From positions 57,354 through 121,353 of the forward strand of contig JAOACB010000003.1 in the NCBI GenBank assembly GCA_026418055.1: a stretch of 64,000 nt of DNA, in the 5' to 3' direction. The translations under genes were made by a program, and so were the position numbers. Below, one piece after another: positions 1 to 64,000 of the stretch. The stretch is from Fimbriimonadales bacterium. GTDB lineage: Bacteria > Armatimonadota > Fimbriimonadia > Fimbriimonadales > Fimbriimonadaceae. Below the pieces are notes generated by a model that was not told the origin of the DNA, made no database searches, and saw only the letters and a program-made list of their open reading frames with translations. The stretch's first letter is position 1. The number at the start of each line of letters is the position of its first letter.

Positions 1-1
1 G

Positions 2-211
2 CTTCTGTTCGGATGGATCCTCGACCACGATCTGCGATCCCCAGCCCGCACCCTCCTGTACCTCGTGTACGTCTTCGCTGCGGGATGGGGCGTCGGCCTC
101 GGAATCCGCGACGTGCTGCGTTCGGCGAGGTTGCGATGGGAGCGCAACGCGGAGAGAATCCTCAGCAACGGATACGAGGCCTTTCGCCGCGAGACCGGCC
201 GATGGCTCTGA
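2..211 (+). CDS. C-terminal fragment of an unidentified membrane protein
   Basis: An open frame enters from the left edge and ends at TGA 209-211, leaving 69 residues. The visible part has a hydrophobic stretch (about residues 17-37, including TLLYLVYVFAAGWGVGLGI) followed by an Arg-rich tail (LRSARLRWERNAERIL). This looks like a last transmembrane helix with a cytoplasmic end. Third codon positions are strongly G/C, as in neighbouring genes, which supports it as coding. The family cannot be recognised from this piece. A hairpin terminator follows at 223-256. Confidence 0.55.
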   Translation, partial: LLFGWILDHDLRSPARTLLYLVYVFAAGWGVGLGIRDVLRSARLRWERNAERILSNGYEAFRRETGRWL

Positions 212-222
212 GCAAGAGGGAA

Positions 223-256
223 GAGGGCACCCCGCGGGCCAGGCGCAGGAGCCCTC
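223..256 (+). terminator. Hairpin terminator after the left-edge gene
   Basis: GAGGGC (223-228) pairs with GCCCTC (251-256) and is followed by GTTTCGG and then an AT-rich inverted repeat, ATAAT-GTTT-ATTAT (264-277). It sits between the left-edge gene and the convergent phosphatase gene. The loop is long (22 nt), so the call is moderate. Confidence 0.4.
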
Positions 257-289
257 GTTTCGGATAATGTTTATTATGTCGTTTTCAGC

Positions 290-1798
290 TCACGCCAGCC
301 AGTGCTCGCGCACGGCCCGACGCAACGCCTCTTTGCGCTTCCCCAGATGGCGCAGCATCTCCTCGCGGCTCATCTGCGGCGGGTTCTGGAACCGGATGCC
401 GTACAGCTCGAGCAACGCATCGAAGACGCTCGAGTTCTTCATCCAGCCTCGGGCGAACTGCCTCGATCCAGGGCCGAGCGCCAACAGCGGGACCCAGTCG
501 CTGGAGTGCGACGGGCCCGACCAACCGATGTGATAGTGATTGCCCAGCGCCATCGCGAGAGCCGAGGACGCTCCGCTGTAAAGGTCTACCTTTTGAAGGT
601 CGCTTGCGCGCCGCGCGGCCTTGGAAACCAGCTCGGCTTCCTCGGCGTTCAGACCGATTCCCAAGTGTTCTCGGACGGCCTCCCTCACGCTCTCCGGAGT
701 CGGTTGAGTTCCGACCTGGGCCAACAACGTCGTGAAGGAGGCCTTGGCTTCGGCGAGCTTCTCCAGGCCAGCCATGCTGTCGAAGTACTCGTCGCCGGCG
801 CCCATGAGGCCCGGGTTCGAATTGCCGTGGTCGGTCGTCACAACCACCAGCGTGTCGCCCCGCTGGTCGGCCCAGCCCACGATCGCCTCCAGAGCCTCGT
901 CGAAGGCCAGCTGGTCGTACAAGATTCCCGCGGGATCGTTGCTGTGCGCGGCGTGGTCGACCCTCGCCGCTTCGACCTGGAGAACGAATCCGTTGGGAGA
1001 ATCCTGCAACATCCCAATGGCTTTCAGAGCCATCTCCGCTAAGGACGGGACCGTGTCGCGCAGCTCCTTCCGATTGCGCCGGTCTACCTCGTACGGGACG
1101 TGGGAGCTCGAGAAGATGCCCAGGACCTTGCGACCCGGCCGCAGGGCGAGCATCGAGGCACGATCCCGCACAACCCGGTAGCCCGCTCGAGCGAACTCGG
1201 CGTACAGGTTCCTCTTGTCCGCCCTGGAGGAGCTGTTGAAGAAGCGGTCGCCGCCGCCGAGCAGAACATCCACTCCCAGCGACAGGTACTTCTCCGCGAT
1301 TTGCGCCTCCTCGTCCCTGGTGGGATGCGAGACTGCGAAGCCTGCCGGCGTTGCGTGGGTGATGGTGGCCGTCGTCACCAATCCGGTTGCCAGCTTCGCG
1401 CGATCCTTGAGCACCTCGTATAGGGGGATGAGCCTGGTGCCGTCAGGAAAGCAGTTCACCTGGCCGTTCACGATGCGTCGCCCGCTGCCCCATGCGCTGC
1501 TGGCCGCCGAAGAGTCCGTGACCAACGAGCTCAAGGAGCACGTCTCCTGAACGGTCTGCACGGATCTACCGTCTTGCAGCAGCCGGCGCCAGAACGACGG
1601 CCGACCATGCACCGTCGAGAGGAACTGATCGAGCATGGAGGGCACGCCCGCGCTCATGCCGTCCGACACGCAAAAGATCACGTTTCGCGGCCGTCCGCGG
1701 CTACCCTGCGAGCTTCCAAGCGCGACGCTCGGGAGGTACAGGGAAGCAAGCCCCGCAGCCCCGACGCCGAACACTTCCCGACGACTGAACTTCGCCAT
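290..1798 (-). CDS. Alkaline phosphatase (PhoA family), Tat-exported
   Basis: A 502-residue alkaline phosphatase superfamily enzyme that hydrolyses phosphate monoesters outside the cytoplasm. The N-terminus MAKFSRREVFGVGAAGLASL has the twin-arginine pattern, so export folded by Tat is expected. Motifs: DGM at 46-48 (metal Asp), TDSSAA at 94-99 (nucleophile Ser), then ARVDHAAHSNDP and VVTTDHGNSN, the later metal ligands. The frame stays open 42 codons upstream, but only this ATG gives a normal Tat signal. The ATG lies 6 nt after TTCAAT with no Shine-Dalgarno site, fitting the leaderless starts seen elsewhere here. It has its own start signal although it lies downstream of an oxidoreductase gene. 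Confidence 0.92.
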   Translation of the reverse strand: MAKFSRREVFGVGAAGLASLYLPSVALGSSQGSRGRPRNVIFCVSDGMSAGVPSMLDQFLSTVHGRPSFWRRLLQDGRSVQTVQETCSLSSLVTDSSAASSAWGSGRRIVNGQVNCFPDGTRLIPLYEVLKDRAKLATGLVTTATITHATPAGFAVSHPTRDEEAQIAEKYLSLGVDVLLGGGDRFFNSSSRADKRNLYAEFARAGYRVVRDRASMLALRPGRKVLGIFSSSHVPYEVDRRNRKELRDTVPSLAEMALKAIGMLQDSPNGFVLQVEAARVDHAAHSNDPAGILYDQLAFDEALEAIVGWADQRGDTLVVVTTDHGNSNPGLMGAGDEYFDSMAGLEKLAEAKASFTTLLAQVGTQPTPESVREAVREHLGIGLNAEEAELVSKAARRASDLQKVDLYSGASSALAMALGNHYHIGWSGPSHSSDWVPLLALGPGSRQFARGWMKNSSVFDALLELYGIRFQNPPQMSREEMLRHLGKRKEALRRAVREHWLA

Positions 1799-1889
1799 GC
1801 CAGGATTGAACCTCGTTTCGGGTCTCTCGCTTCGGACGCCTGGGCCGCGTGCGGCCTCTCCCGCTAACAACCCCTTAACAAAGGCGGGA

Positions 1890-1920
1890 AGGCCCCGCTT
1901 CCGACGCCGTGGCGGGGCCT
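1890..1920 (-). terminator. GC-rich hairpin between oxidoreductase and phosphatase genes
   Basis: AGGCCCCGC (1890-1898) pairs perfectly with GCGGGGCCT (1912-1920) around a 13-nt loop. It begins 22 nt after the stop of the minus-strand oxidoreductase gene. Only a weak T-rich stretch follows. Confidence 0.55.
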
Positions 1921-1942
1921 CCAAAGCGAAACAGACGGAGCG

Positions 1943-3016
1943 TCAGACGCTCACGTCGACCGGCTCTTCCCTTCCCGTCTCGCTGCTCTTGTAGATCGCG
2001 TCGAAGATCGCGTTGAGGATCAGTCCGTGCTCGCCCGGCACCGGGGAGGGCTTCCCTTCCAAGATCGCCTTGAGGAACGCCTCCACCTCGCCTTGGCCGC
2101 CGTTGAGGTGCGGGATGTTCTTCGGCTCGAGGTCGAACAGCTGCTTGTTCTCCTCGGTGAAGATCCGCACGTGGTTGCCCCAGGGCGAGACGAGCGCACC
2201 CGACTTCGTGCCGAAGAGCTGGGTTTGGAACGGATCACCCTCGATGTTCGCCATGAACGAGCTCTCGAGCGTGACCACGGCGCCGTTCTCGAACCGGATC
2301 AAGCCGACGGCGAAGTCCTCCACGGTGAACTTGGCGCGGTCGTAGTCGCCCATGTTGTTGGTCAGCGCCGGATTCTTACCGAGGTAGTCCCACGTCTTTC
2401 CCGACGCACTGACAGGCTTCGGATACCCCATGAAGAAGAGCGTGTAGTCGAGGATGTGGACGCCGATGTCGATGAGCGGACCGCCCCCCTGCTGCTCCTT
2501 GTCGATGAACACCCCCCAGCCGGGAACGCCTCTGCGCCGCAACGCCCAGGCCCTCGCGTAGTAGATGTCGCCCATCTTGCCCGCGTCGATGTAGTCCTTC
2601 AGAAACTTCGCAGGACCGTTGAAACGGTTCGGGAGAGCTACCATCAGGATCTTCCCGGTCTCACGGGCGGCCCGGCACATCGCTCTAGCCTCGTCGCCGT
2701 TCATCGCGAGGGGCTTCTCGCACAGCACGTGCTTGCCCGCCTTCAGAGCGTCGATGGTCGGCTGCTTGTGCCACTTGTTCGGAGTAGTGATGCTGACCGC
2801 ATCGATCTCCTTGTTGGCGAGCAGATCGCGATAGTCGTCCGTGACCATCTTGATGCCGTACTTCTCCGCGCAGGACTTCGCCACTTCGAGCCGCACGTCG
2901 CAGACGGCCACCATTTCGCAAAGCTCCGAGAAATGGGCGTAGGCGGGCATGTGCAAGCCCTGCGCGATTCCGCCCGAACCGATCAAGCCGATCTTGAGTT
3001 TCTTCATGGCATCCAC
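1943..3016 (-). CDS. Gfo/Idh/MocA family NAD(P)-dependent oxidoreductase
   Basis: A 357-residue sugar or inositol-type dehydrogenase. The Rossmann motif GLIGSGGIAQGLH is at the N-terminus, and the family signature GKHVLCEKPLAMN (EKP, catalytic Lys region) follows about 100 residues in. The C-terminal alpha/beta domain contains GGGPLIDIGVHILDYTLF with the usual D-x-G-x-H arrangement. The substrate cannot be read from sequence. Two ATG codons three codons apart (3016 and 3007) are both possible starts; the second begins MKKLKIGLIG, which is more typical. A TAATCT hexamer (3042-3047) may be the -10. Two further members of this superfamily are in the window (52258 and 61189). Confidence 0.9.
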   Translation of the reverse strand: MDAMKKLKIGLIGSGGIAQGLHMPAYAHFSELCEMVAVCDVRLEVAKSCAEKYGIKMVTDDYRDLLANKEIDAVSITTPNKWHKQPTIDALKAGKHVLCEKPLAMNGDEARAMCRAARETGKILMVALPNRFNGPAKFLKDYIDAGKMGDIYYARAWALRRRGVPGWGVFIDKEQQGGGPLIDIGVHILDYTLFFMGYPKPVSASGKTWDYLGKNPALTNNMGDYDRAKFTVEDFAVGLIRFENGAVVTLESSFMANIEGDPFQTQLFGTKSGALVSPWGNHVRIFTEENKQLFDLEPKNIPHLNGGQGEVEAFLKAILEGKPSPVPGEHGLILNAIFDAIYKSSETGREEPVDVSV

Positions 3017-3059
3017 CAGGCGGCTCTCCCGCCGCTCCGCGCTAGATTACCGAGTAACT

Positions 3060-3797
3060 TCAGGAGGCTGCTTCTTCGGTTCCGTCCCGCGGCTGGCGCA
3101 CTGCCAGCACGGAACCCACGATGGCGATCGCGAACAGACCGCCCCAGAAGACCCCCTCGTTGAGATGGGGCGACCATGCTCCCGGTGCAAGCTGGCCGAC
3201 GGCCTTCTCCCATGCGTGCAAGCCGAGCTTGACGCCGATCCAACCAACGATCGCGTAAGCGACGTGATCCAACTTCGGGTAGCGCTCCAGCAACTGAACG
3301 AACAGACCCGCGGCGAACCGGAGCAACACGATGCCAAGAACCGCCCCAAGGTAGACGACCCAGATCTTCGACTCGTCCACGCCCCGACCCGGCCGAGCGA
3401 TGAAGCCGATGCCCGCGAGCACGCTGTCCAATGCGAAGGCGATGTCGGTCAGCTCCACCGACACCACCGTCGGCCAGAAGCCTGCCTTCCTCTGCGGCAG
3501 GGAATACGAATGGGCGACTCCTCGGAAGTGGCGGTACGGCAGATACAGTAGGTACAGCGCCCCCACCGCCTGCAGCCACCACTGGCGAAGGACCACCGCC
3601 GCGAACAGGATGGCGAGCAACCGGAACACGAACGCCCCGGCGAGGCCGTACAACAGGGCCTTGCGTTGCTGGGACTTCGGAAGGTGCTTGACCAGTATGG
3701 CCAGCACCAACGCGTTGTCGGCCGAGAGCAAACCCTCGAGAAGTACGAGAAACCCGATGCTGAGCAGGTCGCTGGGCTGGAAGGTCTGGCCGAACAT
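3060..3797 (-). CDS. TerC family integral membrane protein
   Basis: A 245-residue polytopic membrane protein of the TerC/Alx family, linked in other bacteria to manganese efflux or tellurite resistance. It has the family motif LEGLLSADNALVLAILV near the N-terminus and a second acidic motif, VELTDIAFALDSVLAGIG, in the middle. The conserved Asp residues within helices are the expected metal-binding positions. About seven hydrophobic helices are visible. The ATG at 3797 is chosen over a TTG 21 nt upstream because it gives MFGQTFQPSDLLS. It ends 43 nt upstream of the next minus-strand gene and could be co-transcribed with it. Confidence 0.9.
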   Translation of the reverse strand: MFGQTFQPSDLLSIGFLVLLEGLLSADNALVLAILVKHLPKSQQRKALLYGLAGAFVFRLLAILFAAVVLRQWWLQAVGALYLLYLPYRHFRGVAHSYSLPQRKAGFWPTVVSVELTDIAFALDSVLAGIGFIARPGRGVDESKIWVVYLGAVLGIVLLRFAAGLFVQLLERYPKLDHVAYAIVGWIGVKLGLHAWEKAVGQLAPGAWSPHLNEGVFWGGLFAIAIVGSVLAVRQPRDGTEEAAS

Positions 3798-3912
3798 GAG
3801 TGAACAAAGGGGCACCAAGCCCTTCGGGCTGGGAAGGCAATCCTAATTCTGCCATAATCTTTGGTGCAACCTCTGCGCCTGCAGAGGTCCCCTTCCCTGC
3901 TGGAGTTGGACT

Positions 3913-4179
3913 ATGCCGACGTACGTCTATGAGTGCTCGTCTTGCAGCAAGGTCTTCGAAGTCGAACAGCGCATCACGGAAGACCCCCTGACGACCTGCG
4001 CCTGCGGCGGAGAGGGCACGGTCAAGCGACTCATCCAACCGACCGCGGTACTGTTCAAGGGTCCGGGGTTCCACATCAACGACTATGCGTCGAAGCCGTC
4101 GCATGCCGACAAATCGGCCGCCTGCCCCGCTGCCAACGGCAACGGCGAGACGTGTGCGAACTGCCCCAGCGCCGAGTGA
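3913..4179 (+). CDS. FmdB family zinc-ribbon protein
   Basis: An 88-residue small regulatory-type protein. It opens with the family signature MPTYVYECSSCSKVFEVEQ. Cysteines 8, 11, 29 and 31 (C-x2-C and C-x-C) should form a zinc ribbon. The segment LFKGPGFHINDY is also typical of FmdB proteins. The C-terminus adds extra Cys pairs (AACPAANGNGETCANCP) of unknown use. A CATAAT hexamer at 3853-3858 could be its -10 element. Function in the family is poorly known; the original member is linked to formamidase regulation. Confidence 0.9.
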   Translation: MPTYVYECSSCSKVFEVEQRITEDPLTTCACGGEGTVKRLIQPTAVLFKGPGFHINDYASKPSHADKSAACPAANGNGETCANCPSAE

Positions 4180-4182
4180 CGC

Positions 4183-5235
4183 TCAGCGGGCTGTGAGACC
4201 GGCCTCGTAGGCGCGCAGCTCGTCCAGCGAGGCCGGCACCTTGATCGCTCCTTCCGCGATCCTCTTCTCCATCTCCGAGACCTTCTGTAGAACGGCGCTG
4301 CCGATCTTGTCTTTGGTGTAGGTGAATGGCGAGAGACCGACGCCTTTCGCCTTCAGGTCGTACACCTTGGAGCCTGCGGTGAAGTTGCCCGCCACCGCGT
4401 CGGAGATGGTCTGGAACACGGCTTCGTCGACGCGCTTGATCATCGACGTCAGCACGAATCCCGGCGCCAGCGCATCCTGATCCGAGTCCACACCGATGGC
4501 GTACTTGCCGCGCTGCTTCGCGGCGTCGATGACGCCTTGCCCAGCGCGTCCGGCTGCGTGATAGACGATGTCGGCTCCCTGACCGAACAGCGTGGCCGCG
4601 GCTGTCTTGGCGAGATCCACGTTGTCCCAGCTTCCGATGTATTTGGCGGGCAGGATCGTCACCGCGGGATCAGCGGTCCTCGCCCCGGCCGCGTAGCCGG
4701 CGAAGAACTTCTTGATGAGGTCGAGCTCCATGCCTCCCACGAAGCCGATCTTCTTCGTACGAGTCACGAGACCGGCGAGGTAGCCCGCCAGAAAGCTGCC
4801 CTCCTCCTCCTTGAAGAGCAACGATCGCACGTTCGGCAGGTCGACCGATGCGTCCACGATCGCGAACTTCGTGTCGGGGTAGTTCGGCGCAACCTTCTCG
4901 AGCGCCGTCTTCATGTTGATGCCGATGGCGAACACCAGCTGGCAACCCCGATCCGCGACAGCGGTCAAGTTCGCCTCATAGTCCTTCTCGCTCTTGCTCT
5001 CGACGGCTTGCTCCTGAACGCCGAGCTCCCGGACCGCCCTCTCGATGCCGGCCCAAGCGCTGTCGTTGAACGACTTGTCTCCCCTGCCGCCGGAGTCGAA
5101 CACGATCCCAACCTTGATGGGCGGCTTGTTCCCAGAACGGCCAGGACCCTCGGCCTTCTGCTCCGAAGAGCCGCAACCCGTCAACAACCACGCCAAGCTG
5201 GCCACCACGCCGAGACAAGTTAGAGCCTTCCTCAT
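4183..5235 (-). CDS. BMP family ABC transporter substrate-binding lipoprotein
   Basis: A 350-residue periplasmic lipoprotein of the Bmp/PnrA (TmpC) family, whose members bind purine nucleosides for ABC import. The signal peptide ends in the lipobox LLTGC, with Cys21 as the lipidated residue. Family features include VGIVFDSGGRGDKSFNDSAW near the N-terminus, a central YLAGLVTRTKKIGFVGG and the later GQGVIDAAKQRGKYAIGVDSDQ. No permease or ATPase gene lies nearby, so partners must be elsewhere. The ATG at 5235 gives the signal peptide; a CATAAT hexamer at 5271-5276 is the likely -10. It converges on fmdB with 3 nt between stops. Confidence 0.9.
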   Translation of the reverse strand: MRKALTCLGVVASLAWLLTGCGSSEQKAEGPGRSGNKPPIKVGIVFDSGGRGDKSFNDSAWAGIERAVRELGVQEQAVESKSEKDYEANLTAVADRGCQLVFAIGINMKTALEKVAPNYPDTKFAIVDASVDLPNVRSLLFKEEEGSFLAGYLAGLVTRTKKIGFVGGMELDLIKKFFAGYAAGARTADPAVTILPAKYIGSWDNVDLAKTAAATLFGQGADIVYHAAGRAGQGVIDAAKQRGKYAIGVDSDQDALAPGFVLTSMIKRVDEAVFQTISDAVAGNFTAGSKVYDLKAKGVGLSPFTYTKDKIGSAVLQKVSEMEKRIAEGAIKVPASLDELRAYEAGLTAR

Positions 5236-5318
5236 GTTCGCGCCTGCGCCCAAGGGTAAACTGCACCATTATGCCCCATCCGCCGACTCGGCGAGGTCGG
5301 GCTGTCGGATTCCCACCG

Positions 5319-5879
5319 ATGATCACCGTCAATCTGAACAAGATGGAAAGCGCCTTGGAACAGGTGCGCAAGGCGTTTCCGAACCTTCGTCCGACCGACG
5401 TCGCGCATCTGACGAGCGCCATCGTGCTGGCCGGCCGGCATGCGCGCGCGCGGTACAACGACCGCGAGTACATCTGGCCGGACGATGTCGAAGAGCTGGC
5501 CGGCGAGCTCGTGCGAGAGCTCTTGGACGCCCATGGAGAGGATCTGAGCCAGACGAAGAAGAGCGCTTCGACCGACGAAGAGCCGATCAAAGTCCAGCTC
5601 GATCTCGTTCCGAACGTCGATGCCGCCGCGAAACAGCTGGAAGGCCGCGACGATCTGTTGGCACTGCTGAGCGACGCTCTGCAGGAGGGTCTCGAGTTCA
5701 ACTTCCAGTCTCACGACGTCGGCTGGCAGTGGGCCCTCGACCACGTGAATTGGAGGACCATCAGCGGAGGTCAGATCTCGCGCAAGGTCCGCATCCGCAC
5801 GCTGTTCAGCGGGGGAGCGAGCGGCGTCGAGATGGGATCGGTCTCGACGCGGCAACGTGCCTCGAAAAAGTCCAAATAG
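5319..5879 (+). CDS. Conserved-looking hypothetical protein; N-terminus resembles an AAA/MoxR lid domain
   Basis: A 186-residue cytoplasmic protein that I do not recognise. Residues 1-70 are helical, with ARYNDREYIWPDDVEELAGE, similar in pattern to the C-terminal lid of MoxR or magnesium-chelatase ATPases (...GRDYVTPDDV...). No P-loop is present, so it would be a stand-alone lid-like domain; that resemblance is only an inference. The rest is acidic and then beta-rich (VGWQWALDHVNWRTISGGQ). An alternative start at 5271 lies 8 nt after TAAACT and could be leaderless, but it adds an unlikely Pro/Arg-rich extension. It ends just before a strong hairpin at 5904. Confidence 0.65.
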   Translation: MITVNLNKMESALEQVRKAFPNLRPTDVAHLTSAIVLAGRHARARYNDREYIWPDDVEELAGELVRELLDAHGEDLSQTKKSASTDEEPIKVQLDLVPNVDAAAKQLEGRDDLLALLSDALQEGLEFNFQSHDVGWQWALDHVNWRTISGGQISRKVRIRTLFSGGASGVEMGSVSTRQRASKKSK

Positions 5880-5903
5880 GGCAACGCTCGCGTCGCGTCG
5901 ATC

Positions 5904-5929
5904 GGGGGAGGTGGTCCGCCACCTCCCCC
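5904..5929. terminator. Bidirectional terminator: perfect 11-bp stem, 4-nt loop
   Basis: GGGGGAGGTGG (5904-5914) pairs perfectly with CCACCTCCCCC (5919-5929) around the loop TCCG. It lies between the convergent hypothetical gene and transketolase and can serve both. T-runs are weak on both sides. Confidence 0.75.
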
Positions 5930-5954
5930 ATTCGACTTCCACGGGCCTCGCACC

Positions 5955-7946
5955 CTAGTCTCTCGCGTCGAAGACTTCCTTGGCTACGCGTGCCACGTTC
6001 TCAGGCGTGATGCCGAGTTCGGCGAGGACCCTCGGCCCGGGCGCCGAGGCCCCAAACCGGTCGATCCCGACCACCGCGTCGGCATACTTGTACCAACCGA
6101 GCGTCGCCCCGGCCTCCACAGCCACGGCAGGCACGTTGGAAGGCAGGACGTGCTCTCGGTACGCCTGCGATTGTCGCTCGAACAGATGCACGCTGGGCAT
6201 GCTGACCACCCTCGTCGCGATGCCCCAGGATTCCAAGATCTTCTGGGCCTCCAGCGCGACCGATACCTCGCTGCCCGAAGCAAGGATGACAAGGCGCGCG
6301 GCGCCGCTCGCGGGCTCGTTCAGGATGTATCCTCCCTTCTCCGCGGGGTGGCTGGCCACCGTGGCCGGGGTTACGGTCGGAACCGCCTGACGGGTCAAAG
6401 CCAGCACGCACGGGGTCTCCCTGGACTCCAGGGCAACCTTCCAGCACGCCGAGGTCTCGTTACCGTCGGCCGGCCGCATCACGTTCAGGTTCGGAATGGC
6501 GCGAAGGCTCGCTAGATGTTCGATCGGCTGGTGGGTCGGTCCATCCTCTCCAACGCCCACCGAGTCGTGGGTGAACACGAACACGGTCGGGCATCGCATC
6601 AACGCCGCAAGGCGGATGGACGGGCGGCAGTAGTCGCTGAACACCAGGAACGTCCCCCCGAAGGCCCGCACTCCGCCGTGAAGGTTCATTCCGTTGAGAA
6701 TCGCCGCCATCGCGTGCTCCCGCACACCGAAGGCGATGTTCCGACCATCGGGCGTCTCCGCCTGCAGCAGCTCATGTCCCGTCAGGTCCGTCATCACGCT
6801 CTCCCCGAGGTCGGCGGTTCCACCGATGAGGTTCGGAAAGTGCGGCGCGATGGCGTTCAACACCTTTCCGCTGGCCACCCGCGTCGCGACCTTCTCCTCG
6901 AAGACGGGCAGGACTTTCCGCCAATCGCAGGGAATCTCGCCCGAGAGGCTTGCCTCCAGCTCGGCCGACTCGGAGGGGTACTCGCGGGCATACCGGTCCC
7001 ACAGACCGTGCCACTGCCTGTTCCGCTCCGCGCCCCTTTTGCCCAGATCGGCGAAGTGGCGGTAGACGGATTCAGGAACTGCGAAAGGCTCTTCGGACAG
7101 TCCGAGCTGCCTCTTCGCCAGGACCACCTCCTCCGGACCCAACGGGGCTCCGTGGGCCTTGTTCTTCCCCGCCTTGTTCGGGCTGCCGTAGCCAATGACG
7201 GTCTTGCACCGAATCAGCGACGGCTTGCCCGTCTCCGCCTTCGCCGCTTCGATCGCCGCCGAGACCGCCTCGACGTCCAGCCCGTCGACTTCAATCACGT
7301 GCCAACCCAAAGCCAGGAAACGGCCCGTCACGTCCTCCGTGAACGTTCGGGAAGTGGGACCGTCGATCGTAATGCCGTTGTCGTCGTAGAGGCAGATCAG
7401 CTTGCCGAGCTTCTGGTGTCCCGCGAACGAGGCGGCCTCGTTGGAGACTCCTTCCATCAGGTCGCCGTCCGAGCAAAGGACGTACGTGTGATGGTCCACG
7501 ACCGGCAGGCCGGGACGGTTGTACCGCGCGGCAAGGTAGCGCTCCGCGAGCGCGAAGCCCACGGCGGTGGAGATGCCCTGTCCCAAGGGACCGGTGGCCA
7601 TCTCCACACCGGGCGTCAGGTGGTTCTCCGGGTGGCCAGGAGTCTTGCTTCCCCACTGCCGGAAGTTCCGGATCTCATCGAGCGAAAGATCGTAGCCGCT
7701 CAGGTGCAGAAGCGCGTACAGCAGCATCGACCCGTGACCGGCGGAGAGAATGAAGCGATCCCGGTCGAACCAGCAGGGGTCGGAGGGGTCGTGCTTCAGG
7801 TGCCTCGACCACAGAGCGTATGCGAACGCGGCCGCTCCCATGGGCATGCCCGGATGACCCGAATTGGCCTTCTGCACGGCATCCATCGCCAAGCCACGGA
7901 TCGCGTTCACGCACAAGAGATCCATGTCCGTCTTGTCTTTCGCCAC
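5955..7946 (-). CDS. tkt: Transketolase
   Basis: A 663-residue thiamine-diphosphate enzyme of the pentose phosphate and Calvin pathways. It moves two-carbon units between ketose donors and aldose acceptors. Length and motifs match: [11 protein letters not shown] at 29-39 with His31, SAGHGS near 68-73, the TPP/Mg motif SDGDLMEG at 159-166, and the C-terminal REHAM and [15 protein letters not shown] segments. The start is GTG at 7946, lying 6 nt after TAGCAT (7953-7958) with no Shine-Dalgarno site, so a leaderless mRNA is likely. It is divergent from the next gene by only about 60 nt. Confidence 0.96.
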
Positions 7947-7952
7947 GAAGCC

Positions 7953-7958
7953 ATGCTA
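7953..7958 (-). promoter_or_regulatory. -10 element TAGCAT placed for a leaderless tkt mRNA
   Basis: TAGCAT is followed by six bases and then the GTG start of tkt. With transcription starting about 7 nt after the hexamer, the first transcribed base would be the start codon. Confidence 0.6.
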
Positions 7959-8005
7959 CCTGACCGCCTGTGCAGCGAACCTGCGGCAAGGGTAGGCTCC
8001 GCGTC

Positions 8006-10306
8006 GTGGCCATGCTGCTGTGCGCGCTCCTCTGGACATCGGTGCTGATGAAGGACCCCTCATCGCAGATCGGCTCCAACTGGACGATCGGCGACGCCGG
8101 AACCCTGTTCTGGCAGGGAGCGCCTTACGTGCCGATGGGAGTTCAGTGCTCGCCCGACCAGATCCCCCAAGCGCCGAGCGCAGCGGATCTCCTTGTGACC
8201 GCGACTCCTGAACCAGCGGGATGGCCCTGGGTGGAAACCCTGGAGCGCAGAGGCAAACCGTATCTGCTTGAGTTCGGGTCTCCCGGGCCCGCAGCCGTGG
8301 GATTCACCGTCGAACCCCAAAGCTACCGCAGGGACGCGCCCACTGGGTCGCTGGAATTGAACTGCCGGCTTCCGGGCGCCGAAAGGGTCCTGGCGGTGCT
8401 CGCCGAAAAGCGCGACGCGTCGGTTCTTTGGCACCGCATCGTGGAGCCGGACGCCGACGGGGAGTTCCGCATTCGTGCCGAGGCTCGCGGTCGGGTGGAT
8501 GCCGTGCTGCTGCTGTATCCGGTGGGCGAGAGCAGAGCCACTGTGGACTTCTGGGAAGGGTTCGACGCGCACAGAGACGCCGTCCTTTCCACCTTGCGCA
8601 GGTCCCGCATAGGAGGAACCCTCCGCGCCGTTCTGAACCCCTTGGGTCGGAACCCGAGCTACCCCGGCCCGGAGACCCAGTTCGTGCCAACCAGCACCTT
8701 GTTCCGCATGGAATTGGAGAGGCATCTGCGCGACACGTACAAGAACTTCGTCACCGCCCAGAGAGCGTGGGGCTTGGGAGCTTCCGAACTCGAGGGCTTC
8801 GAAGACTTGGCGTCGCTGGTGCCCCTGTGGTCTGGGAAGCGCGGCCTTCAAGCGTTCTGGGACTCCAAACGGCAACGATTCTGGGGGGCCTCAACGGGCT
8901 CCTCCAGGGCTTGGCTGGATATTCGAGCGGTGATGCGCCAAGCCGCCATGCGCCGCTCCTCGTCGTTGTTCCAAGCAGTGAAGAGCCTTACCGGAGTGCC
9001 GGTCCTTCAAGAGTTCACCCAAGACGCAGACCTCTTCCAGGCGAGGCCCATCGGTTTGGATGGGCTGTGCGCCGCGTCGGAGGGCGCCACGATAGGCCAA
9101 CAGGCTCGGTCTGTGGCGTCGGCGGCGGCGGCGGCCCTCTCGTGGCGACCGTCTGGGTGGACGATCGTCAGTCGCCTCCAGTGGACGGGAGTTCCCGAGG
9201 AGTTGCCCGCCGTCGTGCAGGAGCTCGAGGCGCTCGGCATCAGAGGCGCTTTCGTGCCTCTGAGCATGCTTCGAAAGCCGGAGGTGTTGCTCGCTCCCTC
9301 GTTCAACCTTGGGGTTGCAGCGACCTCGCCGAAGGTTCTCGGCTTTCCCGTTGCCGCTTTCGAGCCTGCCCAGGTTCAAAGGCTCGCCTCCGGCTGGGTT
9401 TGGCTTCCCACGTCCGCCGCGGGCCGCCGCCTGGATTTCGGGCCCGAGTACCGCGGCTACTTCCAGGATGCAGGCTCGCCGACAACCGTTCTGTGGCGGA
9501 TCCGCGGAACGGAGCGCGTCCGCCTTCGGCACCCTTCGGCCAAGGAGCTGGTCTTCGAGACGCTCGATGGCTCTGATCCCAGACCTCGCGTGGTGAAGGG
9601 CGGCGTGGAGGTGACTGTAGGCGAATTGCCCCTCGTCGTCAAGGGCGGCTCCGAGCCTCCGGTCCCCGAACCTGCGATCGCTTGGACCGTGGCGCGCTTC
9701 GAAGGCCTGATCAAGCAGGCCGAGGCACTGAAGCGTGCGGCCCCAAGCGAGGTGTTCGGCTTCCGTCAGGCCTTGGCCGCTCTCGAGAAGAGCCCCTGGC
9801 CGAGCTACGCGGCCATGCGCGAGCGCTTCTGGCGCCTCAACCTACTTCTCGGCTCGTTCACTTGGATGGAGGCGGAATCCGCGCGATCGATGGCCGCTGG
9901 CGAGGTCATAGCCTCTCCCGGCGCCAGCGGAGACACTGCTCTGCGCCTCCAGGTGCCAGCGCGGCTCTCGCAGGAACCGATCGTAGTGGAGTATTCCCTT
10001 CCGGTCCGTAGCAACGCCGACCAGGAGCTTTGGGTAGCCGCGCGCCTGCCGGGGAACCAGGCAAGGAACGTCTCCCTGGTCCTGCAAGGCCAGCGTTGGC
10101 AACTGGCCGGACAGCCCCTCTCCGCCTACGGCCAAGGTTTCGCGTGGTACCGAGTCGGGGTCACGCGTCTCCAGACCGGCTATGCGGAGCTCAAGCTGGA
10201 GATCCTACCGGAGGAGGGCCTCGACCTCGGCTTCGACGCGTTCCTCCTCGCGCCGGTGGGGGTTCGACCCGACGGCCCTTGGATGCCGCTGACGCCCATC
10301 CCCTAG
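8006..10306 (+). CDS. Large exported protein, possible glycoside-hydrolase-like
   Basis: A 766-residue protein with an N-terminal hydrophobic signal (VAMLLCALLWTSVLM). I do not recognise the family with certainty. The N-terminal half contains GDAGTLFWQGAPYVPMGVQ, which resembles the opening of secreted TIM-barrel glycosidases, and a stretch about a sleeping-partner-like FRMELERHLRDTYKNF. The C-terminal part (FTWMEAESARSMAAG...) looks like a carbohydrate-binding beta-sandwich. Catalytic residues were not identified, so activity is an inference. The start GTG 8006 lies 7 nt after TAGGCT (7993-7998); ATG 8012 is the alternative. It overlaps the convergent VanX-like gene by 4 nt. Confidence 0.75.
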   Translation: MAMLLCALLWTSVLMKDPSSQIGSNWTIGDAGTLFWQGAPYVPMGVQCSPDQIPQAPSAADLLVTATPEPAGWPWVETLERRGKPYLLEFGSPGPAAVGFTVEPQSYRRDAPTGSLELNCRLPGAERVLAVLAEKRDASVLWHRIVEPDADGEFRIRAEARGRVDAVLLLYPVGESRATVDFWEGFDAHRDAVLSTLRRSRIGGTLRAVLNPLGRNPSYPGPETQFVPTSTLFRMELERHLRDTYKNFVTAQRAWGLGASELEGFEDLASLVPLWSGKRGLQAFWDSKRQRFWGASTGSSRAWLDIRAVMRQAAMRRSSSLFQAVKSLTGVPVLQEFTQDADLFQARPIGLDGLCAASEGATIGQQARSVASAAAAALSWRPSGWTIVSRLQWTGVPEELPAVVQELEALGIRGAFVPLSMLRKPEVLLAPSFNLGVAATSPKVLGFPVAAFEPAQVQRLASGWVWLPTSAAGRRLDFGPEYRGYFQDAGSPTTVLWRIRGTERVRLRHPSAKELVFETLDGSDPRPRVVKGGVEVTVGELPLVVKGGSEPPVPEPAIAWTVARFEGLIKQAEALKRAAPSEVFGFRQALAALEKSPWPSYAAMRERFWRLNLLLGSFTWMEAESARSMAAGEVIASPGASGDTALRLQVPARLSQEPIVVEYSLPVRSNADQELWVAARLPGNQARNVSLVLQGQRWQLAGQPLSAYGQGFAWYRVGVTRLQTGYAELKLEILPEEGLDLGFDAFLLAPVGVRPDGPWMPLTPIP

Positions 10307-11034
10307 CTCAGGAAAGGATTCGTGCGGTTCTTCGCCGCTTCGATCCACAGCTCCTCCTGCTCGCGATACAGGCTCTCGTCGAGGTCGATCCGACCGTAAA
10401 AGCAGACGGGCCGGTCCATGCGGACCGCCCACCCCGCATCGCCGTAGCTGTAGTGCCACCACTCATCCCGGCAGTTGGAGAAGCCTACAGACAGCATCGT
10501 CTCGACCAAGAGCATGCGGTTCCGTTGCGCCTCCGGGGATAGGCCCAGCGTGTACGTCGATGCCGCGCGGAAGTGAGGGTAGGGAGAGTTCACGTCCACC
10601 GCTTCTCCGTCGGGACCCAGAAGGTGCACGTCGATGGCCGCTCCGGTTGAGTGTCCCGGCGGGGCTTTCTGATCCGTCGGGGCAACGTATCGGCAGACGG
10701 TGCGCCGGAGCGCCGCATGATCGCGGTGGGGAAACGCCTCCCTGGCACACTGCATCAGCCAGTCGTAGATGCGCTGCTGACGGCTCACAGGCCGCCAAGC
10801 CTCGACAACCCCTAGGGAATAGCCTTCCGGCAGGGACTCGGCGGCACGCACGCTCATCTCGGCGACCGTTTCGCGGAGATAGGGAATGACCTGCGGCCTG
10901 TGGATGCGCAACCGCGGAGAAAGGTTCGAGATGTCGACGAGCGGCTCGTGGCATTCCGCTTCCGGGATGCGGTTGAGGGCTCGAATCGGTTCCGGTCGAC
11001 CCTTCGACCGATCCCAAGGGGCATGCTTCGACAT
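10303..11034 (-). CDS. D-Ala-D-Ala dipeptidase, VanX/DdpX-like (peptidase M15D)
   Basis: A 243-residue zinc metallopeptidase expected to cleave D-alanyl-D-alanine dipeptide. The family motif PGHSTGAAIDVHL places zinc ligands at His128 and Asp135. DEWWHYSYGD supplies catalytic Glu191 and the third ligand His194. Arg81 in VEAWRP matches the conserved Arg that stabilises the transition state. No vanH/vanA-type genes are nearby, so a role in cell-wall turnover or dipeptide salvage is more likely than glycopeptide resistance. It starts 43 nt downstream of tRNA-Phe on the same strand and may be read from the tRNA promoter. Confidence 0.88.
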   Translation of the reverse strand: MSKHAPWDRSKGRPEPIRALNRIPEAECHEPLVDISNLSPRLRIHRPQVIPYLRETVAEMSVRAAESLPEGYSLGVVEAWRPVSRQQRIYDWLMQCAREAFPHRDHAALRRTVCRYVAPTDQKAPPGHSTGAAIDVHLLGPDGEAVDVNSPYPHFRAASTYTLGLSPEAQRNRMLLVETMLSVGFSNCRDEWWHYSYGDAGWAVRMDRPVCFYGRIDLDESLYREQEELWIEAAKNRTNPFLS

Positions 11035-11076
11035 CGGTGGAGGGATTGTGGCATGGCTCGCCGACGAAGGATGGGA

Positions 11077-11152
11077 TGGTGCCGCAGGCCGGAATCGAAC
11101 CGGCGACCCAAGGATTTTCAGTCCTTTGCTCTACCAGCTGAGCTACCGCGGC
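11077..11152 (-). tRNA. tRNA-Phe (anticodon GAA)
   Basis: A 76-nt tRNA including an encoded CCA end. Acceptor strands GCCGCGG and CTGCGGC pair with one G-T wobble. The anticodon loop reads CTGAAAA with GAA in the centre, and the T arm is GCCGG-TTCGATT-CCGGC. It lies 5 nt downstream of tRNA-Asp and shares its promoter. Confidence 0.97.
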
Positions 11153-11157
11153 TTTCA

Positions 11158-11233
<76 letters not shown>

Positions 11234-11245
11234 TCGCGAAGAGGA

Positions 11246-11274
11246 ATTATGGCAGGCCCTTCCGCAGAATGCAA
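11246..11274 (-). promoter_or_regulatory. Promoter of the tRNA-Asp/Phe unit
   Basis: TTGCAT (-35, 11269-11274), a 17-nt spacer and CATAAT (-10, 11246-11251). Transcription would begin about 5 nt before tRNA-Asp. This is one of the best full sigma-70-type promoters in the window. Confidence 0.8.
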
Positions 11275-11276
11275 GC

Positions 11277-11732
11277 CTACACGAGCGATTGGGCCGCGCT
11301 CGGCACCGGCTCGTTCAAGAGCAGCCAATAGAGGCCGATCTGCAGGATGACCTCCGAAAACGCCTGCGGATCCGACGGCTTGCGCACAAAGCTGTTCGCG
11401 CCGTGCTCGATGCAGAGGGCCGCCTGATCCGGGTCCACCGAGTTGGTGAGCACCACCACCGGCGTCAGACGGGTTGCAGGGTTCGACCGGATGGCGCGCA
11501 ACACCTCGATTCCCGTCATTCCGGGCAGATTCAGGTCCAGCAGGATCACCGCTGGCAGGGCCGCCGTGTCGCGACCCTCGAACCTGCCGCGACCAAACAG
11601 GTAGTCCAAGGCCTCCTCACCATCGCAGGCGACGACCACCTCGTTCATGATGTTGTTGCGCCGCAAGGCGCGCAACGTCAGACGCTCGTCGTCAGCGTTG
11701 TCTTCCACGAGGAGAACCACTTTGGGGTCCAT
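11277..11732 (-). CDS. Single-domain response regulator (CheY/Rcp1-like)
   Basis: A 151-residue stand-alone receiver domain. It has the acidic pocket EDNADD at 10-15, the phospho-acceptor Asp66 in VILLDLNLPGM, Thr96 in VVVLTNS, and Lys118 in VRKPSD. There is no output domain, so it must act by protein contact, as CheY and Rcp1 do. The insertion around residues 47-58 (FGRGRFEGRDTA) is typical of Rcp1-type receivers paired with phytochrome or hybrid kinases. No kinase gene is adjacent. A Shine-Dalgarno site (GGGAGAGG) precedes ATG 11732, and CATAAT at 11759-11764 is the likely -10. Confidence 0.93.
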   Translation of the reverse strand: MDPKVVLLVEDNADDERLTLRALRRNNIMNEVVVACDGEEALDYLFGRGRFEGRDTAALPAVILLDLNLPGMTGIEVLRAIRSNPATRLTPVVVLTNSVDPDQAALCIEHGANSFVRKPSDPQAFSEVILQIGLYWLLLNEPVPSAAQSLV

Positions 11733-11804
11733 TCGCCTCTCCCGAACAGCGATGCCCCATTATGCGCCATGGCGTTACCGAGGATGGTCCGGCAATGAGC
11801 GATT

Positions 11805-12893
11805 CTAACGCAAGAATCGAGCCACGGCTCGTCCCTGCAATTCTCCGTCCAACAGGAAGCCGTCGTGGCCGTACGGTAGGTCGATGACCTTGTGCTCCGC
11901 CTGCAAGCCCGCGCTCCTCGCCATTTCGCTGAGCTGCTGGCTCTGCCAGCTGGGATAGATCCAGTCGCTGGTGAAGCTCACGAACAGGTATCGGCTTCGG
12001 CTCCGACTCAGATCCGTTAGGCAGAAGTAATCGATGGCCCTGGTGAGCACGAGCAGCGAGTTCGCATCGAACCTGCGCGTGAACTTCTCCCCTTGGTGCT
12101 TGAGGTAGCTCTCGACCTCGAACTCGACGCCCAGCGTGTACTCGTACCGCTCCTTGTTCTGGAGCCGCCGCGAGAACTTTCGTTCGAAGCTGGCTGGGCT
12201 GAGGTACGTGAGATGCCCCAGCATGCGGGCCACGGCCAAGCCTCCGACAGGGGGATCGTCCAAGGGGTAGTCGCCTCCCCTCCATTTCGGATCCCTCTGC
12301 ACCGCCTGCCGTGCGACCTCGTTGAACGCGATCTGCATCGGCGTGTGAGATGCGCAACTGGCCGCCACGAACGCCCGCTCGGCGAACCCCGGAAAGCGCA
12401 CGGTCCACTCGAGCGCGAGCATCCCTCCCATGCTTCCGCCCGCCACAGCGTGGAGACGGCCGATGCCAAGGAGATCGATGGCCCGCTTGTGGGCCTCGAC
12501 GATGTCCCCGATGGTGATCAGGGGAAAGCGCGAACCGAGCGGCTTGCCATCGTCCGCCATGCTCGAGGGTCCCGTCGAGCCTTGGCAACCTCCAAGGGCG
12601 TTCATGCACACGACGAAGAACTCGTTCGTGTCGATCGGCCTGCCGGGCCCCACCAGGGCGCTCCACCACCCTACGGCGTGAGAGTCCCCAGAAAGGGCGT
12701 GGCAAATCAGCACCGCGTTCTCCCCCATTCCCCGGAGGACGCCCCATGTCTCGTAGGCGATGGTCACGTTCGGTAGATAGCCGCCGCTCTCCGTGTGGAA
12801 GGGACCGATGTCGACGTATCGCCGACCCTCGTGGGTCGGCGCCGTCCTCTCGTTCTCTTGGAACAGCTCGTTGGGGATGCTCGGATCGCGCAC
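11805..12893 (-). CDS. metX: Homoserine O-acetyltransferase
   Basis: A 362-residue alpha/beta hydrolase that acetylates homoserine with acetyl-CoA for methionine synthesis. Motifs: ALSGDSHAVGWW near 66-77, NALGGCQGSTGPSS near 98-111, the nucleophile elbow GGSMGGM with Ser154, and YGHDGFLLD near the end with the catalytic His. The start is GTG 12893: AGGAAG lies 9 nt upstream, and the preceding pilT-like gene stops 14 nt before it. Longer open frames upstream overlap that gene and are not used. As last gene of a PilT operon its position is unusual for methionine synthesis. Confidence 0.93.
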   Translation of the reverse strand: MRDPSIPNELFQENERTAPTHEGRRYVDIGPFHTESGGYLPNVTIAYETWGVLRGMGENAVLICHALSGDSHAVGWWSALVGPGRPIDTNEFFVVCMNALGGCQGSTGPSSMADDGKPLGSRFPLITIGDIVEAHKRAIDLLGIGRLHAVAGGSMGGMLALEWTVRFPGFAERAFVAASCASHTPMQIAFNEVARQAVQRDPKWRGGDYPLDDPPVGGLAVARMLGHLTYLSPASFERKFSRRLQNKERYEYTLGVEFEVESYLKHQGEKFTRRFDANSLLVLTRAIDYFCLTDLSRSRSRYLFVSFTSDWIYPSWQSQQLSEMARSAGLQAEHKVIDLPYGHDGFLLDGELQGRAVARFLR

Positions 12894-12906
12894 CTTGCGG
12901 TTCTTC

Positions 12907-14085
12907 CTACTCCCGCCGGTACCCTGGGCGGTTCGGTTGCCCGCGCACGCCGGATGGCGGACGCGTCGCGCCGTCAGCCGGCTGGTGAGGCATGCCGGGA
13001 GCGTTCGGCGAAGCCTTGGCCCCCAGCTCCAGCAGCCGGTCGAACTCCATGGGATCCTTCGCTTTGGCGCGGGCATCCTCGACCGACACCAACCCTCTTT
13101 CCACCAGGTTCGCCAGAGACTGGTCCAACGTCATCATCTTCTGGCGCGCACCGGTTTGGATCATCGAGGCGATTTGGTACGTCTTGTTCTCACGGATCAG
13201 GTTGCGGACCGCGCTGGTCGCGACCAGCGTCTCAAAGGCCGCCACGCGACCGCGTCCGTCCTTCCGTTTCACGAGCGTCTGGCTGAGAACGCCGACCAAG
13301 TTCACCGACAGCTGCATGCGCACCTGTTGCTGCTGGTGCATCGGAAACACGTCCACCACGCGATCGACCGTCTGCACGGCGTCAACGGTGTGCAGCGTGC
13401 CGAACACGAGGTGCCCTGTTTCCGCTGCGGTGATCGCAAGGTGGATCGTCTCCAGGTCCCGCATCTCGCCCACCAGGATCACGTCCGGGTCCTGCCGCAG
13501 GACGTACTTCAAGGCGTTGGCGAAGCTGTTGGTGTCCACGTCGAGCTCCCTCTGGTTGACGAGGGCCAAGTGGTCCTCGTGAACGAACTCGATCGGATCC
13601 TCGACGGTGACGATGTGCAAGGCCTGGGTGCGATTGATCCTGTCGATCATCGCGGCTTGGGTAGTGGACTTTCCACTGCCGGCGGGACCCGTCACGAGCA
13701 CCAAGCCACGAGGACGCGTGACGAAGTCGTAGCAAGCCTCCGGCAACTGGAGATCCTCCATCGTCTGGATTTCGTACGGGATCACACGGAAGGCCGCTTG
13801 AACGACGCTGCGTTGCTGGTAGGCGTTGCCCCGGAAGCGGGACACTCCGGGGATCTCGTACGCGAAGTCCAGCTCCAGCTCCTCCTCGAACCGCGCGATC
13901 TGATCTCGGCGAAGGAGCTCGAAGAACGCCGAGCGGAACTCCTCCGGGTCGAACGTCGGCACGTCCTCCAGCAACACGAGGTCTCCATCCACCCGCACGT
14001 ACACCCTGCCTGTGTCGGCCTTGAAGTGGAGGTCGGAGCCGCGCATCTCGACGCAGCGTCGCAGGAGGGTGTCAATGCTTTGCAT
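12907..14085 (-). CDS. PilT-family twitching ATPase, copy 1
   Basis: A 392-residue secretion-type ATPase of the PilT/PilU group, which powers retraction of type IV pili. It carries the N-terminal PAS-like domain (RGSDLHFKADTGRVYVRVDG), Walker A GPAGSGKST, the Asp box VTVEDPIEFVHED, Walker B DVILVGEMRDLETI and the His box GTLHTVDAVQT. Residues after about 360 form a Pro/Gly/Arg-rich tail (PNAPGMPHQPADGATRPPSG) not normal for PilT. Its start overlaps the end of the upstream PilT gene by 14 nt, with AGGTGG before ATG 14085. Third ATPase of the operon. Confidence 0.93.
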   Translation of the reverse strand: MQSIDTLLRRCVEMRGSDLHFKADTGRVYVRVDGDLVLLEDVPTFDPEEFRSAFFELLRRDQIARFEEELELDFAYEIPGVSRFRGNAYQQRSVVQAAFRVIPYEIQTMEDLQLPEACYDFVTRPRGLVLVTGPAGSGKSTTQAAMIDRINRTQALHIVTVEDPIEFVHEDHLALVNQRELDVDTNSFANALKYVLRQDPDVILVGEMRDLETIHLAITAAETGHLVFGTLHTVDAVQTVDRVVDVFPMHQQQQVRMQLSVNLVGVLSQTLVKRKDGRGRVAAFETLVATSAVRNLIRENKTYQIASMIQTGARQKMMTLDQSLANLVERGLVSVEDARAKAKDPMEFDRLLELGAKASPNAPGMPHQPADGATRPPSGVRGQPNRPGYRRE

Positions 14086-15166
14086 GTTCCACCTGAATCA
14101 GCCCTTGGTTGATGGCGCGCCTCTCGAAGTCCGAAGGGTTGGAGCACTTTGCCCTGGCGTGCTCGTAATCGATGCGTCCATCCCGCAGCAGTTGCAGGAG
14201 GCACCCATCCAGCGTCTGCATCCCGAGATCCCCGCCCGTCTGGATGTCCAGGTAGATCTGGTGCGTCTTCCCTTCGCGGATCAGGGTGCGCACGGAGGGC
14301 GTCGCCACGAGCACCTCGAAGGCGGCGATGCGGCCCTCCTCGTCGCAACGGGGCAGCAGCGTCTGCGAAACCACAGCCTGCAACGTCACGCTGAGCTGCG
14401 TGCGGATCTGCGCCTGCTGCTCCGGGGGAAACACGTCGATGATGCGGTCGATGGTTTGGGCGGCGTCCACGGTGTGCAGCGTCGAGAGCACCAGGTGGCC
14501 CGTCTCGGCCGCGGTGATCGCAAGCTGAATCGTCTCCAAGTCGCGCATCTCGCCGACGAGGATCACGTCGGGGTTCTGCCGCATGACGTGCTTCAAGGCC
14601 GCCGCGAACGTGTGCGTGTCCGTGCCCAGCTCGCGCTGATTGATGATGCTGAGCTGGTCCGTGTGCACGTATTCGATCGGATCCTCGATGGTCAGGATGT
14701 GGCAGCGCTTGTTGATGTTGATGTGGTGGATCATCGCTGCCAGCGAAGTCGACTTGCCCGAGCCGGTTGGGCCGGTCACGAGGATCAGGCCCCTCGGCAA
14801 CATGGCGAGCTTCTTCGTCACCTGAGGCATGAACAGTTCGTCGATCGTACGGATGCGGTACGGGATCACACGGAACACGGCGCCCACCTTGCCCCGTTGC
14901 CAGAACATGTTCACCCGGAACCTCGCCGCGCCCGGCACGAAGTAGCTCAGGTCGAGCTCCTTGAACGTGAACAGGCGGTGCCGCCTCTCGTCGTTCAGGA
15001 TGGAGAGCAGCATCTCCGTCGTCTCGCTCTCCGACATGGCCTTGTGGCCCGCGCGCACGAGGTCTCCTCGGATGCGCATGACCGGAGGCTGGCCCGCCTT
15101 CACGTGCAGGTCGCTGGCGTCTTTCGCCACCAGCTCCCGCAAGAGGTTGTCGAGGTAGGCGCTCAT
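14072..15166 (-). CDS. pilT: PilT-family twitching ATPase, copy 2
   Basis: A 364-residue hexameric retraction ATPase with the closest match to classical PilT. Visible motifs: KDASDLHVKAGQPPVMRIRG at the N-terminus, Walker A GPTGSGKSTS, Asp box LTIEDPIEYVHTD, Walker B DVILVGEMRDLETIQLA, His box STLHTVDAAQTIDRI, and the C-terminal region that includes AFEVLVATPSVRTLIREGKT. A good ribosome site (GAGGG, 5 nt spacing) precedes ATG 15166. It is flanked by two paralogues in one operon. Of the three, this one keeps the most canonical sequence and is the best candidate for the main retraction motor. Confidence 0.95.
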   Translation of the reverse strand: MSAYLDNLLRELVAKDASDLHVKAGQPPVMRIRGDLVRAGHKAMSESETTEMLLSILNDERRHRLFTFKELDLSYFVPGAARFRVNMFWQRGKVGAVFRVIPYRIRTIDELFMPQVTKKLAMLPRGLILVTGPTGSGKSTSLAAMIHHININKRCHILTIEDPIEYVHTDQLSIINQRELGTDTHTFAAALKHVMRQNPDVILVGEMRDLETIQLAITAAETGHLVLSTLHTVDAAQTIDRIIDVFPPEQQAQIRTQLSVTLQAVVSQTLLPRCDEEGRIAAFEVLVATPSVRTLIREGKTHQIYLDIQTGGDLGMQTLDGCLLQLLRDGRIDYEHARAKCSNPSDFERRAINQGLIQVEHAKH

Positions 15167-15179
15167 GGTTCCCTCACGT

Positions 15180-16259
15180 TCACCGTCGCAAGAGCTGCTT
15201 CAGTTCCGATGCGACCCCGGCGTACTGCATCGCCGTCTCTTCCGTGATGATCCCTGCCTTCACGTAGCGCACCAGGCTCTGGTTCATCGTCTGCATGCCC
15301 CAGTACTGTCCCTCGTTCATCGCGTGGTAGAGGTCGCTGAAGTGGCCATCCTCGATCATCTTGCTCACCGTCGGCGTGCAGATCAGGATCTCGTTGGCGG
15401 CCACCCTTCCCTGACCGTCGGCGCGCGGCACGAGCTTCTGGGCCACGATCGCCCTCAGGGCGTTCGACAGGCGCAGGCACAGATGCTGTTTCTCGTGCGG
15501 CGGGAACATGTTGACGATGCGGTCCATCGTCTCGTAGGCGCTCGAGGTGTGGACCGTCGAGAACACGAGGTGTCCCGTTTCGCCCGCCTGCATGGCGACG
15601 TTCATCGTGGTCACGTCGCGCATCTCGCCGATGAGGATCACGTCCGGCGCCTCTCGGACGACGGCCCTCAACGCGGGTTCGAAGTCCAGCGTGTCGATCC
15701 CCACCTCGCGCTGGGTCACGTACGCCTTCTTGTCCTTGTGCACAAACTCCAGCGGGTCCTCGATCGTGACGATGTGGCACGCCCGGTTCTGGTTGATGAT
15801 GTCGATCAGAGCCGCCAACGTGGTGGTCTTGCCGCAACCGGTGGGCCCGGTCACCAGGATCAGCCCTTGCCGGTGCTTCGTGAGCTCCCCGAGAACGGGA
15901 GGCAGACCGAGCTCCTCCAAAGACAGGATGGTCAGGGGAATGATGCGGCAGACGATGCCCCAGGTGCCGCGCTGCATGTGGATGTTCGCCCGCACGCGGC
16001 ACTTTTCTCCCACCGAAAAGGCGAGGTCGAACTCCAGCGTCCGCTCGAACTTCTCGATCTGCTTGGGCGTCATGACCTCCTTGATCATGCGCTCCGTGTC
16101 GGCAGGCGCCAGCACCGGCCACTCGCCCGGCAGGGGCTTGACGATGCTGTGCTGGCGCATCATCGGGACGCTGTTCGCCTTGACGAAAACGTCCGACGCG
16201 CGCTCGTGGAAACCGATCTCGACGAGTTCTTGCAGGTGGATGGAGGAGGCTTCACGCAT
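15180..16259 (-). CDS. PilT/PilU-family ATPase, copy 3
   Basis: A 359-residue PilT-like ATPase, most like PilU-type paralogues. Motifs: RASDVFVKANSVPMMRQHS, Walker A GPTGCGKTTT, Asp box VTIEDPLEFVHKD, Walker B DVILIGEMRDVTTM, His box STVHTSSAYETMDRI. Several positions differ from the two downstream copies (GCGKTT for GSGKST, HTSSAYE for HTVDAAQ), so the copies are old paralogues, not a recent duplication. No clear Shine-Dalgarno site precedes ATG 16259; a 36-nt gap separates it from the preceding gene. PilU-type motors usually assist PilT under load. Confidence 0.93.
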   Translation of the reverse strand: MREASSIHLQELVEIGFHERASDVFVKANSVPMMRQHSIVKPLPGEWPVLAPADTERMIKEVMTPKQIEKFERTLEFDLAFSVGEKCRVRANIHMQRGTWGIVCRIIPLTILSLEELGLPPVLGELTKHRQGLILVTGPTGCGKTTTLAALIDIINQNRACHIVTIEDPLEFVHKDKKAYVTQREVGIDTLDFEPALRAVVREAPDVILIGEMRDVTTMNVAMQAGETGHLVFSTVHTSSAYETMDRIVNMFPPHEKQHLCLRLSNALRAIVAQKLVPRADGQGRVAANEILICTPTVSKMIEDGHFSDLYHAMNEGQYWGMQTMNQSLVRYVKAGIITEETAMQYAGVASELKQLLRR

Positions 16260-16295
16260 GGTTCTGCGGTTCCGAAAGGTACGTGGAGGGACGTC

Positions 16296-17027
16296 TCAAC
16301 GCTCGCGGGGGTGCTTCCGCAGCACAGCCGAGTATACCAACGCCCCGACACCCAGCCCGGCCAGGACGATGGAGCCGACGAGCACCCAGAGGCGCCTACG
16401 GGGAAGGTCGCTCCGTTCGGTGGTCTGAGGCCGTGCGGGCTCCGGCATCCTGTCTGGGATCGAGATCCCCTCTGCGCGCGCATCCTTCACCTGGATCCGG
16501 TACTCGATGGCCTTGGGATCCCCATGAAAGAGACCCTCCACTCGAACGGTGGACGCCTCGAAACGCCGGATCGTTCGCTCGTCGGGGGCCTCTCCCTGAA
16601 AAATCACGCTCAACACCTTCGCCTGCCGAGGGCCGCCGGGCCGGGCCAGGCCCCGCACGATCGGTGTGAGCCGCAACCTCAGAGGATTCCGCTCGATGAG
16701 CCCGTCCACCGCGAAGGTTGCCCTGAGGAAACGCATCTCCGGCTTGCCCGAGCCGTCCACATCGACCAAGGCCAGTTGGAGCCCGCGGGGACGCTGACCC
16801 AGCTCGGCCGCCATTCCCTCAGCCTGTGCCTCCAGGAGCCCGCGCGGATAGTCCGCCGCTTTGGGGGTGACCTCCACGATCTCCGCGCCTGTGGGGTGCT
16901 CCGTCACCGTCACGAACACCTCCGGGCTGGTGGTCTCGAACAGCGTCTTGGCGGCGTCGGGAGTGTGCTGCGCCCGAGCTGCGAACGGCAGAACGATGCA
17001 AGCCGCGAGCAACGGCCGCCACTGCAT
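16296..17027 (-). CDS. Exported protein with C-terminal membrane anchor, first gene of PilT operon
   Basis: A 243-residue protein of no recognised family. It has an N-terminal signal (MQWRPLLAACIVLPFAARAQ), a soluble region of about 180 residues rich in beta pattern, and a single membrane helix near the end (LWVLVGSIVLAGLGVGALVYSAV) followed by KHPRER. It would therefore be anchored with most of its mass outside the cytoplasm. Its place at the head of the PilT operon suggests a part in pilus function; that is inference. The ATG lies exactly 6 nt after TAAAGT, so the operon mRNA probably starts at the codon. Confidence 0.75.
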   Translation of the reverse strand: MQWRPLLAACIVLPFAARAQHTPDAAKTLFETTSPEVFVTVTEHPTGAEIVEVTPKAADYPRGLLEAQAEGMAAELGQRPRGLQLALVDVDGSGKPEMRFLRATFAVDGLIERNPLRLRLTPIVRGLARPGGPRQAKVLSVIFQGEAPDERTIRRFEASTVRVEGLFHGDPKAIEYRIQVKDARAEGISIPDRMPEPARPQTTERSDLPRRRLWVLVGSIVLAGLGVGALVYSAVLRKHPRER

Positions 17028-17033
17028 GCCGAG

Positions 17034-17039
17034 ACTTTA
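17034..17039 (-). promoter_or_regulatory. -10 element TAAAGT for the PilT operon (leaderless)
   Basis: TAAAGT, six bases, then ATG 17027. No Shine-Dalgarno site is present, so transcription probably starts at or next to the A of the ATG. Confidence 0.6.
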
Positions 17040-17147
17040 CCCCTCCTCCCGCCAACGTGCGAACCGCCGCCGTCCCAAGCGCGTATTGAGCTCTAGCCCC
17101 TGAGGCGAGCAGGGCAGAAACCCGAACATTCCCCAGCGGAATGCGGT

Positions 17148-17153
17148 TATAAT
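17148..17153 (+). promoter_or_regulatory. -10 element TATAAT upstream of greA
   Basis: A perfect TATAAT sits 30 nt before the greA ATG. No good -35 is visible at 17 nt spacing. The leader would be about 23-24 nt long. Confidence 0.65.
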
Positions 17154-17183
17154 GCGTGGACTTCGAACCCAGGACGATCGAAC

Positions 17184-17690
17184 ATGGCCATGAAGGAAAC
17201 CGATCACGGTTTGGTGCCGATCACCCCCGAAGGGTATGAGGCAATGCAGAAGGAGCTCGACGAGCTTCTGACGGTCAAACGCCCAGAGATCGCAGAGCGT
17301 ATTCGCGACAGCCTGTCCCACGGCGAATTCAGCGAGGACAACAGCGAGCTGGACGAGGTCAAGCGCGAACAGGCCATGGTCGAAACTCGGATCGGAACCT
17401 TGAAGGCCACCTTGGCGAACGCCCAGGTGTTGGATCCGGAGGCGATTCCCACCGACAGGGTCGGCATCGGCTCTTTCGTTCAGCTGGAGGACGAGGAGTT
17501 CGGCGAGGTGTTCAGCGTGCGGGTCGTCAGCTCTGCCGAGGCGGACCCAAACCAGGATCGGATCAGCAACGAATCTCCGCTCGGCGCGGCGGTTCTCAAC
17601 CTCACGGTGGGTCAGGTTGCGGAGTTCGACACTCCGGACGGTCCGAAGAGGTTCAAGATCCTTAAGATCGACCGGCGTCCCCTGACCTGA
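17184..17690 (+). CDS. greA: Transcription elongation factor GreA
   Basis: A 168-residue Gre factor that stimulates RNA polymerase to cleave backtracked transcripts. The N-terminal coiled coil starts at PITPEGYEAMQKELDEL and carries the tip residues in HGEFSEDNSELDEVK (acidic D/E pair). The C-terminal FKBP-like domain holds RVGIGSFVQLED and ISNESPLGAAVLNLTVGQ (the SPLG motif). Length is slightly above the usual 158. TATAAT lies at 17148-17153. It converges with a signal-peptide protein gene, leaving 3 nt between stops. Confidence 0.96.
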   Translation: MAMKETDHGLVPITPEGYEAMQKELDELLTVKRPEIAERIRDSLSHGEFSEDNSELDEVKREQAMVETRIGTLKATLANAQVLDPEAIPTDRVGIGSFVQLEDEEFGEVFSVRVVSSAEADPNQDRISNESPLGAAVLNLTVGQVAEFDTPDGPKRFKILKIDRRPLT

Positions 17691-17693
17691 CCG

Positions 17694-18449
17694 TCAAGAG
17701 CCGCTCCGCCGGGGCCACGCGATCGGCGAAGATCCGGGGGGCGAGCCAAAGAGGAACGCATCTGCGGGCGAGTCCGTCGAGGGGAGGATCTCTGCCTCCC
17801 ATTGCACGCGCCTCAGCCTGCCACGGAGCGTCTCCTCCTGCGCCCACCGCAAGCCAGACAGCCGAATGTCGTCGCCCTGACCGTCGAGGAAGAACACGGC
17901 CCCTCGGAGGTTGTCGGGGGACCTCAGGGTGATGCGCCCCGGCTCGACCGTGGAACTGGCGAACGGGATCCACGCAGTCCAGCGAGGTTGATCGGCACCC
18001 CAGGTCTCTGCCAGCAGGCGAGCGACCCAACCGGTAGGTCCTCCCGACTGGGAGCGGAACGCCGAGAGCAACCTCCGAACAGCCCCCTCCGAAGGCGCGG
18101 CCGCGTGACCGCCGTAGTTCCACGCCGCATACCGTCGCAGGCCCGGCTCGTACAGCCAGAGCGTGCGGCCGTCCGCTACGTACCGACGGACCACCTCGCC
18201 GACGGCGTTCACCTCCCGGCACTCGAGCCTCGGTCCCACCTGGGAGCCCGGATTCGCTTCGAACCAGCAACGAACGGCGAACGAGCGTTGCCTCCCGTCG
18301 AACTCCTCGGTGCCAGCCAGGCGGATGGAAACCGAGCCTTGCCGCGCCAGGTTCCGCAGAGCCGCCTCCATCATGGCCTGGCCCGCGAGCTGGCCATGGG
18401 CGGCCGTGGCGACGCCCCAGAGGCAACCCAACCATCCAATCCTCGTCAT
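17694..18449 (-). CDS. Exported protein, possibly LolA-like fold
   Basis: A 251-residue protein with a signal peptide (MTRIGWLGCLWGVATAAHGQ). After it, a run of strands (VSIRLAGTEEFDGRQRSFAV, then RRYVADGRTLWLYEPGLRRY) resembles the LolA/LppX or DUF2092 type of lipid-carrier sheet, where the phrase about a variable written as DGxxLWxYxP is common. That assignment is an inference by pattern only. The ATG at 18449 gives the best signal; 16 codons upstream (18497) also remain open. It is divergent from thrS. Confidence 0.65.
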   Translation of the reverse strand: MTRIGWLGCLWGVATAAHGQLAGQAMMEAALRNLARQGSVSIRLAGTEEFDGRQRSFAVRCWFEANPGSQVGPRLECREVNAVGEVVRRYVADGRTLWLYEPGLRRYAAWNYGGHAAAPSEGAVRRLLSAFRSQSGGPTGWVARLLAETWGADQPRWTAWIPFASSTVEPGRITLRSPDNLRGAVFFLDGQGDDIRLSGLRWAQEETLRGRLRRVQWEAEILPSTDSPADAFLFGSPPGSSPIAWPRRSGS

Positions 18450-18494
18450 GCCCACCGATTGGACGATGCCCTGCCCAGAGAGGTTCGAACCGAC

Positions 18495-18500
18495 CATAAT
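18495..18500 (+). promoter_or_regulatory. -10 element CATAAT upstream of thrS
   Basis: CATAAT would give a leader of about 49 nt before thrS. The leader holds a small GAGGC/GCCTC hairpin, and no T-box motif is visible. Confidence 0.5.
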
Positions 18501-18555
18501 CCTTCTTGAGGCCGACCGCCTCGGTCATCGTCGATCCCTTGGTAGGGGAGGATTC

Positions 18556-20394
18556 ATGCAGCAACAAGCTTACGAAGAGAGCCGCCTGTACCGCTTGAGG
18601 CACTCCGCGGCGCATCTGATGGCCCAAGCGCTCACCGAGCTCTATCCCGGCGTCAAGCTGGCGATCGGACCACCCATCGAGAACGGCTTCTACTACGACG
18701 TCGAGTCTCCCGAGCCCATCCGGGAGGAGGATCTGCCCAAGATCGAGCAAAGGATGCGGGAGCTCGCAAACCTCAAGCAACCGATCGTGCGCAGGGTTGC
18801 CTCGAACCGCCAGGAGGCCCGCGCCATCATCCTGAGCGACTGCACCCTCGGCCAGGGCGAGCAGACCGCCGAGTACAAGCTGGAGCTGCTGGAGGCGGTC
18901 CCCGAAGGCGAGCCGATCAGCTTCTACGAGCAGGAAGCGATCGACAAACAGGGCAGGAGGCGGTACTTCATCGATCTTTGCAGGGGCCCCCACGTGGAGT
19001 CCACTGCCGAGGTCAAACACTTCAAGCTCATGTCGGTGGCTGGGGCTTATTGGCGCGGCGACGCCCGCAACAAGATGCTCACGCGCCTCTACGGCACCGC
19101 CTTCGAAACGAAGGAGGAGCTGGAGCAGTACCTGCATCGGCTCGAGGAGGCCAAGAGGCGCGACCACCGCATCCTAGGCCGCGACCTGGGACTGTTCCTC
19201 TTCTCTCCCCGCGTGGGTCCCGGACTGCCGTTGTGGCTGCCGAAGGGCACGGTCCTGCGCGAGGTGCTCAGCGACTTCCTCAAGGAGGAGCAACTCCGGC
19301 GCGGCTACCTTCCCGTGGTTACCCCGCACATCGCCTCGAGGCGGCTGTACGAGAAGTCGGGGCACATCATCACCTTCAAAGAGAAGATGTTCCCGTTCAT
19401 GGAGGACGAGGAGAAGGAGACCTTCATCCTGAAGCCCATGAACTGCCCCTTTCACATCGAGATCTACTCCTCACAGATGAGGAGCTACCGAGACCTGCCG
19501 ATCCGCCTGGCGGAGTTCGGCACGGTGTATCGCTACGAGCAGTCGGGCGAGCTCGCAGGCATGCTCAGGGTCCGGGGCTTCACCCAAGACGACTCCCATT
19601 TGTTCGTTCGGCCGGACCAGTTGCTGGACGAGTTCAAGGGAGTCGTCGACCTGATGATGACGGTGCTCGCCAAGCTCGGTCTCCGCGAGTACAGGGTGCG
19701 CCTTGGGACGCGGGACGAGGCCTCCGACAAGTACATCGGCCATCCCCAGAACTGGGAGGACGCCCAAACCGCCATCGAGCAGGCTTGCAGGGACCTAGGG
19801 CTGGAGTACGAGGTCTCCCCCGGCGACGCGGCCTTCTATGGTCCCAAGCTGGACCTCATCGTGAAGGATGCTTTGGGAAGGGACTGGCAGATGGGGACGG
19901 TGCAGGTCGACTACAACCTCCCCGAGCGTTTCGAGCTGGAGTATATCGGCGAGGACTCCAAGCCGCACCGGCCCATCATGATCCACCGCGCCCCGTTCGG
20001 CTCTCTGGAGCGGATGATCGGCCTTCTGACGGAACATTACGCCGGGGCCTTCCCGATGTGGATGGCCCCCGTGCAAGCCGTCGTGCTACCCATCGCCGAT
20101 CGGCACAACGAGGCGGCCCATGCGCTCGCCGAGATGCTGCGCGGCCGAGGGGAGTTCGGCGGCGTCCGGTGGCAGTTCTCCTTGCCGCTGAGGGTTTCGG
20201 TGGACGACCGCCGGGAGAGCCTGAACAAGAAGATTCGGGAGAACCAGCTCCAGAAGGTCCCTGTGATGCTGATCCTCGGCGATCGCGACTTGGAGAACGG
20301 CACGGTAGGAGTCCGGCATCGCGAGCATGGCGATCTGGGGCCAAAGCCTTTGGCCGAGGCCGTCCAGACCCTCGTTGAGGAACTGAGATCCTGA
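18556..20394 (+). CDS. thrS: Threonyl-tRNA synthetase lacking the N-terminal TGS domain
   Basis: A 612-residue class II synthetase. It has the editing domain (HSAAH at 16-20; CRGPH with Cys142 and His146) and the class II catalytic core with zinc ligand Cys297 in KPMNCPFH, followed by RVRGFTQDDSHLF and MIHRAPFGSLERM carrying the other ligands. The C-terminal anticodon domain ends ...VEELRS. A strong ribosome site (GGGGAGG) 4 nt before ATG 18556 fixes the start. The protein therefore begins directly at the editing domain, without the roughly 60-residue TGS domain of E. coli ThrRS. MNCPFH in place of MNCPGH is also known from TGS-less forms. Confidence 0.96.
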   Translation: MQQQAYEESRLYRLRHSAAHLMAQALTELYPGVKLAIGPPIENGFYYDVESPEPIREEDLPKIEQRMRELANLKQPIVRRVASNRQEARAIILSDCTLGQGEQTAEYKLELLEAVPEGEPISFYEQEAIDKQGRRRYFIDLCRGPHVESTAEVKHFKLMSVAGAYWRGDARNKMLTRLYGTAFETKEELEQYLHRLEEAKRRDHRILGRDLGLFLFSPRVGPGLPLWLPKGTVLREVLSDFLKEEQLRRGYLPVVTPHIASRRLYEKSGHIITFKEKMFPFMEDEEKETFILKPMNCPFHIEIYSSQMRSYRDLPIRLAEFGTVYRYEQSGELAGMLRVRGFTQDDSHLFVRPDQLLDEFKGVVDLMMTVLAKLGLREYRVRLGTRDEASDKYIGHPQNWEDAQTAIEQACRDLGLEYEVSPGDAAFYGPKLDLIVKDALGRDWQMGTVQVDYNLPERFELEYIGEDSKPHRPIMIHRAPFGSLERMIGLLTEHYAGAFPMWMAPVQAVVLPIADRHNEAAHALAEMLRGRGEFGGVRWQFSLPLRVSVDDRRESLNKKIRENQLQKVPVMLILGDRDLENGTVGVRHREHGDLGPKPLAEAVQTLVEELRS

Positions 20395-20411
20395 GCAACC
20401 GATCGGCTTCC

Positions 20412-20439
20412 GGGGGCTTCCCCTACGGGCGAAGCCCCC
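20412..20439. terminator. Bidirectional terminator between thrS and the B12-regulated gene
   Basis: GGGGGCTTC (20412-20420) pairs with GAAGCCCCC (20431-20439), loop of 10 nt. It lies 17 nt after the thrS stop and 22 nt after the stop of the convergent small gene. Confidence 0.7.
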
Positions 20440-20461
20440 ATCGACTCGCCAAGCCGTCGCT

Positions 20462-20665
20462 TCAGACCCTCTGGAACACGAGCTCGGGACGATCGCCGTC
20501 CCATCGGATCGACGCGAGAGAGTAACCCTCCTCCCGTTGCGCCTTGAGCAGCTCCAGGAACTCGGGCGGAAACTCTTCCAGGTTCGAACCGGTGTACCGG
20601 ATGATCCGGCAATCCAGAACCACGGCATTGGCGGCAACGCCGCTCGGAAGCGAGCTTGACTTCAT
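20462..20665 (-). CDS. 67-residue protein of unknown function, under a cobalamin riboswitch
   Basis: A small cytoplasmic protein with no family I recognise. It contains a beta start (NAVVLDCRIIRYTG), a helix (PPEFLELLKAQREEGYSLA) and a final strand (IRWDGDRPELVFQRV). No Cys-rich, membrane or signal features are present. The start ATG 20665 is supported by GGAGG (20671-20675) with normal spacing. It is the only gene between the riboswitch at 20797-20897 and the thrS terminator, so vitamin B12 status should control it alone. A role in B12 metabolism or in replacing a B12-dependent step is inferred only from that. Confidence 0.72.
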   Translation of the reverse strand: MKSSSLPSGVAANAVVLDCRIIRYTGSNLEEFPPEFLELLKAQREEGYSLASIRWDGDRPELVFQRV

Positions 20666-20736
20666 CCACACCTCCAGATTGGTGGCGCCCCGAGGCGCCG
20701 GACGGAGCCATCGGTGTGGAGCAGGAGGCGCGCGGC

Positions 20737-20753
20737 GGGGTCCGCTGGACCCC
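20737..20753 (-). promoter_or_regulatory. Expression-platform hairpin downstream of the riboswitch
   Basis: GGGGTCC pairs with GGACCCC around 3 nt. A second hairpin, GGCGCC-CCGA-GGCGCC (20684-20699), sits just before the ribosome site. One of them could sequester translation or transcription when cobalamin is bound. Between them I see no gene. Confidence 0.45.
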
Positions 20754-20796
20754 ATCCTATCGGCTCATGCTCGTGAGCGATGACAGGACGACGAGC

Positions 20797-20897
20797 GGCG
20801 AAGCGGGCATTCGGGCTTTCACCGTTGCGGCACAGCGCCGGAATTCCACCGGACTTCCCCCGTGTCTCAGTCCGGCCACGACAGCCGGACCTCCGCC
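20797..20897 (-). ncRNA. Cobalamin (vitamin B12) riboswitch aptamer, compact form
   Basis: On the minus strand the conserved core reads GGGGGAAGTCCGGTGG, then AATTCCGG and TGCCGCAACGGTGA, and ends with the B12-box-like AGCCCGAATGCCC. This matches the consensus GGGAA-GGTG-AATCC-CCGCAACNGT-AGYCNGAAxACC. GGCGGA (20892-20897) can pair with TTCGCC (20797-20802) as P1. At about 100 nt it lacks the large peripheral arms of class I, suggesting the compact class II type. It starts 44 nt after the end of the activase gene and faces the 67-residue gene at 20462-20665. Confidence 0.85.
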
Positions 20898-20940
20898 GTA
20901 AGAATGGTGGCACAGGCGGAGCAAGCCGCGCAACGCTCTG

Positions 20941-21840
20941 TCATCGAACGACGACCGGCTTGCCCGAGGCCTCCAAGACCGACGCGGCGGAGCGCAAGGC
21001 TTGCACCGAAGGCGGTTCGACTGCCCGAGACCGCGGAAGGCCAAGGCGATCCCGCTTCCCCTCCCCCAACCGATGGTAGCCGAGCAGCTCGATGCGCAGA
21101 ACCGATCGGCACCTTCCGATCCAATCCGCCATGGCTGCCAACTCGCTGGGCGCATCGTTGAATCCGGGGATCAGCGGGATGCGCACCCAAACCGGGGCGC
21201 GCTCGTCACCGAGCCTCCGCAGATTCTCCAGAATGAGCTCGTTCGACCTGCCGGTGCCGGACGCATGGAGGGCACCGTCGAAGGCTTTGAGGTCGTACAG
21301 CACCAAACTCGCTAGCGAAGCCGCGCGTTGGAGGACCTCCCAGCTCACGTGACCGGCGGTGTCGACTGCGGTGTGCAGGCCTCTGCATCCCAGCTCCGCC
21401 AGCAGCTCCAAGACGAACTCGGCTTGCAAGAGCGGCTCTCCGCCCGAAACGGTCACTCCTCCGCCGGACTGCTCGAAGAACGGCCGGTCGCGCTCCAGCT
21501 CCGCGACGGTATCCGAAACGGTCATCCGCCGCCCCACCCCTTGGATCGCGTCCGCGACGCACGCCTCCACGCACGCACCGCAAAGCTCGCACCGTTCTCG
21601 GTCGAAAGCGAACCGGTCCTCCACCCTCTCGCGGGCTCCCTTGGGGCAGGCGCGCACACATTCCGCGCATCCGATGCATCGTTCTGGGAATTCCTCGATG
21701 GAGAGGCCAGCATCCCAAGATTCCGGGTTGTGGCACCAGAAACACCTCAAGTTGCATCCCTTGAGAAAGACCGTCGTTCGGATGCCCGGGCCATCGGCCA
21801 CCGAGAAGCGCTGAATGTGGAAGACGAAGCCCGTCGCCAT
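20941..21840 (-). CDS. Glycyl-radical-enzyme activating protein (radical SAM)
   Basis: A 299-residue PFL-activase-like enzyme. It uses S-adenosylmethionine and a [4Fe-4S] cluster to place a glycyl radical on a partner enzyme. The radical SAM motif is C29-x3-C33-x2-C36 (GCNLRCFWCHNPE). Two ferredoxin-type clusters follow: C55/58/61/65 (CIGCAECVRACPKG) and C84/87/90/94. The SAM-binding motif VTVSGGEPLLQ comes later. This two-cluster layout is that of glycerol-dehydratase, HPA-decarboxylase and YjjW-type activases. No glycyl-radical enzyme gene is in the window, so its target is unknown. An ATG 18 nt upstream overlaps the CATAAT -10 and is not used. Confidence 0.9.
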   Translation of the reverse strand: MATGFVFHIQRFSVADGPGIRTTVFLKGCNLRCFWCHNPESWDAGLSIEEFPERCIGCAECVRACPKGARERVEDRFAFDRERCELCGACVEACVADAIQGVGRRMTVSDTVAELERDRPFFEQSGGGVTVSGGEPLLQAEFVLELLAELGCRGLHTAVDTAGHVSWEVLQRAASLASLVLYDLKAFDGALHASGTGRSNELILENLRRLGDERAPVWVRIPLIPGFNDAPSELAAMADWIGRCRSVLRIELLGYHRLGEGKRDRLGLPRSRAVEPPSVQALRSAASVLEASGKPVVVR

Positions 21841-21856
21841 GCGGCCCAGCGACCGC

Positions 21857-21881
21857 ATTATGCCACCGGGAGACCCATAAT
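21857..21881. promoter_or_regulatory. Divergent -10 elements between activase and glycosyltransferase genes
   Basis: A minus-strand CATAAT (21857-21862) faces the activase gene and a plus-strand CATAAT (21876-21881) faces the glycosyltransferase gene. The two hexamers are only 13 bp apart, so polymerase binding at one should block the other. Confidence 0.5.
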
Positions 21882-21932
21882 GGTCTGCGTCCCCATTCGC
21901 AGGGCAAAGGTGGGTGCGGTCGTAGAGGCGCG

Positions 21933-23078
21933 ATGGAGGCGGAGGGTTTGCGGCTGGCGGTTCTCACGAACATGGTTCCCCCCTACCGTCGCCCCCTGTT
22001 CGAGGCGCTCGGCGAGAGGTTCGACCTCCACGTGGTGTTGTCTGGGCGGGAGGACAACCGTGCGTTCTGGGCCGACGCGTTGGATTCCGGCGATCGGTTC
22101 TGCGTCCATAGAGTCCCAGGTCTGCAGGTTCATCTGCCTCGCCGGCGCGCCGGCGCGAACATCGACTGCCAGAGGATCCATTGGAGCTTCGGTCTTCTCC
22201 GACGGCTCTCGGAGATCCGCCCGGACGCGATCATCTCTGCCGAGATGGGTCCTCGATCCGTCGCCGCGATTCTGCACGGAAGGCGTTCGGGCGTCCCCGT
22301 TTGGATCTGGTGGGGAGGCACGCTGCACACCGAGGCCTCCGTGGGCGCGGCTCGAGGATTGCTCCGAAGGTGGATCGTGCGCGCCTCCCCGCGCTGGATC
22401 AGTTACGGGCAATCCTCCACCCACTACCTGCTGTTTCTCGGGGTTCCTTCGGACCGAATCCTCACCGTCCAGAACACCGTGGACGGCGAGCGGTTCACAA
22501 CCGAGGGCCCGGCGACCTTCGCGTTCCAGCCCAAACCCGCGATCCTCACCGTGGGAGGCCTCGTTCCGCGAAAGGGTTTGCGTCAGCTGGTGGCCTCAGC
22601 CAACCGCCTGTGGAGGTCTGGGCTCGTCTTCAGCCTGATCGTGGCTGGAGATGGACCCCAGAAGGAGGCCCTCCGCCGTGCCGTTGATCCGAAGTTCGGC
22701 GACAGGGCGAACTTTCTCGGCCCCGTCGACGCGGCTGCGATGCCTGGTCTCTACCGATCCGCAGACGGCTTCATCCTGCCCACTCTGGAGGACGTTTGGG
22801 GTCTGGCGGTGAACGAGGCGATCCTCTCGGGACTACCCGTCGCATGCTCGACCTTCGCGGGTTGCGCTTGGGAGTTGCTCAGCCCAGAAGCGATCTTCGA
22901 CCCGCTGCAACCCGAGTCCATCGACGAGTCGCTCCGGAAGCTCGTGGAAGGCAGACTCGCCGCGCCCGAGCGCTCGCGCATCTGGTCCATCCGGCAGGTT
23001 GCAGACGCGATCATCGAGGAGATCGTGCGAGTCGCGCGGCCTCAAGAGCGAGCTGGTACGACTCCTCCAACGCCTTGA
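21933..23078 (+). CDS. Glycosyltransferase, GT4-like
   Basis: A 381-residue GT-B fold transferase likely acting in exopolysaccharide or surface glycan synthesis. The N-terminal acceptor half starts with LAVLTNMVPPYRRPLFEALG. The C-terminal donor half includes ILTVGGLVPRKGLRQLV and the family E-x7-E pattern in PTLEDVWGLAVNEAILSGLP, which binds the nucleotide-sugar. Sugar specificity is not readable. It has GAGG 7 nt before ATG 21933. Its last 68 nt overlap the end of the convergent glycosyltransferase gene. Confidence 0.9.
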   Translation: MEAEGLRLAVLTNMVPPYRRPLFEALGERFDLHVVLSGREDNRAFWADALDSGDRFCVHRVPGLQVHLPRRRAGANIDCQRIHWSFGLLRRLSEIRPDAIISAEMGPRSVAAILHGRRSGVPVWIWWGGTLHTEASVGAARGLLRRWIVRASPRWISYGQSSTHYLLFLGVPSDRILTVQNTVDGERFTTEGPATFAFQPKPAILTVGGLVPRKGLRQLVASANRLWRSGLVFSLIVAGDGPQKEALRRAVDPKFGDRANFLGPVDAAAMPGLYRSADGFILPTLEDVWGLAVNEAILSGLPVACSTFAGCAWELLSPEAIFDPLQPESIDESLRKLVEGRLAAPERSRIWSIRQVADAIIEEIVRVARPQERAGTTPPTP

Positions 23079-24180
23079 GAGCTGGGCCCCGCGAGAACCG
23101 CTCCTCGAACTCCAGCCTGCAGTTTCTGGACATCCTTGGCCATTGCGGATGCGCCTCCATGCGCCGTACCGCGTCTGCGAGCGCCTCGGCGCTGCCAGGA
23201 TCGAAAAGAAGGCCGGTCCGCCCGTCGCCGACGAGGGAGGCGAGGCTCTCCACGTTCGACGCAATCACTGGGGTCGCTGTGGCGAAAGCCTCCACCAGCG
23301 TGACGGGCATGGCATCCAAGCAAAGGCTCGGGAGAACCAAGGCTCGGGCCTCCTTCAGCAACTGCAAAGCCTTCTCTCTGCTCACCAGGCCGACCACCCG
23401 AACGTTGCGTCCTGTGCGCTCCGCCAGCGGACGCAAAGGTCCGTCTCCGGCGATCGTGAGCCTGGGTAGCGTGGGGTCCCTGGCCCAAAGCTCCAGAACC
23501 ACTCGCGCGCCTTTCTCTTCGGACAGCCTGCCGAGGTACAGGAATCCCCCGCGCTCGGACCCGCCGACTCCGGGATCTTCAGCGAGGAAGTTCGGCCGGA
23601 CCCGGATCCGCTCCGGTTGCACGCCGCTCGCAACCGCCACGCGCCTCACGGTTTCCGAGACCGCAAGGAACTGGTGGACCGCCCGATTCCAGGTGTCCAT
23701 CCGTCGGTGGTGCGCGATCATCCAGGCGGTTGCCAACGAGGCGCCGAAACTACCGCGGTAACACCTTCTCCAAGCCCCAAGCCAAGGGCCCCTGCCGACG
23801 CAGTCCGTGCACAAACCTCCTTTGCGGAACAGCAGCGCGTTCACGCAACCCAGCCGGTAGTTGTGCAGCGTCTGAACGACCGCGGCCCCCGTGTCGGCCG
23901 CGGCAACATGCGCGGCAGGGGACACGACTGGAAACGTGTTGTGGAAGTGGACGACCTCCGCCCCGAGCTCGGAGGCGACCCTCGCCACTTCCGCGGCCGC
24001 CGCTGGATTCCAGACCGCCGTCCTGGCCGCCTGCCATGCACCGCGCGGCAAGTCGGCGTTGCTGAAGACGATCGTGCGAACCTCGTGTCCGGCTTCGCGC
24101 AACAGCCGATCGTCGGCTTCGAAGGCGACGTCCTCCCCTCCCCGGTACCGATACGCTGCGTGCACGAGGAGGACGCGCAT
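23011..24180 (-). CDS. Glycosyltransferase, GT4-like, last gene of EPS operon
   Basis: A 389-residue GT-B transferase. Visible are an N-terminal MRVLLVHAAYRYRGGEDVAFEAD, a Cys-bearing segment (GGLCTDCVGRGPW) common in this subgroup, GFLYLGRLSEEKGARVVLELW in the donor domain, and the E-x7-E pattern around PSLCLDAMPVTLVEAFATATP (first Glu replaced by Asp). It is the fifth gene of the operon that also makes UDP-glucuronate and dTDP-sugars. It begins 10 nt after the ugd stop. Its 3' end overlaps a convergent glycosyltransferase gene by 68 nt, with both C-termini still plausible. Confidence 0.9.
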   Translation of the reverse strand: MRVLLVHAAYRYRGGEDVAFEADDRLLREAGHEVRTIVFSNADLPRGAWQAARTAVWNPAAAAEVARVASELGAEVVHFHNTFPVVSPAAHVAAADTGAAVVQTLHNYRLGCVNALLFRKGGLCTDCVGRGPWLGAWRRCYRGSFGASLATAWMIAHHRRMDTWNRAVHQFLAVSETVRRVAVASGVQPERIRVRPNFLAEDPGVGGSERGGFLYLGRLSEEKGARVVLELWARDPTLPRLTIAGDGPLRPLAERTGRNVRVVGLVSREKALQLLKEARALVLPSLCLDAMPVTLVEAFATATPVIASNVESLASLVGDGRTGLLFDPGSAEALADAVRRMEAHPQWPRMSRNCRLEFEERFSRGPALKALEESYQLALEAARLARSPR

Positions 24181-24190
24181 CGCGGTGCAA

Positions 24191-25486
24191 TCAGCAGCGC
24201 GACCCGATGCGCACCAGCTCGAACCCCGCCTTTGCGGCAGCCTCCTTGCGAACCACCAGCCTGCCGTCGAAGAGCAACCGCCGGCGCATCGTGGATCCCA
24301 GCCGCTCGAGGTCCATCTGCCGGAACTCGTTCCACTCGGTGACCAGAACCACCGCGTCGGCGTCCACTCCCACTTCGTAGGCGTTCAGGACGTAGTCGAC
24401 TTCGGGAAAGATCCGACGCACGTTGTTCCAAGCCACCGGATCGTAGGCGCGAACCTTCGCCCCTTTGCTGAGGAGCTCCTGGAGGATGACCAGGGACTTC
24501 GCATCCCGGATGTCGTCCGTGTTGGGCTTGAACGCGAGACCAAGCACCCCGATCACCTTCCCTTGGAATCCACCGAGGCGCTCTTCCATTCGGCGTAGGA
24601 AATGCAAGGTCTGCTCGTCGTTGATCCTCTGCGTGGCTCGGAGGAGCTCGAAGTCGTACCCGAGCTGCTGCGCCACCTTGATGAGCCCTTCGACGTCCTT
24701 GGGGAAGCAGCTCCCACCCCAACCCAGGCCGGCCTGCAGGAACTGAGGTCCGATCCGGGAGTCCGTGCCCATCCCCTTGGCTACGTCTTGGACGTTCGCG
24801 CCGCAGAGCTCGCAGATGCGGCTGATTGCGTTGATGAAGCTGATCTTCATGGCGAGGAAGCTGTTGCTCGCGTATTTGATCAGCTCTGCGCTGTTCAGGT
24901 CGGTGATCAGCATCGGCCTCTCCAAGGGGGCGTACAGCTCCACCAGCTTGACGGCGGCCTCGCGCTTCTTGGCGCCGATCACGATCCGATCTGGCTCGAG
25001 GGTGTCATGGATCGCGCTGCCCTCGCGCAGGAACTCGGGGTTGCTGACGACGTCGAAAAGCTCGGGCGAGACCCCATGGGAGCGGATGATCTCCTCCACC
25101 ATGTCGCCGCTGCCCACGGGAACCGTCGACTTGTTCACCACGACGACGTAGTGGTCGATCGCCTGACCGATCTCGTGGGCGACCGCCCTCACCGCGCTGA
25201 GATCCGGCGTGCCGTCCGGGCCGGGCGGGGTGCCCACCGCGATGAAGATCACTTCGCTCGCGCGGGTCGCCTCCGCCACCGAATCGCTGATGCGCAGGTG
25301 ACCGTCCGCCAAACCGCGCCGCAGCATTTCCTCGACTCCTGGCTCGTAGATGGGCGGAATGCCCTGCCGAAGCTTTTCAACCTTTGCCGGGTCGTTGTCC
25401 ACGCAGATCACGTCGTTGCCGAGCTCTGCCAGAACGACTCCCGTCACCAAACCGACATAGCCTGTTCCTACGACCGCTACCTTCAT
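24191..25486 (-). CDS. ugd: UDP-glucose 6-dehydrogenase
   Basis: A 431-residue NAD-dependent enzyme oxidising UDP-glucose to UDP-glucuronate. The Rossmann motif GTGYVGLVTG is at 7-16, NKSTVPVGSGD near 118-128, and the catalytic Cys260 is in LGWGGSCFPKD. The C-terminal UDP-binding domain includes LGLAFKPNTDDIRDA. An AGAAGGG ribosome site precedes ATG 25486. It lies in an operon with rmlA, rmlB and an RmlC-like gene, so the product probably feeds the same surface polysaccharide. Confidence 0.96.
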   Translation of the reverse strand: MKVAVVGTGYVGLVTGVVLAELGNDVICVDNDPAKVEKLRQGIPPIYEPGVEEMLRRGLADGHLRISDSVAEATRASEVIFIAVGTPPGPDGTPDLSAVRAVAHEIGQAIDHYVVVVNKSTVPVGSGDMVEEIIRSHGVSPELFDVVSNPEFLREGSAIHDTLEPDRIVIGAKKREAAVKLVELYAPLERPMLITDLNSAELIKYASNSFLAMKISFINAISRICELCGANVQDVAKGMGTDSRIGPQFLQAGLGWGGSCFPKDVEGLIKVAQQLGYDFELLRATQRINDEQTLHFLRRMEERLGGFQGKVIGVLGLAFKPNTDDIRDAKSLVILQELLSKGAKVRAYDPVAWNNVRRIFPEVDYVLNAYEVGVDADAVVLVTEWNEFRQMDLERLGSTMRRRLLFDGRLVVRKEAAAKAGFELVRIGSRC

Positions 25487-25501
25487 GCTTCCCTTCTCTC
25501 T

Positions 25502-26566
25502 TCAGGGCAACGACAGCGAGCTGGAGTCACCCATCACGATGCGGAGGCTGCGGGGCACCCTGCCTTCCGAGGACCCGGAAACCCCACGGCCCAGCAAGCT
25601 TCCCTCGATCCTCGACGGCACCCGGGCGAGCTTCGAATCCTGCAGCACGATGCTGTTCTCGATCTCAGTCCCAATGACCTGCGTGTTGTCGGCGATCGCG
25701 GTGAACGGCCCGATGTAGCTGTCCCGGATGACGCAGTTGCGCCCGATGGCCACCGGGCCCCGCACGGTGCTGCCCTCGACCACCGTGCCCTCCCCCAAGC
25801 TCACACGGCCTTCGATCCGGCTCGACCCGTCCACGCTTCCTTGGATGCTTGGCTCGATGTCCTCCAGGAGGAGCCGGTTTGCCTCAAGCATCGCATCGAC
25901 CGTGCCGGTGTCTTTCCACCAGCCGCGAACGACGTGCGACCGGACCTCGAGGCCCCGCTCGATAAGGCCCTGGATGGCGTCGGTGATCTCGTATTCTCCC
26001 CGCCAGCTGGGCTTCAACGTCTCGATGGATTGGTGGATGCGACGGTCGAAGAGGTACACCCCCACCAGCGCGAGGTTCGACTTCGGGTGCTTCGGCTTCT
26101 CCTCCAAACGGACCACCCGATCCCCCTCCATTTCGGCGACGCCGAACTCGCTCGGGTTTGGGACCGGCGTCAGCAGGATCATGGCGGCCGGCCGGTGCCG
26201 CTCGAACTCCCGAACGAATTCGGCGACGTCCGTCTTGATGAGGTTGTCCCCGAGGTACATGATGAAGTCGTCCTCGGCGAGGTACCCCCGGGCGGTTGCC
26301 ACCGCGTGGGCTAGGCCGAGCGGCTCGGGCTGGGGGATGTAGGTGAACCGGGCGCCCCACCGCGACCCGTCGCCCAGGGCGCCCTCCACCTCTTTGGCCG
26401 TGTCTCCGACGATGATGCCGAAGTCTCGGATTCCGGCGTGCACGATCGACTCGATGCCGTACTCAATGACCGGCTTGTTGGCCACCGGCACCAGCTGCTT
26501 GGCCATCGAGAAGGTGATCGGCCGCAACCGGGTGCCTTTCCCGCCCGCAAGAATCAGCGCCTTCAC
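25502..26566 (-). CDS. rmlA: Glucose-1-phosphate thymidylyltransferase, long form
   Basis: A 354-residue nucleotidyltransferase making dTDP-glucose. The signature LAGGKGTRLRPIT is at 6-18, with LGDNLIKTD later as the metal-binding Asp region and the EEKPKHPKSN loop. After about residue 240 comes a left-handed beta-helix of hexapeptide repeats (VVEGSTVRGPVAIGRNCVIR), which marks the long RmlA2-type form. Start is GTG 26566, overlapping the rmlB stop as GTGA, so translation is coupled. It is fed into the next step by RmlB encoded immediately upstream. Confidence 0.93.
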   Translation of the reverse strand: MKALILAGGKGTRLRPITFSMAKQLVPVANKPVIEYGIESIVHAGIRDFGIIVGDTAKEVEGALGDGSRWGARFTYIPQPEPLGLAHAVATARGYLAEDDFIMYLGDNLIKTDVAEFVREFERHRPAAMILLTPVPNPSEFGVAEMEGDRVVRLEEKPKHPKSNLALVGVYLFDRRIHQSIETLKPSWRGEYEITDAIQGLIERGLEVRSHVVRGWWKDTGTVDAMLEANRLLLEDIEPSIQGSVDGSSRIEGRVSLGEGTVVEGSTVRGPVAIGRNCVIRDSYIGPFTAIADNTQVIGTEIENSIVLQDSKLARVPSRIEGSLLGRGVSGSSEGRVPRSLRIVMGDSSSLSLP

Positions 26567-27591
26567 AAATCCTCACCCAACGAGGGCCCGTAGTAGGCCC
26601 GAACGAAGGATTGGTAGTCCTCCGATCGAACGATCGGCTCCCACCAGTCTCGCCGCTCTGCGTACCAACGCACCGTGCGCCGAATCTCCTCCTCGAACGT
26701 CTTTTCGGGCCTCCAGCCCAGATTCCTCAGCTTGGCGGCGGACATCGAGTACCGCCGATCGTGCGCGTTCCTGCGAGGATCGGGAATCGACTTGACCAGA
26801 TCCCAGGTTCTTCCGGTCTCCTCCAGCAGGATCTCCACGATCTGGCGGTTCTGCCTCTCGTTCTCGTCTCCGATGTTGTAGACCTCGCCCGCTTGCCCCT
26901 TCTCCAACACCTCGAGCACACCGTTGGCGTGGTCTTCGGCATGGATCCATTCGCGGACCTGCGTGCCGTCCCCGTAAATGGGAACCTTCTTGCCGTTGAG
27001 CAGGCGCGTGGCGAAGAACGGAATGAGCTTTTCCGGATACTGATACGGACCGTACGTGTTCCCGCCACGTGTGATGACAGCCGGCACGGCGAACGCCTTC
27101 CAATAGGCGCGGACCAGCAGGTCGCCGCCTGCCTTGCTGGCGGAGTAAGGGGTGTTGGGCTCGAGCGGACTCTCCTCAGTGAAGTCCCCGGCCTCGATGC
27201 TGCCGTACACCTCGTCCGTGCTCACATGCACGTACTTCTCGATGCGGAAGCGCCTAGTCGCCTCGAGCAGCGTGTAGACGCCCAGCACGTTCGTCTCGAT
27301 GAACTCGGCGCTGTTCTGGATCGACCGATCGTTGTGGCTCTCGGCGGCGAAATCGACGATGTGGGTGATCGACTCGCAACGAATCAAGCCCTCGACGACG
27401 GTACGGTCCTGAATCTTGCCCGGATGGAACGCGAAGTTCCCATCACCCTCAAAGTCCTCGAGGTTGCGAAGGTTTCCCGCGTAGGTGAGTGCGTCCAGAA
27501 CAACGATGCGGGCATCAGGATGGGCTCTGCGCAGAACACGGCAGAAGTGGGAGCCGATGAACCCTGCCCCGCCTGTGACCAGCACCCTCAC
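26563..27591 (-). CDS. rmlB: dTDP-glucose 4,6-dehydratase
   Basis: A 342-residue extended short-chain dehydrogenase converting dTDP-glucose to dTDP-4-keto-6-deoxyglucose. It shows GGAGFIGSH (7-15), the catalytic STDEVYG triplet Thr125-Asp126-Glu127 and the YSASK motif with Tyr149 and Lys153. The start is GTG 27591, overlapping the upstream stop as GTGA; a 76-codon open extension into that gene is rejected. Downstream it overlaps rmlA by GTGA as well. These overlaps make rmlC-like, rmlB and rmlA a tightly coupled set. Confidence 0.95.
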   Translation of the reverse strand: MRVLVTGGAGFIGSHFCRVLRRAHPDARIVVLDALTYAGNLRNLEDFEGDGNFAFHPGKIQDRTVVEGLIRCESITHIVDFAAESHNDRSIQNSAEFIETNVLGVYTLLEATRRFRIEKYVHVSTDEVYGSIEAGDFTEESPLEPNTPYSASKAGGDLLVRAYWKAFAVPAVITRGGNTYGPYQYPEKLIPFFATRLLNGKKVPIYGDGTQVREWIHAEDHANGVLEVLEKGQAGEVYNIGDENERQNRQIVEILLEETGRTWDLVKSIPDPRRNAHDRRYSMSAAKLRNLGWRPEKTFEEEIRRTVRWYAERRDWWEPIVRSEDYQSFVRAYYGPSLGEDL

Positions 27592-28076
27592 AGCTTGAAC
27601 CTCGACTGAACGTCGTCCTCGTGGCGGATCTCGTCCACCGGGTCCTGCTTCCCAGGGCCTCGGTAGAGCCTGTCGGGGAAGTTGAGCACGAACGCGTCTT
27701 CTTGGCCGACGTTCCGGTAGGCGTGGACAACTCCCGGAGGAACGATGACGAACACGGGAGCGGCTTCGCCCACGCGATGCACCTCGTAGGCATCCTGATG
27801 GCCCGGACGGTTCTCCCAAAGGTGCAGCTCGAACTCTCCCGAGAGGAAGACGAATCCGTCCGACTGCTCGACGTGCTCGTGGGGTCCCCGGGCTACGCCC
27901 GCATGGGTCACGCTCAGATAGCCCATCACCGGCTCGAATCCTTCGGGAAGTTCATCCTCGCGGAACAGCTCGGTGAGCCAGCCTCGGTGGTCCTCGTAGC
28001 GCTGCAACGCTCGAATGACTACCCCTGGGATCTTCGAAGCCTCCTTCCAACGATCCATGGTTCTTTGCGGCTCCAT
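27588..28076 (-). CDS. RmlC-like cupin (dTDP-4-dehydrorhamnose 3,5-epimerase family)
   Basis: A 162-residue cupin, first gene of the sugar-nucleotide operon. It includes EDHRGWLTELFREDE at the N-terminus and VARGPHEHVEQSDGFVFLSG, where RGxH matches the catalytic His region of RmlC. The Lys usually found a few residues later is missing (FVFLSG replaces the KLVRV-type strand), so the reaction may not be the classical double epimerisation. No rmlD is present, so dTDP-rhamnose synthesis is not complete here. Start is uncertain: ATG 28076 or 28058; TAACAT at 28074-28079 could be a -10 for the second. Confidence 0.8.
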   Translation of the reverse strand: MEPQRTMDRWKEASKIPGVVIRALQRYEDHRGWLTELFREDELPEGFEPVMGYLSVTHAGVARGPHEHVEQSDGFVFLSGEFELHLWENRPGHQDAYEVHRVGEAAPVFVIVPPGVVHAYRNVGQEDAFVLNFPDRLYRGPGKQDPVDEIRHEDDVQSRFKL

Positions 28077-28115
28077 GTTACCGGCCCGTTCGGCAGATTC
28101 CGTGCCAACGCGGGT

Positions 28116-28121
28116 GTACAA
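28116..28121 (+). promoter_or_regulatory. -10 element TACAAT upstream of the exosortase gene
   Basis: TACAAT lies 53 nt before ATG 28175, giving a leader of about 47 nt. It is only 40 nt from the start of the divergent sugar operon, so both units share one short control region. Confidence 0.5.
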
Positions 28122-28174
28122 TGGGGTGGAACCGTCGGAGTACCCATCCGACGAACGCTCCGCTGGGTTCGCCG

Positions 28175-29062
28175 ATGAGTTTCGTGGATCCCTCGCCCGT
28201 TGCCGAACCGACTCCAAGGCATGCGGCTTGGCAACGCATCGTTCGCTCCGAGGCTTTCGCGCCGGGGCTGGTTCTGGCCGCGGCCCTGGCATTCCTGTTC
28301 TGGCCGTTGCTTGCCGTGTTGCCCGAGCTGTGGCAGAGCGAGGACGGGTACTACTCCCACGGTTGGCTCGTTCCGCTCATTGCGGCCTACATCGTCCACC
28401 GCCGCTGGCCCAAGTTGAGGGATCTCCCGGTTCGACCGAGCGCGTTCGCCCTCGCGCCGCTCTTGCTCGTGCTGTTCTTGGTGTATGCGGGGCGGGCGGC
28501 GGACCTTCGGCTGATCCTCTCGCACGGTTTGGTTGCGACCCTGCTGTGCGGAGCCTGGTTCGTTGCCGGGTGGCGGTGGATGTTGGCGCTCTTCTGGCCC
28601 ATCGTTTACCTGTACTTCGCCCTGCCCATTTGGACTTTCGCGATCGACACCTACACCGCGCCGCTCCAGCGCATCTCGAGTTGGATCGCCTTCCAAATGC
28701 TGCACTTTGTGGGGTTCGAAGTGTTCATGGTGGATCGAACGAACGTCCTCGTGGGAGACTTCAACCTGTTCGTGGGCGTGCCGTGCAGCGGCTTCAAGCT
28801 CATCTTGGCGGTGACCGCCTTCACGGTGCTGTTCGTTCTCATCGCCAACCTCAAGTGGTGGGCGAACGCCATCTTGTTCGCCGTGGTAGCGCCGTTGTGC
28901 CTGTTCATCAACGGCCTCAGGATCGCGCTCATCGGCATCGTTGGCGACCGTCTTGGGACCGAGGCGGGCCATGCGTTCCATAACTACAGCGGCTACATCA
29001 CGCTGCTCCTCTGCTTCTTCCTGCTCTTCCGTCTGGCGAGGTCTCTGGGATGGCGCGATTGA
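28175..29062 (+). CDS. Exosortase (XrtA-like transpeptidase)
   Basis: A 295-residue polytopic membrane protease that sorts proteins with PEP-CTERM-type tails, usually in bacteria making exopolysaccharide. Around eight membrane helices are visible. The catalytic triad is present: Cys204 in VGVPCSGFK, Arg249 in INGLRIALIG, and His269 in HAFHNYSGY. ATG 28175 is chosen because it follows TACAAT (28116-28121) at a normal leader distance; an ATG inside the -10 region (28121) is rejected. It overlaps the EpsI gene by 13 nt. No PEP-CTERM substrate is found in the window. Confidence 0.93.
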   Translation: MSFVDPSPVAEPTPRHAAWQRIVRSEAFAPGLVLAAALAFLFWPLLAVLPELWQSEDGYYSHGWLVPLIAAYIVHRRWPKLRDLPVRPSAFALAPLLLVLFLVYAGRAADLRLILSHGLVATLLCGAWFVAGWRWMLALFWPIVYLYFALPIWTFAIDTYTAPLQRISSWIAFQMLHFVGFEVFMVDRTNVLVGDFNLFVGVPCSGFKLILAVTAFTVLFVLIANLKWWANAILFAVVAPLCLFINGLRIALIGIVGDRLGTEAGHAFHNYSGYITLLLCFFLLFRLARSLGWRD

Positions 29063-29715
29063 CCTCGCGGGTTTATGTCGTCGCCGCGCTCGTGCTGGCG
29101 ACCGGAGTGCTCGCTTCGGGTTTGAAGCCCGATCGGAGCGGCGCGAAGAGCGAGCCTTGGATGGAGGAGCACCTTCCTCGCCAGGTTGGTTCGTTTTCCT
29201 TCGTGCCAGGTTCGGACAATCCGAACCAGACGTATCGCATGGAGGAATCGACCTATGAGCTTCTCAAGCCTTACGGCATCGTGTGCCGCGTGTTCCGGTT
29301 CGGCGGGGAGGCTTACGACGCCGTCGTCATCGCAAGCAGCAGCAGGGAGACGTTCCACGATCCGAGCGTGTGCTTCAGCGGCCAGGGCTGGGACTTCGAC
29401 CGCTTCGAACGGGTGGTGATCCCCACCGCAACGCGCGGAGGAGTTCCGGCAACCCTGGCCGTCGCAGGAGCCTCGGGCGGTTCGGGCCCGAAGAGACTCG
29501 CGCTCTACTTCTACAAGTCCGACCGTGTCTTCGTGCCCACGACGCTGGCGATCAAGTGGGAGCTCTTCAAGGCCCAGCTCACGCGGAGGCGCGCGGTCGA
29601 CGGCGTGTTCTACCGGTTCATCCCACTCCATCCCAACCCGTCTCGCGAGGCGTTGATCTCCTTCGTCGGCGAGTTTCTGGATGCCGCCAACGCCTCCAGC
29701 GACGGCTACTTCTAG
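29050..29715 (+). CDS. epsI: EpsI family exosortase-associated protein
   Basis: A 221-residue protein with an N-terminal signal or anchor (VYVVAALVLATGVLASG). The middle contains FHDPSVCFSGQGWDF with Cys108, the hallmark of EpsI/DUF3485 proteins that are often fused to or next to exosortases. The tail includes RRRAVDGVFYRFIPL. It overlaps the exosortase gene and is surely translated with it. EpsI function is not settled; it is genetically linked to exopolysaccharide export and protein sorting. Confidence 0.9.
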   Translation: MARLTSRVYVVAALVLATGVLASGLKPDRSGAKSEPWMEEHLPRQVGSFSFVPGSDNPNQTYRMEESTYELLKPYGIVCRVFRFGGEAYDAVVIASSSRETFHDPSVCFSGQGWDFDRFERVVIPTATRGGVPATLAVAGASGGSGPKRLALYFYKSDRVFVPTTLAIKWELFKAQLTRRRAVDGVFYRFIPLHPNPSREALISFVGEFLDAANASSDGYF

Positions 29716-29743
29716 ACGCCGGAATTGACGCTCGAAACGACGT

Positions 29744-29768
29744 GCGGGCCGCCCGATGGGCGGCCCGC
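29744..29768. terminator. Bidirectional terminator: 11-bp perfect stem
   Basis: GCGGGCCGCCC (29744-29754) pairs with GGGCGGCCCGC (29758-29768) with loop GAT. It separates epsI from the convergent RNA-binding protein gene. Confidence 0.7.
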
Positions 29769-29794
29769 AAAGAACTCCGAGAGCTACGACAGAC

Positions 29795-30127
29795 TTACCA
29801 GCCGCGACGGCCGCCGCTTCGGCCCCCGCCTCCACCGCGACGGTCGGAGCTGTAGCCGCCACCGCCGTAGCCGCCCCGGTTTCCGCCACCGCCGCCCGAA
29901 GCCTTGGGACGCGCCTCGCTCACGTTGATGGTCCTGCCGTCGAGCTGGGTCTGGTCCTTCTGCGCGATGGCGTCCTCCATCTGGGACGCTTCCACGTCGA
30001 CGAAGCCGAAGCCACGGCCCTCGACGATGCGAGCGGACTGGGCGCCGAACGCGGAGAACGCCTCAAGAAGTCCCGACTCAGTGGTGGAGTAGGAGAGGTT
30101 GCCGATGTAGAGTGTCTTGATTGCCAT
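29795..30127 (-). CDS. RRM-type glycine-rich RNA-binding protein
   Basis: A 110-residue protein of the cyanobacterial Rbp kind. It has a single RNA-recognition motif with RNP2 LYIGNL (residues 6-11) and RNP1 GRGFGFVDVE, then a Gly/Arg-rich tail (GGGGGNRGGYGGGGYSSDRR). Such proteins bind single-stranded RNA and are often cold-induced. AAGGAGG lies 5 nt before ATG 30127. The promoter at 30225-30253 gives an untranslated leader of about 90 nt, long for this genome, which may carry temperature control. Confidence 0.94.
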   Translation of the reverse strand: MAIKTLYIGNLSYSTTESGLLEAFSAFGAQSARIVEGRGFGFVDVEASQMEDAIAQKDQTQLDGRTINVSEARPKASGGGGGNRGGYGGGGYSSDRRGGGGGRSGGRRGW

Positions 30128-30224
30128 GTGGCCTCCTTAGCCCGTTCTGGTCTCTTCGTGCGATCGTATCCCGGGCGGAGCGCCTGGCAACGGCATCGTA
30201 ACGTCGGACTCGAACAGTCTTTGC

Positions 30225-30253
30225 ACTGTACCCGCTGACAACGCGGATGTCAA
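30225..30253 (-). promoter_or_regulatory. Sigma-70-type promoter of the RRM protein gene
   Basis: TTGACA (30248-30253), 17-nt spacer, TACAGT (30225-30230). It is the only consensus -35 noticed in the window and suggests strong expression. Confidence 0.8.
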
Positions 30254-30721
30254 GGGCTGAAACCGCGATAGGTCCATTTGCACCCATGGAGCTCTGTGGC
30301 GGACGACTCGACCCTCGCCTTCGGCGTGACGCGGGGCAAAGAGGATCCCGAGCAGGCGAATCCACCGTTCGCTCTCGGTGCCCGTTGCCTTGCCGTAGAT
30401 GGCGAGCCCTCCTTCGTGTTGCAGTCCAACGGCGCACGGCGGACGACGAAGCGCCGCGCGGAACAACCCCGGGCGGGTGTCCCGACCTTTCGAATAACCC
30501 CTTGGCTGGCTTGCTGCAGGACGGTTCCCGCTTCCTCGTGTGCTCACCGTACGCGAAGGGGCGCGGCGTCACAGGAGAGCTTCTGATCCGAGGCGCTAAC
30601 GTCCCCGGGGGCCGCCGAGGCGATCGAACTCCGGAGGCGGGCCGCAACGAGCCTGAATCAGTGAGGAATCGCACCGGCCGTGCAGTCCCAAAACGGCGCA
30701 CGGCCATGGAATAAGACCTTC
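30254..30721. other. 470-nt stretch without a convincing gene
   Basis: No frame here has both a normal start and protein-like composition throughout. Short pieces in two plus-strand frames look mildly coding (one includes ARCLAVDGEPSFVLQSNG, another QDGSRFLVCSPYAKGRG), which would fit an eroded gene. A hairpin GGCCGTGC/GCACGGCC (30676-30705) lies just before the pilin gene. Confidence 0.4.
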
Positions 30722-31075
30722 GTGAGAGGTAGGAGACGCCCGCAGGGTTTCACCGTCATGGAGGTGATGATCGTCGTCCTGATCGTGGGCGTGCTCGTCT
30801 CCATCGCGGTCCCACAGTTCCTCCAAGCGCGCGGCCGTTCGATGCAGCGCACGTGCATGCAGAACCTGCGCAAGTTGGCTGATGCGAAGGAGGTGTTCGC
30901 CCAGGAGCACAAGAAGGCCGACGGCGATTCCGTCACGATGGCGGACTTGTATCCGGACTACGTTCGGGGAGCGACGGCCCCCACATGCCCTGCGGGAGGC
31001 ACCTACACGGTCGGCCCCGTCGGATCCGAGCCGACCTGCTCTTACGTCGACGGGGACTACCCCCATCAGCTCTGA
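30722..31075 (+). CDS. Type IV prepilin / GspG-like pseudopilin
   Basis: A 117-residue pilin-like protein with a short basic leader (VRGRRRPQG) and the methylation-type helix FTVMEVMIVVLIVGVLVSIA. Prepilin peptidase should cut after Gly9; Glu14 is the +5 residue. The C-terminal part has CPAGGTYTVGPVGSEPTC, also found almost unchanged in the prepilin at 50536, where the two Cys may form a loop. GTG 30722 is chosen for its short leader; an in-frame GTG at 30680 would add 14 residues. No pilus gene is adjacent. Confidence 0.85.
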   Translation: MRGRRRPQGFTVMEVMIVVLIVGVLVSIAVPQFLQARGRSMQRTCMQNLRKLADAKEVFAQEHKKADGDSVTMADLYPDYVRGATAPTCPAGGTYTVGPVGSEPTCSYVDGDYPHQL

Positions 31076-31107
31076 GCCCCCTCCATAGCTCCGCTCTGTC
31101 CAGCCGG

Positions 31108-31113
31108 TAAGAT
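31108..31113 (+). promoter_or_regulatory. -10 element TAAGAT for a leaderless MATE mRNA
   Basis: TAAGAT is followed by eight bases and then GTG 31122; no Shine-Dalgarno site is present. Confidence 0.5.
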
Positions 31114-31121
31114 GTCCTGTC

Positions 31122-32636
31122 GTGGCGTCTCCCCCTGCCGGCAGTCCGCCTGCCAGCGCGCGTTCTGAAAGTCCCACGCGAATCGTCTGGGGCTTGGCTT
31201 GGCCGGCGGTGGCGCTCAATTCCCTCCAGGTGTTCAACAACATCTTGGACCGAGGCTTCATTGGCCGCCTCGAGCCTTCGGCTCTCGCCGCCCAATCGGC
31301 CTCGATGAACGTGATGTTCCTCATGTTCAGCCTTGCCATGGCTCTGGCTACGGCTGCGACCGCCTTGGTCAGCCGGGCGTTCGGCGCGAAGGACGAGGCG
31401 ACGCTCCACTCAGCCAACCGGCAATGTCTGGCTCTTTCGGCGGTCATGGGGCTGTTGCTGATGCTGGGTACTTGGCTCATCGCGCCTTGGGCCGCACGCG
31501 GCCTGCTGCCGCCTCAGGACGCCAGGGCGATCGAACTGATGGTCGGGTTCTTGGCTATCTACGCCACAGCCTTGCCAGCGCTGAACTTCATCCAGGTGTT
31601 CGCCGGGGCTCTGCGCGGCATCGGCGACACGAAGAGCCCGATGCGCATCAGCGGACTGCAGATCGTCCTGCATGTGCTGCTGAACTTCCTGCTGATCTTC
31701 CCCACTCGTCGAGTCGGGGGCTTGCTGCTTCCCGGTGCCGGCTGGGGCCTTTACGGCGCGGCGGCCGCTCTCTCGATCAGCGCTTGGATCGCGGCCGCCG
31801 TCTACTTGCTGTTCAGCCCCCGAACGCCGCTCGGGCCTGCCTGGCACGCCGAATGGCCGGTGCTTGGCTGGGTCCGCCGGATCCTGCGAATCGCCGTGCC
31901 CGCCGCTGCGATGTCGGTCCTGCGGGTGGCCCAGCTGGCGGTCTTCACCATCATCTTGAAGGAGACCACGTCGGATGAAGCGGCGGCGTCGCTGGAAGCT
32001 GCCGGCAAGGCTTGGCTTGCCAGCTCCGCCGCTCTTCTGCAGGCTCCGGTCGACCTGTGGTTGCCCGCTTCTCAGTCTCTCATCACTCCGGCCGCCGCCG
32101 CCATCGGCGCCATGGGGGTTGGCTTCGCCTTGGAGTCGATCATGTTCATGCCGGCGTTCGGCCTCTCGGTGGCGGCGGCGGCCCTCGTCGGACAGTCCCT
32201 CGGGATGCGCTCACCGGAGCGCGCCGAGAGGCTGGCGTGGACCGCGAGCCATCACGCCGGGCTGGTGACCTTGGTGCTCTCGGCACCGATTTTCCTTCTC
32301 GCAGGCCCGATCACCTCGATCCTGGTGCCGGACAACCAGTGGATGGCCGACGAGGCGGTGTCGCTCATCCGATGGCTCTGCGTGACGGAGATCGGCTTCG
32401 CCTACGGGGTGGTTCTCACGGGCGCGATGCAGGGGGCCGGAGACACCGTGCGACCGCTCTGGCTCACGATCGTCTCGCTGTGGTTCCTGCGCATCCCGAT
32501 GGTGTTCCTCCTGGCACTGCCCCTCGGACTCGGTCCAACGGGGGCCTGGATCGCCATGGGCGTGTCCCAGCTTCTCAACGGCGTGTTCTGCGCGCTCGTG
32601 TTCCGCACGGGTCGGTGGAAGACCCAGAAGGTCTAA
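31122..32636 (+). CDS. MATE family efflux transporter
   Basis: A 504-residue membrane exporter with about twelve helices in two homologous halves, expelling drugs or metabolites in exchange for H+ or Na+. The first half begins RIVWGLAWPAVALNSLQVFNN and has GALRGIGDTKSPM in the loop; the second half carries the matching GAMQGAGDTVRPLW. These paired G-x-GDT motifs are diagnostic for MATE proteins. Start is GTG 31122, 8 nt after TAAGAT. It ends 4 nt inside the convergent GT2 gene. Substrate cannot be told. Confidence 0.93.
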   Translation: MASPPAGSPPASARSESPTRIVWGLAWPAVALNSLQVFNNILDRGFIGRLEPSALAAQSASMNVMFLMFSLAMALATAATALVSRAFGAKDEATLHSANRQCLALSAVMGLLLMLGTWLIAPWAARGLLPPQDARAIELMVGFLAIYATALPALNFIQVFAGALRGIGDTKSPMRISGLQIVLHVLLNFLLIFPTRRVGGLLLPGAGWGLYGAAAALSISAWIAAAVYLLFSPRTPLGPAWHAEWPVLGWVRRILRIAVPAAAMSVLRVAQLAVFTIILKETTSDEAAASLEAAGKAWLASSAALLQAPVDLWLPASQSLITPAAAAIGAMGVGFALESIMFMPAFGLSVAAAALVGQSLGMRSPERAERLAWTASHHAGLVTLVLSAPIFLLAGPITSILVPDNQWMADEAVSLIRWLCVTEIGFAYGVVLTGAMQGAGDTVRPLWLTIVSLWFLRIPMVFLLALPLGLGPTGAWIAMGVSQLLNGVFCALVFRTGRWKTQKV

Positions 32637-33550
32637 AGGAGGCGGCGGAAAAGCCGAGGCGGAAGGAACGTGGCCGCGAGCCTCAGAGCGCTCTTCAGAC
32701 GCCAGGGCGCCCATCGGAGAGACCGCGCGTACGACCTCCGGGCCTCCGCAGGCTTGCCGTTGAGCATCTGCACGGTGCCGAGGCAGGCCTCGTTGTGGGA
32801 GAACGCCTTGCGGAGTTCCCTTCGGTCGCGCCCGGAACTCAGGTAGGCGGCGTAGCGATCCCGGATCCAGAGCCTCAGCCGCTCATCGTCCCTCCAAATC
32901 CGTTCGAGCCTATGGCTCGCGTTGGATCCGTGCAGGCGGTAGAACGTCAGCGGCTCGTCCACATAGCCGACGTTCCAGCGCTCGGCGATCCTGAGCCACA
33001 TGTGCCAGTCGCCGCTTCCGAAGTAGGCGGGATCGAAGGAGCCGACCCTGTCGAAGCACTCCCTGCGCACCAGAACGGCGCTCGCGATGATCTTGTTGGC
33101 GTACAACAGGGCGACCAGAGCGTCGCCAGTCGTCGTTCGAGGGAACTCGAATCCCAGCGGCGAGCCCTCGAGCCGTCGCCCCTCCGCGTCCATGAACCAG
33201 CCGTCGGTGTGAACCAACCCGAGCTCGGGGTGAGCCTCGAACAGCTCCAGCTGGCGCTCCAACTTGCGGGGGTCCCACAGATCATCGTCGTTCAGGATAG
33301 CGACGAACTCGCCTCTCGACGCCTCGAGCGCGAGGTTCAGCGCGGCGTAAGTCCCCAGATTCCGCTCGGTGAGGATCAACCGATCGATCCGGGTCTCCTC
33401 GGACAGAAGCTCCCGGGTGCCATCGGTCGAACCGTCGTCGATCGCCACCACCTCCAGGTCGCGGAACGTCTGGCCGAAGAGGCCCTCCAGACACGGTTGC
33501 AGGAACGGCCGGTGGTTGTAGCAGGTCAGAAGAACCGAGACTCGGGGCAT
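32633..33550 (-). CDS. Family 2 glycosyltransferase
   Basis: A 305-residue GT-A inverting transferase. It opens with VSVLLTCYNHRPFLQPCLEG, then VVAIDDGSTDGT with the nucleotide-binding Asp pair, and FVAILNDDDLWDP as the DXD metal site. The C-terminal region has a catalytic-base candidate in GSGDWHMWLRIAE (Asp before Trp, a D-W-x-x-W variant of the ED/W motif). It lies at the end of a three-gene minus-strand unit with a lipoprotein and a zinc-ribbon protein, away from the main EPS operon. Confidence 0.93.
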   Translation of the reverse strand: MPRVSVLLTCYNHRPFLQPCLEGLFGQTFRDLEVVAIDDGSTDGTRELLSEETRIDRLILTERNLGTYAALNLALEASRGEFVAILNDDDLWDPRKLERQLELFEAHPELGLVHTDGWFMDAEGRRLEGSPLGFEFPRTTTGDALVALLYANKIIASAVLVRRECFDRVGSFDPAYFGSGDWHMWLRIAERWNVGYVDEPLTFYRLHGSNASHRLERIWRDDERLRLWIRDRYAAYLSSGRDRRELRKAFSHNEACLGTVQMLNGKPAEARRSYARSLRWAPWRLKSALRLAATFLPPRLFRRLL

Positions 33551-33554
33551 GCGT

Positions 33555-34235
33555 CTACTGGACCCTCACCTCCACGGACCAGTCCACGAGATCCAAGCTC
33601 GGGTCGGCCACGTCGTTCGGCGGCTCTAGGCCTCCGGCGCGCTCGTTGGTGAACAGACCGTTGCGACGCAGATCGACCGTGAGATACTGGTTGACGTCCG
33701 AGGGCAGCCGGCTGTTGCCCAAGGCGTCCCAAGCCTTGCCGCCCGAGGATCCCTGCGGCACGCGATCCTGGGAAAAGAAGTTCAATTGGAGCGAGGCCAG
33801 AGCCTCCGCCTCGGCCCTGGTCGGGGCGAGCTGGGAGACATCGAGCTCGAAGCGCAGCGTGCGCCCCCCTGGGCCCGGCTCCACGGCGTTGATCGGGGCG
33901 CCCACGTCGAACCAAGCCGTCAGTGCGGCGTCTCGGAAGCGGTAAAGCAGGTAAGTCGGCGATTGCGCCGGATCCCACCGCACGAAGTAGGTGCATCCGC
34001 CGGTTACGAAGCCGTTGCCCCATGGCGGAGCGACGACCGGGATCGGGCCGAGGCTCGTCGGGTTGGGTGTGGCCAGAGGTTGAAGACCGACGATGTAAAC
34101 GTAGTCGGAGCGAACAGGTCCCGCGAAAGTGAGCGTCACGATGACCCTGCGGGAGCGCACCGTGCCGCCGGTATCCGGCACCTTGGCGCAACCCGCCAGC
34201 GCGAGAGCGAGCACGATCGCCGCGAGGAGTCTCAA
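33555..34235 (-). CDS. Lipoprotein of unknown function
   Basis: A 226-residue lipoprotein. The start is TTG 34235, coupled to the upstream stop as TTGA and preceded by GGAGGGG at 5-6 nt spacing. This gives the signal MRLLAAIVLALALAGCAK with lipid-attached Cys16. The mature part is beta-rich and contains RRVIVTLTFAGPVRSDYVYI, GNGFVTGGCTYFVRWD and LTAWFDVGAPINAVEPG. I do not recognise the family. It stops 5 nt before the GT2 gene, so it may act in surface glycan or envelope work. Confidence 0.8.
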   Translation of the reverse strand: MRLLAAIVLALALAGCAKVPDTGGTVRSRRVIVTLTFAGPVRSDYVYIVGLQPLATPNPTSLGPIPVVAPPWGNGFVTGGCTYFVRWDPAQSPTYLLYRFRDAALTAWFDVGAPINAVEPGPGGRTLRFELDVSQLAPTRAEAEALASLQLNFFSQDRVPQGSSGGKAWDALGNSRLPSDVNQYLTVDLRRNGLFTNERAGGLEPPNDVADPSLDLVDWSVEVRVQ

Positions 34236-34951
34236 GGCGTCCCCTCCCACACGTAGACGATGCGATGGCACTCTTGGCAGGTGGCGATGTTGCCGGCCTT
34301 CGCCTGCTCGATGGTCGCCCTAGGCAGAGTCGTTCCGCATGCGCCGCACATCCCTTCCGAGGTGACATCCGCCATGGCCACCCCTCCTTGCCGTTGCCGG
34401 ATCGCCTCGTACCGCGCCAGCCATGCTTGTGGGATGCCCTCCAGCCGCTCCCTCCTCGCCGCGGCGAGCTGGCGATATTCCTCCTCGAGTTGCTGGTTCT
34501 CCCTCTTCAAGACCGCCTCTTCCGACTCGAGGCGCCGGCTGAGCTCAGCCACTCTCCGCCTCGGCTCCTCCAGGGCCGCCTCTGCGGAAGGAAGCATCTC
34601 CCAGAGCTCCAAGAGGCGCACGTCCAGCTCGCCCCTTTGGTCCTTCAGGAGACGGATCTCCTTCTGGATCGCCTCCACCTCGCGGGGATTGACCACCTTG
34701 CCGCCATAGAGGTCTTTCTCGAACCGTTTGATCTTCTCCTCCACCGAGCGATCTTGGAGCTCGATGTCTTTGGCCTCCTGCTGCAGGCTCCGGACTCTGG
34801 CCTCGCTCCGCGCCAGCTCCTCCGACGCGGCCTGCAGCTCGCGTCGGAGCGCCGCAGTCGGCTGGTACAGCTTCAGGCGGCGCGAGATCTCGACCATTCT
34901 CGAATCAACCAGATGCAACCGCCAAAGCGCCTGCAACTCCGCGACAGACAT
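34232..34951 (-). CDS. Coiled-coil protein with C-terminal C4 zinc ribbon (DUF164-like)
   Basis: A 239-residue protein. Residues about 5-190 form a long heptad-rich coiled coil (for instance LRRELQAASEELARSEARVR). The C-terminal zinc ribbon has CGACG and CQECHR, giving two C-x2-C pairs. This is the layout of the DUF164 / zf-RING_7 family, a nucleic-acid-binding type seen in many bacteria. ATG 34951 lies 5 nt after CATAAT with no ribosome site, so the mRNA is probably leaderless. It heads a three-gene unit with the lipoprotein and GT2 genes. Confidence 0.9.
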   Translation of the reverse strand: MSVAELQALWRLHLVDSRMVEISRRLKLYQPTAALRRELQAASEELARSEARVRSLQQEAKDIELQDRSVEEKIKRFEKDLYGGKVVNPREVEAIQKEIRLLKDQRGELDVRLLELWEMLPSAEAALEEPRRRVAELSRRLESEEAVLKRENQQLEEEYRQLAAARRERLEGIPQAWLARYEAIRQRQGGVAMADVTSEGMCGACGTTLPRATIEQAKAGNIATCQECHRIVYVWEGTP

Positions 34952-34956
34952 GGCCC

Positions 34957-34962
34957 ATTATG
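34957..34962 (-). promoter_or_regulatory. -10 element CATAAT for the leaderless zinc-ribbon operon
   Basis: CATAAT, five bases, then ATG 34951. The hexamer lies inside CCATTATGG, which also reads as CATTAT on the other strand toward the VOC gene. Confidence 0.55.
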
Positions 34963-35030
34963 GAGGTTTCGCCAAGGATCCTCGCGGCAGGAGAGCGGCC
35001 TCCCCGCGGCGAAACCGTCCACTGAAGCTC

Positions 35031-35426
35031 ATGGCCTGCTCGCTGTGCCACCTGATTCTGGACGTGCACGACCTCGCAGCCTCGCTGGAGTTCTACCATG
35101 GCTTGCTCGGGCTCTCGGTGAGTCGCCAAGAGGATTTCGACGGTCACCGCTTGGCGTACTTGGAGACCGGCTCCTGCGAGCTGCTGCTGGTGCAGCAACC
35201 AAAGGAGGATCAAAACCCGCTCTTGGAGCGGAGCGGCGGGCTGGTGATCAACTTCCATGTCGAGGATCTGCCGTCGATCGCGGAGCAGGTTCGCAGGCAC
35301 GGCTTCACAGTCCTCCGCCAACTCGAGATGGCTCTCTGGGGCGAGCGGACCCTGCTGGTGGCGGACCCAGACGGCTACGCGGTGCTGCTCTCCGAACCGG
35401 TGGGCAAATCAAGAACGGACTTGTGA
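35031..35426 (+). CDS. VOC family (glyoxalase/bleomycin-resistance fold) protein
   Basis: A 131-residue protein with the two beta-alpha-beta-beta-beta units of the vicinal oxygen chelate fold. It opens LCHLILDVHDLAASLEFYHGLLGL, and the second unit runs through VINFHVEDLPSIAEQVRRHG to LLVADPDGYAVLLSEP. His and Glu positions for a metal are partly present, so it could be an enzyme or a binding protein. The reaction is not predictable. Its last 52 nt overlap a convergent small zinc-protein gene. Confidence 0.85.
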   Translation: MACSLCHLILDVHDLAASLEFYHGLLGLSVSRQEDFDGHRLAYLETGSCELLLVQQPKEDQNPLLERSGGLVINFHVEDLPSIAEQVRRHGFTVLRQLEMALWGERTLLVADPDGYAVLLSEPVGKSRTDL

Positions 35427-35605
35427 CGCGTCTGGGCCAAGCGCTCCCTGTAGGGTCCGAACGGACACAGGGCTCGTACCCCCATCACGTTGGCGACCTC
35501 TACAGCGAGAACCCAAGACTGGGGATTGACCTTCCCGTCTCGGCACTTGCGCCGTTCCGAATCATATCGGTGGCATGCCGAGCAGTACACTGAACCCGCA
35601 CCCAT
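35375..35605 (-). CDS. Small four-cysteine protein, probably zinc-binding
   Basis: A 76-residue protein that looks real by composition. Cys8 and Cys11 (VYCSACHRYD), Cys21 (KCRDGKVNP) and Cys47 (VRALCPFGPYRE) could bind one metal. The pattern C-x2-C-x-RYD...CRDGKVNP...ALC-x-F-x-x-YRE has the look of a conserved domain, though I cannot name the family. AGGAGAG lies about 9 nt before ATG 35605. That ATG shares its CATG with the start of the plus-strand gene at 35604. The last part overlaps the VOC gene end. Confidence 0.62.
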   Translation of the reverse strand: MGAGSVYCSACHRYDSERRKCRDGKVNPQSWVLAVEVANVMGVRALCPFGPYRERLAQTRHKSVLDLPTGSESSTA

Positions 35606-36575
35606 GACCGCAGCTCTCCTGGCCCTGAACAGCTTTTTGCAGCCCCCGGCGTGGGAAGCCTACCGCATCGACCTGTCGGAGCGGCCCTTCCTCTTGGAGG
35701 GCCCCAGAGTTTGCTTTCGGCTCGAGCCGAAGCGATCCGAGCAGGAGCCTTCCGATGCTCCTCGCGAGGTCGTCCTCCGAGACGGAGACCGCTTCTGCGT
35801 GTGGGGGGCCGACGGGCTGAGAACCCGGGCGGGTCGGCGCCTGTTCCGTTGGTCCTTCGAGAGCGATGGTCGGCCTGTGGAACGCAAGGATGGGTTCCCA
35901 CTCGTGGACTCCGTACGCCCCGAGCCGGCTCTCTCGGGCTCGGCGCGCGACGGAAGCCTGGTGTACCTGCTCGTTCGCTGGGATCATCCCGCAACGGCGA
36001 AGCGCGAGGTCCTCTACGTCGTGGACCTTGCCGAGGCCAGGCCTCATCCTCGGAAGCTGGCGGAGTCCCCGGGCCGATCGTTGGCAGCAGGCCCGATCGC
36101 GGATCGGTTGCACCTCGTGGGCGGAAGAGCCACATGGATCGCGCGGCAGGCCGAGGGATCCTGGGGAGTTTGCTCGTGGGATCCGCTAGCCCGGACCAGC
36201 GTGTACCAGCCGCTCGGCGAGGGCCTTGTCCAGGCTTGGTCGCTGTCCGGCCGCATCCAGCTGTTCCTAGAGAGGTCCAGGTACGGCACCAACCTGCTGG
36301 GCCGCGTGGACCTTCTCCTCGGTCGCCGCCGCGAGCTGTTGGAGTCGCGCCAAACGATCGCGCCCCTCCCGTCCGCCCCCGAGAGGTACGCGGTCGAGGG
36401 CGAAAGGACGCTCCGAGACCTCGCAACCGGAGCGACGGCTACCCTTCCAGGAACCTTCGAAGCCAGGCCCACGCCGTTCGGTTTGCTAGTTTGGTGGCCT
36501 GGGGATACACCCGAGGCCGGGGTGCTCCTCGGCCCAAACGGCCTCCCCGCGCTGGCGACCTGGTCGAGGCGCTAG
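35604..36575 (+). CDS. Hypothetical protein, beta-rich
   Basis: A 323-residue protein of no recognised family. A run of short strand-turn-strand units (VYLLVRWDHPATAKREVLYV, HLVGGRATWIARQAEGSWGV, NLLGRVDLLLGRRRELLES) suggests a beta-propeller-like fold; that is inference. No clear signal peptide is present (MTAALLALNSFLQPPAWEAY). TACACT at 35584-35589 may be the -10. The start codon overlaps the start of the minus-strand zinc protein by a shared CATG, and the end overlaps ispH by 4 nt. Confidence 0.7.
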   Translation: MTAALLALNSFLQPPAWEAYRIDLSERPFLLEGPRVCFRLEPKRSEQEPSDAPREVVLRDGDRFCVWGADGLRTRAGRRLFRWSFESDGRPVERKDGFPLVDSVRPEPALSGSARDGSLVYLLVRWDHPATAKREVLYVVDLAEARPHPRKLAESPGRSLAAGPIADRLHLVGGRATWIARQAEGSWGVCSWDPLARTSVYQPLGEGLVQAWSLSGRIQLFLERSRYGTNLLGRVDLLLGRRRELLESRQTIAPLPSAPERYAVEGERTLRDLATGATATLPGTFEARPTPFGLLVWWPGDTPEAGVLLGPNGLPALATWSRR

Positions 36576-37510
36576 CGCATGACCAGACGAACGAGCTCGC
36601 GGGCGGGCTGGAACCGGACGTTTTCCCGAAGGACCTGGATGCTCTCGACCACGGCGTTCGGACTGTGGCTCAAGAGCGCCCCCACGACCGCCTCGACGAG
36701 ATGCTCCGGCGTGGACGCGCCGCTGGTGATCCCGATGCAACGGCGTTGCACCCACTCGGGCCTCACCTCATGGGGCTCGAGCAACAGGTGGGACTCCACC
36801 CCCAGGCTCTGGGCCACCTCCACGAGCCGGTTGCTGTTGGAGGAGGTCTGGCTGCCGATCACGAGCACCAGATCGCACTGCTTTGCCAGCTCCTTGACCG
36901 CGAGCTGGCGGTTGGTGGTCGCGTAGCAGATGTCCTCTCGGCTCGGCGACTCGAGGTTGGGGAACCTCCTCCTGAGAACCTCCGCGATCTGGTTCACTTC
37001 GTCCACGCTGAGCGTTGTCTGCGTCAACAGCGCCAACCGGTGCGTCTGGGGCGGCTGAACGGACGCGGCCTCGTCCATGCTCTCGATGAGCGTGATGCTG
37101 TCTGGAGCCTCTCCGAGGATGCCTTCCGCCTCGGCGTGGCCCCTGTGGCCGATGTATAGAATGTGGTAGCCCCTCTCGGCGAAGCGCCGAGCTTCGTTGT
37201 GCACCTTGGTGACCAGCGGGCAGGTCGCGTCCACCACGCGGAGCTTCCGTTCCTCCGCCTTCTTTCGGACGGCCGGAGACACCCCATGCGCGCTGAACAC
37301 CACGGGCATCCCCTCGGGCACCTCCTCGATCTCCTCCACGAACACGACGCCGCGCCTCTCGAAGCTGCGCACCACCCACTCGTTGTGCACGATGGCGTGG
37401 CGCACGTAGAGCGGAGTCCCGAACGCTCTCAGCGCGAGCTCCACGACCTCGATCGCGTAAGAGACCCCGGCGCAGAAGCCCCGCGGCGCCGCCAGAAGAA
37501 TCCTTTCCAC
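36572..37510 (-). CDS. ispH: 4-Hydroxy-3-methylbut-2-enyl diphosphate reductase
   Basis: A 312-residue iron-sulfur enzyme, last step of the MEP isoprenoid pathway, giving IPP and DMAPP. The three cluster ligands are Cys13 (PRGFCAGV), Cys97 (VDATCPLV) and Cys195 (EDICYATTNRQ). Substrate-binding His42 (VHNEW) and His75 (SAHGVS) and Glu127 in HAEAEG are also present. Start is GTG 37510, 6 nt after TAAGCT (37517-37522), a leaderless arrangement. Its 3' end overlaps the convergent hypothetical gene by 4 nt. Confidence 0.96.
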   Translation of the reverse strand: MERILLAAPRGFCAGVSYAIEVVELALRAFGTPLYVRHAIVHNEWVVRSFERRGVVFVEEIEEVPEGMPVVFSAHGVSPAVRKKAEERKLRVVDATCPLVTKVHNEARRFAERGYHILYIGHRGHAEAEGILGEAPDSITLIESMDEAASVQPPQTHRLALLTQTTLSVDEVNQIAEVLRRRFPNLESPSREDICYATTNRQLAVKELAKQCDLVLVIGSQTSSNSNRLVEVAQSLGVESHLLLEPHEVRPEWVQRRCIGITSGASTPEHLVEAVVGALLSHSPNAVVESIQVLRENVRFQPARELVRLVMR

Positions 37511-37516
37511 AACACA

Positions 37517-37522
37517 AGCTTA
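37517..37522 (-). promoter_or_regulatory. -10 element TAAGCT for leaderless ispH mRNA
   Basis: TAAGCT, six bases, then GTG 37510; no ribosome-binding site is present. Confidence 0.55.
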
Positions 37523-37612
37523 CCGGTGCGTCCCTCGGGACGGCGGCAACCCGTCCTACCGAGGCCGATTCGGCGCTTCTCGAAGACATCGCATCCGACC
37601 GGAAGGTAAACC

Positions 37613-38638
37613 ATGGGCATGAGGTTGCGAAGCATCGTCGGTTCGGTCCTCTGCGCCGTCGCCAGCATCGCCTTGGTCGCCTGCGGCGCCCGCAAGGAGG
37701 AAGCCCAGCCCACCTCCCCGTCGCAGTCGGAATTCAAGCGCTACCAAATCGCGGTGATCCCCAAGGGCACCACCCACGAGTTCTGGAAGGCGATCCACGC
37801 CGGAGCAAAGGCGGCTGCGAAGGAGCTCGGTGTGGACATCGTTTGGAAGGGCCCCGTGAAGGAGGATGACCGTGAGAGCCAGATCGCCGTCATCGAGGAC
37901 TTCCTGACGCGGGGTGTGGATGGGATCGTCGTGGCTCCTCTCGACAGCTCCGCCTTGGTAGCACCGATCGAGGAGGCTGTGGCCAAGGGCATTCCTGTGG
38001 TGATCATCGACTCGGGACTCAACAGCGACAAGTACGTCAGCTTCGTGGCGACCGACAACTACAAGGGCGGCAAGCTGGGTGGAGAGCGGCTCGCTGAGTT
38101 GCTCGGCGGCAAGGGGAAGGTGGTTCTTCTGCGCTACCAGGTGGGCAGCGCCAGCACTCAGAAGCGGGAGAGAGGATTCCTGGATGCGATGAAGCAGCAC
38201 CCGGGGATCCAGGTGGTCAGCGAGAACCAGTACGGCGGAGCCACCACCGAGACCGCCCAGCGCGCCGCCGAAAACCTGCTCGCTCCGTTGAAGCGCCCCG
38301 ACGGCACGCTCAGCATCGACGGCATCTTCTGCCCCAACGAGTCCACGACCGTCGGCATGCTGAGGGTGCTGCAGGACGCCGGCCTCGCCGGCAAGGTGAA
38401 GTTCGTCGGTTTCGACAGCTCCCCCACGCTGATCGAGGCCCTCGAAAAGCAGGAAATTCATGGGCTCGTTCTGCAGAACCCGTTCAACATGGGCTATCTG
38501 GGTGTGAAAACGATGGTGTCCCACCTGCGCGGCGGTGCGCAGGTGGAGAGGCGGATCGACACGGGAGCCTCCCTGGCGACCCCGGAGAACAGGGATGACC
38601 CTGAGATCCGCAAGCTGCTGGAGCCGCCCCGAGAATAG
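37613..38638 (+). CDS. Sugar-type ABC transporter substrate-binding lipoprotein (RbsB-like)
   Basis: A 341-residue type I periplasmic binding protein. The signal ends in IALVACG with lipidated Cys24. Mature features include YQIAVIPKGTTHEFWKAIHA, VDGIVVAPLDSSALVAPIEE, IPVVIIDSGLNSDKYVSFVA and FDSSPTLIEALEKQEIHGLV, all usual in ribose- or simple-sugar-binding proteins. GGAAGG precedes ATG 37613. The permease gene follows with no gap. No ATPase gene is present in the unit. Ligand is unknown. Confidence 0.93.
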   Translation: MGMRLRSIVGSVLCAVASIALVACGARKEEAQPTSPSQSEFKRYQIAVIPKGTTHEFWKAIHAGAKAAAKELGVDIVWKGPVKEDDRESQIAVIEDFLTRGVDGIVVAPLDSSALVAPIEEAVAKGIPVVIIDSGLNSDKYVSFVATDNYKGGKLGGERLAELLGGKGKVVLLRYQVGSASTQKRERGFLDAMKQHPGIQVVSENQYGGATTETAQRAAENLLAPLKRPDGTLSIDGIFCPNESTTVGMLRVLQDAGLAGKVKFVGFDSSPTLIEALEKQEIHGLVLQNPFNMGYLGVKTMVSHLRGGAQVERRIDTGASLATPENRDDPEIRKLLEPPRE

Positions 38639-39649
38639 ATGCGGGAGAAGAGCGGAACCTCCTCGCCCGGCGTCTCTCGGCTCGCCCGTTGGCATGGCTG
38701 GCGAGGGTTGCTGAACACGGCCAGCCTGCTGGCGGCCTGGCTCCTGGTTCTCGTGGCGTTCTCTCTGCTGAAGCCGGAGAGCTTCCCCACTGCGCGCAAC
38801 CTCGAGACGATCCTCCGGCAAAGCACGATCGTGGCGATGTCCGCGCTTGCGATGACGTACGTCATCATCTCGGCCGGCATCGACCTCTCGGTGGGCTCCA
38901 TCGCCGCCTGCGTCAGCGTGGTGATCGCCGTGCTGCTACAGGCGGGCCACGATCCCTGGGTCGCGGTCGCGGGCGGTCTGCTCTGCGGGGCCGCGATCGG
39001 TTGGACCAACGGGCAACTGATCACCCGCCTGCGCGTCGGCCCGTTCATCGTGACGCTGGGCACCTACCTCGTGGTGCGCGGAGTCGCCAAGGGCTTGGGA
39101 CGGGAACAAACCGTCGATCCGCAGCGCGAGGTTTGGCTGAACGACCTGCTGGGTTCGCTGCCTCCCGAGGAGCAGTGGCGCCTTCTACCGAACGGCATCT
39201 GGCTTCTCCTGGCTCTTGCGGTGGCCGCGTCGGTGGTCCTCCGGAACACGCGCTTCGGGCGGCACGTGGTCGCGATCGGCTCGAACGAGCAGGCGGCCCG
39301 GCTTTGCGGAGTGAACGTCGAGGCGACCAAGGTGTGGATCTACACCCTCAGCGGCCTCTTCGCGGGACTCAGCGGACTGATGTTGTTCTCGCGACTGCGT
39401 CTGGGCGATCCGACCGCCGTGGTCGGCATGGAACTAGAGGTGATCGCTGGGGTGGTTATCGGCGGCGCCAGCTTATCGGGAGGAGAGGGCTCCGTCGTTG
39501 GGTCCATCCTCGGCGTGCTCATCATGTACACCATCCGATCCGGTTGCGCGCAATATGGCCTGCCGAACTGGGTGCAGGAAATCGTCACCGGAGCGATCAT
39601 CGTCGCCGCCGTGGGTCTCGATCGCCTGCGGGCTCGGAGAATGGCCTGA
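38639..39649 (+). CDS. Sugar-type ABC transporter permease (RbsC-like)
   Basis: A 336-residue inner-membrane permease of the BPD-transp-2 family with about nine or ten helices. The typical phrase MSALAMTYVIISAGIDLSVGSI is present, followed by the NGQLITRLRVGPFIVTLGT region and GRHVVAIGSNEQAARLCGV, the ATPase-contact loop. ATG 38639 begins directly after the stop of the binding-protein gene. The unit ends here, with a hairpin-like inverted repeat at 39682-39701. An RbsA-type ATPase must be supplied from another locus. Confidence 0.93.
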   Translation: MREKSGTSSPGVSRLARWHGWRGLLNTASLLAAWLLVLVAFSLLKPESFPTARNLETILRQSTIVAMSALAMTYVIISAGIDLSVGSIAACVSVVIAVLLQAGHDPWVAVAGGLLCGAAIGWTNGQLITRLRVGPFIVTLGTYLVVRGVAKGLGREQTVDPQREVWLNDLLGSLPPEEQWRLLPNGIWLLLALAVAASVVLRNTRFGRHVVAIGSNEQAARLCGVNVEATKVWIYTLSGLFAGLSGLMLFSRLRLGDPTAVVGMELEVIAGVVIGGASLSGGEGSVVGSILGVLIMYTIRSGCAQYGLPNWVQEIVTGAIIVAAVGLDRLRARRMA

Positions 39650-39681
39650 GAATTCGCCCAGCTTCTGCGAAAAAGAGTCCC

Positions 39682-39708
39682 AACAGCGAGGTTAAGCTGT
39701 TGTAAAGT
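39682..39708 (+). promoter_or_regulatory. Pilin-gene promoter with an inverted repeat over the -35 region
   Basis: TAAAGT (39703-39708) is a likely -10 for the pilin gene at 39786. Directly upstream, AACAGC (39682-39687) and GCTGTT (39696-39701) form a perfect inverted repeat with 8 nt between, placed over the -35 position. It may be an operator or the terminator of the transporter unit. Confidence 0.45.
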
Positions 39709-39785
39709 GAAAGCGGCAGTTGGTGCGAACCTGCCGGTCGTTGCGGTTGGTTGACTCTCTCTGCCGATTGATTGGAGGTTATCCG

Positions 39786-40670
39786 GTGAAGAATCGAGCT
39801 TTCACTTTGATCGAGCTCTTGGTGGTGATTGCGATCATTGCGATCCTTGCCGCCATCTTGTTCCCCGTGTTTGCCCAGGCGAAGGCCGCGGCCAAGCGCT
39901 CCGCCTCGCTGAGCAACGTCAAGCAGCTGGGCCTGTCCTCCCTCATGTACTCGGCGGACAACGATGACGTTTTCCATCCGCTGATCACCTGGGGTGGCCC
40001 GGGTCAACCCGCGAACCTCGGCGGCCGGCCGTACCAGCCGTGGAGCTGGCTGGTTCTGCCTTACATGAAGACCGCCGACCTGTTCCAGGATCCGCTGGCT
40101 CCCAACATCGAGCCTACCCCGACCGGCTGGCCAGCGACCACCTACAAGTCGCTGGTTCCGGTGTACGGCTACAACTACACCGGGTTGGCCCCCTACCCGA
40201 CCAGCTCGTTCCCGAGCCTGGCTACTCCGCGCGGTCAGACCGCTCTGGCCAACGTCGCCAGCACGGTGCTGATGGCCGCCAAGTTCAGCAACTCGGAGGA
40301 CAACCTCGGTGCTCTCGGAACCTATTGGTGGGGCCAGCCGATGTGGACCGCCGCGGTGGCGATCGACCCTCCCTACTGCTACAACGCCCCTGAGTTCTGG
40401 TGCACGGACGACTGGGGCAGCGGCGGCTTCTACGACGCGACCCATCTGCGGGGCAACGTGGCGGCCGGCGCGATCACCGGCGGCGTGTCGATGCGTGGCG
40501 CCTCGGACCGCACGCTGAACGGCGGCCGCTCCACCGTCGTGTGGGCCGACGGCCACGCCACGGTTTCGGCTCCCGGCGCTCTGGCGAGGGGCACGAACTG
40601 GCGCCCGAACATCCCCAGCGGGGACGTCCAGCTCACCAACGTGGCGGACTACGTCTGGGACAACCTCTGA
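39786..40670 (+). CDS. Type IV prepilin, DUF1559-like (H-x9-DG type)
   Basis: A 294-residue pilin-like secreted protein. The leader is very short (VKNRA), followed by the textbook helix [20 protein letters not shown]; cleavage would be after Ala5, with Glu10 as the +5 residue. The extended C-terminal domain has the [15 protein letters not shown] segment found near the end of such pilins in Planctomycetes and Armatimonadota. GGAGG 8 nt before GTG 39786 fixes the start. Its own promoter, a 70-nt leader and strong ribosome site suggest high expression. Confidence 0.92.
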
Positions 40671-40688
40671 TAGGGTAAACCGCGGTTC

Positions 40689-40892
40689 ATGAGGAAGCTT
40701 GTTCTGATGGCCGTCGTTGCATCGCTTGCCATGGGGTGCAACCCCACCGAGGCCCAGCCGGAGGTGAAGAACGCCGAGGAGGCCCCGAAGGTCCAGACCC
40801 GGAAGGGGATGGAGGTGATGGGTGCCGAGGCTACGCTCACCGAAGCCGGCAAGATGGGTGACAGCCGCGTCGGCAGCAAGCTTAACGATTGA
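40689..40892 (+). CDS. Small lipoprotein
   Basis: A 67-residue lipoprotein: MRKLVLMAVVASLAMGCNP with Cys17 in the lipobox SLAMGC. The mature 50 residues are charged and probably disordered (EVKNAEEAPKVQTRKGMEVM). It follows the pilin gene by 18 nt and should be co-transcribed. Function unknown; location suggests an outer-face role related to the pilin. Confidence 0.75.
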   Translation: MRKLVLMAVVASLAMGCNPTEAQPEVKNAEEAPKVQTRKGMEVMGAEATLTEAGKMGDSRVGSKLND

Positions 40893-40914
40893 TCCGTAGC
40901 GAACTGGACAAACC

Positions 40915-40942
40915 GGTGGGCCGCCCACGTGGGTGGCCCACC
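40915..40942 (+). terminator. Terminator after the pilin-lipoprotein unit
   Basis: A 28-nt near-perfect palindrome starting GGTGGGCCGCCCAC gives a 12-bp stem with one G-T pair and a 4-nt loop, then CTTCGCGTTCTG. Confidence 0.7.
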
Positions 40943-40961
40943 TTCGCGTTCTGGGGCGGCC

Positions 40962-41375
40962 ATGATCGACCTGTTGTTCGGCCTACTCCTCCTGTCTCTG
41001 GCCATCGGCTTCCTAGCGCTCGGCAGAGAGCAACCGCAGGCTCCGAGGCTCCAAGGACACCTGATCGTCGCCCTCGACTCCACCGAGGAGAGCCCGACCC
41101 TTGGACGCGACTTCTTCGTGTTGCAGAGCCGTCTCTTGCCTGAGCGGAGCGCCAGAGCCTGGATCAGCTCAAGGGTCGAGTCAGCCCTCCGCGCCCTTGA
41201 AGGCGCCTCCAGCGGCCCGGAAGGCTCCGCACGCTTGGTCTGCAGGTTCGATCTGCGCTCTGACGATGGGAGCCTCGTCGAGCGGTTCGAGTGCGTGCAT
41301 CCCGTTCCGCCCGATACTCTCACCCGGGAGGGAGCCGCGGAATCCTTCCAGCGCCTCGCCGAAGCGTTGCTCTAG
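40962..41375 (+). CDS. Hypothetical protein with N-terminal membrane segment
   Basis: A 137-residue protein. Residues 2-20 (IDLLFGLLLLSLAIGFLALG) form a single membrane helix or uncleaved signal. The rest is soluble, with LRLDS-type strands and RLVCRFDLRSDDGSLVERFE. The family is not recognised. The ATG at 40962 lies after a terminator, with GGGGCGG as a weak ribosome site. The end overlaps the convergent URO-D gene by 4 nt. Confidence 0.6.
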   Translation: MIDLLFGLLLLSLAIGFLALGREQPQAPRLQGHLIVALDSTEESPTLGRDFFVLQSRLLPERSARAWISSRVESALRALEGASSGPEGSARLVCRFDLRSDDGSLVERFECVHPVPPDTLTREGAAESFQRLAEALL

Positions 41376-42526
41376 GCGGCACCCAAGCCCCATTGCCGCG
41401 CGGTCTCGTACATGGCGGCGATGTTGGACAGAGGCGTGCCCGGTGCGAGGTTGTTGGCTTCCCGAAGAATGAACCGCCCTCCTTGAAGGATCCCAGATCC
41501 GAGAATCCTACGGGTCTCGGCCGCCACCTCGCTCGGGGTTCCATCACGAAGCAGCATCGCCGTTGGGCCGCCGAGGATCTCCACGTCGGGTCCCAAATCC
41601 CGACGCAACCGTGCGAAATCCACGGGAAAGCCCGTGTCGAAGCTCCTTACGTTGAGCTCGTCGCGCAGGAGTCGAAAGTGCCGAGTGGCGTCTCCGCACA
41701 GGTGGATGCCATTCGGCCCTCCCGAGGAGAGGCGTTCCACAAGCCTCCGGTGCCGCGGCAACACGAACTCACGGTACTGCTCCTCCGAAAGCAAGGCGAT
41801 GGAATCGTCCGCCCAAGAGAATCCTTGCTGCTTCGCGGGAATCCCGAGTCTGCGACGGTAGGCCTCGATCCGGTTCCCGATCGCTTCTGTCACGAAATCG
41901 AGCAGCTGCTCGGCGTAAACGGGATCTTCCATCAGGTCGATGCAGAACTCCGTCGCTCCGCGGAGGTTGGCGCAAACGGTCATGGGACCGTCGGTGCCCA
42001 AGCCGGAGGGAGGATCGACCCGGATCGGACGGCCTCGGAAGGTGCGACCCTTGCGCCGCTCCTCTTGAAAAACGTCGTGGAACTCCCACATGCGCCGCTC
42101 GAACTCCGTCTGGAATGGCTCCGGTAACCCAGCGTCGAAGAGCATTCTCTTCCGATCGTCCTCCAAGATGGGTTGCGTGTCCGGAACCTGCCCGTCCAGG
42201 AACCTCAAAGGACAACCGAACGAGGCGGCCTCGTAGACGTTCTGGAAGTCCACCGAAACGCTCCACTCGTCTGGCAACCCCATTTCATGGTCCGCGGGAA
42301 CGTGGAACCGGACGAACTCAAGGTGCTCCAGTTGCCTCTGCAACATCGTGAGCGGTTCCTCGAAGTACTGCCGAAACGTCGTCCCCCTTGGATTCGCGGG
42401 ACGATCGAACATGGTGAAGCGCACGTTGATGCCAAGAACCACAGGGACGCGGAACGGGCTCCCTCGGCGGTAGGCCTCCCAAACGCGCCGAACCTCCTCG
42501 TTATGCTCCTCGAAGCCGACGTTCAC
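41372..42526 (-). CDS. Uroporphyrinogen decarboxylase (URO-D) family protein
   Basis: A 384-residue TIM-barrel protein of the URO-D/methyltransferase superfamily. It has the superfamily feel in PVVLGINVRF, LMEDPVYAEQLLDFVTEAIG, FSWADDSIALLSEEQYREFV, GGPNGIHLCGDATRHF and FDTGFPVDFARLRRDLGPDV. The HxCGD segment (HLCGD) is typical of MtaA/CmuA-like methyltransferases, not of true HemE, whose N-terminal Arg-rich motif is absent. A corrinoid-linked methyl transfer is therefore a reasonable guess. Start is GTG 42526 with GAGGTG 9 nt before; the upstream open frame stops as GTGA across this start. Confidence 0.85.
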   Translation of the reverse strand: MNVGFEEHNEEVRRVWEAYRRGSPFRVPVVLGINVRFTMFDRPANPRGTTFRQYFEEPLTMLQRQLEHLEFVRFHVPADHEMGLPDEWSVSVDFQNVYEAASFGCPLRFLDGQVPDTQPILEDDRKRMLFDAGLPEPFQTEFERRMWEFHDVFQEERRKGRTFRGRPIRVDPPSGLGTDGPMTVCANLRGATEFCIDLMEDPVYAEQLLDFVTEAIGNRIEAYRRRLGIPAKQQGFSWADDSIALLSEEQYREFVLPRHRRLVERLSSGGPNGIHLCGDATRHFRLLRDELNVRSFDTGFPVDFARLRRDLGPDVEILGGPTAMLLRDGTPSEVAAETRRILGSGILQGGRFILREANNLAPGTPLSNIAAMYETARQWGLGAA

Positions 42527-42873
42527 CTGCGCGACACCTCGAGACCTTCCCCGCCCACGGCGCAGCCGACGCTGGCGCCCATCCCAGCCGGGTCGCGAGC
42601 GAACTCCACGCCGCGTCTCAGCGAGTCCACAGGTTTCCCTCTGCTGGTGGCAAGCTTCACGGCACTCGGCGAGAGTTTGACCGAAGTCTCCCCGAAGACC
42701 CAGAGGCAAATGCCCTTACTCTTTCCACCTGAAGCGCCGAAACCCAGGTAAAGCAGATCAGTCCTGCTCGGAAACTCCCACCCCCTAGCAACCGCGTCGT
42801 CCGTGAGCATCCGGGCGATCCCGATGGGATGCCCCCCGAACGTTGCACTCGCCTCGCTCGGCTTCCTCCGCAA
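42523..42873 (-). pseudogene. Possible gene remnant upstream of the URO-D gene
   Basis: A 116-codon frame ends in TGA overlapping the URO-D GTG start, as in a real operon. Its sequence looks protein-like from GGHPIGIARMLTDDAVARG to LYLGFGASGGKSKGICLWVF. Just upstream, another minus-strand frame looks protein-like (DLAFDASAAVEPVAGHDVLK, ending MVAEEAERGEC). The two frames meet near a run of six G at about 42833-42840, so a one-base shift would join them. It may be a frameshifted gene or a sequencing error. No family was recognised. Confidence 0.35.
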
Positions 42874-43299
42874 CCATCTCCACGCCCACCAGTTTCAAGA
42901 CGTCGTGCCCCGCGACCGGCTCAACCGCCGCGCTTGCGTCGAAAGCAAGGTCGTGCCTCGAAGGATCTCGGCTGCAATCGGCCGGGCACGACGACGGGCT
43001 GCGTTGTTGGCGCAGGCCGTCCGCTGCATGCGCGGCGAGATCGCCTTCCGAGGGATTTCGCTCTCCCTTCCACCAGCCCTTCGGAATTGTGGAGACTCCG
43101 CTTCGCCGTAGTCGCTGCCGGCAAGGGCGCAAGTCTGTACCGGAGCCTGCAGGGCTCCTGAAACGACCTCCCTTGAGGTGGCATCGGCTCCAGCAAGCGA
43201 TGGAGTCTCTGCCGCATGATCCGATCCGCTCGCCGATCCGCGGCCTCGTGGACCGCGCGCATTGCAGCGCGAGGATATCGACTCGAAACACCCAACGTC
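42874..43299. other. Stretch without a confident gene
   Basis: The left part (to about 43000) may belong to the frameshifted minus-strand gene described for 42523-42873. Beyond that, every frame is rich in Arg and Pro and looks non-coding. I see no RNA gene, repeat or hairpin terminator of note. Confidence 0.35.
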
Positions 43300-43305
43300 T
43301 ACAAT
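43300..43305 (+). promoter_or_regulatory. -10 element TACAAT for the leaderless propeller-phosphoesterase mRNA
   Basis: TACAAT, six bases, then GTG 43312. The same hexamer and spacing occur before mnmG and the GIY-YIG-like gene. Confidence 0.65.
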
Positions 43306-43311
43306 GGGACC

Positions 43312-45858
43312 GTGAAAACCTGGAGAATCGCTTGGCAACTCGCCGCGATCGCGTCGGTCGGTTGCTCCCAAGCCCCGAAAGTCGGTGAGACCAGCGACGG
43401 CGGCAGCATCGTGCCAACGCTGCAGGTCGTCCGTCCGGCTGGAGACACGCTCGAGATCGCAGGACGGCCCGTGGATCTGGAGGTCATCCAGGAGGGCAAG
43501 GCCGTGGCCCTGGACAATCGAGGGCTCGTCTTGTTCGATTTGAGCGGATGGCGCGTCGAGCAGGAGGTTCCCCTTCGGAAGGGCACCTCGCAGGTCGGTC
43601 TGGCATGGGACCCGGAGTCCCGCACCCTGTTCGCCTCCACCGCGGGGGACGAGATCGCCGTGGCGAGGCTACGCGAAGGCAGGTTGCAGCTCGAGGACCC
43701 GATCCCGCTCGGCGCTGCCCCCGTCGGCGGGGCGCCTTACCCCACCGGATTGGCATGGAGTGCCCAGACAGGCAAGCTCCTCGCATGCCTGTCCCGGGCC
43801 AATCTGCTCGCCGAGGTCGATCCTTCTGCGGGCAGAGTGGTGCGCAGCGTGCCTGTCGGAGTGGCGCCGTTCGACGTTGCCCTGACGCCGGATCAGCGCA
43901 GCGCGCTGGTGGCGAGCTGGGCAGACGTCCCGGCGACGAGCCGCAAGACAGCCGATGCATCCGGAACGCCGGTGGAGGTGGATCGTCGCGGCGTGGGTGT
44001 CGGGGGGGTCCTCTGCCGAGTGGACCTCGAGCGCTTCGAGGTCGTTGCGAAGATTCCTCTGCCGCGCCAGCCCAGCGAGGTGGCTGTCTCCGCCGACGGA
44101 ACACGGGCTTTCGTGGCAAACGCCAACGACGACACCGTCTCGGAAATCGATCTGCGGTTGAACCGCGTGGTTCGACACCACGAGATCCACCCTCGCAAGG
44201 GTTTTCCGTTCGGTACGGCTCCCACGTCGATTGCCCTCTCCTCCGACGGCAGGCTATACGTGGCATCCGGAGGCCTCAACGCCGTGGCCATCTACAGTCT
44301 TCAACGGGGGCGCGTCTTAGGCTGGATTCCCGCCGGTTGGTACCCGTCTTGCGTGCGACTGGATGGCGACAGAATGTTGGTCGCCTCCGCCAAGGGCTTC
44401 GGGTCCCGCGGGAAACCCGATGCCCAGGGAGGCCGGAGTGTCTACTCGTTTACGGGAACCATCAGCCTAGTGACTCTGCCGAAGGACGAGGACCTCGCCG
44501 AGCTCACCCGTCGGGCGCTCGACAGTGCCCGGATCGCGCACGCGATGCGGTCCTTCGAGCGCTCGCGCCATTCCGTGGCCCCCAAGCCTGTGCCGGCCAA
44601 GCTCGGCGAGCCCTCGCCGATTCGCCACGTCTTCTACATCATCAAGGAGAACCGCACCTACGATCAGGTGTTCGGCGACCTTCCCCGGGGCGATGGCGAC
44701 CGCAACCTTTGCATGTTCCCTCGCGAGGTGACTCCCAACCACCACGCCCTGGCCGAGGAGTTCGTGCTGCTCGACAACTACTACTGCAACGGGGTGAACA
44801 GCGCCGACGGCCACGCCTGGAGCACCGAGGGCAACGCCACCGCCTACTTCGAGAAGACCTTCGGCGGCTGGACGAGGAGCTATCCGTTCGGGGACGACCC
44901 GCTGGCCACCAGCCGGACGGGATACATCTGGGACAACGTGCTCGACCACGGACTGTCGTTCCGGAACTTCGGCGAGTTCTTCTACACGGAGCCCGCGCTC
45001 AAAGAGACTTTCATCCAGATCCTGAGGGATTTCGAGGAGGGTCGCCACAGCGTCCGCTACCGCCAGAAGGTAGGCGTCGAGCGCGTCGCGAGGTATTCCG
45101 TGTGGGACTACCCCGGATGGAACATGGGCATTCCGGACGTGGTGCGAGCTCGTGTGTTTCTGCGCGAACTGCGCAGAGCCGAAGCGGCAGGCGAGGAGTG
45201 GCCGAACCTCACGATTATCTATCTGCCCCAGGACCACACTTCCGGCGCCTCTCCGGGCATGCCCACTCCCCGGGCGCACATGGCGGACAACGACCTAGCG
45301 CTCGGGAGGATCGTTGAGGGGATCGCGAAGAGCCGCTACTGGCCGAGAAGCGCGATCTTCGTGATCGAGGACGACCCCCAGAACGGCGTGGACCACATCG
45401 ACGGCCACCGGTCGATCTGTCTAGTGATCAGCCCGTATGCCAAGCGCGGCGCGACCATTTCCGAGTTCTATAATCAGACCTCCGTGTTGCACACGATCGA
45501 GCGCATTCTCGGGCTCCCGCCGATGAACGCTATGGACGCCATGGCTCCGCTGATGAGCGCCTGCTTCCAGAGTCGCCCCAACCTTAGGCCCTACACCGCT
45601 CTGCCGGTCACGGTGCCTCTCAACGAGCTGAATCCGCCGGCGAGCAGCCTGCGTGGCGAGGCCCGTCGCCTCGCCCTGCTCAGCGCCCGACAGAACTGGA
45701 AGGTCCCGGATGCCGTTCAGGACCGCGTCGTGAACCGAGCGACCTGGGCGGCCGTGCACCCAGGCCGGCCTTACCCCACGGAGTGGGAGGGCCCCCACGG
45801 GCGCGGCCTGGCAAGGAAGGGCGCCGTCCTCGCCATGGGACCCAACGAGGAGGATTGA
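43312..45858 (+). CDS. YVTN beta-propeller / alkaline phosphatase-like phosphoesterase fusion, lipoprotein
   Basis: An 848-residue exported protein. VKTWRIAWQLAAIASVGCSQ gives a lipobox with Cys18. Residues about 60-400 are beta-propeller repeats (VAPFDVALTPDQRSALVASW, SEVAVSADGTRAFVANANDD, TSIALSSDGRLYVASGGLNA). From about 440 comes a phosphoesterase domain of the phospholipase C/acid phosphatase type, with FYIIKENRTYDQVFGD, NYYCNGVNSADGHAWS, YLPQDHTSG and EDDPQNGVDHIDGHRS as metal-binding segments. Start GTG 43312 is 6 nt after TACAAT. Such fusions are known in soil bacteria; the substrate is not known. Confidence 0.92.
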   Translation: MKTWRIAWQLAAIASVGCSQAPKVGETSDGGSIVPTLQVVRPAGDTLEIAGRPVDLEVIQEGKAVALDNRGLVLFDLSGWRVEQEVPLRKGTSQVGLAWDPESRTLFASTAGDEIAVARLREGRLQLEDPIPLGAAPVGGAPYPTGLAWSAQTGKLLACLSRANLLAEVDPSAGRVVRSVPVGVAPFDVALTPDQRSALVASWADVPATSRKTADASGTPVEVDRRGVGVGGVLCRVDLERFEVVAKIPLPRQPSEVAVSADGTRAFVANANDDTVSEIDLRLNRVVRHHEIHPRKGFPFGTAPTSIALSSDGRLYVASGGLNAVAIYSLQRGRVLGWIPAGWYPSCVRLDGDRMLVASAKGFGSRGKPDAQGGRSVYSFTGTISLVTLPKDEDLAELTRRALDSARIAHAMRSFERSRHSVAPKPVPAKLGEPSPIRHVFYIIKENRTYDQVFGDLPRGDGDRNLCMFPREVTPNHHALAEEFVLLDNYYCNGVNSADGHAWSTEGNATAYFEKTFGGWTRSYPFGDDPLATSRTGYIWDNVLDHGLSFRNFGEFFYTEPALKETFIQILRDFEEGRHSVRYRQKVGVERVARYSVWDYPGWNMGIPDVVRARVFLRELRRAEAAGEEWPNLTIIYLPQDHTSGASPGMPTPRAHMADNDLALGRIVEGIAKSRYWPRSAIFVIEDDPQNGVDHIDGHRSICLVISPYAKRGATISEFYNQTSVLHTIERILGLPPMNAMDAMAPLMSACFQSRPNLRPYTALPVTVPLNELNPPASSLRGEARRLALLSARQNWKVPDAVQDRVVNRATWAAVHPGRPYPTEWEGPHGRGLARKGAVLAMGPNEED

Positions 45859-45868
45859 GCGCTCGAAG

Positions 45869-47044
45869 TCAGAGTTGAAGGAGCCTGGATGCGGCCACCA
45901 TGTCCTTGTCGCCGCGCCCGCTCATGCACACCATCACCCGGTCTCCCTTGCGGAACAAGCCCGGCTGGAAGAGAGCGGCGAACGCGTGCGCGGTCTCGAA
46001 AGCGGGGATCAGACCCTCGAGGCGCGAGACCTGCTGGAAAGCGCTGAGCGCCTCGTCGTCCGTGGCGGACACGTAGCGCACCCTGCCGATGTCCTTCAGG
46101 TAGGAGTGTTCGGCCCCGACGCCCGGATAGTCGAGACCGGCACTCACCGAATGCGTGGGCAATACCTGCCCGTGCTCGTCCTGCATCAGATAGCTGTAAG
46201 AGCCGTGGAGGACTCCGGGCGACCCCGCGTTCAACGGTGCCGCATGCTTCCCGGACTCAAGGCCGCAACCGCCCGCTTCGACACCCACGAGTTGCACGGC
46301 CTCCTCCGGAACGAAGGCGTGGAACACGCCGATGGCGTTGCTGCCCCCTCCGACGCAAGCCACGACCGCATCCGGCAACTGTCCGTAGCGCTCCTCGCAC
46401 TGCCGCTTCGCCTCAAAGCCGATGACCGACTGGAACTGGCGCACCATGTATGGGTAAGGATGCGGCCCGGCCGCAGTTCCGATCACGTAGTGCGTCGTGC
46501 GTACGTTGGTGACCCAATCGCGCATCGCCTCGTTCAGGGCGTCCTTCAACGTGCGGGTGCCAGACGAAACGGGAATCACCTTGGCGCCAAGCAGCCTCAT
46601 CCGGAACACGTTGAGCTCTTGGCGGGCGCAGTCCTCTTCGCCCATGTACACCTCGCACCGCAGATCGAACGCGGCACAAGCGGTCGCGGTCGCCACACCG
46701 TGCTGTCCCGCTCCTGTTTCGGCGATCACCCTCTTCTTGCCCATGCGCTTGGCGAGCAGGCACTGACCGATGGCGTTGTTGATCTTGTGCGCGCCCGTGT
46801 GGCAGAGGTCCTCCCGCTTGACCGAAACCTTCAGTCCCGTCGCCTCAGACAGCCTTGGGCAGTCCGTCAGCGGCGTCGGCCGTCCGACATACTCCCGAAG
46901 GAGCCTTTGGAACTCGTCTTGAAAGGACTCGTCAGCCCACGCCCGCTGGAACTCGTCCGCGAGCTCGTCCAAAGCCGGAACCAGAGTTTCGGGCACGTAG
47001 CGGCCACCGTACGGACCGAAGCGCCCGCTCGCAGGAACAACCAT
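45869..47044 (-). CDS. trpB: Tryptophan synthase beta chain
   Basis: A 391-residue PLP enzyme condensing indole with serine. PLP-binding Lys87 is in [15 protein letters not shown], and the glycine-rich phosphate loop is [23 protein letters not shown] at the N-terminus and [17 protein letters not shown] later fit the standard TrpB1 type that pairs with TrpA. No trpA or other trp gene is adjacent. ATG 47044 lies 9 nt after TAGAAT (47054-47059) without a ribosome site. The 3' end is 10 nt from the convergent phosphoesterase stop. Confidence 0.96.
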
Positions 47045-47076
47045 CTCGAATGGATTCTACTGGAACCGGAGTGGGC

Positions 47077-47514
47077 TCATCGGCCCCGCCCGTCGAAGCG
47101 AGCGGAGCGCTCATTCGGAAGAGGAATCCGGCGCTCGATCCAGATCTTGGTGCCGTAAGCCGCAACACCCAGAAGACCGAGCAGAAGAGCTGGGCTCCAG
47201 GGCGCTCCTCCGCCCGTGCGGTTCTTTCCCTGTCCCCGGTTTTCGACCTCCCGACCGGCCGCCGCCACGATGTCTGCGGCCGCAGGCTCGTGGTTGGGCA
47301 AGGGAGCCGCTTCCCTTTCCGTATCCGTGGGCACCTGGCCAACCTCGCCGAAAACGCGCTGCTGAGCCTGCTGGGCCTGCCGCTCGGCGTCGGTGTACAC
47401 CGGAAGGCCCGGCCTCCCTTTAGGGTCAGGATCGGCGATCGGTGCGGGAGCCAAGCGTGCCGATCCCGCAACCACCGCCACGAGCAACCAACGAAGCCAA
47501 TGCGGTCTCACCAT
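47077..47514 (-). CDS. Exported protein with C-terminal membrane helix, end of minor-pilin operon
   Basis: A 145-residue protein of unknown family. It has a signal (MVRPHWLRWLLVAVVAGSARLA), a Gln/Ala-rich segment (VYTDAERQAQQAQQRVFGEV) and a membrane helix near residues 105-125 (SPALLLGLLGVAAYGTKIW) followed by a basic tail. ATG 47514 overlaps the stop of the PilX-like gene, so it is translationally coupled. Its location suggests a pilus assembly accessory role. This layout (signal, soluble part, C-terminal anchor) resembles the first gene of the PilT operon at 16296. Confidence 0.7.
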   Translation of the reverse strand: MVRPHWLRWLLVAVVAGSARLAPAPIADPDPKGRPGLPVYTDAERQAQQAQQRVFGEVGQVPTDTEREAAPLPNHEPAAADIVAAAGREVENRGQGKNRTGGGAPWSPALLLGLLGVAAYGTKIWIERRIPLPNERSARFDGRGR

Positions 47515-49403
47515 AGAAAGCCTCTGTCCTGCCAAGTGCTGCGCAGCATGACCGGGCTTCGAGGAAGGTCCAGATGGATGAGGGCCTCCTCGTTCGGTCC
47601 TCGCTCCCGGATGCGGGAGTCGTAGTTCATCTCCATGCTGCTGTGCAGCAGCATCGCCTCGTCCTTGCTGATGATCGAGCCGTTGAACTTGATCTGGGTC
47701 GAGCCTCCGCCGAGGTTCCCTCCCCCGAGAAAGTTCGTATACAGGACCGCGTCCAATTGGAAGATCGTTTCGGCGATGTTGTGCAGCGCCGAGTCGCCCA
47801 TCACGCTTTGGTAGAGCCGGAATCCGGTGGAGTCCGTCGCCATCGCATCGTAGGCCGGAACCAGGTTGCCGAACTCGTCGTAGCGGGGCTTCGTGAACGG
47901 AGGCCGCATGTACTGCAGAACGCCGCTGTTCGCCAGGGTTCTAGGGGAGCCCATGATGATCGAACCTCGGGCTGCCAAGGCGAGGATGTCCTTGCTTTCG
48001 TTGAACGCGTCGATCTGCGCCTGCGTGGTGCGCCCGCCCGTTCGGCGAAAGTCGGGTGGATTCTGATAGGAGATGGACCCGACGATGTGCACGTTGCGGC
48101 CCGTGTAGATGGTCCCCTGTCCGCTCACCACACCCTTGATCGCCACGTCCTGGGTGAACGTCACGGGACCATGGATGAGGATCGGCCGCGTCGCCGTGCC
48201 GATGAGGATCGCGGAGCCGTTCAAGACGCCGTTGGTGGTGATCGTCCGGTACCCTCCGGCGCCTCCGTTCAGACTCTGATCCCAAACCTTGACCCATGCG
48301 CCCTGACCGTAGTTGGGATTGGGCGTACCGTTCAGGAAGGTCGCCTTCGTGTCCACGTAGCTCTGGCTCTTCGCGATGTACACGCTGAGGTCGCTGAGGT
48401 CGGGCATTACGACCTCTTCGGTGGGGCTCGAGTCGAGTTGCAGCGTCTGCGTCGTGGCAGATGCGGTTCGCTTGGTCCACCGACGGATGCCTCTGGCGTC
48501 CATGACCGCGGCTCCAGCCATGCTGCCGCTGACCGCCATGCTGTCGGGCGTGCCGGGCGTCAGCACCGAGTCCTCGGCGGAATCGAAGATGAAGTCCTTC
48601 CATCGGCTCCATTCCGCGGAACCGTAGACTCCGTGCTCGGAAGCCGAATAGCCGGGACGCATCCTCGGGTTGTTCGCGGCCTTGCTCCTGTACGTCGCGT
48701 TGGAGTCCTTGACTGCCGGAGTGTTCACGAGCCCCGGTGCGCCCGGCACCAGTTTCTCGTTCAGGGCCGCCACGATCGATCCGTTGATCGTGGGGAATCC
48801 ACCGCTGATGTCCATGTTGCCGTTGGCCCGGACGTCGCCGTTGACGATCATGTTCGTAGGCGAGAAGCCGTAGAACCAGCCGTAGTTGTTCACGAAGTAG
48901 GCGTAGTCGAACACCTGGCTTCGCGCCAAGGCGAACGTTGCGGAGACGTCGACGATTTTCCGCGGTTCCCCAGAGTCCAAGATCCCGTTTCCGTTGCGGT
49001 CGATCCAGCCGACGCTGCGCACCACCACGAGGCGCTGGTAGACGTCCCCGTTCGGCGTTTGGATCGCCACGACCCCGGCGGCAAAGCGTCCGATTCCGGG
49101 CAACGTTCCAGCCTGAGAGACCTTCGGATTCGCCTCGCTCGCGCCCGAGCAAGCCGAGTCCATCGTCACGAACTTCTGTTCAACCTTGAAGGGACGCCAC
49201 AGGGTGCGCAACACCGCCTGCACTCCAGCTTCGCAGAGGTTCGTCGTCTGCGCATCGACGATCTGCCGATGCGTCAGCCGGACGGACTGCGTGCTGTAGT
49301 CCAGGAAGGCCATCGCTGCCGCACCGAGCAGCGCCAAGATCGCAAAGGTCGTGAGCATCGCCGACCCGCGATCCCGCCTGTCACCGAGTCGTCTCCTTTT
49401 CAT
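47508..49403 (-). CDS. PilX-like pilus assembly protein
   Basis: A 631-residue protein. The N-terminus (RRDRGSAMLTTFAILALLG) matches the hydrophobic start of PilX/GspK-type minor pilins, without a standard prepilin cleavage site. The long C-terminal part is Gly/Asn-rich and beta-helical in look (MIVNGDVRANGNMDISGG, ILIHGPVTFTQDVAIKG, GTIYTGRNVHIVGSISY), as in DUF4900-type proteins. At this size it probably forms the pilus tip or an exported adhesin-like part. AAGGTG precedes ATG 49403, which lies 4 nt after the stop of the PilW-like gene. Confidence 0.82.
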   Translation of the reverse strand: MKRRRLGDRRDRGSAMLTTFAILALLGAAAMAFLDYSTQSVRLTHRQIVDAQTTNLCEAGVQAVLRTLWRPFKVEQKFVTMDSACSGASEANPKVSQAGTLPGIGRFAAGVVAIQTPNGDVYQRLVVVRSVGWIDRNGNGILDSGEPRKIVDVSATFALARSQVFDYAYFVNNYGWFYGFSPTNMIVNGDVRANGNMDISGGFPTINGSIVAALNEKLVPGAPGLVNTPAVKDSNATYRSKAANNPRMRPGYSASEHGVYGSAEWSRWKDFIFDSAEDSVLTPGTPDSMAVSGSMAGAAVMDARGIRRWTKRTASATTQTLQLDSSPTEEVVMPDLSDLSVYIAKSQSYVDTKATFLNGTPNPNYGQGAWVKVWDQSLNGGAGGYRTITTNGVLNGSAILIGTATRPILIHGPVTFTQDVAIKGVVSGQGTIYTGRNVHIVGSISYQNPPDFRRTGGRTTQAQIDAFNESKDILALAARGSIIMGSPRTLANSGVLQYMRPPFTKPRYDEFGNLVPAYDAMATDSTGFRLYQSVMGDSALHNIAETIFQLDAVLYTNFLGGGNLGGGSTQIKFNGSIISKDEAMLLHSSMEMNYDSRIRERGPNEEALIHLDLPRSPVMLRSTWQDRGFLW

Positions 49404-49407
49404 GGCT

Positions 49408-49977
49408 TCACCTTGTGAGTTGGGGAACGTTGCGCAGGAACACGGTTTCCCGAACCCTGCCCTTGGCCTCGTTGGCGAAGCGTCCGTCCCGCCGCGTGAC
49501 GATCTGAACGGTGACTTCCCGGATGATCGCCCCGCCTGGGGTTGTGAAGATCCTGTAGGAGGTCCCCGTGCGGGGGTCGACAGGGTCGATATCCCGGCAG
49601 AGCACCCGAACGGCGGTTCCCTCCCTCAGCACCAGGTTCCCGCTCTCCACGGCGATCCGTCGTTGCACCCCGTCCCAAACCGGCGGCAGCACGTACCGGC
49701 CGTTGGAGTCGCGCACGGGATAGCGGAAGGTCAGACCCATGCCGTTCGCGTCGACGACGACCGCCATGGCCTCCCGCAGGATCTTGGAGACCGCGGCGAC
49801 GGCCCTCTTCGCCTCGCTCTCCGCCGAGATCCGGCCCATACCCCTAAGCCAACTGGACGTGCCGAACAAGAGCGCGGATACGGCGGCGAACAGGACCGCC
49901 ACGGTGAGGGTTGCCGCGGTCAAGACTTCCACCATCGTCATCGCGGCTGACCGTTGCCGAGTTCGGAAACGCCTCAT
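49408..49977 (-). CDS. PilW-like minor prepilin
   Basis: A 189-residue minor pilin. Basic leader MRRFRTRQRSAA, then the helix MTMVEVLTAATLTVAVLFAA; cleavage would be after Ala12 with Glu17 at +5. The C-terminal region carries typical pseudopilin strands (VTVQIVTRRDGRFANEAKG). The start ATG 49977 overlaps the preceding stop as ATGA. It is the second gene of the PilV-PilW-PilX operon, which in other bacteria primes pilus assembly. Confidence 0.88.
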   Translation of the reverse strand: MRRFRTRQRSAAMTMVEVLTAATLTVAVLFAAVSALLFGTSSWLRGMGRISAESEAKRAVAAVSKILREAMAVVVDANGMGLTFRYPVRDSNGRYVLPPVWDGVQRRIAVESGNLVLREGTAVRVLCRDIDPVDPRTGTSYRIFTTPGGAIIREVTVQIVTRRDGRFANEAKGRVRETVFLRNVPQLTR

Positions 49978-50423
49978 AGGTTCGCCACCAAAGTCGCCAG
50001 CAAGAGACTCCTCGTCTGTCCGTTCTCGCGCCACTCGACGCGCACGGTTACGCGACGCAGGTCCAAATCCACCTGCTCGATCGTCACGAACCCTTTTCCC
50101 TCGGGAAGCACCCGGGCAGGGCTGTCGTGCAACGGGTGATCCACGTTGGTGAAGGAGAACGTGTCTGCGGCCACAGGGGTGGAGGAATCCAACAGTCCCA
50201 AGCTCGCCAGCTGCGCTCCGCTGACGTTCGGATAGCCCCGAGTCCGGATCGCCTCGAGCTCCTTCTGCGCTAGGCTGAGCGCCAGGCCGGAATAGGTCGC
50301 CTTCAGGCGGCACTTGGTCGCCGTCGGGATGGACGCCGCGAGCACCGAGGCGCACAGCGCCACGAGGAACGATGCGAACAGGACTTCGATCAGCGTCGAA
50401 GCTCTCCTTTTTCTTCGGACCAT
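49974..50423 (-). CDS. PilV-like minor prepilin
   Basis: A 149-residue minor pilin with leader MVRRKRRA and helix STLIEVLFASFLVALCASVL; predicted cleavage after Ala8, Glu13 at +5. The mature domain includes SLAQKELEAIRTRGYPNVSG, as in PilV/GspI proteins that have a long alpha start, and DLDLRRVTVRVEWRENGQTR. AGGGGA lies 5 nt before ATG 50423. It is the first gene of the minor-pilin operon and is coupled to the PilW-like gene. Confidence 0.88.
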   Translation of the reverse strand: MVRRKRRASTLIEVLFASFLVALCASVLAASIPTATKCRLKATYSGLALSLAQKELEAIRTRGYPNVSGAQLASLGLLDSSTPVAADTFSFTNVDHPLHDSPARVLPEGKGFVTIEQVDLDLRRVTVRVEWRENGQTRSLLLATLVANL

Positions 50424-50486
50424 GCTTGTCCCCTATTTTCGGACTCTGTCGACGACATACGCAGGGATCGGCTCGCCAACAACAAA

Positions 50487-50512
50487 GGGCGGGCGGCTGC
50501 AGCCGCCCGCCC
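50487..50512 (-). terminator. Rho-independent terminator after the 50536 prepilin gene
   Basis: GGGCGGGCGGC and GCCGCCCGCCC form a perfect 11-bp stem with loop TGCA, followed on the minus strand by TTTGTTGTTGG. It is the clearest intrinsic terminator in the window. Confidence 0.85.
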
Positions 50513-50535
50513 GAGCTTCCGATTGGTTGACTGCG

Positions 50536-50862
50536 TCAGAGCGTGTGGCCCGAGATGCTGCAGCTCGGAGTCGTGCCCACCGCGCCCACGGTGTAGGTGC
50601 CACCCGACGGGCAGCTGGGCTGCGCCTTCATGTAGTCCGGAACGAGGTCGCCGAAGGCACAGGTGTCGCCGGTGGTCTTCTTGTTCTCCATCGCCCACTG
50701 CTCCTTGGCGGAGTCGATCTGCTTCAGGTTGGCGATGCAGGTCTTGGTCCGGCTGCTCTCGCGAGCCTTGATGAAGTTCGGGACAGCGATCGCCAGCAGG
50801 ATGCCGATGATCAGCACGACGATCATGATCTCGACGAGGGTGAAAGCTCGGTTGCGCTTCAT
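50536..50862 (-). CDS. Type IV prepilin / GspG-like pseudopilin
   Basis: A 108-residue pilin. Leader MKRNRA, then FTLVEIMIVVLIIGILLAIA; cleavage after Ala6 with Glu11 at +5. The C-terminal part ends with CPSGGTYTVGAVGTTPSC, nearly the same as in the pilin at 30722; the Cys pair probably closes a disulfide loop. AGGAGG lies upstream of ATG 50862, at a rather long 13-nt spacing. It is transcribed apart from the minor-pilin operon downstream, as a terminator separates them, which fits a major subunit. Confidence 0.92.
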   Translation of the reverse strand: MKRNRAFTLVEIMIVVLIIGILLAIAVPNFIKARESSRTKTCIANLKQIDSAKEQWAMENKKTTGDTCAFGDLVPDYMKAQPSCPSGGTYTVGAVGTTPSCSISGHTL

Positions 50863-51030
50863 AGGGTTTGCAGATCCTCCTGAGAACTACGGGTCGTCCC
50901 TAGGTTCCAATGGGCTTGTTCCATCTTCCGCAGGATTCGCACTCGTACTTCCACCAGTTATTGTTGGAAACGCCTGACGCAACCTCAGGGGGAAGCCACG
51001 GAGGCCTGGCAGCCTAGGCGTTGAGTGGGA

Positions 51031-51036
51031 TATACT
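51031..51036 (+). promoter_or_regulatory. -10 element TATACT of the rplJ-rplL unit
   Basis: TATACT lies just before the L10 leader structure. No clear -35 is visible. Confidence 0.55.
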
Positions 51037-51112
51037 TCGGATCGCTTTCCGAAGACAGCGGGTGGCAGAGGCCGTAAGGGACCGCAACCCGGTCCGCCTG
51101 CCGAGGATACGC
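51036..51112 (+). ncRNA. Ribosomal protein L10 leader (autoregulatory mRNA element)
   Basis: After a TTCGG/CCGAA hairpin come the L10-leader landmarks AGACAGCGGGTGGC, then GTAAGGG and finally GCCTGCCGAGG, matching the known L10-binding kink-turn structure upstream of rplJ. The L10(L12) complex should bind here to repress its own operon. A further hairpin AGCGCCC-TTG-GGGCGCT (51133-51149) lies between leader and rplJ and may act as an attenuator. Confidence 0.8.
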
Positions 51113-51197
51113 GAGAACGCATCTGCTCGCGAAGCGCCCTTGGGGCGCTCCCTCGGACCTTGCTCCCTGCTCCTTCGGATCGGCACGGTGAAACCCT

Positions 51198-51734
51198 ATG
51201 CCTACCGAAGCCAAAGCCCAAACCATCGAGAAGGCCAAGAGGCTGTACGAAGAGGCGACCGGGGTCGTGTTCGCGGATTACAGCGGGCTGAGCGTCAAGG
51301 AGATGCAAGCCCTCCGCAGGGAGCTGAGGACGAAAGGCGCCAGCTTCCACGTGATCAAGAACACGCTCTTCCGGCTGGCGGCAGGGGAGGATGCGGCGAA
51401 GCTGCCCGCGGATCTCCACAACGGTCCAACGGCGATCGCCTTCATGCGAGGCAACGAGCCCGAGGTCGCTAAGACCCTGGTGGACTTTGCCAAGACGAAC
51501 AAGAACCTTCGCGTGAAGGGCGCGTTCGTCGGCGGCAAGGCCTTCGGAGAGGAGGACGTGATGCAGCTGTCCAAGCTTCCGCCGCGCGAGGTCCTCTTGG
51601 CCCAGGTGATCGGTGCCATCGCCGCGCCCCTTAGCCAACTCGTCGGAGTCATCGAGGCGCTGTACGCGGATCCGATCCGCACCATCGGAGCCGTGGCCGA
51701 CAAGGCCGCGGAGGGAGCGCCCGCCAACGCCTGA
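51198..51734 (+). CDS. rplJ: 50S ribosomal protein L10
   Basis: A 178-residue protein that anchors L7/L12 dimers on the large subunit. It has AKRLYEEATGVVFADYSGLS near the start, TKGASFHVIKNTLFRLAAG in the RNA-binding domain and a C-terminal helix (PLSQLVGVIEALYADPIRTI) that binds L12. Length matches the family. ATG 51198 follows the L10 leader. rplL follows after 66 nt. rplK and rplA, usually upstream, are not in the window. Confidence 0.97.
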   Translation: MPTEAKAQTIEKAKRLYEEATGVVFADYSGLSVKEMQALRRELRTKGASFHVIKNTLFRLAAGEDAAKLPADLHNGPTAIAFMRGNEPEVAKTLVDFAKTNKNLRVKGAFVGGKAFGEEDVMQLSKLPPREVLLAQVIGAIAAPLSQLVGVIEALYADPIRTIGAVADKAAEGAPANA

Positions 51735-51800
51735 CCTTCCTTGGTCGCCATCGCGACCAACGACCCAGCGGCCCCAAGCCGCACCGAGAAAGAGCGAACC

Positions 51801-52190
51801 ATGGCAACCAACATCGAATCGATCGTCGAGCAGATCAGCAACATGACCGCCCTCGAGCTGGCGGAACTCAAGAAAGCTCTGGAGGACAAGTTCGGCGTCA
51901 CCGCCGCCGCCCCGATGATGGGCATGCCGATGATGATGCCCGGCGCGGCCGCGGCCGAGGCTCCCGCCGCCGAGGAGAAGACCGAGTTCGACGTCGTGCT
52001 CACTGCGGCGGGCGACCAGAAGCTGCAGGTCATCAAGGTCGTCCGCGAGATCACCGGCCTAGGCCTGAAGGAGGCCAAGGACCTCGTGGACGGCGCCCCC
52101 AAGCCCGTGAAGGAGGGCGTGAGCAAGGACGAGGCCGAGAAGATCAAGGCGCAGATCGAAGAGGTCGGCGGCAAGGTCGAGCTGAAGTAG
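51801..52190 (+). CDS. rplL: 50S ribosomal protein L7/L12
   Basis: A 129-residue stalk protein that recruits translation GTPases. N-terminal dimer domain [20 protein letters not shown], a hinge rich in Ala, Met and Pro ([16 protein letters not shown]), and the conserved C-terminal domain [20 protein letters not shown] with [23 protein letters not shown] 51801 is chosen by homology; the frame is open 20 codons upstream. A terminator at 52213-52236 ends the unit. Confidence 0.97.
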
Positions 52191-52212
52191 CATCCGTCTG
52201 GATTCAGCCTGA

Positions 52213-52236
52213 GGGGGAGCCACATTCGGCTCCCCC
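52213..52236. terminator. Terminator after rplL
   Basis: GGGGGAGCC (52213-52221) and GGCTCCCCC (52228-52236) form a perfect 9-bp stem with a 6-nt loop, followed by TTCCCCTGTTG. It can also serve the convergent oxidoreductase gene. Confidence 0.75.
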
Positions 52237-52257
52237 TTCCCCTGTTGCCGACGGGAG

Positions 52258-53235
52258 CTAAGGCTCGACGGGTCGACCCTCGGCCACGCTCCGGTAGCCT
52301 GCGAGCGCCACCCTCGCGGCGCGCAACCCGTCCTCCGCAGGGATCGGCGAAGGGATCTCGCCGCGAACGACCGACACGAAGTCCCGCACCAAGCCCTCGT
52401 CCATATCGGAGCCGTAGAACCGCGCCTGAAGGCTCGGGCCCTCGTCCCCGTAGTGCAGCAGCTCCTGCGCGAACAAGTCCAGCTCGAAAACCCCGCGCTC
52501 GCACACCAGCTGGATGGTCACATCTCCCCAAGTTTTGAACGACTTCGGGCGGGACCAGCTCGAATCCAGGGACGCGAACCGGCCAGACGGATACTGCAGG
52601 GTGAGCATCGCCGTATCCTCCCAAGCCTGACCATACATCCGGTTCCCAACCTGGGCGTACACGGTCTGGGGTTCCTCGCCGAACAGGACCCAAAGTAGAT
52701 CCGCGACGTGAACGACGTGGTCGATCATGGCTCCTCCCCCGCTCTTGGACACGTCGACGAACCAGCCGAACGGACACATGCCATGGTTGGTGGTGCACGC
52801 CGCAAGGGCATCCCCCAACTCGCCGCTCTCGAACCGCGATCGCAACTCTCGGAAGCCCGCGGCGTACCTGCAGGGAAACGCGGTCATCAAGGGGAAGGGA
52901 TGGCTCCTCAGCGCCGCCATCAACCTTGCGGCGTCGGTCTCCGAGGCCGCTAGGGGCTTCTCGCAGAGCACCGGCTTCCCAGCTGCCGCGGCCAGTTCGA
53001 TCAACGGAATGTGGCTGAGGTTCTCGCTGGTCACGATGACGCCGTCGGATGCCTCGGCGAGCGCCTCGGGAGAATCGAATCCGACCGTCTCGAAGGCCGC
53101 GGCGAAGGCCGTCCGACGCTCCGAGACCTCGTCCCACACGCCCGCGATCTCCACCCCGCCCAGTCTTAGCAACGCGGCGGCATAGCTGTAGGCGTGCATG
53201 TGCGCCACACTCAGGAAGCCGATCCTCAACGCCAT
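52258..53235 (-). CDS. Gfo/Idh/MocA family oxidoreductase
   Basis: A 325-residue NAD(P)-dependent dehydrogenase-like protein. It starts MALRIGFLSVAHMHAYSYAA, where the usual GxGxxG loop is replaced by SVAHMHA, a variant seen in some members. GKPVLCEKPLAAS gives the EKP signature, and GGGAMIDHVVHVADLLWVLF holds the D-x3-H motif. The altered dinucleotide loop makes cofactor binding less certain. ATG 53235 is used; it is divergent from mnmG, with 74 nt between starts. Confidence 0.88.
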   Translation of the reverse strand: MALRIGFLSVAHMHAYSYAAALLRLGGVEIAGVWDEVSERRTAFAAAFETVGFDSPEALAEASDGVIVTSENLSHIPLIELAAAAGKPVLCEKPLAASETDAARLMAALRSHPFPLMTAFPCRYAAGFRELRSRFESGELGDALAACTTNHGMCPFGWFVDVSKSGGGAMIDHVVHVADLLWVLFGEEPQTVYAQVGNRMYGQAWEDTAMLTLQYPSGRFASLDSSWSRPKSFKTWGDVTIQLVCERGVFELDLFAQELLHYGDEGPSLQARFYGSDMDEGLVRDFVSVVRGEIPSPIPAEDGLRAARVALAGYRSVAEGRPVEP

Positions 53236-53297
53236 ACGATCTCGTTCGCCGCAACGGGACGGTCCTCCTGCCCGGGGAGGAGCCCGGCCCGCCGCTG

Positions 53298-53303
53298 TAC
53301 AAT
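53298..53303 (+). promoter_or_regulatory. -10 element TACAAT for leaderless mnmG mRNA
   Basis: TACAAT, six bases, then ATG 53310. No ribosome-binding site is present. Confidence 0.65.
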
Positions 53304-53309
53304 CGGACA

Positions 53310-55190
53310 ATGCTCCGTTGCGACGTGGCCGTGGTCGGAGCCGGCCATGCCGGCATCGAAGCCGCCTTGGCCGCCGCCCGACTCGGCGCAGACACCCTTT
53401 GCATCACCTTGCGCCTCGACCGCATCGGCCATTTGCCCTGCAACTGCTCGATCGGGGGTCCTGCCAAGGGACACCTCGCCCGCGAGGTCGACGCCTTGGG
53501 CGGCCAAATGGCCATCGCGGCCGATCTCGCCACCACCCACCTCCGAAGGGTCGGGACCGGCAAGGGGCCGGCGGTCCAGACGCTGCGCCTTCACGTCTGC
53601 AAGGAACTGTATCCGCGCATCCAGCAGGAGACCCTCCGCAAGCAACCGCGTCTCCAACTGCTGGAAGCGGAGGTCGTGGGTGTCGTTGGGGGTGAACGCA
53701 TCGCAGGGCTCCTCCTGAGAACACCGAGCGGAACCCTCGACGTCGAGGCCTCGGCGGTGATCCTGACTGCGGGAACGTTTCTGAACGGCCTCTGCCACGT
53801 CGGGGAGGTTCGGCAAGAGGCGGGGCGCCATGGGGAGCCCCCGAGCAACGAACTCTCCAGCCAACTGCGGAAGCTGGGTCTCCGGCTCCGTCGCTTCAAG
53901 ACCGGAACCACCCCGAGGCTCCATGCGGCCTCCATCGATTGGGAAGCCACCGAGGAGATGCCCTCCGAACCAGAAGCAGGTCCCTTGAGCTACCTTCACG
54001 AGGCGCTCCCGGTGGCTCGCGAACTCTATAGCTGCCATCGAACCGCCACGAACTCGCTCACCCACAGCATCCTGCGGAGCAACCTCAAGCGGTCCGCGAT
54101 GTACGGCGGCAGAATCCAAGGCGTAGGCCCGCGATACTGCCCGAGCATCGAGGACAAGATCGTTCGCTTCTCGGACAAGGATTCGCACCCAATCTTCCTC
54201 GAGAGGGAAACCTGGGATGGCGACTCGATCTACGTCCAAGGCTTCTCCACATCCATGCCGGAGGAAGTTCAGCGGGCGGCTCTGCGCACGATCCCCGGAT
54301 TGGAGCGTTGCGAGGTGCTCCGACCGGGCTACGCCGTCGAGTACGACGTGGTGGACCCGACGCAGCTGGATCATTCCCTGATGCTTCGCGCTCTGCCCGG
54401 CTTGTTCCTCGCCGGCCAGATCAACGGCACTTCCGGCTACGAGGAAGCCGCGGCCCAAGGGTTGCTCGCGGGCATCAATGCCGCGCGATTCGTCGCAGGG
54501 TCTCCTCCCCTTCGCTTGCCGCGGGAGACTTCCTTCCTGGGTGTGATGGTCGACGACCTCGTCACGAAAGGCGTCGAGGACCCTTACCGCATGCTGACTT
54601 CGCGAGCCGAGCATCGGTTGGTTCTGCGCCACGACAACGCAGACGAGCGGCTCACCCCCGTCGCAAAGGAGGTCGGCCTTTGCTCGGAGCAACGCTGGGA
54701 GCGCTTCGAGCGCAAGCAACGCCACATCCAGCGGCTGAAGGAACAGCTGGAGGCAGTCTTCGTGCTTCCCCAACACCGCCCGCACCTGGAGGGAGAAGGC
54801 TTGGCAGGAGTCTCACAACCGACGTCGCTGTTCGCACTCCTCCAACGTCCCGGAGTTCGGCTGGAAACCCTGCAACGCGTCTCCTCCAGACTTGGAACAC
54901 CCATCGAACTGCCTACCGACGCCAGGGTGTTGGAGCAGGTGGAGCTGGCAGGCAAATACGCGGGCTACATCGATCTTCAGAGGAGGTCCGTCGAGTCCAT
55001 GCGCCGGTTGGAGGAGCTCTCCATCCCGGAGGACCTGCAGTACGAGCGACTCACTGCCCTCAGCATCGAGGCGAGGGAGCGGCTCGCCGCCGTCCGACCC
55101 AAGACCGTCGCGGACGCCACCCGAGCTCCGGGTGTTCGTCCCTCCGACATCGCCCTGCTCGTGGGGTACCTGAAGGCCGGCAAGAGGTAG
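53310..55190 (+). CDS. mnmG: tRNA uridine-5-carboxymethylaminomethyl modification enzyme MnmG (GidA)
   Basis: A 626-residue FAD protein that, with MnmE, modifies the wobble uridine of several tRNAs. The FAD motif VVGAGHAGIEAALAAARLGA starts the protein. CNCSIGGPAKGHLAREVDAL and TGTFLNGLCHVG (first and second Cys regions) and KTGTTPRLHAASIDW are all typical of MnmG. The C-terminal helical domain that binds MnmE ends KTVADATRAPGVRPSDIALL. ATG 53310, 6 nt after TACAAT, agrees with the family N-terminus; longer frames are rejected. mnmE is not in the window. Confidence 0.97.
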   Translation: MLRCDVAVVGAGHAGIEAALAAARLGADTLCITLRLDRIGHLPCNCSIGGPAKGHLAREVDALGGQMAIAADLATTHLRRVGTGKGPAVQTLRLHVCKELYPRIQQETLRKQPRLQLLEAEVVGVVGGERIAGLLLRTPSGTLDVEASAVILTAGTFLNGLCHVGEVRQEAGRHGEPPSNELSSQLRKLGLRLRRFKTGTTPRLHAASIDWEATEEMPSEPEAGPLSYLHEALPVARELYSCHRTATNSLTHSILRSNLKRSAMYGGRIQGVGPRYCPSIEDKIVRFSDKDSHPIFLERETWDGDSIYVQGFSTSMPEEVQRAALRTIPGLERCEVLRPGYAVEYDVVDPTQLDHSLMLRALPGLFLAGQINGTSGYEEAAAQGLLAGINAARFVAGSPPLRLPRETSFLGVMVDDLVTKGVEDPYRMLTSRAEHRLVLRHDNADERLTPVAKEVGLCSEQRWERFERKQRHIQRLKEQLEAVFVLPQHRPHLEGEGLAGVSQPTSLFALLQRPGVRLETLQRVSSRLGTPIELPTDARVLEQVELAGKYAGYIDLQRRSVESMRRLEELSIPEDLQYERLTALSIEARERLAAVRPKTVADATRAPGVRPSDIALLVGYLKAGKR

Positions 55191-55193
55191 CCT
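55188..55193 (+). promoter_or_regulatory. -10 element TAGCCT made from the mnmG stop codon
   Basis: TAGCCT begins with the TAG stop of mnmG and is followed by six bases and GTG 55200. If used, the stop codon doubles as the first half of the -10. Confidence 0.4.
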
Positions 55194-55199
55194 AGGCTC

Positions 55200-55679
55200 G
55201 TGGACAGGGTCGTGTCCGAACCTGTGGCTCTGGGTTTCCCGCGGATCGCACGGGTCTACCTCTCGGGAACGCTCCGGCGGTCGTTGCCGCTGGCCGCACT
55301 CTGCTGGGTCTGCGCGGCAATCATCCTTGTCAACGCCCGATCCACCCCGGAGATCGCCTTCGGCGTCCTCGCGGTGCTCTTCCCTTTCCTCACCTCGGGG
55401 GCCATCCTAGCCATCCTGTGGCGGGCTAGAGCCGCGTTCGACGTCCCAAAGCGCTTCGTGGTGGACGAACCGGGCATCGATATCCTGGACGATCGCGGCG
55501 GCTCCACGCGGGTGCGTTGGGAGCAGGTCGTCTCCTGCCAGGACGCCCGGAAAGAGTGGGTCCTTCGGCTGAACACGAAGGGCATCCTGATTCTTCCGAA
55601 GGAAGCCTTCCCTAGCTCCGACCTTGAGAAGGTCGGAGCCATCCTCAGCTCGAGGTTCGTTTGGCCCCGCAAGGCCTAA
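55200..55679 (+). CDS. Small membrane protein, YcxB-like layout
   Basis: A 159-residue protein with two adjacent membrane helices (LPLAALCWVCAAIILVNA and AFGVLAVLFPFLTSGAILAI), followed by a cytoplasmic domain of about 80 residues (KRFVVDEPGIDILDDRGGST, then RVRWEQVVSCQDARKEWVL and ILILPKEAFPSSDLEKV). This is the layout of YcxB-like proteins with a small PH-type domain; the match is by pattern only. GTG 55200 is 9 nt after the mnmG stop. It ends 4 nt inside the convergent GIY-YIG-like gene. Confidence 0.7.
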   Translation: MDRVVSEPVALGFPRIARVYLSGTLRRSLPLAALCWVCAAIILVNARSTPEIAFGVLAVLFPFLTSGAILAILWRARAAFDVPKRFVVDEPGIDILDDRGGSTRVRWEQVVSCQDARKEWVLRLNTKGILILPKEAFPSSDLEKVGAILSSRFVWPRKA

Positions 55680-56014
55680 GGTTGCTTCACCTCGGAGGAC
55701 GCCTCCTCCATGCGGACGCAGGCGAGCCTCGGACTGAACCAGAACGAGCTGAGATCCTTGAGGCTCGGATTCCGCCTCCGGGCAAGCGCCTCCAGTTCCG
55801 ACTGAGACATGCGGCGTAGTTCGGTTCGGCGCCGATAAGCCGATGCGAGATTGGAGTGCCGCTCGATGAACAGCAGAGACTCGAAGACGGGCTGCTGGAG
55901 AGCATCCTGGTCGTCCCCGTAGCGGTGCTGCCACATCGTGCGGTTCAGAGAGAGGGTCACATCCGTGTGCAGAACGCCACGCAGATCCTTCGCGATGAAC
56001 ACAAAGGCGTTCAT
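55676..56014 (-). CDS. Degenerate GIY-YIG nuclease-like protein
   Basis: A 112-residue protein that follows the small GIY-YIG family (UPF0213 type) from end to end: FVFIAKDLRGVLHTDVTLSL aligns with the VYIL...LYIGVT start, NRTMWQHRYG with the catalytic-Arg helix (Arg25), SLLFIERHSNLASAYRRRTE with the Glu strand, and ALARRRNPSLKDL with the end. The YIG motif itself reads HTD, and the first motif reads VFI. The residues needed for cutting DNA are therefore partly lost, and the protein may only bind nucleic acid. ATG 56014 is 6 nt after TACAAT. Confidence 0.72.
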   Translation of the reverse strand: MNAFVFIAKDLRGVLHTDVTLSLNRTMWQHRYGDDQDALQQPVFESLLFIERHSNLASAYRRRTELRRMSQSELEALARRRNPSLKDLSSFWFSPRLACVRMEEASSEVKQP

Positions 56015-56020
56015 GAAGTT

Positions 56021-56026
56021 ATTGTA
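56021..56026 (-). promoter_or_regulatory. -10 element TACAAT for the GIY-YIG-like gene (leaderless)
   Basis: TACAAT, six bases, then ATG 56014. A CTGCCG at 17-nt spacing (56044-56049) is a weak -35. Confidence 0.65.
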
Positions 56027-56096
56027 AAACCCTTTCCGCCGATCGGCAGGCGGAATTCGGCGGAGAGCTCCAACTTTTCGAACCAAAGTTTGACCT

Positions 56097-57419
56097 TCAG
56101 GGGTCCGTTGGTTGCCCCCGAGTTTTGCGGCGCTCCCTGATGCGGGCCTCGTACCCCTCTTGCGACGGCCGGTAGTACGGCACGTTCCAGCTGCCCTCGG
56201 GCATGTACGTCTGCTCGACGTAGTGTCCGGGGAAGTCGTGCGGGTAGAGATAGTCCTTACCGTACCCCAGCTCCTTGTACCCCTTCACCGGGGCGTTGCG
56301 GAGATGCACCGGGATGGGGGTGAGCGGGAGCGATTCGACGTCCCGCACGGCAGCCTCCAGCGCCAGGTACGAAGCGTTGCTCTTCGCCGCCGATGCCAGA
56401 TACGTGGTGGCCTGCGCCAGAACGATCCTTCCCTCCGGCATCCCCACGCGCTCGACGGCTTGGGCGGCCGCGACCGCCACAACCAGCCCCTGGGGGTCTG
56501 CGTTGCCGATGTCCTCGCTCGCAAGGATGATCAGCCTGCGCGCGATGAACCGAGGATCCTCTCCCGCCGCCAGCATCCTCGCCAGGTAGTGCAACGCCGC
56601 ATCGGCGTCGCTGCCCCGGACCGACTTGATGAACGCCGAGATCGTGTCGTAGTGGTAGTCGCCCTGCTGGTCGTATCTCAGGGCCGGTTTCTGCAGCACC
56701 TGCTCCACGAGCGCGAGCGTGACCTCGCCACCGTCTGCCACCTGGAGCGACGCCGCCTCCAGCGCGTTGAGGGCCAGGCGGGCGTCGCCGTTGGCGCACG
56801 CCACCAAGTGCCGCAGCGCGTCGGAAGCGATGGACAGGCGACGGCCTCCGAGCCCTCGCTCCGAGTCCTCCATGGCCCTGCGAACGAGCTCCTCGATCGC
56901 GCCGTCGGTCAAGGGCTGCAACACCAGAACGCGCGCCCGTGACAGCAGAGCCGGAGCCAGAACGAAGTAGGGGCTCTCCGTGGTGACTCCCACGAGCTCG
57001 AAGGTTCCGTCCTCCAAGTAGCCCAGCAGCGAGTCCTGTTGCGTGCGATTGAAGTGGTGGATCTCGTCCAGAACCAACAGCGTGGGTCTGCCCTCGAGGC
57101 GTTGCGTCTGTTCAGCCCTCTTCGCGATCTCCCGGATGTCGGCCACGCCGGTCGTCACGGCCGAACGGACTTCGACGCGGGCCCCGCGGTGCCTGCCGAT
57201 CAGGTGCGCCAGCGTGGTTTTGCCGCAACCGGGTGGGGCCCAAAGAATCACCGAACCTAGCGAACCCTCGAGGATCGCTGTCCTGGTGGGCAAGCCCGGC
57301 CCGAGCAGATGCTCCTGACCGACGTATTCGTCGAGCGTTCGAGGGCGCATCCGGGCCGCCAGCGGCAATCGTTGCGCGGCGCTTCCTTCGGAAGGCCCAC
57401 CGAACAGATCTCCCTGCAT
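56097..57419 (-). CDS. rarA: Replication-associated recombination protein A (RarA/MgsA)
   Basis: A 440-residue AAA+ ATPase acting at stalled replication forks. It begins with the clamp-binding-like MQGDLFGG, then MRPRTLDEYVGQEHLLGPG, Walker A APPGCGKTT, Walker B LLVLDEIHHFNR and sensor/Arg-finger region ALLSRARVLVLQPLT. The C-terminal tetramerisation domain has DYHYDTISAFIKSVRGSDAD and GYKELGYGKDYLYPHDFPGH, typical of RarA. GAGGGG 6 nt before ATG 57419, immediately after the DUF302 gene stop, suggests coupled expression. Confidence 0.95.
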   Translation of the reverse strand: MQGDLFGGPSEGSAAQRLPLAARMRPRTLDEYVGQEHLLGPGLPTRTAILEGSLGSVILWAPPGCGKTTLAHLIGRHRGARVEVRSAVTTGVADIREIAKRAEQTQRLEGRPTLLVLDEIHHFNRTQQDSLLGYLEDGTFELVGVTTESPYFVLAPALLSRARVLVLQPLTDGAIEELVRRAMEDSERGLGGRRLSIASDALRHLVACANGDARLALNALEAASLQVADGGEVTLALVEQVLQKPALRYDQQGDYHYDTISAFIKSVRGSDADAALHYLARMLAAGEDPRFIARRLIILASEDIGNADPQGLVVAVAAAQAVERVGMPEGRIVLAQATTYLASAAKSNASYLALEAAVRDVESLPLTPIPVHLRNAPVKGYKELGYGKDYLYPHDFPGHYVEQTYMPEGSWNVPYYRPSQEGYEARIRERRKTRGQPTDP

Positions 57420-57428
57420 GTCTGCCCC

Positions 57429-57824
57429 TCAGCCGACCGTCTGGATCAACCGCTGCAGGTCCTCATGCATCCGATCCCCTAGCTGACGCATCTCTTCCCC
57501 TTCGAAGAGAGACGCCATCAGCCTCGCGTCCAGCGTGTACACTGCGACGGCGTCCTCCCTCTGGACGATCGCGATGGGACAGGGCATCATCACCGCCACG
57601 CGGGGATCGTTGCGGATCGCCGTCGCGGCCATCGGCGCCTGGCAGACCTCGAGGATCGTTATCGGAATGCACTCGAACCCCTTGGAGCGGAGCGTCTGAG
57701 ACACCTGGTGGACGCCAAGGATACTGAAGCCGCTTTCGACCGCGGCCTTCTGCAACCTCTCGCACGTCTCCCCAAAGTCGTACCTGCTGACGACTCCGAT
57801 CTCCGGTCTGGGCATAGCGCTCAT
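57429..57824 (-). CDS. DUF302 family protein
   Basis: A 131-residue protein of the DUF302 family. The family core LEVCQAPMAATAIRNDPRVA followed by MMPCPIAIVQREDAVAVYTL is clear; the Cys pair lies in a conserved region that may bind a metal or ligand. Function is not known. ATG 57824 lies 6 nt after TAAGAT (57831-57836), whose position is 19 nt before the sigma-factor stop codon, so it has its own leaderless start. rarA follows by 9 nt. Confidence 0.88.
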   Translation of the reverse strand: MSAMPRPEIGVVSRYDFGETCERLQKAAVESGFSILGVHQVSQTLRSKGFECIPITILEVCQAPMAATAIRNDPRVAVMMPCPIAIVQREDAVAVYTLDARLMASLFEGEEMRQLGDRMHEDLQRLIQTVG

Positions 57825-57830
57825 GGCGCC

Positions 57831-57836
57831 ATCTTA
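57831..57836 (-). promoter_or_regulatory. -10 element TAAGAT for the DUF302-rarA unit (leaderless)
   Basis: TAAGAT, six bases, then ATG 57824. It lies in the 30-nt gap after the sigma-GGDEF gene. Confidence 0.6.
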
Positions 57837-57854
57837 CTCGGCTCCGAATCGACG

Positions 57855-59135
57855 CTAGGCGGCCTTGGGCTCGACGCCGTGCGGAACGACGCGCATGGAT
57901 TCGGAGGCAGAGCGAACCATCCCCTCCATCGTTCGGGCGTCCTCGGGGAAGCTCGAGAAGCCGATGGACACACTCACCGGGCCGCTGGCTCCGTTGCGGT
58001 GCGTCAGCCAGTTCGCGATCTTGTCCACGATCCGCTGGTGCACGATCGCCACGCGATCGCCCGTGAAGGGGAGGATGATGGCGAAGCCGTCGTTGCCGTA
58101 CCGGCTGATGATGTCGAGCCGCCGCACATTCTCCTTCAGGAACTCATGCGCGTCCGCTAGGAAGTCAAGAATCGACTGCTGGCCGTAGAAGGCGCGAAGC
58201 CTCTCGAGGCCCTGGAACCGAATGAGGATGAGGGACAGTTCCTCCTTACGGCTAGCCGCCCGGTGCACTTCCTCCTCGAGCCGAGCCCGGAAGTATCGGT
58301 GTGTGTACGCCCCGACCGCTGGATCCACCACGTCTTGGTCGAGAGCGTCCGCCTGCCGGCGCATGAGGCTCTCCGCCGCCTCGTCGTGAGACAGGATCTT
58401 GCGCAGCTTCGTGAGCGACTGCCGAAGGATGTGCGAAACGTAGTTGCAGGAGATGCCGAGCTCCGCAGCGATCTCCGTTTGGTTCTTGGCTTCGAAGTGG
58501 AAGCGCACGAGCACCTCTCGCTCGAGGTCCCTCAGCTGTTGGAGGGCCTGCTCGAGCACGACCCTGTCCTCCACCGACAGCTGCTCCGAGCAGAACTCGG
58601 CCGCGTCGAGCCGGTCGACGTCGCTGTCGGCGTCGTCGTCGTTCATCGGTGTGGAGTCGAGCGAGGCGACCTTGAGCAGATCCTGCGTGGCGAGGACGTC
58701 CTCCACGGTGTTGACGGCGACTCGGAGGTGCTCCGCGATCTCCAGAGTGGTCGGTTGCCGCCCGAGGTCCTGTTGCAGAACCGATGCCGCGCGATTGACC
58801 TTGTGCCGCAGCTCCTGGAGCCAAGCCGGTTGCCGGATGGTCTGCGAACGATCCCGCAGGTAGTGCTTGATCTCTCCAGCGACCAAATAGGTGGCGTACG
58901 TGTTGAACCTCACGCCGGCGTTCGGGTTGAACTTCGACAAGGCGTTCAGCAACCCGATGTAGCCGACTTGGATGAGGTCCTCCAACGGCTCCAGGCCCAA
59001 GAATTTCCGGGCGATGCGCTCCACCATCGACCCATACCGAACCATGATCAGATCCTTGAGATCGGGCTGCGGGTTCGCGAAGTACCGCAACACCAAATCC
59101 TCGGCGTCCTGATGCAAATCCCTTGCGTCTGCCAT
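57855..59135 (-). CDS. Sigma-70 family factor fused to a degenerate GGDEF domain
   Basis: A 426-residue two-part protein. Residues 1-250 are a SigB/SigF/WhiG-type sigma factor: region 2 (LEDLIQVGYIGLLNALSKFN at 51-70, then VRFNTYATYLVAGEIKHYLR), region 3 (about 105-160) and region 4 with a helix-turn-helix (NQTEIAAELGISCNYVSHIL at 218-237). Residues 271-415 form a GGDEF domain (DPAVGAYTHRYFRARL start, VSVSIGFSSFPEDA end). The active-site GGDEF reads GNDGF (347-351) and the first metal Asp is replaced (LILIRFQG). An RxxD inhibitory site (Arg338-Asp341) stands at the canonical 5-residue spacing. ATG 59135 has GGGAAG upstream. It follows pilC. Confidence 0.9.
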   Translation of the reverse strand: MADARDLHQDAEDLVLRYFANPQPDLKDLIMVRYGSMVERIARKFLGLEPLEDLIQVGYIGLLNALSKFNPNAGVRFNTYATYLVAGEIKHYLRDRSQTIRQPAWLQELRHKVNRAASVLQQDLGRQPTTLEIAEHLRVAVNTVEDVLATQDLLKVASLDSTPMNDDDADSDVDRLDAAEFCSEQLSVEDRVVLEQALQQLRDLEREVLVRFHFEAKNQTEIAAELGISCNYVSHILRQSLTKLRKILSHDEAAESLMRRQADALDQDVVDPAVGAYTHRYFRARLEEEVHRAASRKEELSLILIRFQGLERLRAFYGQQSILDFLADAHEFLKENVRRLDIISRYGNDGFAIILPFTGDRVAIVHQRIVDKIANWLTHRNGASGPVSVSIGFSSFPEDARTMEGMVRSASESMRVVPHGVEPKAA

Positions 59136-59157
59136 GCTTTCTTCCCTGTTCGCGTTT

Positions 59158-59209
59158 TCCCGGCGATCCCTGCCGGGCCCCGGGACTCCGCTCCCTCCTG
59201 GAGCGGAGT
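59158..59209 (-). promoter_or_regulatory. Two hairpins in the leader of the sigma-GGDEF gene
   Basis: ACTCCGCTCC and GGAGCGGAGT (59185-59209, 10-bp perfect stem, 5-nt loop) are followed downstream by CCCGGC and GCCGGG (59159-59177). They may end the pilC message or form an attenuator in the leader. No c-di-GMP (GEMM) riboswitch motif is visible. Confidence 0.5.
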
Positions 59210-59269
59210 TGGCCGGAAGGCTATTCGACTGTCTTTCCGACCGTTGCCGGGAGGTCGGACCCCCTCTGA

Positions 59270-60472
59270 CTAGTCGACGCTGTTCACGATCGTGAACACG
59301 GGCGTCATGACGGACACAGCGATGAATCCCACGACCACACCCATGAAGATGATCAGCATCGGCTCGATCATCGACGTGAGCCCCTTGATGGTCGTCTCCA
59401 CTTCCGCGTCGTAGAAATCGCCGACTTTGGTGAGCATCTCCGAGAGGCGTCCCGACTCCTCTCCGACGTCGATCATGCACGTAACCATCGACGGGAACAG
59501 GCCGGACGCCTGCAAAGGCTGGGACAGCTTCTGACCCTCGCGGATGCTCGTGCGGGTGGCGTCGATCGCGCTGGCGAGCACCACGTTCCCCAGCGTCTCG
59601 CCCACGATCTCCAGGCTGCGAAGCATCGGAACGCCGCTGCTGATCAGCGTTCCGAAGGTACGGCTGAATCGGGCCACGCTCAGCTTGAGAGACAGCTCGC
59701 CCACGATCGGAGCTCGGAGCTTCAGGTAGTCCAAGCGGTACCTGCCGCCCGGGGTGCGGGCCCACATCTTGATGCCGAAGAAGGCTCCGAACCCCGCCAG
59801 AAGAATCATCCACCAGTACGCTTGCATGAAGTCGCCGAACCCGAACAGCGCCGCCGTGACCGGCGGCAGCTCGACGTTCATGCCGTTGAAGATCTCCTTG
59901 AACTTCGGCAGAACGAAGCTGAAGAGGGCGAACAGCATCACCACGCTGAAGATGAGCACCAGCGTGGGGTACATCATCGCGCTCTTGATCTTGCCGCGCA
60001 CTTCGGCTTCGTACTCCAAGAAGCTCGAGAGCCGATCCAGGATCTTGTCCAAGATGCCGCCCAGCTCGGCGGCGCGGATCATGTTCACGTACAGCTTGTT
60101 GAAGATGTGCGGGTGCTTGGCCATGGCCTCGGCCAGAGACAGGCCGCCCTTGACGTCGAGCGCCACGGTCTCGAGCGCTCCCTTCAGCACCGGGTCTTTG
60201 GACTGGGAGGTGAGGATCTCGAGACAGCGCAACAAGGGGATGCCCGCGTCCACCATCGTTGCGAACTGCCGAGAGAAGACGACGAGGCTGCGGGGCTTGA
60301 TCCTGCCCTTGCGCTGCTTGGGCGCCGCCGACGCACGGACCTGACGAAGATCCGTGACGTGCAGGGACATGTCGCGCAGCTTCGAGAGGACCAGCTGCTC
60401 GCTGTCCGCTTCCATCGTCGACTTGACGACTCTTCCGGACCCGTCGATGGCGGTGTAGGCGTAGAAAGGCAT
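59270..60472 (-). CDS. pilC: Type IV pilus inner-membrane platform protein PilC
   Basis: A 400-residue GspF/PilC family membrane protein that links the assembly and retraction ATPases to the pilus base. It begins MPFYAYTAIDGSGRVVKSTM and has the two repeated cytoplasmic domains, each marked by FSRQFATMVDAGIPLLRCLE and FSRTFGTLISSGVPMLRSLE. The membrane helices are at about 170-190, 220-240 and 370-395 (MLIIFMGVVVGFIAVSVM). Length is normal. The sigma-GGDEF gene follows 134 nt later. The three PilT genes that would power retraction are 43 kb away. Confidence 0.95.
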   Translation of the reverse strand: MPFYAYTAIDGSGRVVKSTMEADSEQLVLSKLRDMSLHVTDLRQVRASAAPKQRKGRIKPRSLVVFSRQFATMVDAGIPLLRCLEILTSQSKDPVLKGALETVALDVKGGLSLAEAMAKHPHIFNKLYVNMIRAAELGGILDKILDRLSSFLEYEAEVRGKIKSAMMYPTLVLIFSVVMLFALFSFVLPKFKEIFNGMNVELPPVTAALFGFGDFMQAYWWMILLAGFGAFFGIKMWARTPGGRYRLDYLKLRAPIVGELSLKLSVARFSRTFGTLISSGVPMLRSLEIVGETLGNVVLASAIDATRTSIREGQKLSQPLQASGLFPSMVTCMIDVGEESGRLSEMLTKVGDFYDAEVETTIKGLTSMIEPMLIIFMGVVVGFIAVSVMTPVFTIVNSVD

Positions 60473-60628
60473 GGTTGCTTTCCGTATTCCGCAGCGGGCC
60501 AACCGGCCCTCACGAGACAGTAGAATTGTCGGCACGCCGATCGGCCATTCCCACCCGCCCGGCGGGCGGTTTGCGCCAACAGGCAAAAGTGCGTGGGGCT
60601 TTCGAACAGGCCCTAAGGAGAACCATCC

Positions 60629-61168
60629 ATGCTGCCCATCATCGCGTTCGCACTCCTCGCCCCGAGCGACAAGATCGAAGGCCCTCGCCTCGAGGTGCTG
60701 TTGCAGAGCGGCAAGTCGTTCGAGATCACGATGGACGCCAAGAACACGCCGCAGACCACCAAGCGCATCGTCGAGCTCGTGCGGATCAAGTTTTACGACG
60801 GCCAGCGGTTCCACCGAGTCGAAGACTGGGTGGTGCAGTGGGGCGCGCCCGCGAGCAAGAACAAGGACCTGAAGGACCCAGAGGTCGGTGGCGGCGGTTC
60901 CGGGCGACAGCTTCCCTTCGAGGCTGGCAAGCTTCCCTTCCTCGAGGGTACGGTCGGCATCGCCTCCACGGGGCGCCAGGTGGGAGGCGACAGCCAGCTG
61001 TTCATCGTCAAGCGCGACAGCGAGTTCCTGAATGGCTCCTACAGCGCGTGCGGGCGCGTGACGAAAGGCCTGAACGTCGTCAAGTCGGTCAAGGTGGGAG
61101 ACCGCATCAAGGCGATGCGCGTGCTCACAGAGCAGAAGCGCCCTGGGCGCAAGCCCGCGGGCCGATAG
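60629..61168 (+). CDS. Cyclophilin-type peptidyl-prolyl isomerase
   Basis: A 179-residue PpiA/PpiB-like isomerase that speeds proline cis-trans changes during folding. It shows IKFYDGQRFHRVEDWVVQWG (catalytic Arg and Phe region), GTVGIASTGRQVGGDSQLFI and the C-terminal GRVTKGLNVVKSVKVGD. Some cyclophilin positions differ (STGRQVGGDSQ for MARTxxPNSAxSQ). The N-terminus MLPIIAFALLAPSDKIEG is mildly hydrophobic and might be a short export signal. AAGGAG lies before ATG 60629. The GH109-type gene follows after 20 nt. Confidence 0.93.
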   Translation: MLPIIAFALLAPSDKIEGPRLEVLLQSGKSFEITMDAKNTPQTTKRIVELVRIKFYDGQRFHRVEDWVVQWGAPASKNKDLKDPEVGGGGSGRQLPFEAGKLPFLEGTVGIASTGRQVGGDSQLFIVKRDSEFLNGSYSACGRVTKGLNVVKSVKVGDRIKAMRVLTEQKRPGRKPAGR

Positions 61169-61188
61169 CCGCGGAGGATCGGGCCTCT

Positions 61189-62565
61189 ATGAAGCGCGGG
61201 CTGAGCCGTCGCGAGATTCTGCAGTGGTCGGGGGCCGCGGCGGCCTCATCGTTGCTGGCCAGGTTCGCGCGGGCGTCCGATGGATCTTTGGCGGCCAACG
61301 GGTCCAACCCAGGCTCCATGGCGGACCATGCGGCGCCCAAGCTCGACAAGGTTCGGTTCGGGATGATCGGGGTCGGAGACCGCGGCGGCAGCCACATTGC
61401 CCACCTGTTGCTGCTGGATGGAGTGGAGATCACCGCGATCGCCGACCCCTACAAGCCCGCGGCGGAGGGCTGGGCCGCGCGCATCGCCGAGCGTGGCCGC
61501 AAGCCCCCGGCTGTGTACGCCGAGAGCGACTTTGACTACCGGAAACTCTGCGACCGGGACGACGTGGACGCGGTGATCGTCTCGACCCCATGGGAATGGC
61601 ATGGGCGCCAATGCGTCGAGGCCATGCGCGCCGGCAAGCATGTGTTCGTGGAGGTTCCGGCCGCGGTCACTCTCGACGAGCTATGGCAGATGGTGGAGAC
61701 TTCCGAGGCCACGCGCCGGCACTGCATGATGATGGAGAACGTCTGCTACGGCCGCGAGGAGCTGATGGTGCTCAACATGTGCCAGCAGGGCGTCTTCGGC
61801 GAACTCCTGCACGGCGAGGCCTCCTACATCCACGATCTGAGGTTCCAGATGCACCAGATCGACCACGGAACAGGCTCGTGGCGCACCTACCACTACGTGC
61901 GGAGAAACGGCAACCTCTATCCCACGCACGGTCTCGGACCAATCTGCCAGTACATGGACATCAACCGTGGAGACCGCCTCGATTACCTCTCGAGCGTGAG
62001 CAGCAACGCCAGAGCGAGACGGCTGTACGCGGAGCGGCGCTTCCCCGTGGGACACGAGAGGCGGACGCTGGACTTCCGATGCGGCGACATCAACACCACG
62101 ATCGTCCGCACCGTTCGAGGCCGCACGATCCTGGTTCAGTGGGACGAGCAGCTGCCCCGACCCTACACACGCCACAACTTCATCCAAGGAACGAAGGGGT
62201 GCTGGGGAGGGTTCCCCAACCGTCTGGTGATCGAGGACGTCACTCCGACGGAGCAGTGGACGCAAGGTTCGGACCTAACCCCTTTCTACGAACGCTACGA
62301 GCACCCATTGTGGCGTGCGATCGGCGAAGAGGCGCGCAAGGCCGGGGGGCATGGCGGCATGGACTTCGTGATGCTCTGGCGCATCGTATACTGCCTGCGG
62401 AACGGGCTTCCCTTAGATCAGGACGTTTACGATGCCGCCGCGTGGAGCGCGATCGGCCCGTTGAGCGAACGGTCTGTGGCCAACCGCGGAAAGACCGTAG
62501 ACATACCCGACTTCACCCGGGGCGCGTGGAGGCACCGGAAGCCGCTGAAGCTCCACACAGCTTAG
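61189..62565 (+). CDS. GH109-type Gfo/Idh/MocA glycosidase, Tat-exported
   Basis: A 458-residue protein with a twin-arginine signal (MKRGLSRREILQWSGAAAAS). The Rossmann motif FGMIGVGDRGGSHIAHLLLL follows, and AGKHVFVEVPAAVTLDELWQ replaces the usual EKP with EVP. MMMENVCYGREELMVLNMCQ and the C-terminal HGGMDFVMLWRIVYCLRNGL with YDAAAWSAIGPLSERSV are strong marks of glycoside hydrolase family 109, NAD-using alpha-N-acetylgalactosaminidases. Activity on that sugar is inferred from family. GGAGG lies about 12 nt before ATG 61189. It is the last gene of a two-gene unit with the cyclophilin. Confidence 0.9.
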   Translation: MKRGLSRREILQWSGAAAASSLLARFARASDGSLAANGSNPGSMADHAAPKLDKVRFGMIGVGDRGGSHIAHLLLLDGVEITAIADPYKPAAEGWAARIAERGRKPPAVYAESDFDYRKLCDRDDVDAVIVSTPWEWHGRQCVEAMRAGKHVFVEVPAAVTLDELWQMVETSEATRRHCMMMENVCYGREELMVLNMCQQGVFGELLHGEASYIHDLRFQMHQIDHGTGSWRTYHYVRRNGNLYPTHGLGPICQYMDINRGDRLDYLSSVSSNARARRLYAERRFPVGHERRTLDFRCGDINTTIVRTVRGRTILVQWDEQLPRPYTRHNFIQGTKGCWGGFPNRLVIEDVTPTEQWTQGSDLTPFYERYEHPLWRAIGEEARKAGGHGGMDFVMLWRIVYCLRNGLPLDQDVYDAAAWSAIGPLSERSVANRGKTVDIPDFTRGAWRHRKPLKLHTA

Positions 62566-63239
62566 CGGCCAGGCCCGGGAGCGAGAGACGAGTCCCCGCG
62601 GACCGGCTCTGCGAGCAAGGAATGCCCCGCTGGACGCGCCGGCAGGACGACCAAAGGCTGTTCAGTGACCCTGCAGCGGCCTGTGAATCGGTACCGCGCA
62701 GAGCGGACGCCAAGGCAATGACCTGCATTCGATCACAGCCGACTTGGACCTTTCCACGCCGCTTCGATCTCCGGCGATCGGTGTGGCTCCATCGAGCCAC
62801 CTCCTCGGCAAGGGCTGCCGCACCGCCTGCCACCGCCTTCGTCTTGGTACACTCAGCCTCCGATGGCTTTTTGAAAGCGATTCACGCGAGCACCGGGTTC
62901 ACCGGTGCTTGCTTGTCCCAAGAGCGGTTGCAGCCAAGGCAACTTCCGGAGGGCAAGGCACACCGGCGCGGCCAGACCCCGCAGGCGGGCGAAGAAGTCT
63001 GGGCCCAGAAGGGTTGCCAAACCGAGCATGCATGTCTCTCGTCAGCGGCACTCCGGAAGACAGCGATCCTCGCGGGTTGCTTCCGCGAGCTCGGTTGCGC
63101 CCTCAATGATGTGGAGCCAAATACCGCCCAAGGGAGTTTGCGGAGAGGAACAAGGGGCCAAACAGTGCCCGAAAACGGACGCCAACCTAGCAGAGCCACT
63201 ACGAACCGACCTGTTGGATTCAAAGAGCGAGGCAACCAA
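62566..63239. other. 670-nt stretch without a convincing gene, left of the DUF262 gene
   Basis: All frames give Arg/Pro/Ser-rich translations and no recognised domain. TACACT (62849-62854) is followed 9 nt later by a three-codon ATG GCT TTT TGA. A hairpin AGCACCGG/CCGGTGCT (62889-62909) is the only clear structure. The change from ordinary genes to this stretch and a less GC-rich DUF262 gene may mark the edge of an acquired region. Confidence 0.45.
62889..62909 (+). repeat. Inverted repeat / hairpin
   Basis: AGCACCGG (62889-62896) and CCGGTGCT (62902-62909) with loop GTTCA, followed by TGCTTGTCC. It could be a terminator remnant. Confidence 0.45.
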
Positions 63240-64000
63240 GTGACTGAGAGTCGAACCATTTTTCAAACGAATCCCAAGAGCCTTGCGGAACTCCTGAGGG
63301 ATGTGCGCAGCGGCAAGATTCAGCTTCCCGACTTCCAGCGTAGCTGGGTCTGGGACGATGAGCGGATCCGGGGCCTGCTGGCGAGCATCTCCTTGAACTA
63401 CCCCATCGGCGTGCTCATGATGCTGCAAACGGGCGACGAGGACGTCCGGTTCAAGCATAGGCCACTGGAGGGAGCGCCCACGCCGACGACTGACCCAGAG
63501 TTCCTGATTCTGGACGGACAACAGCGCCTCACCGCGCTCTTCCTATCGCTCTTTCAGGACGGCCCGGTCAAAACGAGGGACGCGCAGAACAAGCCTGTCA
63601 AGCGCCGCTACTACTTCGACATCCGCAAAGCCTTGGATGAGGATGCCGACCGAGAGGACGCCGTGGTGTCGATCAGTGCGGAAAGAGTGGTCAAGAACTT
63701 CCGAGGGGAGGTGGTGGCGGACTACAGCGATCAGGAAAAGGAGTGTGTCGCGGAGCTCATTCCGGTGCCTTTGTTGCTGGACACCAACAGGCTCTATGAG
63801 TGGCAAAGACTTTACTGGACGTGCATTCCCGACAAACACCAGGAGCGCTTCGATCGGTGGATCCGTTTCAGCAAAGAGATCGTGGAACAGTTTCAGGGAT
63901 ACCAGGTCCCTGTCATCACGATGCTGAAGGGAACGCCGAAGGAGGCCGTCTGTCAGGTCTTCGAGAAGGTGAACACCGGAGGAGTTCCCCTGACCGTTTT
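63240..64000 (+). CDS. DUF262 (GmrS-like) protein, cut by the window edge
   Basis: The first 253 residues of a DUF262 protein; no stop before the window ends. Family motifs: IQLPDFQRSWVWDDERIRGL at 28-47, YPIGVLMML, and FLILDGQQRLTALFLSLFQD with DGQQR at 92-96, the ParB-like NTP-binding core. QVFEKVNTGGVPLTVF at the end is the next family block. Relatives include GmrS of type IV GmrSD restriction and parts of other defence systems. GTG 63240 has GAGG 7 nt upstream. Codons are less GC-rich than in neighbours (AAA, TTT, GAT, CAA are frequent), which suggests transfer. Confidence 0.88.
   Translation, partial: MTESRTIFQTNPKSLAELLRDVRSGKIQLPDFQRSWVWDDERIRGLLASISLNYPIGVLMMLQTGDEDVRFKHRPLEGAPTPTTDPEFLILDGQQRLTALFLSLFQDGPVKTRDAQNKPVKRRYYFDIRKALDEDADREDAVVSISAERVVKNFRGEVVADYSDQEKECVAELIPVPLLLDTNRLYEWQRLYWTCIPDKHQERFDRWIRFSKEIVEQFQGYQVPVITMLKGTPKEAVCQVFEKVNTGGVPLTV

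Follow-up and report, generated by a model that had tools for sequence, protein, structure and literature searches.

A cobalamin riboswitch upstream of a single small-protein gene in the Fimbriimonadaceae, and a homologue of that gene in a riboswitch-led DUF4465 operon

Genes controlled by cobalamin riboswitches belong to B12 physiology, and an uncharacterized protein that is the sole target of such a switch therefore points directly to a step of that physiology not yet described. Some of these switches belong to regulatory RNAs, examples of which are AspocR of Listeria and EutX of Enterococcus. For the btuB and env8 switches, the published account describes a logic in which the bound ligand stabilizes the hairpin P13, which in turn favors a hairpin at the ribosome-binding site (PMC10653944). 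The class IIb-like riboswitch of ppe2 in M. tuberculosis has a small ORF, uPPE2, as its first target, and uPPE2 couples translation to the downstream gene (PMC11260477). A further point of comparison is the DUF4465, or BtuJ, family, whose Bacteroides members are described as binding cobamides with sub-nanomolar affinity and as carrying the motif MNTPSY (PMC12751083).

The DNA analyzed here (the window, 64,000 nucleotides of one contig) comes from a Fimbriimonadaceae MAG, G000, which comprises 2.89 Mb in 135 contigs and is placed by its kinship label in the same genus as two other genomes, G001 and G002. The best explanation of the locus, to which we assign a probability of roughly 0.6, is that a cobalamin riboswitch controls the translation of one small cytosolic protein belonging to the equipment for cobamide acquisition or handling, and does so as a translational OFF switch, whereby the protein would be made when B12 is scarce.

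The aptamer and the gene behind it

A search of the 64-kb window with the Rfam covariance models returned one riboswitch match and no other, to RF01689 (AdoCbl-II) at 20876-20797 (-), with 47.2 bits against a gathering score of 36.5 (E 2.8e-8). A sequence-only reading of this DNA had placed a B12 aptamer at 20797-20897 on the minus strand, and the full span, 20796-20898, shows those limits to have been right within 1-2 bases. The same reading had described a GGAGG site followed by a lone 67-codon gene ahead of a thrS terminator, which is the arrangement found, the terminator being represented by a hairpin (20439-20412) without a U-run. The features concerned are the following.

20941..21858 (-), upstream neighbor, a glycyl-radical-enzyme activating protein (TIGR02494, 321 bits)
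20796..20898 (-), cobalamin aptamer of the AdoCbl-II type, P1 to P1', from the RF01689 match at 20797-20876 plus the P1 pairing
20891-20898 and 20796-20803 (-), the two strands of P1, CGGCGGAG and CUUCGCCG
20870..20890 (-), P2 hairpin of 7 bp, GUCCGGC-UGUCGUG-GCCGGAC in the window
20671..20675 (-), Shine-Dalgarno sequence GGAGG, 5 nt before the ATG
20462..20665 (-), 67-codon gene of a new small-protein family with a predicted beta-alpha-beta-beta, DUF4177-like fold (from dN/dS, homologues and AF2)
20412..20439 (no strand assigned), terminator-like GC-rich hairpin that separates the small gene from thrS, which is convergent to it; a hairpin in all three genomes of the genus, with different sequences
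18163..20394 (+), thrS, the convergent neighbor, named by reading; limits from the ORF list, the true start lying further in

The aptamer resembles other class II cobalamin riboswitches (RF01689) in scoring above the gathering level, in lacking a P7-P11 arm between P6 and the B12 box, and in the P13-type hairpin downstream, the loop of which is conserved; it differs from them in that the target of the switch is a single small gene of unassigned function. A small ORF is also the first target of the ppe2 riboswitch, but uPPE2 couples its translation to a downstream gene (PMC11260477), whereas the small gene of the window has no same-strand gene behind it before thrS. The riboswitch, the small gene and their neighbors recur in G001 and G002 alike (loci L004 and L005), which speaks against a chance arrangement. 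In these two relatives P1 reads CGGCGAAG/CUUCGCCG, with the pairing retained as G-U or A-U, and P2 reads GCUCCGC-UGUCGUG-GCGGGGC, in which all seven pairs are still standard and the second has changed from U-A to C-G. The aptamer of L005 scores 49.6 bits against RF01689; that of L004 yields just a 24.6-bit fragment because a run of N (an assembly gap) breaks it.

Judging by its substitution pattern, the 67-codon gene is real and under purifying selection. Between the window and L004, dN/dS is ~0.1 over residues 16-66 (NG86; dN 0.107, dS 1.063), with 8, 3 and 22 differences at codon positions 1, 2 and 3, respectively; the N-terminal 15 residues are variable. A longer frame starting at upstream ATGs (giving 97 aa in the window and 87 aa in L004 and L005) was rejected, as the ATGs are different ones and the position common to all three genomes does not fall in the reading frame of the window. 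These data bear on the proposal that the unit makes an antisense or other regulatory RNA, acting on the convergent thrS or elsewhere, in which the ORF is incidental. Cobalamin riboswitches are enriched among the antisense-acting ones (PMC9943018), and the unit in the window does converge on thrS. Against the proposal stand the purifying selection on the protein, the Shine-Dalgarno sequence, the terminator-like hairpin that precedes thrS in all three genomes, and a homologous protein in a fourth genome (G163, described below), where none of the ORFs read around its operon is thrS. That homologue also has no riboswitch of its own adjoining it, which we count, together with dN/dS and the Shine-Dalgarno sequence, in support of coding. 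We consider the antisense proposal highly improbable.

The upstream activating protein (20941-21858) has no adjacent glycyl radical enzyme; the single enzyme of this kind found in the window's genome is on another contig, where it adjoins an ATP-synthase gamma gene (atpG, by reading). A functional link between the small gene and this activase was considered and set aside, the genome's one such enzyme lying elsewhere and offering no B12 logic, and the shared neighborhood proving nothing by itself, because synteny across this genus is general.

The leader RNA and a predicted translational switch

Between the aptamer and the gene, the leader contains the elements listed here.

20756..20787 (-), P13-type hairpin, identical but for one base in the two relatives
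20768-20773 (-), CGAGCA, apical loop of the P13-type hairpin and candidate L13 kissing loop
20737..20753 (-), spacer hairpin GGGGUCC-AGC-GGACCCC; the relatives have another sequence that is still a hairpin
20713..20720 (-), anti-Shine-Dalgarno strand UCCACACC, which pairs with GGUGUGGA at 20665-20672 over 8 bp, invariant in all three genomes
20707..20722 (-), predicted alternative (antisequestor) pairing, of CGAUGGC (20707-20713) with GUCAUCG (20778-20784) and of UGCUC (20718-20722) with GAGCA of the P13 loop

The two possible switching hairpins noticed earlier in the sequence can now be equated with the P13-type hairpin on one side, and the mutually exclusive alternative pairing plus the Shine-Dalgarno helix on the other. 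The loop sequence CGAGCA lies downstream of the aptamer core, within 190 nt, in 26 of 31 related riboswitch loci (in one of the 26 the loop is too far downstream for P13), compared with 16 of 186 upstream control windows. In predicted folds the antisequestor pairing excludes both P13 and the Shine-Dalgarno helix, and constrained folding of the P13 state and the alternative state gave -60.3 and -62.0 kcal/mol for the window, -52.6 and -54.6 for L004, and -54.7 and -56.7 for L005. Two exclusive RNA states are thereby predicted to lie within about 2 kcal/mol of each other in all three genomes, and all of the strands that form them are conserved.

Because there are two exclusive states and because the published btuB and env8 switches follow the logic cited above (PMC10653944), we infer that the leader at 20898-20640 acts as a translational switch of the OFF sign. 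Binding of a cobamide would lead P13 to form; with P13 formed, UCCACACC would be free to cover GGUGUGGA, that is, the end of the Shine-Dalgarno sequence and the start region, and the protein would not be made. When cobamides are scarce, the 5' strand of P13 (GUCAUCG) and the loop would instead pair with CGAUGGC and UGCUC, an alternative that would occupy the anti-Shine-Dalgarno strand and thus allow the 67-residue protein to be made. Counted against the OFF sign are the partial pairing of the Shine-Dalgarno region in the predicted ON fold as well, and the candidate kissing loop, for which the search for L5-L13 pairs gave no assignment.

The small protein and its distribution

A search of 101 genomes (the window's own and 100 relatives) with the small protein matched four, namely its own, two members of the genus (71 and 72% identity) and one with an in-frame stop; among genome contigs it matched those of the two genus relatives alone (Armatimonadetes bacterium UBA8783 and an uncultured Fimbriimonadaceae bacterium), and among viral contigs none. 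When a profile of the three proteins of the genus was run against 291 Armatimonadota genomes, one further clean homologue came to light in G163, a member of another genus of the family, with an E-value of 3.8e-7 for that genome. The best remaining weak match, in G014 (3.5e-5), was rejected as a family member, because its frame contains a stop and its locus is devoid of a riboswitch, and it sets the noise level of the E-values in the profile search. The Smith-Waterman score of the G163 protein with that of the window is 96; no score above 51 arose in 20,000 shuffles, and among 3,432 background ORFs the runner-up has 44. Fourteen columns are invariant across all four proteins, including G26, G47, W55 and D58-R59-P60 in the window numbering.

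By profile searches the family is accordingly present in four of the 291 genomes (G000, G001, G002 and G163), and hmmsearch of 43 riboswitch loci did not find the small gene in the other 42. The match at the remaining locus, L081 of G163, is circular, since the profile already held the G163 protein, and the independent evidence is that of the 291-genome search. From its presence in so few genomes and its absence from the 42 loci it follows that the small protein is not a core part of uptake; on this distribution most of the phylum can do without the family.

The protein is probably cytosolic, no signal peptide or membrane segment being evident on reading its sequence, and the four family members have no conserved His that could ligate cobalt. 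AF2 models of the window protein and of the G163 protein (pLDDT 82.6 and 67.6) agree in a strand-helix-strand-strand order after a disordered N-terminus. In database comparisons nothing in Pfam matched at the customary level (a single member reached E 0.17 with one family), NCBIfam gave just a 10-bit chance match, PDB sequences gave none, and Foldseek against the PDB returned nothing below E 0.1, while the rows of VIA-align top out at Z 5.5 (GFRP, KCTD and MinE), within the range of a common arrangement. Against viral models, Foldseek ranked two DUF4177 phage proteins third and fourth (E about 0.015). The Pfam profile for DUF4177 (PF13783) has no match above the cut-off in the proteins of G000-G002 or of G163; hhalign against DUF4177 scores 21.1, a value reached by none of 100 column shuffles (maximum 12.9), at a probability of just 22%. 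In its predicted beta-alpha-beta-beta fold the protein may remotely resemble DUF4177, the similarity being weak, and since the profile does not match and the profile-profile signal is weak, we call the protein DUF4177-like and not a DUF4177 member. Among the papers listed in the open literature, none ties DUF4177 to riboswitches or cobalamin.

Riboswitch-led DUF4465 operons and the link to B12

The homologue in G163 closes an operon (L081) that begins with a cobalamin riboswitch and continues with a prepilin, a DUF4465 protein (PF14717, 4.3e-55) and a PEP-CTERM protein.

L081 11080-11289, small gene of G163 (69 aa), with a GTG start preceded by AAGGAG and an 8-nt overlap with the stop of the gene before it

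The operon is of the BtuJ type in being led by a riboswitch and in containing a DUF4465 gene, its riboswitch (8579-8675, E 0.00097) scoring 30.7 bits, under the RF01689 gathering score of 36.5. As in Bacteroides thetaiotaomicron, a riboswitch is combined with a DUF4465 protein that has the motif MNTPxY (the four DUF4465 proteins examined here carry MNTPAY); in contrast to the operons described there (PMC12751083), the partners are a prepilin and a PEP-CTERM protein instead of lipoproteins and BtuB, and the small protein is itself not a DUF4465 member. The orthologous prepilin-DUF4465-PEP-CTERM operon of the window's genome is on another contig (L052, C113), with proteins 61, 49 and 55% identical to those of G163. 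At its head stands the second riboswitch of this genome to be considered here, again a cobalamin one (RF00174, 46.1 bits; G000:C113:7494-7646; L002, L052), and the small gene is absent from the operon. Under cobamide scarcity, the 67-residue protein would be made together with this capture operon.

That one small gene stands behind B12 riboswitches in two genera, in contexts that are not linked to each other, ties it to B12, with one of these contexts being independent. The opposing view is that an ordinary B12 riboswitch has come, by chance, to precede a lineage-specific small gene without a role in B12 physiology; the family is known from just four genomes, as such a view would have it, but the two contexts and the conserved core speak against coincidence, and we hold it to be distinctly unlikely. 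The sequence-only reading had proposed a new B12-linked factor, possibly a chaperone, transport accessory or inhibitor. The homologue that ends a riboswitch-led DUF4465 operon supports the link to B12 while singling out none of the three roles; by way of operon context we favor an accessory part in acquiring or handling cobamides.

Alternatively, the small protein might modulate a B12-dependent enzyme and have no part in uptake, for example by holding NrdJ or by economizing on the cofactor of NrdJ during B12 shortage. G000-G002 have a single PF02867 gene each, that of G000 being NrdJ (TIGR02504, 476 bits) and G001 being 73% complete; the genus appears therefore to rely on the B12-dependent NrdJ alone for the large subunit of ribonucleotide reductase, and a shortage of B12 would then affect DNA synthesis. 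In G008 (L012, G008:C8) the gene behind an AdoCbl-II riboswitch is nrdB, which belongs to a B12-independent ribonucleotide reductase, and among the weak structural neighbors of the small protein is GFRP, itself small and active in enzyme feedback (Z 5.5, below the meaningful level). Against an enzyme target stands the coupling of the G163 homologue to surface capture proteins and not to an enzyme, and we judge this alternative unlikely. The genus has other proteins with B12-binding domains besides NrdJ; G008 also has a second reductase gene, which is NrdJ-sized (judged by size).

A more specific proposal can be made tentatively, although we would sooner doubt it than accept it: the 67-residue protein might found a new family of factors that handle cobamides in the cytosol, are made at no time other than B12 shortage, and deliver scarce B12 to, or hold, B12 enzymes such as NrdJ, and the gene might in this genus have left the capture operon and taken its own copy of a riboswitch. 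The second genus makes the lead testable, the small protein being coupled there to a cobamide-binding protein of the BtuJ type, and the family opens a view of a B12-capture system of the Armatimonadota built from prepilin-like and PEP-CTERM surface proteins. The prepilin/DUF4465/PEP-CTERM loci look like a capture system not previously described; in the open literature (most subscription journals are outside this scope), we found nothing on a cobalamin riboswitch with a small or orphan protein, a prepilin or DUF4465, or on one in Fimbriimonas.

Most cobalamin riboswitches of the Fimbriimonadaceae and their relatives have a prepilin-like gene directly under them, in 39 of the 43 loci examined (42 of the 55 riboswitch places found, plus G163), and this gene is often trailed by DUF4465 or other PEP-CTERM secreted proteins. 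A second recurrent pair follows the prepilin in L101, L105, L113 and L115, apparently in place of DUF4465. Its first protein is secreted, with roughly 260-280 aa and the pattern FA..V..SSNLG.GVY..P..ALG.PT.W, and its second has roughly 180-200 aa and the pattern W.G.G.NRAALVID.

Follow-up and report, generated by a model that had tools for sequence, protein, structure and literature searches.

A known route by which c-di-GMP reaches sigma factors runs through a separate anti-sigma protein, as in the RsiG–WhiG pair. The locus described here lies in a 64,000-nucleotide stretch of DNA from a Fimbriimonadales bacterium (hereafter the window) and raises the question of whether a sigma factor may instead carry its own receptor for this ligand, since a single gene encodes a sigma factor followed by a GGDEF domain. 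Our verdict is that the fusion is real, and that it is a one-protein variant of sigma/c-di-GMP control that is apparently new. An earlier note on this DNA, made from the letters alone, had arrived at the outline of this reading, and its claims are taken up below together with the results that bear on them.

A sigma factor and a GGDEF domain in one reading frame

Pfam analysis of the 426-residue protein revealed Sigma70_r2 at residues 33–97 (54 bits), Sigma70_r3 at residues 108–166 and Sigma70_r4 at residues 197–246, all above the curated cut-offs, which places the N-terminal part in the sigma-70 family; its TIGR02937 score was 93.7 bits (NCBIfam cut-off 42.9). The best NCBIfam match was TIGR02980 (SigB/SigF/SigG) with 176.8 bits, which is below the cut-off of 234, so that TIGR02980 is the nearest family but not one to which the protein belongs. 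The score for the FliA/WhiG subfamily TIGR02479 (113.5 bits) was below its cut-off of 189.6. In the C-terminal part, the GGDEF profile (PF00990, cut-off 23.8 bits) matched residues 270–415 over profile positions 3–152 of 161, with the RxxD motif five residues before the GNDGF motif (Table 1). Thus the earlier description of one frame holding sigma regions 2–4 and a full-length GGDEF domain, with GNDGF as its motif, the first metal-binding Asp lost and RxxD at residues 338–341 with a five-residue spacing, was borne out in each particular. The strand was absent from that note (the fusion gene is on the minus strand), as were the conservation of the secondary I-site arginine residues, the Ala-Ala at the C terminus and the promoter-like element before pilC.

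Table 1. Features of the sigma–GGDEF locus (positions are those of the window; residues are those of the fusion protein)
Feature	Position	Strand	Evidence
Sigma–GGDEF fusion gene	57855..59135	-	426 aa, single frame from ATG
Sigma regions 2–4 (residues 1–250), SigB/SigF/SigG-like group 3 sigma	58386..59135	-	Pfam r2/r3/r4 above cut-off
Linker (residues 247–269)	58329..58397	-	AlphaFold2, part of continuous predicted helix 230–269
Degenerate GGDEF domain (residues 270–415)	57891..58328	-	Pfam 69.6 bits; PleD–c-di-GMP 2wb4, Z 19.2
I-site RxxD (R338-R-L-D341), equivalent to PleD R359/D362	58113..58124	-	Kept in 125/126, ranks 1 and 2 of 151
R292, equivalent to PleD R313 (I-site arginine from the neighbouring domain)	58260..58262	-	125/126, rank 3
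R368, matching PleD R390, the third I-site arginine	58032..58034	-	118/126, rank 10
GNDGF replacing GG[DE]EF (residues 347–351)	58083..58097	-	GG[DE]EF in 0/126 homologues
R306 at the metal-binding Asp position (PleD D327)	58218..58220	-	Position rank 94 of 151
C-terminal Ala-Ala, candidate ClpXP degron	57858..57863	-	103/125 homologues vs 2% of ORFs
PilC/GspF-family gene (T2SSF), directly upstream, co-oriented	59270..60472	-	Pfam/NCBIfam; adjacent in 72/93 loci
Promoter-like element GGAAT-N14-CCGACAATT	60524..60551	-	52 bp before pilC start

Distribution and origin of the fusion

Of 61 related genomes, 58 had the fusion over its whole length. When 291 genomes of the phylum were searched with a profile, the best matches reached E≤1e-90 in 34 of the 45 Armatimonadota families, with a match range that spans both domains wherever the range was visible, and 126 distinct full-length homologues were gathered. 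An assembly error joining two genes, which the earlier note had named as a possible refutation, was therefore ruled out by the recurrence of the fusion in 58 of the 61 genomes and in 126 distinct proteins. In one further family the contig (locus L213) stops within the GGDEF domain, and families f39–f43 and f45 have sigma-alone relatives only. A scan of named genomes, with 80 of 129 relatives listed, returned almost exclusively Armatimonadota labels, a few labelled 'bacterium' and one labelled as an archaeon; Fimbriimonadaceae, other Fimbriimonadales, Chthonomonadales and Chthonomonas calidirosea were among the matches listed. The C. calidirosea homologue (L176) belongs to a species of which an isolate is in culture. 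Locus L159 (JADZEW010000016.1), labelled Methanoregulaceae archaeon, holds a typical Fimbriimonadaceae sigma–GGDEF gene whose product is 59% identical to that of the window, which suggests a wrong label or a mixture of organisms in that record. The sigma-part tree was compatible with the fusion having arisen once (AU p=0.415) and with the GGDEF domain having been lost at least once; the domain was apparently dropped in lineage L214.

Catalytic decay and I-site conservation in the GGDEF domain

We ranked the 151 positions of the GGDEF domain by weighted conservation in an alignment of the 126 distinct full-length proteins. The active-site positions (the metal Asp, the substrate Asn and Asp, and the acidic residues of GGDEF) ranked between 87 and 141. 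The equivalents of PleD D327, N335 and D344 were variable (ranks 94, 141 and 108 respectively) and GG[DE]EF was lost in every homologue, so that the residues of an active diguanylate cyclase are lacking; the low ranks and the lost motif sustain the earlier statement that c-di-GMP synthesis is unlikely. The three most conserved positions were D341, R338 and R292, followed in tenth place by R368, and the lone homologue without RxxD has a gap there. In the subset less than 70% identical (n=91), R338 and D341 were each kept in 91 of 91 and R292 in 90 of 91. In PleD, one molecule supplies R359, D362 and R390 to the I-site and the adjoining molecule supplies R313 (PMC7288161); in our own alignment R368 falls on R390 with a one-residue shift in the preceding loop. 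The three most conserved positions are the equivalents of PleD D362, R359 and R313. Taken with the low ranks of the active site, this shows decay of the catalytic site and retention of the putative receptor site, a pattern supporting strong selection on the I-site in a catalytically dead domain. In sequence, RxxD, the R313 and R390 equivalents and the dead catalytic site correspond to a degenerate-GGDEF receptor of the PopA/PelD type.

The control was formed by 30 intact GGDEF paralogues of the same genomes, all of which had the catalytic residues, including the metal Asp, and 29 of which carried RxxD. Since nearly all intact paralogues carry it, RxxD alone is weaker evidence than the earlier note had claimed, and it was rejected as proof of a receptor role in favour of the ranking of all positions; the part of the argument that stood is that RxxD is kept with a dead active site. 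The strong evidence is this retention after catalytic loss, combined with fixation of the PleD R313 equivalent, a position that is Arg in 125 of 126 fusions compared with 8 of the 30 intact paralogues. RxxD is thus an inherited feature that was retained as everything catalytic went, and the partner arginine became fixed. R285, E288, E289 and Y281 on the first GGDEF helix were also nearly invariant in the fusions, but not in the intact paralogues.

Predicted structure and the recognition helix

The AlphaFold2 model of the fusion protein had a pLDDT of 86 and a pTM of 0.44, the latter meaning that the relative placement of the domains is unreliable. One predicted helix of moderate confidence (residues 230–269, pLDDT about 72–87) connects the GGDEF stalk with the recognition helix of region 4. 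The best structural match of model residues 231–418 was PleD with c-di-GMP, aligned over the stalk and GGDEF domain (residues 252–448), and the folds of PleD, DgcR and WspR were matched with Z 17–19, identifying the domain as a GGDEF fold; solved PleD complexes with ppGpp and c-di-GMP (9g85 and 9g86) were among the matches. The region-4 recognition helix ISCNYVSHILRQ (residues 227–238; 58422–58457, minus strand) is nearly invariant among the fusions and unlike the QMHVSRLQ that sigma-alone relatives have in its place, suggesting that the fusions may have a distinct -35 specificity.

Linkage to PilC

The fusion gene follows a PilC/GspF-family gene in 72 of 93 loci, both on the same strand, with the PilC gene ending about 30–300 bp before it. 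The deep branches L184, L185, L187, L192, L193 and L196 have, in order, a secretin, two T2SSE ATPases, PilC and sigma–GGDEF; a representative ATPase of these branches matched PilT/PilU (495.9, NCBIfam cut-off 319.1) and the secretin scored below the NCBIfam cut-offs of both PilQ and GspD. In Fimbriimonadaceae, the PilC gene mostly stands without other pilus genes adjoining. PilC-family genes also serve type II secretion. The genus g19 contains genomes with and without the fusion: an orthologous PilC (67–71% identity) was found in all six with it and in none of the nine without it, which had a paralogue only (41–42% identity). Because of this co-occurrence, the sigma–GGDEF gene and its PilC are taken to be inherited as one unit, and the genomes that lack both provide natural knock-outs for comparison. 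A subclade of g19 (G128 and eight other genomes, including a 5.2-Mb single-contig genome) has lost sigma–GGDEF and its PilC and kept other PilC paralogues. Thus, of the earlier proposal that pilC stands directly upstream and points to pilus or surface genes as targets, the linkage was strengthened by joint gain and loss, and pilus genes are still putative targets.

Downstream of the sigma gene, at a distance of 30 bp, lies a DUF302 gene (57429–57824, minus strand) that is probably co-transcribed with it; it is a neighbour within the genus only, and was for this reason dropped as a part of the system. The gap between pilC and the sigma gene (59133–59275, minus strand) contains a 10-bp hairpin with perfect pairing, CTCCGCTCC/GGAGCGGAG, and no T run; it may act as an attenuator or be a site of processing. 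Taken whole, the gap folds slightly better than shuffles, and with a z of only -1.6 and no Rfam match at 57–61 kb, a riboswitch for c-di-GMP or other RNA element close to the gene was rejected.

A promoter-like element upstream of pilC

The region upstream of pilC includes CCGACAAT. Among known promoter consensuses, those of SigB, SigF and the housekeeping sigma gave no clear excess over shuffles there, and the FliA-like pattern alone stood out, which led to the element. It is present as (GTT)GGAAT-N14-CCGACAATC, or a close form, in most distinct loci, about 36–61 bp before the pilC start, and its -10 half resembles the FliA/WhiG -10 GCCGATAA, with 42 of 111 regions within one mismatch against 9.8 expected (duplicates included). 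Although 67 of 84 distinct upstream regions scored above the 99% level of shuffled sequence, the matrix had been derived from these very data and coding sequence accounts for some of the matches; about 28 of 41 non-redundant non-coding upstream regions have the element at the same distance. When the motif search was run unsupervised and started at random, it missed the element (score 579.5, compared with 688.3 when seeded), and we therefore read the element as a seeded, not an independent, discovery. The genome of the window and its sister genome each have one exact full match, the remaining matches being mostly chance-like, although the former has 48 matches within two mismatches compared with 13 for the reversed control, and from the genome-wide search of these two genomes no regulon could be named. 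The element is the probable promoter of the pilC–sigma unit, and we infer that the fusion sigma itself may recognize it. A single exact match per genome is a narrow regulon for a sigma factor, which counts against the mechanism proposed below.

The C-terminal Ala-Ala tail

The Ala-Ala end was scored among the 125 homologues with a stop codon, five of which end in Val-Ala, and the background among ORFs of the same loci was 19 of 942. The tail is 7–23 residues long and variable in sequence, yet the Ala-Ala end is kept. Most of the deepest fused branches are without the tail, but have the I-site. The genome's own tmRNA (ssrA) tag, ANNNYAYAA, ends in -AA, and ClpX is present. Non-polar C-terminal residues are recognized by ClpXP (PMC8973945), and the free C-terminal -AA of a ClpXP substrate is found in the 103 homologues that end in Ala-Ala. 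On this evidence the tail probably makes the fusion protein a ClpXP substrate with fast or ligand-gated turnover, for which PopA offers a parallel that we take as a lead.

c-di-GMP signalling proteins in the host genomes

Intact diguanylate cyclases, EAL proteins and PilZ proteins are present in the same genomes, and c-di-GMP should therefore exist in these cells. The genome of the window has eight GGDEF matches (this one included), one EAL protein and two PilZ proteins. At three loci of family f5 (L035, L037 and L038) an intact cyclase gene is transcribed away from pilC, and another f5 genome, the fourth (G048), has an intact GGDEF gene nearby. At L036 the gene before pilC encodes a PilZ protein. 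Most genomes of the order also have weak partial GGDEF matches (profile about 3–133, in frames of about 440–480 aa; for example, G041:C1:2697352-2697720 and G043:C141:9076-9441), which may be another degenerate GGDEF family.

Proposed mechanism and alternative explanations

We think it rather probable that a c-di-GMP receptor is built into this group 3 (SigB/F/G-like) sigma factor, and we infer the following course for it. The GGDEF domain would no longer make c-di-GMP. A c-di-GMP dimer would sit at the inhibitory site formed by R338, D341 and R368 and completed, as in PleD, by R292 of a second molecule, so that the ligand would pair two sigma–GGDEF proteins. Because, in the model, the recognition helix of region 4 continues into the stalk, pairing could alter the contact of sigma with core RNA polymerase or with -35 DNA and so switch transcription; by analogy with RsiG–WhiG, we lean to the direction in which c-di-GMP holds sigma inactive. 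The targets would probably include its own unit of pilC and the sigma gene, reached by way of the promoter-like element, and thereby type IV pilus or related secretion genes, with ClpXP turnover through the conserved Ala-Ala tail as a likely second layer. A bolder form, which we put forward tentatively and hold to be doubtful, is a phylum-wide class of one-protein sigma factors in which c-di-GMP pairing both switches sigma and gates its degradation by ClpXP, while sigma transcribes its own pilC unit; if true, this would be a surface-signalling loop built from a single regulatory polypeptide.

The conserved tail also allows that the GGDEF domain mainly sets the amount of sigma and not its activity, c-di-GMP at the I-site exposing or hiding the Ala-Ala so that ClpXP degrades the protein at one ligand level and leaves it intact at the other. 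Persistence of the end despite the variable tail, the -AA of the ssrA tag and the presence of ClpX all agree with this, and it would be a one-protein version of PopA, a c-di-GMP-binding protein that has a degenerate GGDEF domain with RxxD and brings CtrA to ClpXP (PMC12564702, PMC8973945). However, the deepest fused branches mostly keep the I-site without the tail, so that degradation cannot be the sole role of the domain there, and we regard this explanation as possible, at well below even chances. The I-site residues might otherwise form a docking surface, between proteins or within the molecule (for example, with the sigma part), or a site for another nucleotide such as GTP or ppGpp. The near-invariance of R285, E288, E289 and Y281 in the fusions would be expected of an interface, and PleD has been solved with ppGpp as well as c-di-GMP; but an arbitrary interface is unlikely to pick, as its three most conserved positions, the c-di-GMP ligands of PleD including the partner arginine, which leaves this explanation improbable. 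That the GGDEF domain is a vestigial passenger on an ordinary alternative sigma factor would fit the lost catalytic site, the lower mean conservation of the GGDEF part (0.35 compared with 0.55 in the sigma part) and the apparent loss in L214. A passenger would not, however, be kept at full length in 34 families with invariant I-site residues, and this reading is strongly disfavoured, with very little probability left to it.

If the built-in receptor is real, such a sigma factor would wire the RsiG–WhiG logic more directly, in a form to which another phylum apparently came independently, again in connection with pilus-type genes. One protein may then link a surface-lifestyle signal directly to transcription across most of the Armatimonadota, a little-studied phylum in which the fusion makes c-di-GMP control testable. 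It would also offer a natural ligand-gated sigma factor for study, and a clean example of how an enzyme domain can become a receptor, with the record of that change preserved.

Comparison with known systems

No published sigma–GGDEF fusion was found in the open-access papers that were searched, a scope that does not prove priority; this agrees with the earlier note, which knew of no described protein of this kind. In family terms, the sigma part shares regions 2, 3 and 4 with SigB/SigF/SigG, its best match, but it scores below the cut-off of that family and differs in the near-invariant recognition helix and in the C-terminal GGDEF fusion. The GGDEF domain shares its fold, stalk and I-site residues with PleD of Caulobacter; PleD, however, is an active cyclase, whereas the fusion GGDEF has lost all catalytic residues. 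PopA of Caulobacter (REC-REC-degenerate GGDEF) is similar in that RxxD is retained beside a dead active site, that ligand probably drives dimer formation and that a link to ClpXP is possible, but is an adaptor acting on another protein, whereas the GGDEF domain here is part of the regulator and has no REC domains. PelD and other degenerate-GGDEF receptors of c-di-GMP likewise have an I-site receptor without cyclase activity, a role that in the fusion is read from sequence; PelD, which sits in the membrane and serves exopolysaccharide synthesis, has no sigma part.

In the RsiG–WhiG system of Streptomyces and Rubrobacter (PMC8325347), a group 3 sigma factor is under c-di-GMP control, as is proposed here. 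In Rubrobacter, the separate c-di-GMP/anti-sigma/WhiG switch has been inferred to control type IV pili, promoter analysis linking the sigma factor to type IV pilus genes and to cyclase and phosphodiesterase genes (PMC8325347). That system differs in having two proteins and another binding fold, as c-di-GMP is bound by the separate small helical anti-sigma RsiG, whereas the candidate receptor here is the fused GGDEF domain of a sigma factor that falls below the FliA/WhiG cut-off; by locus comparison, no RsiG-like gene stands out in the conserved neighbourhood of the fusion gene. Taken together, RsiG–WhiG is the nearest known system in logic and, in Rubrobacter, in target, and PopA and PelD are the nearest in the behaviour of the domain.
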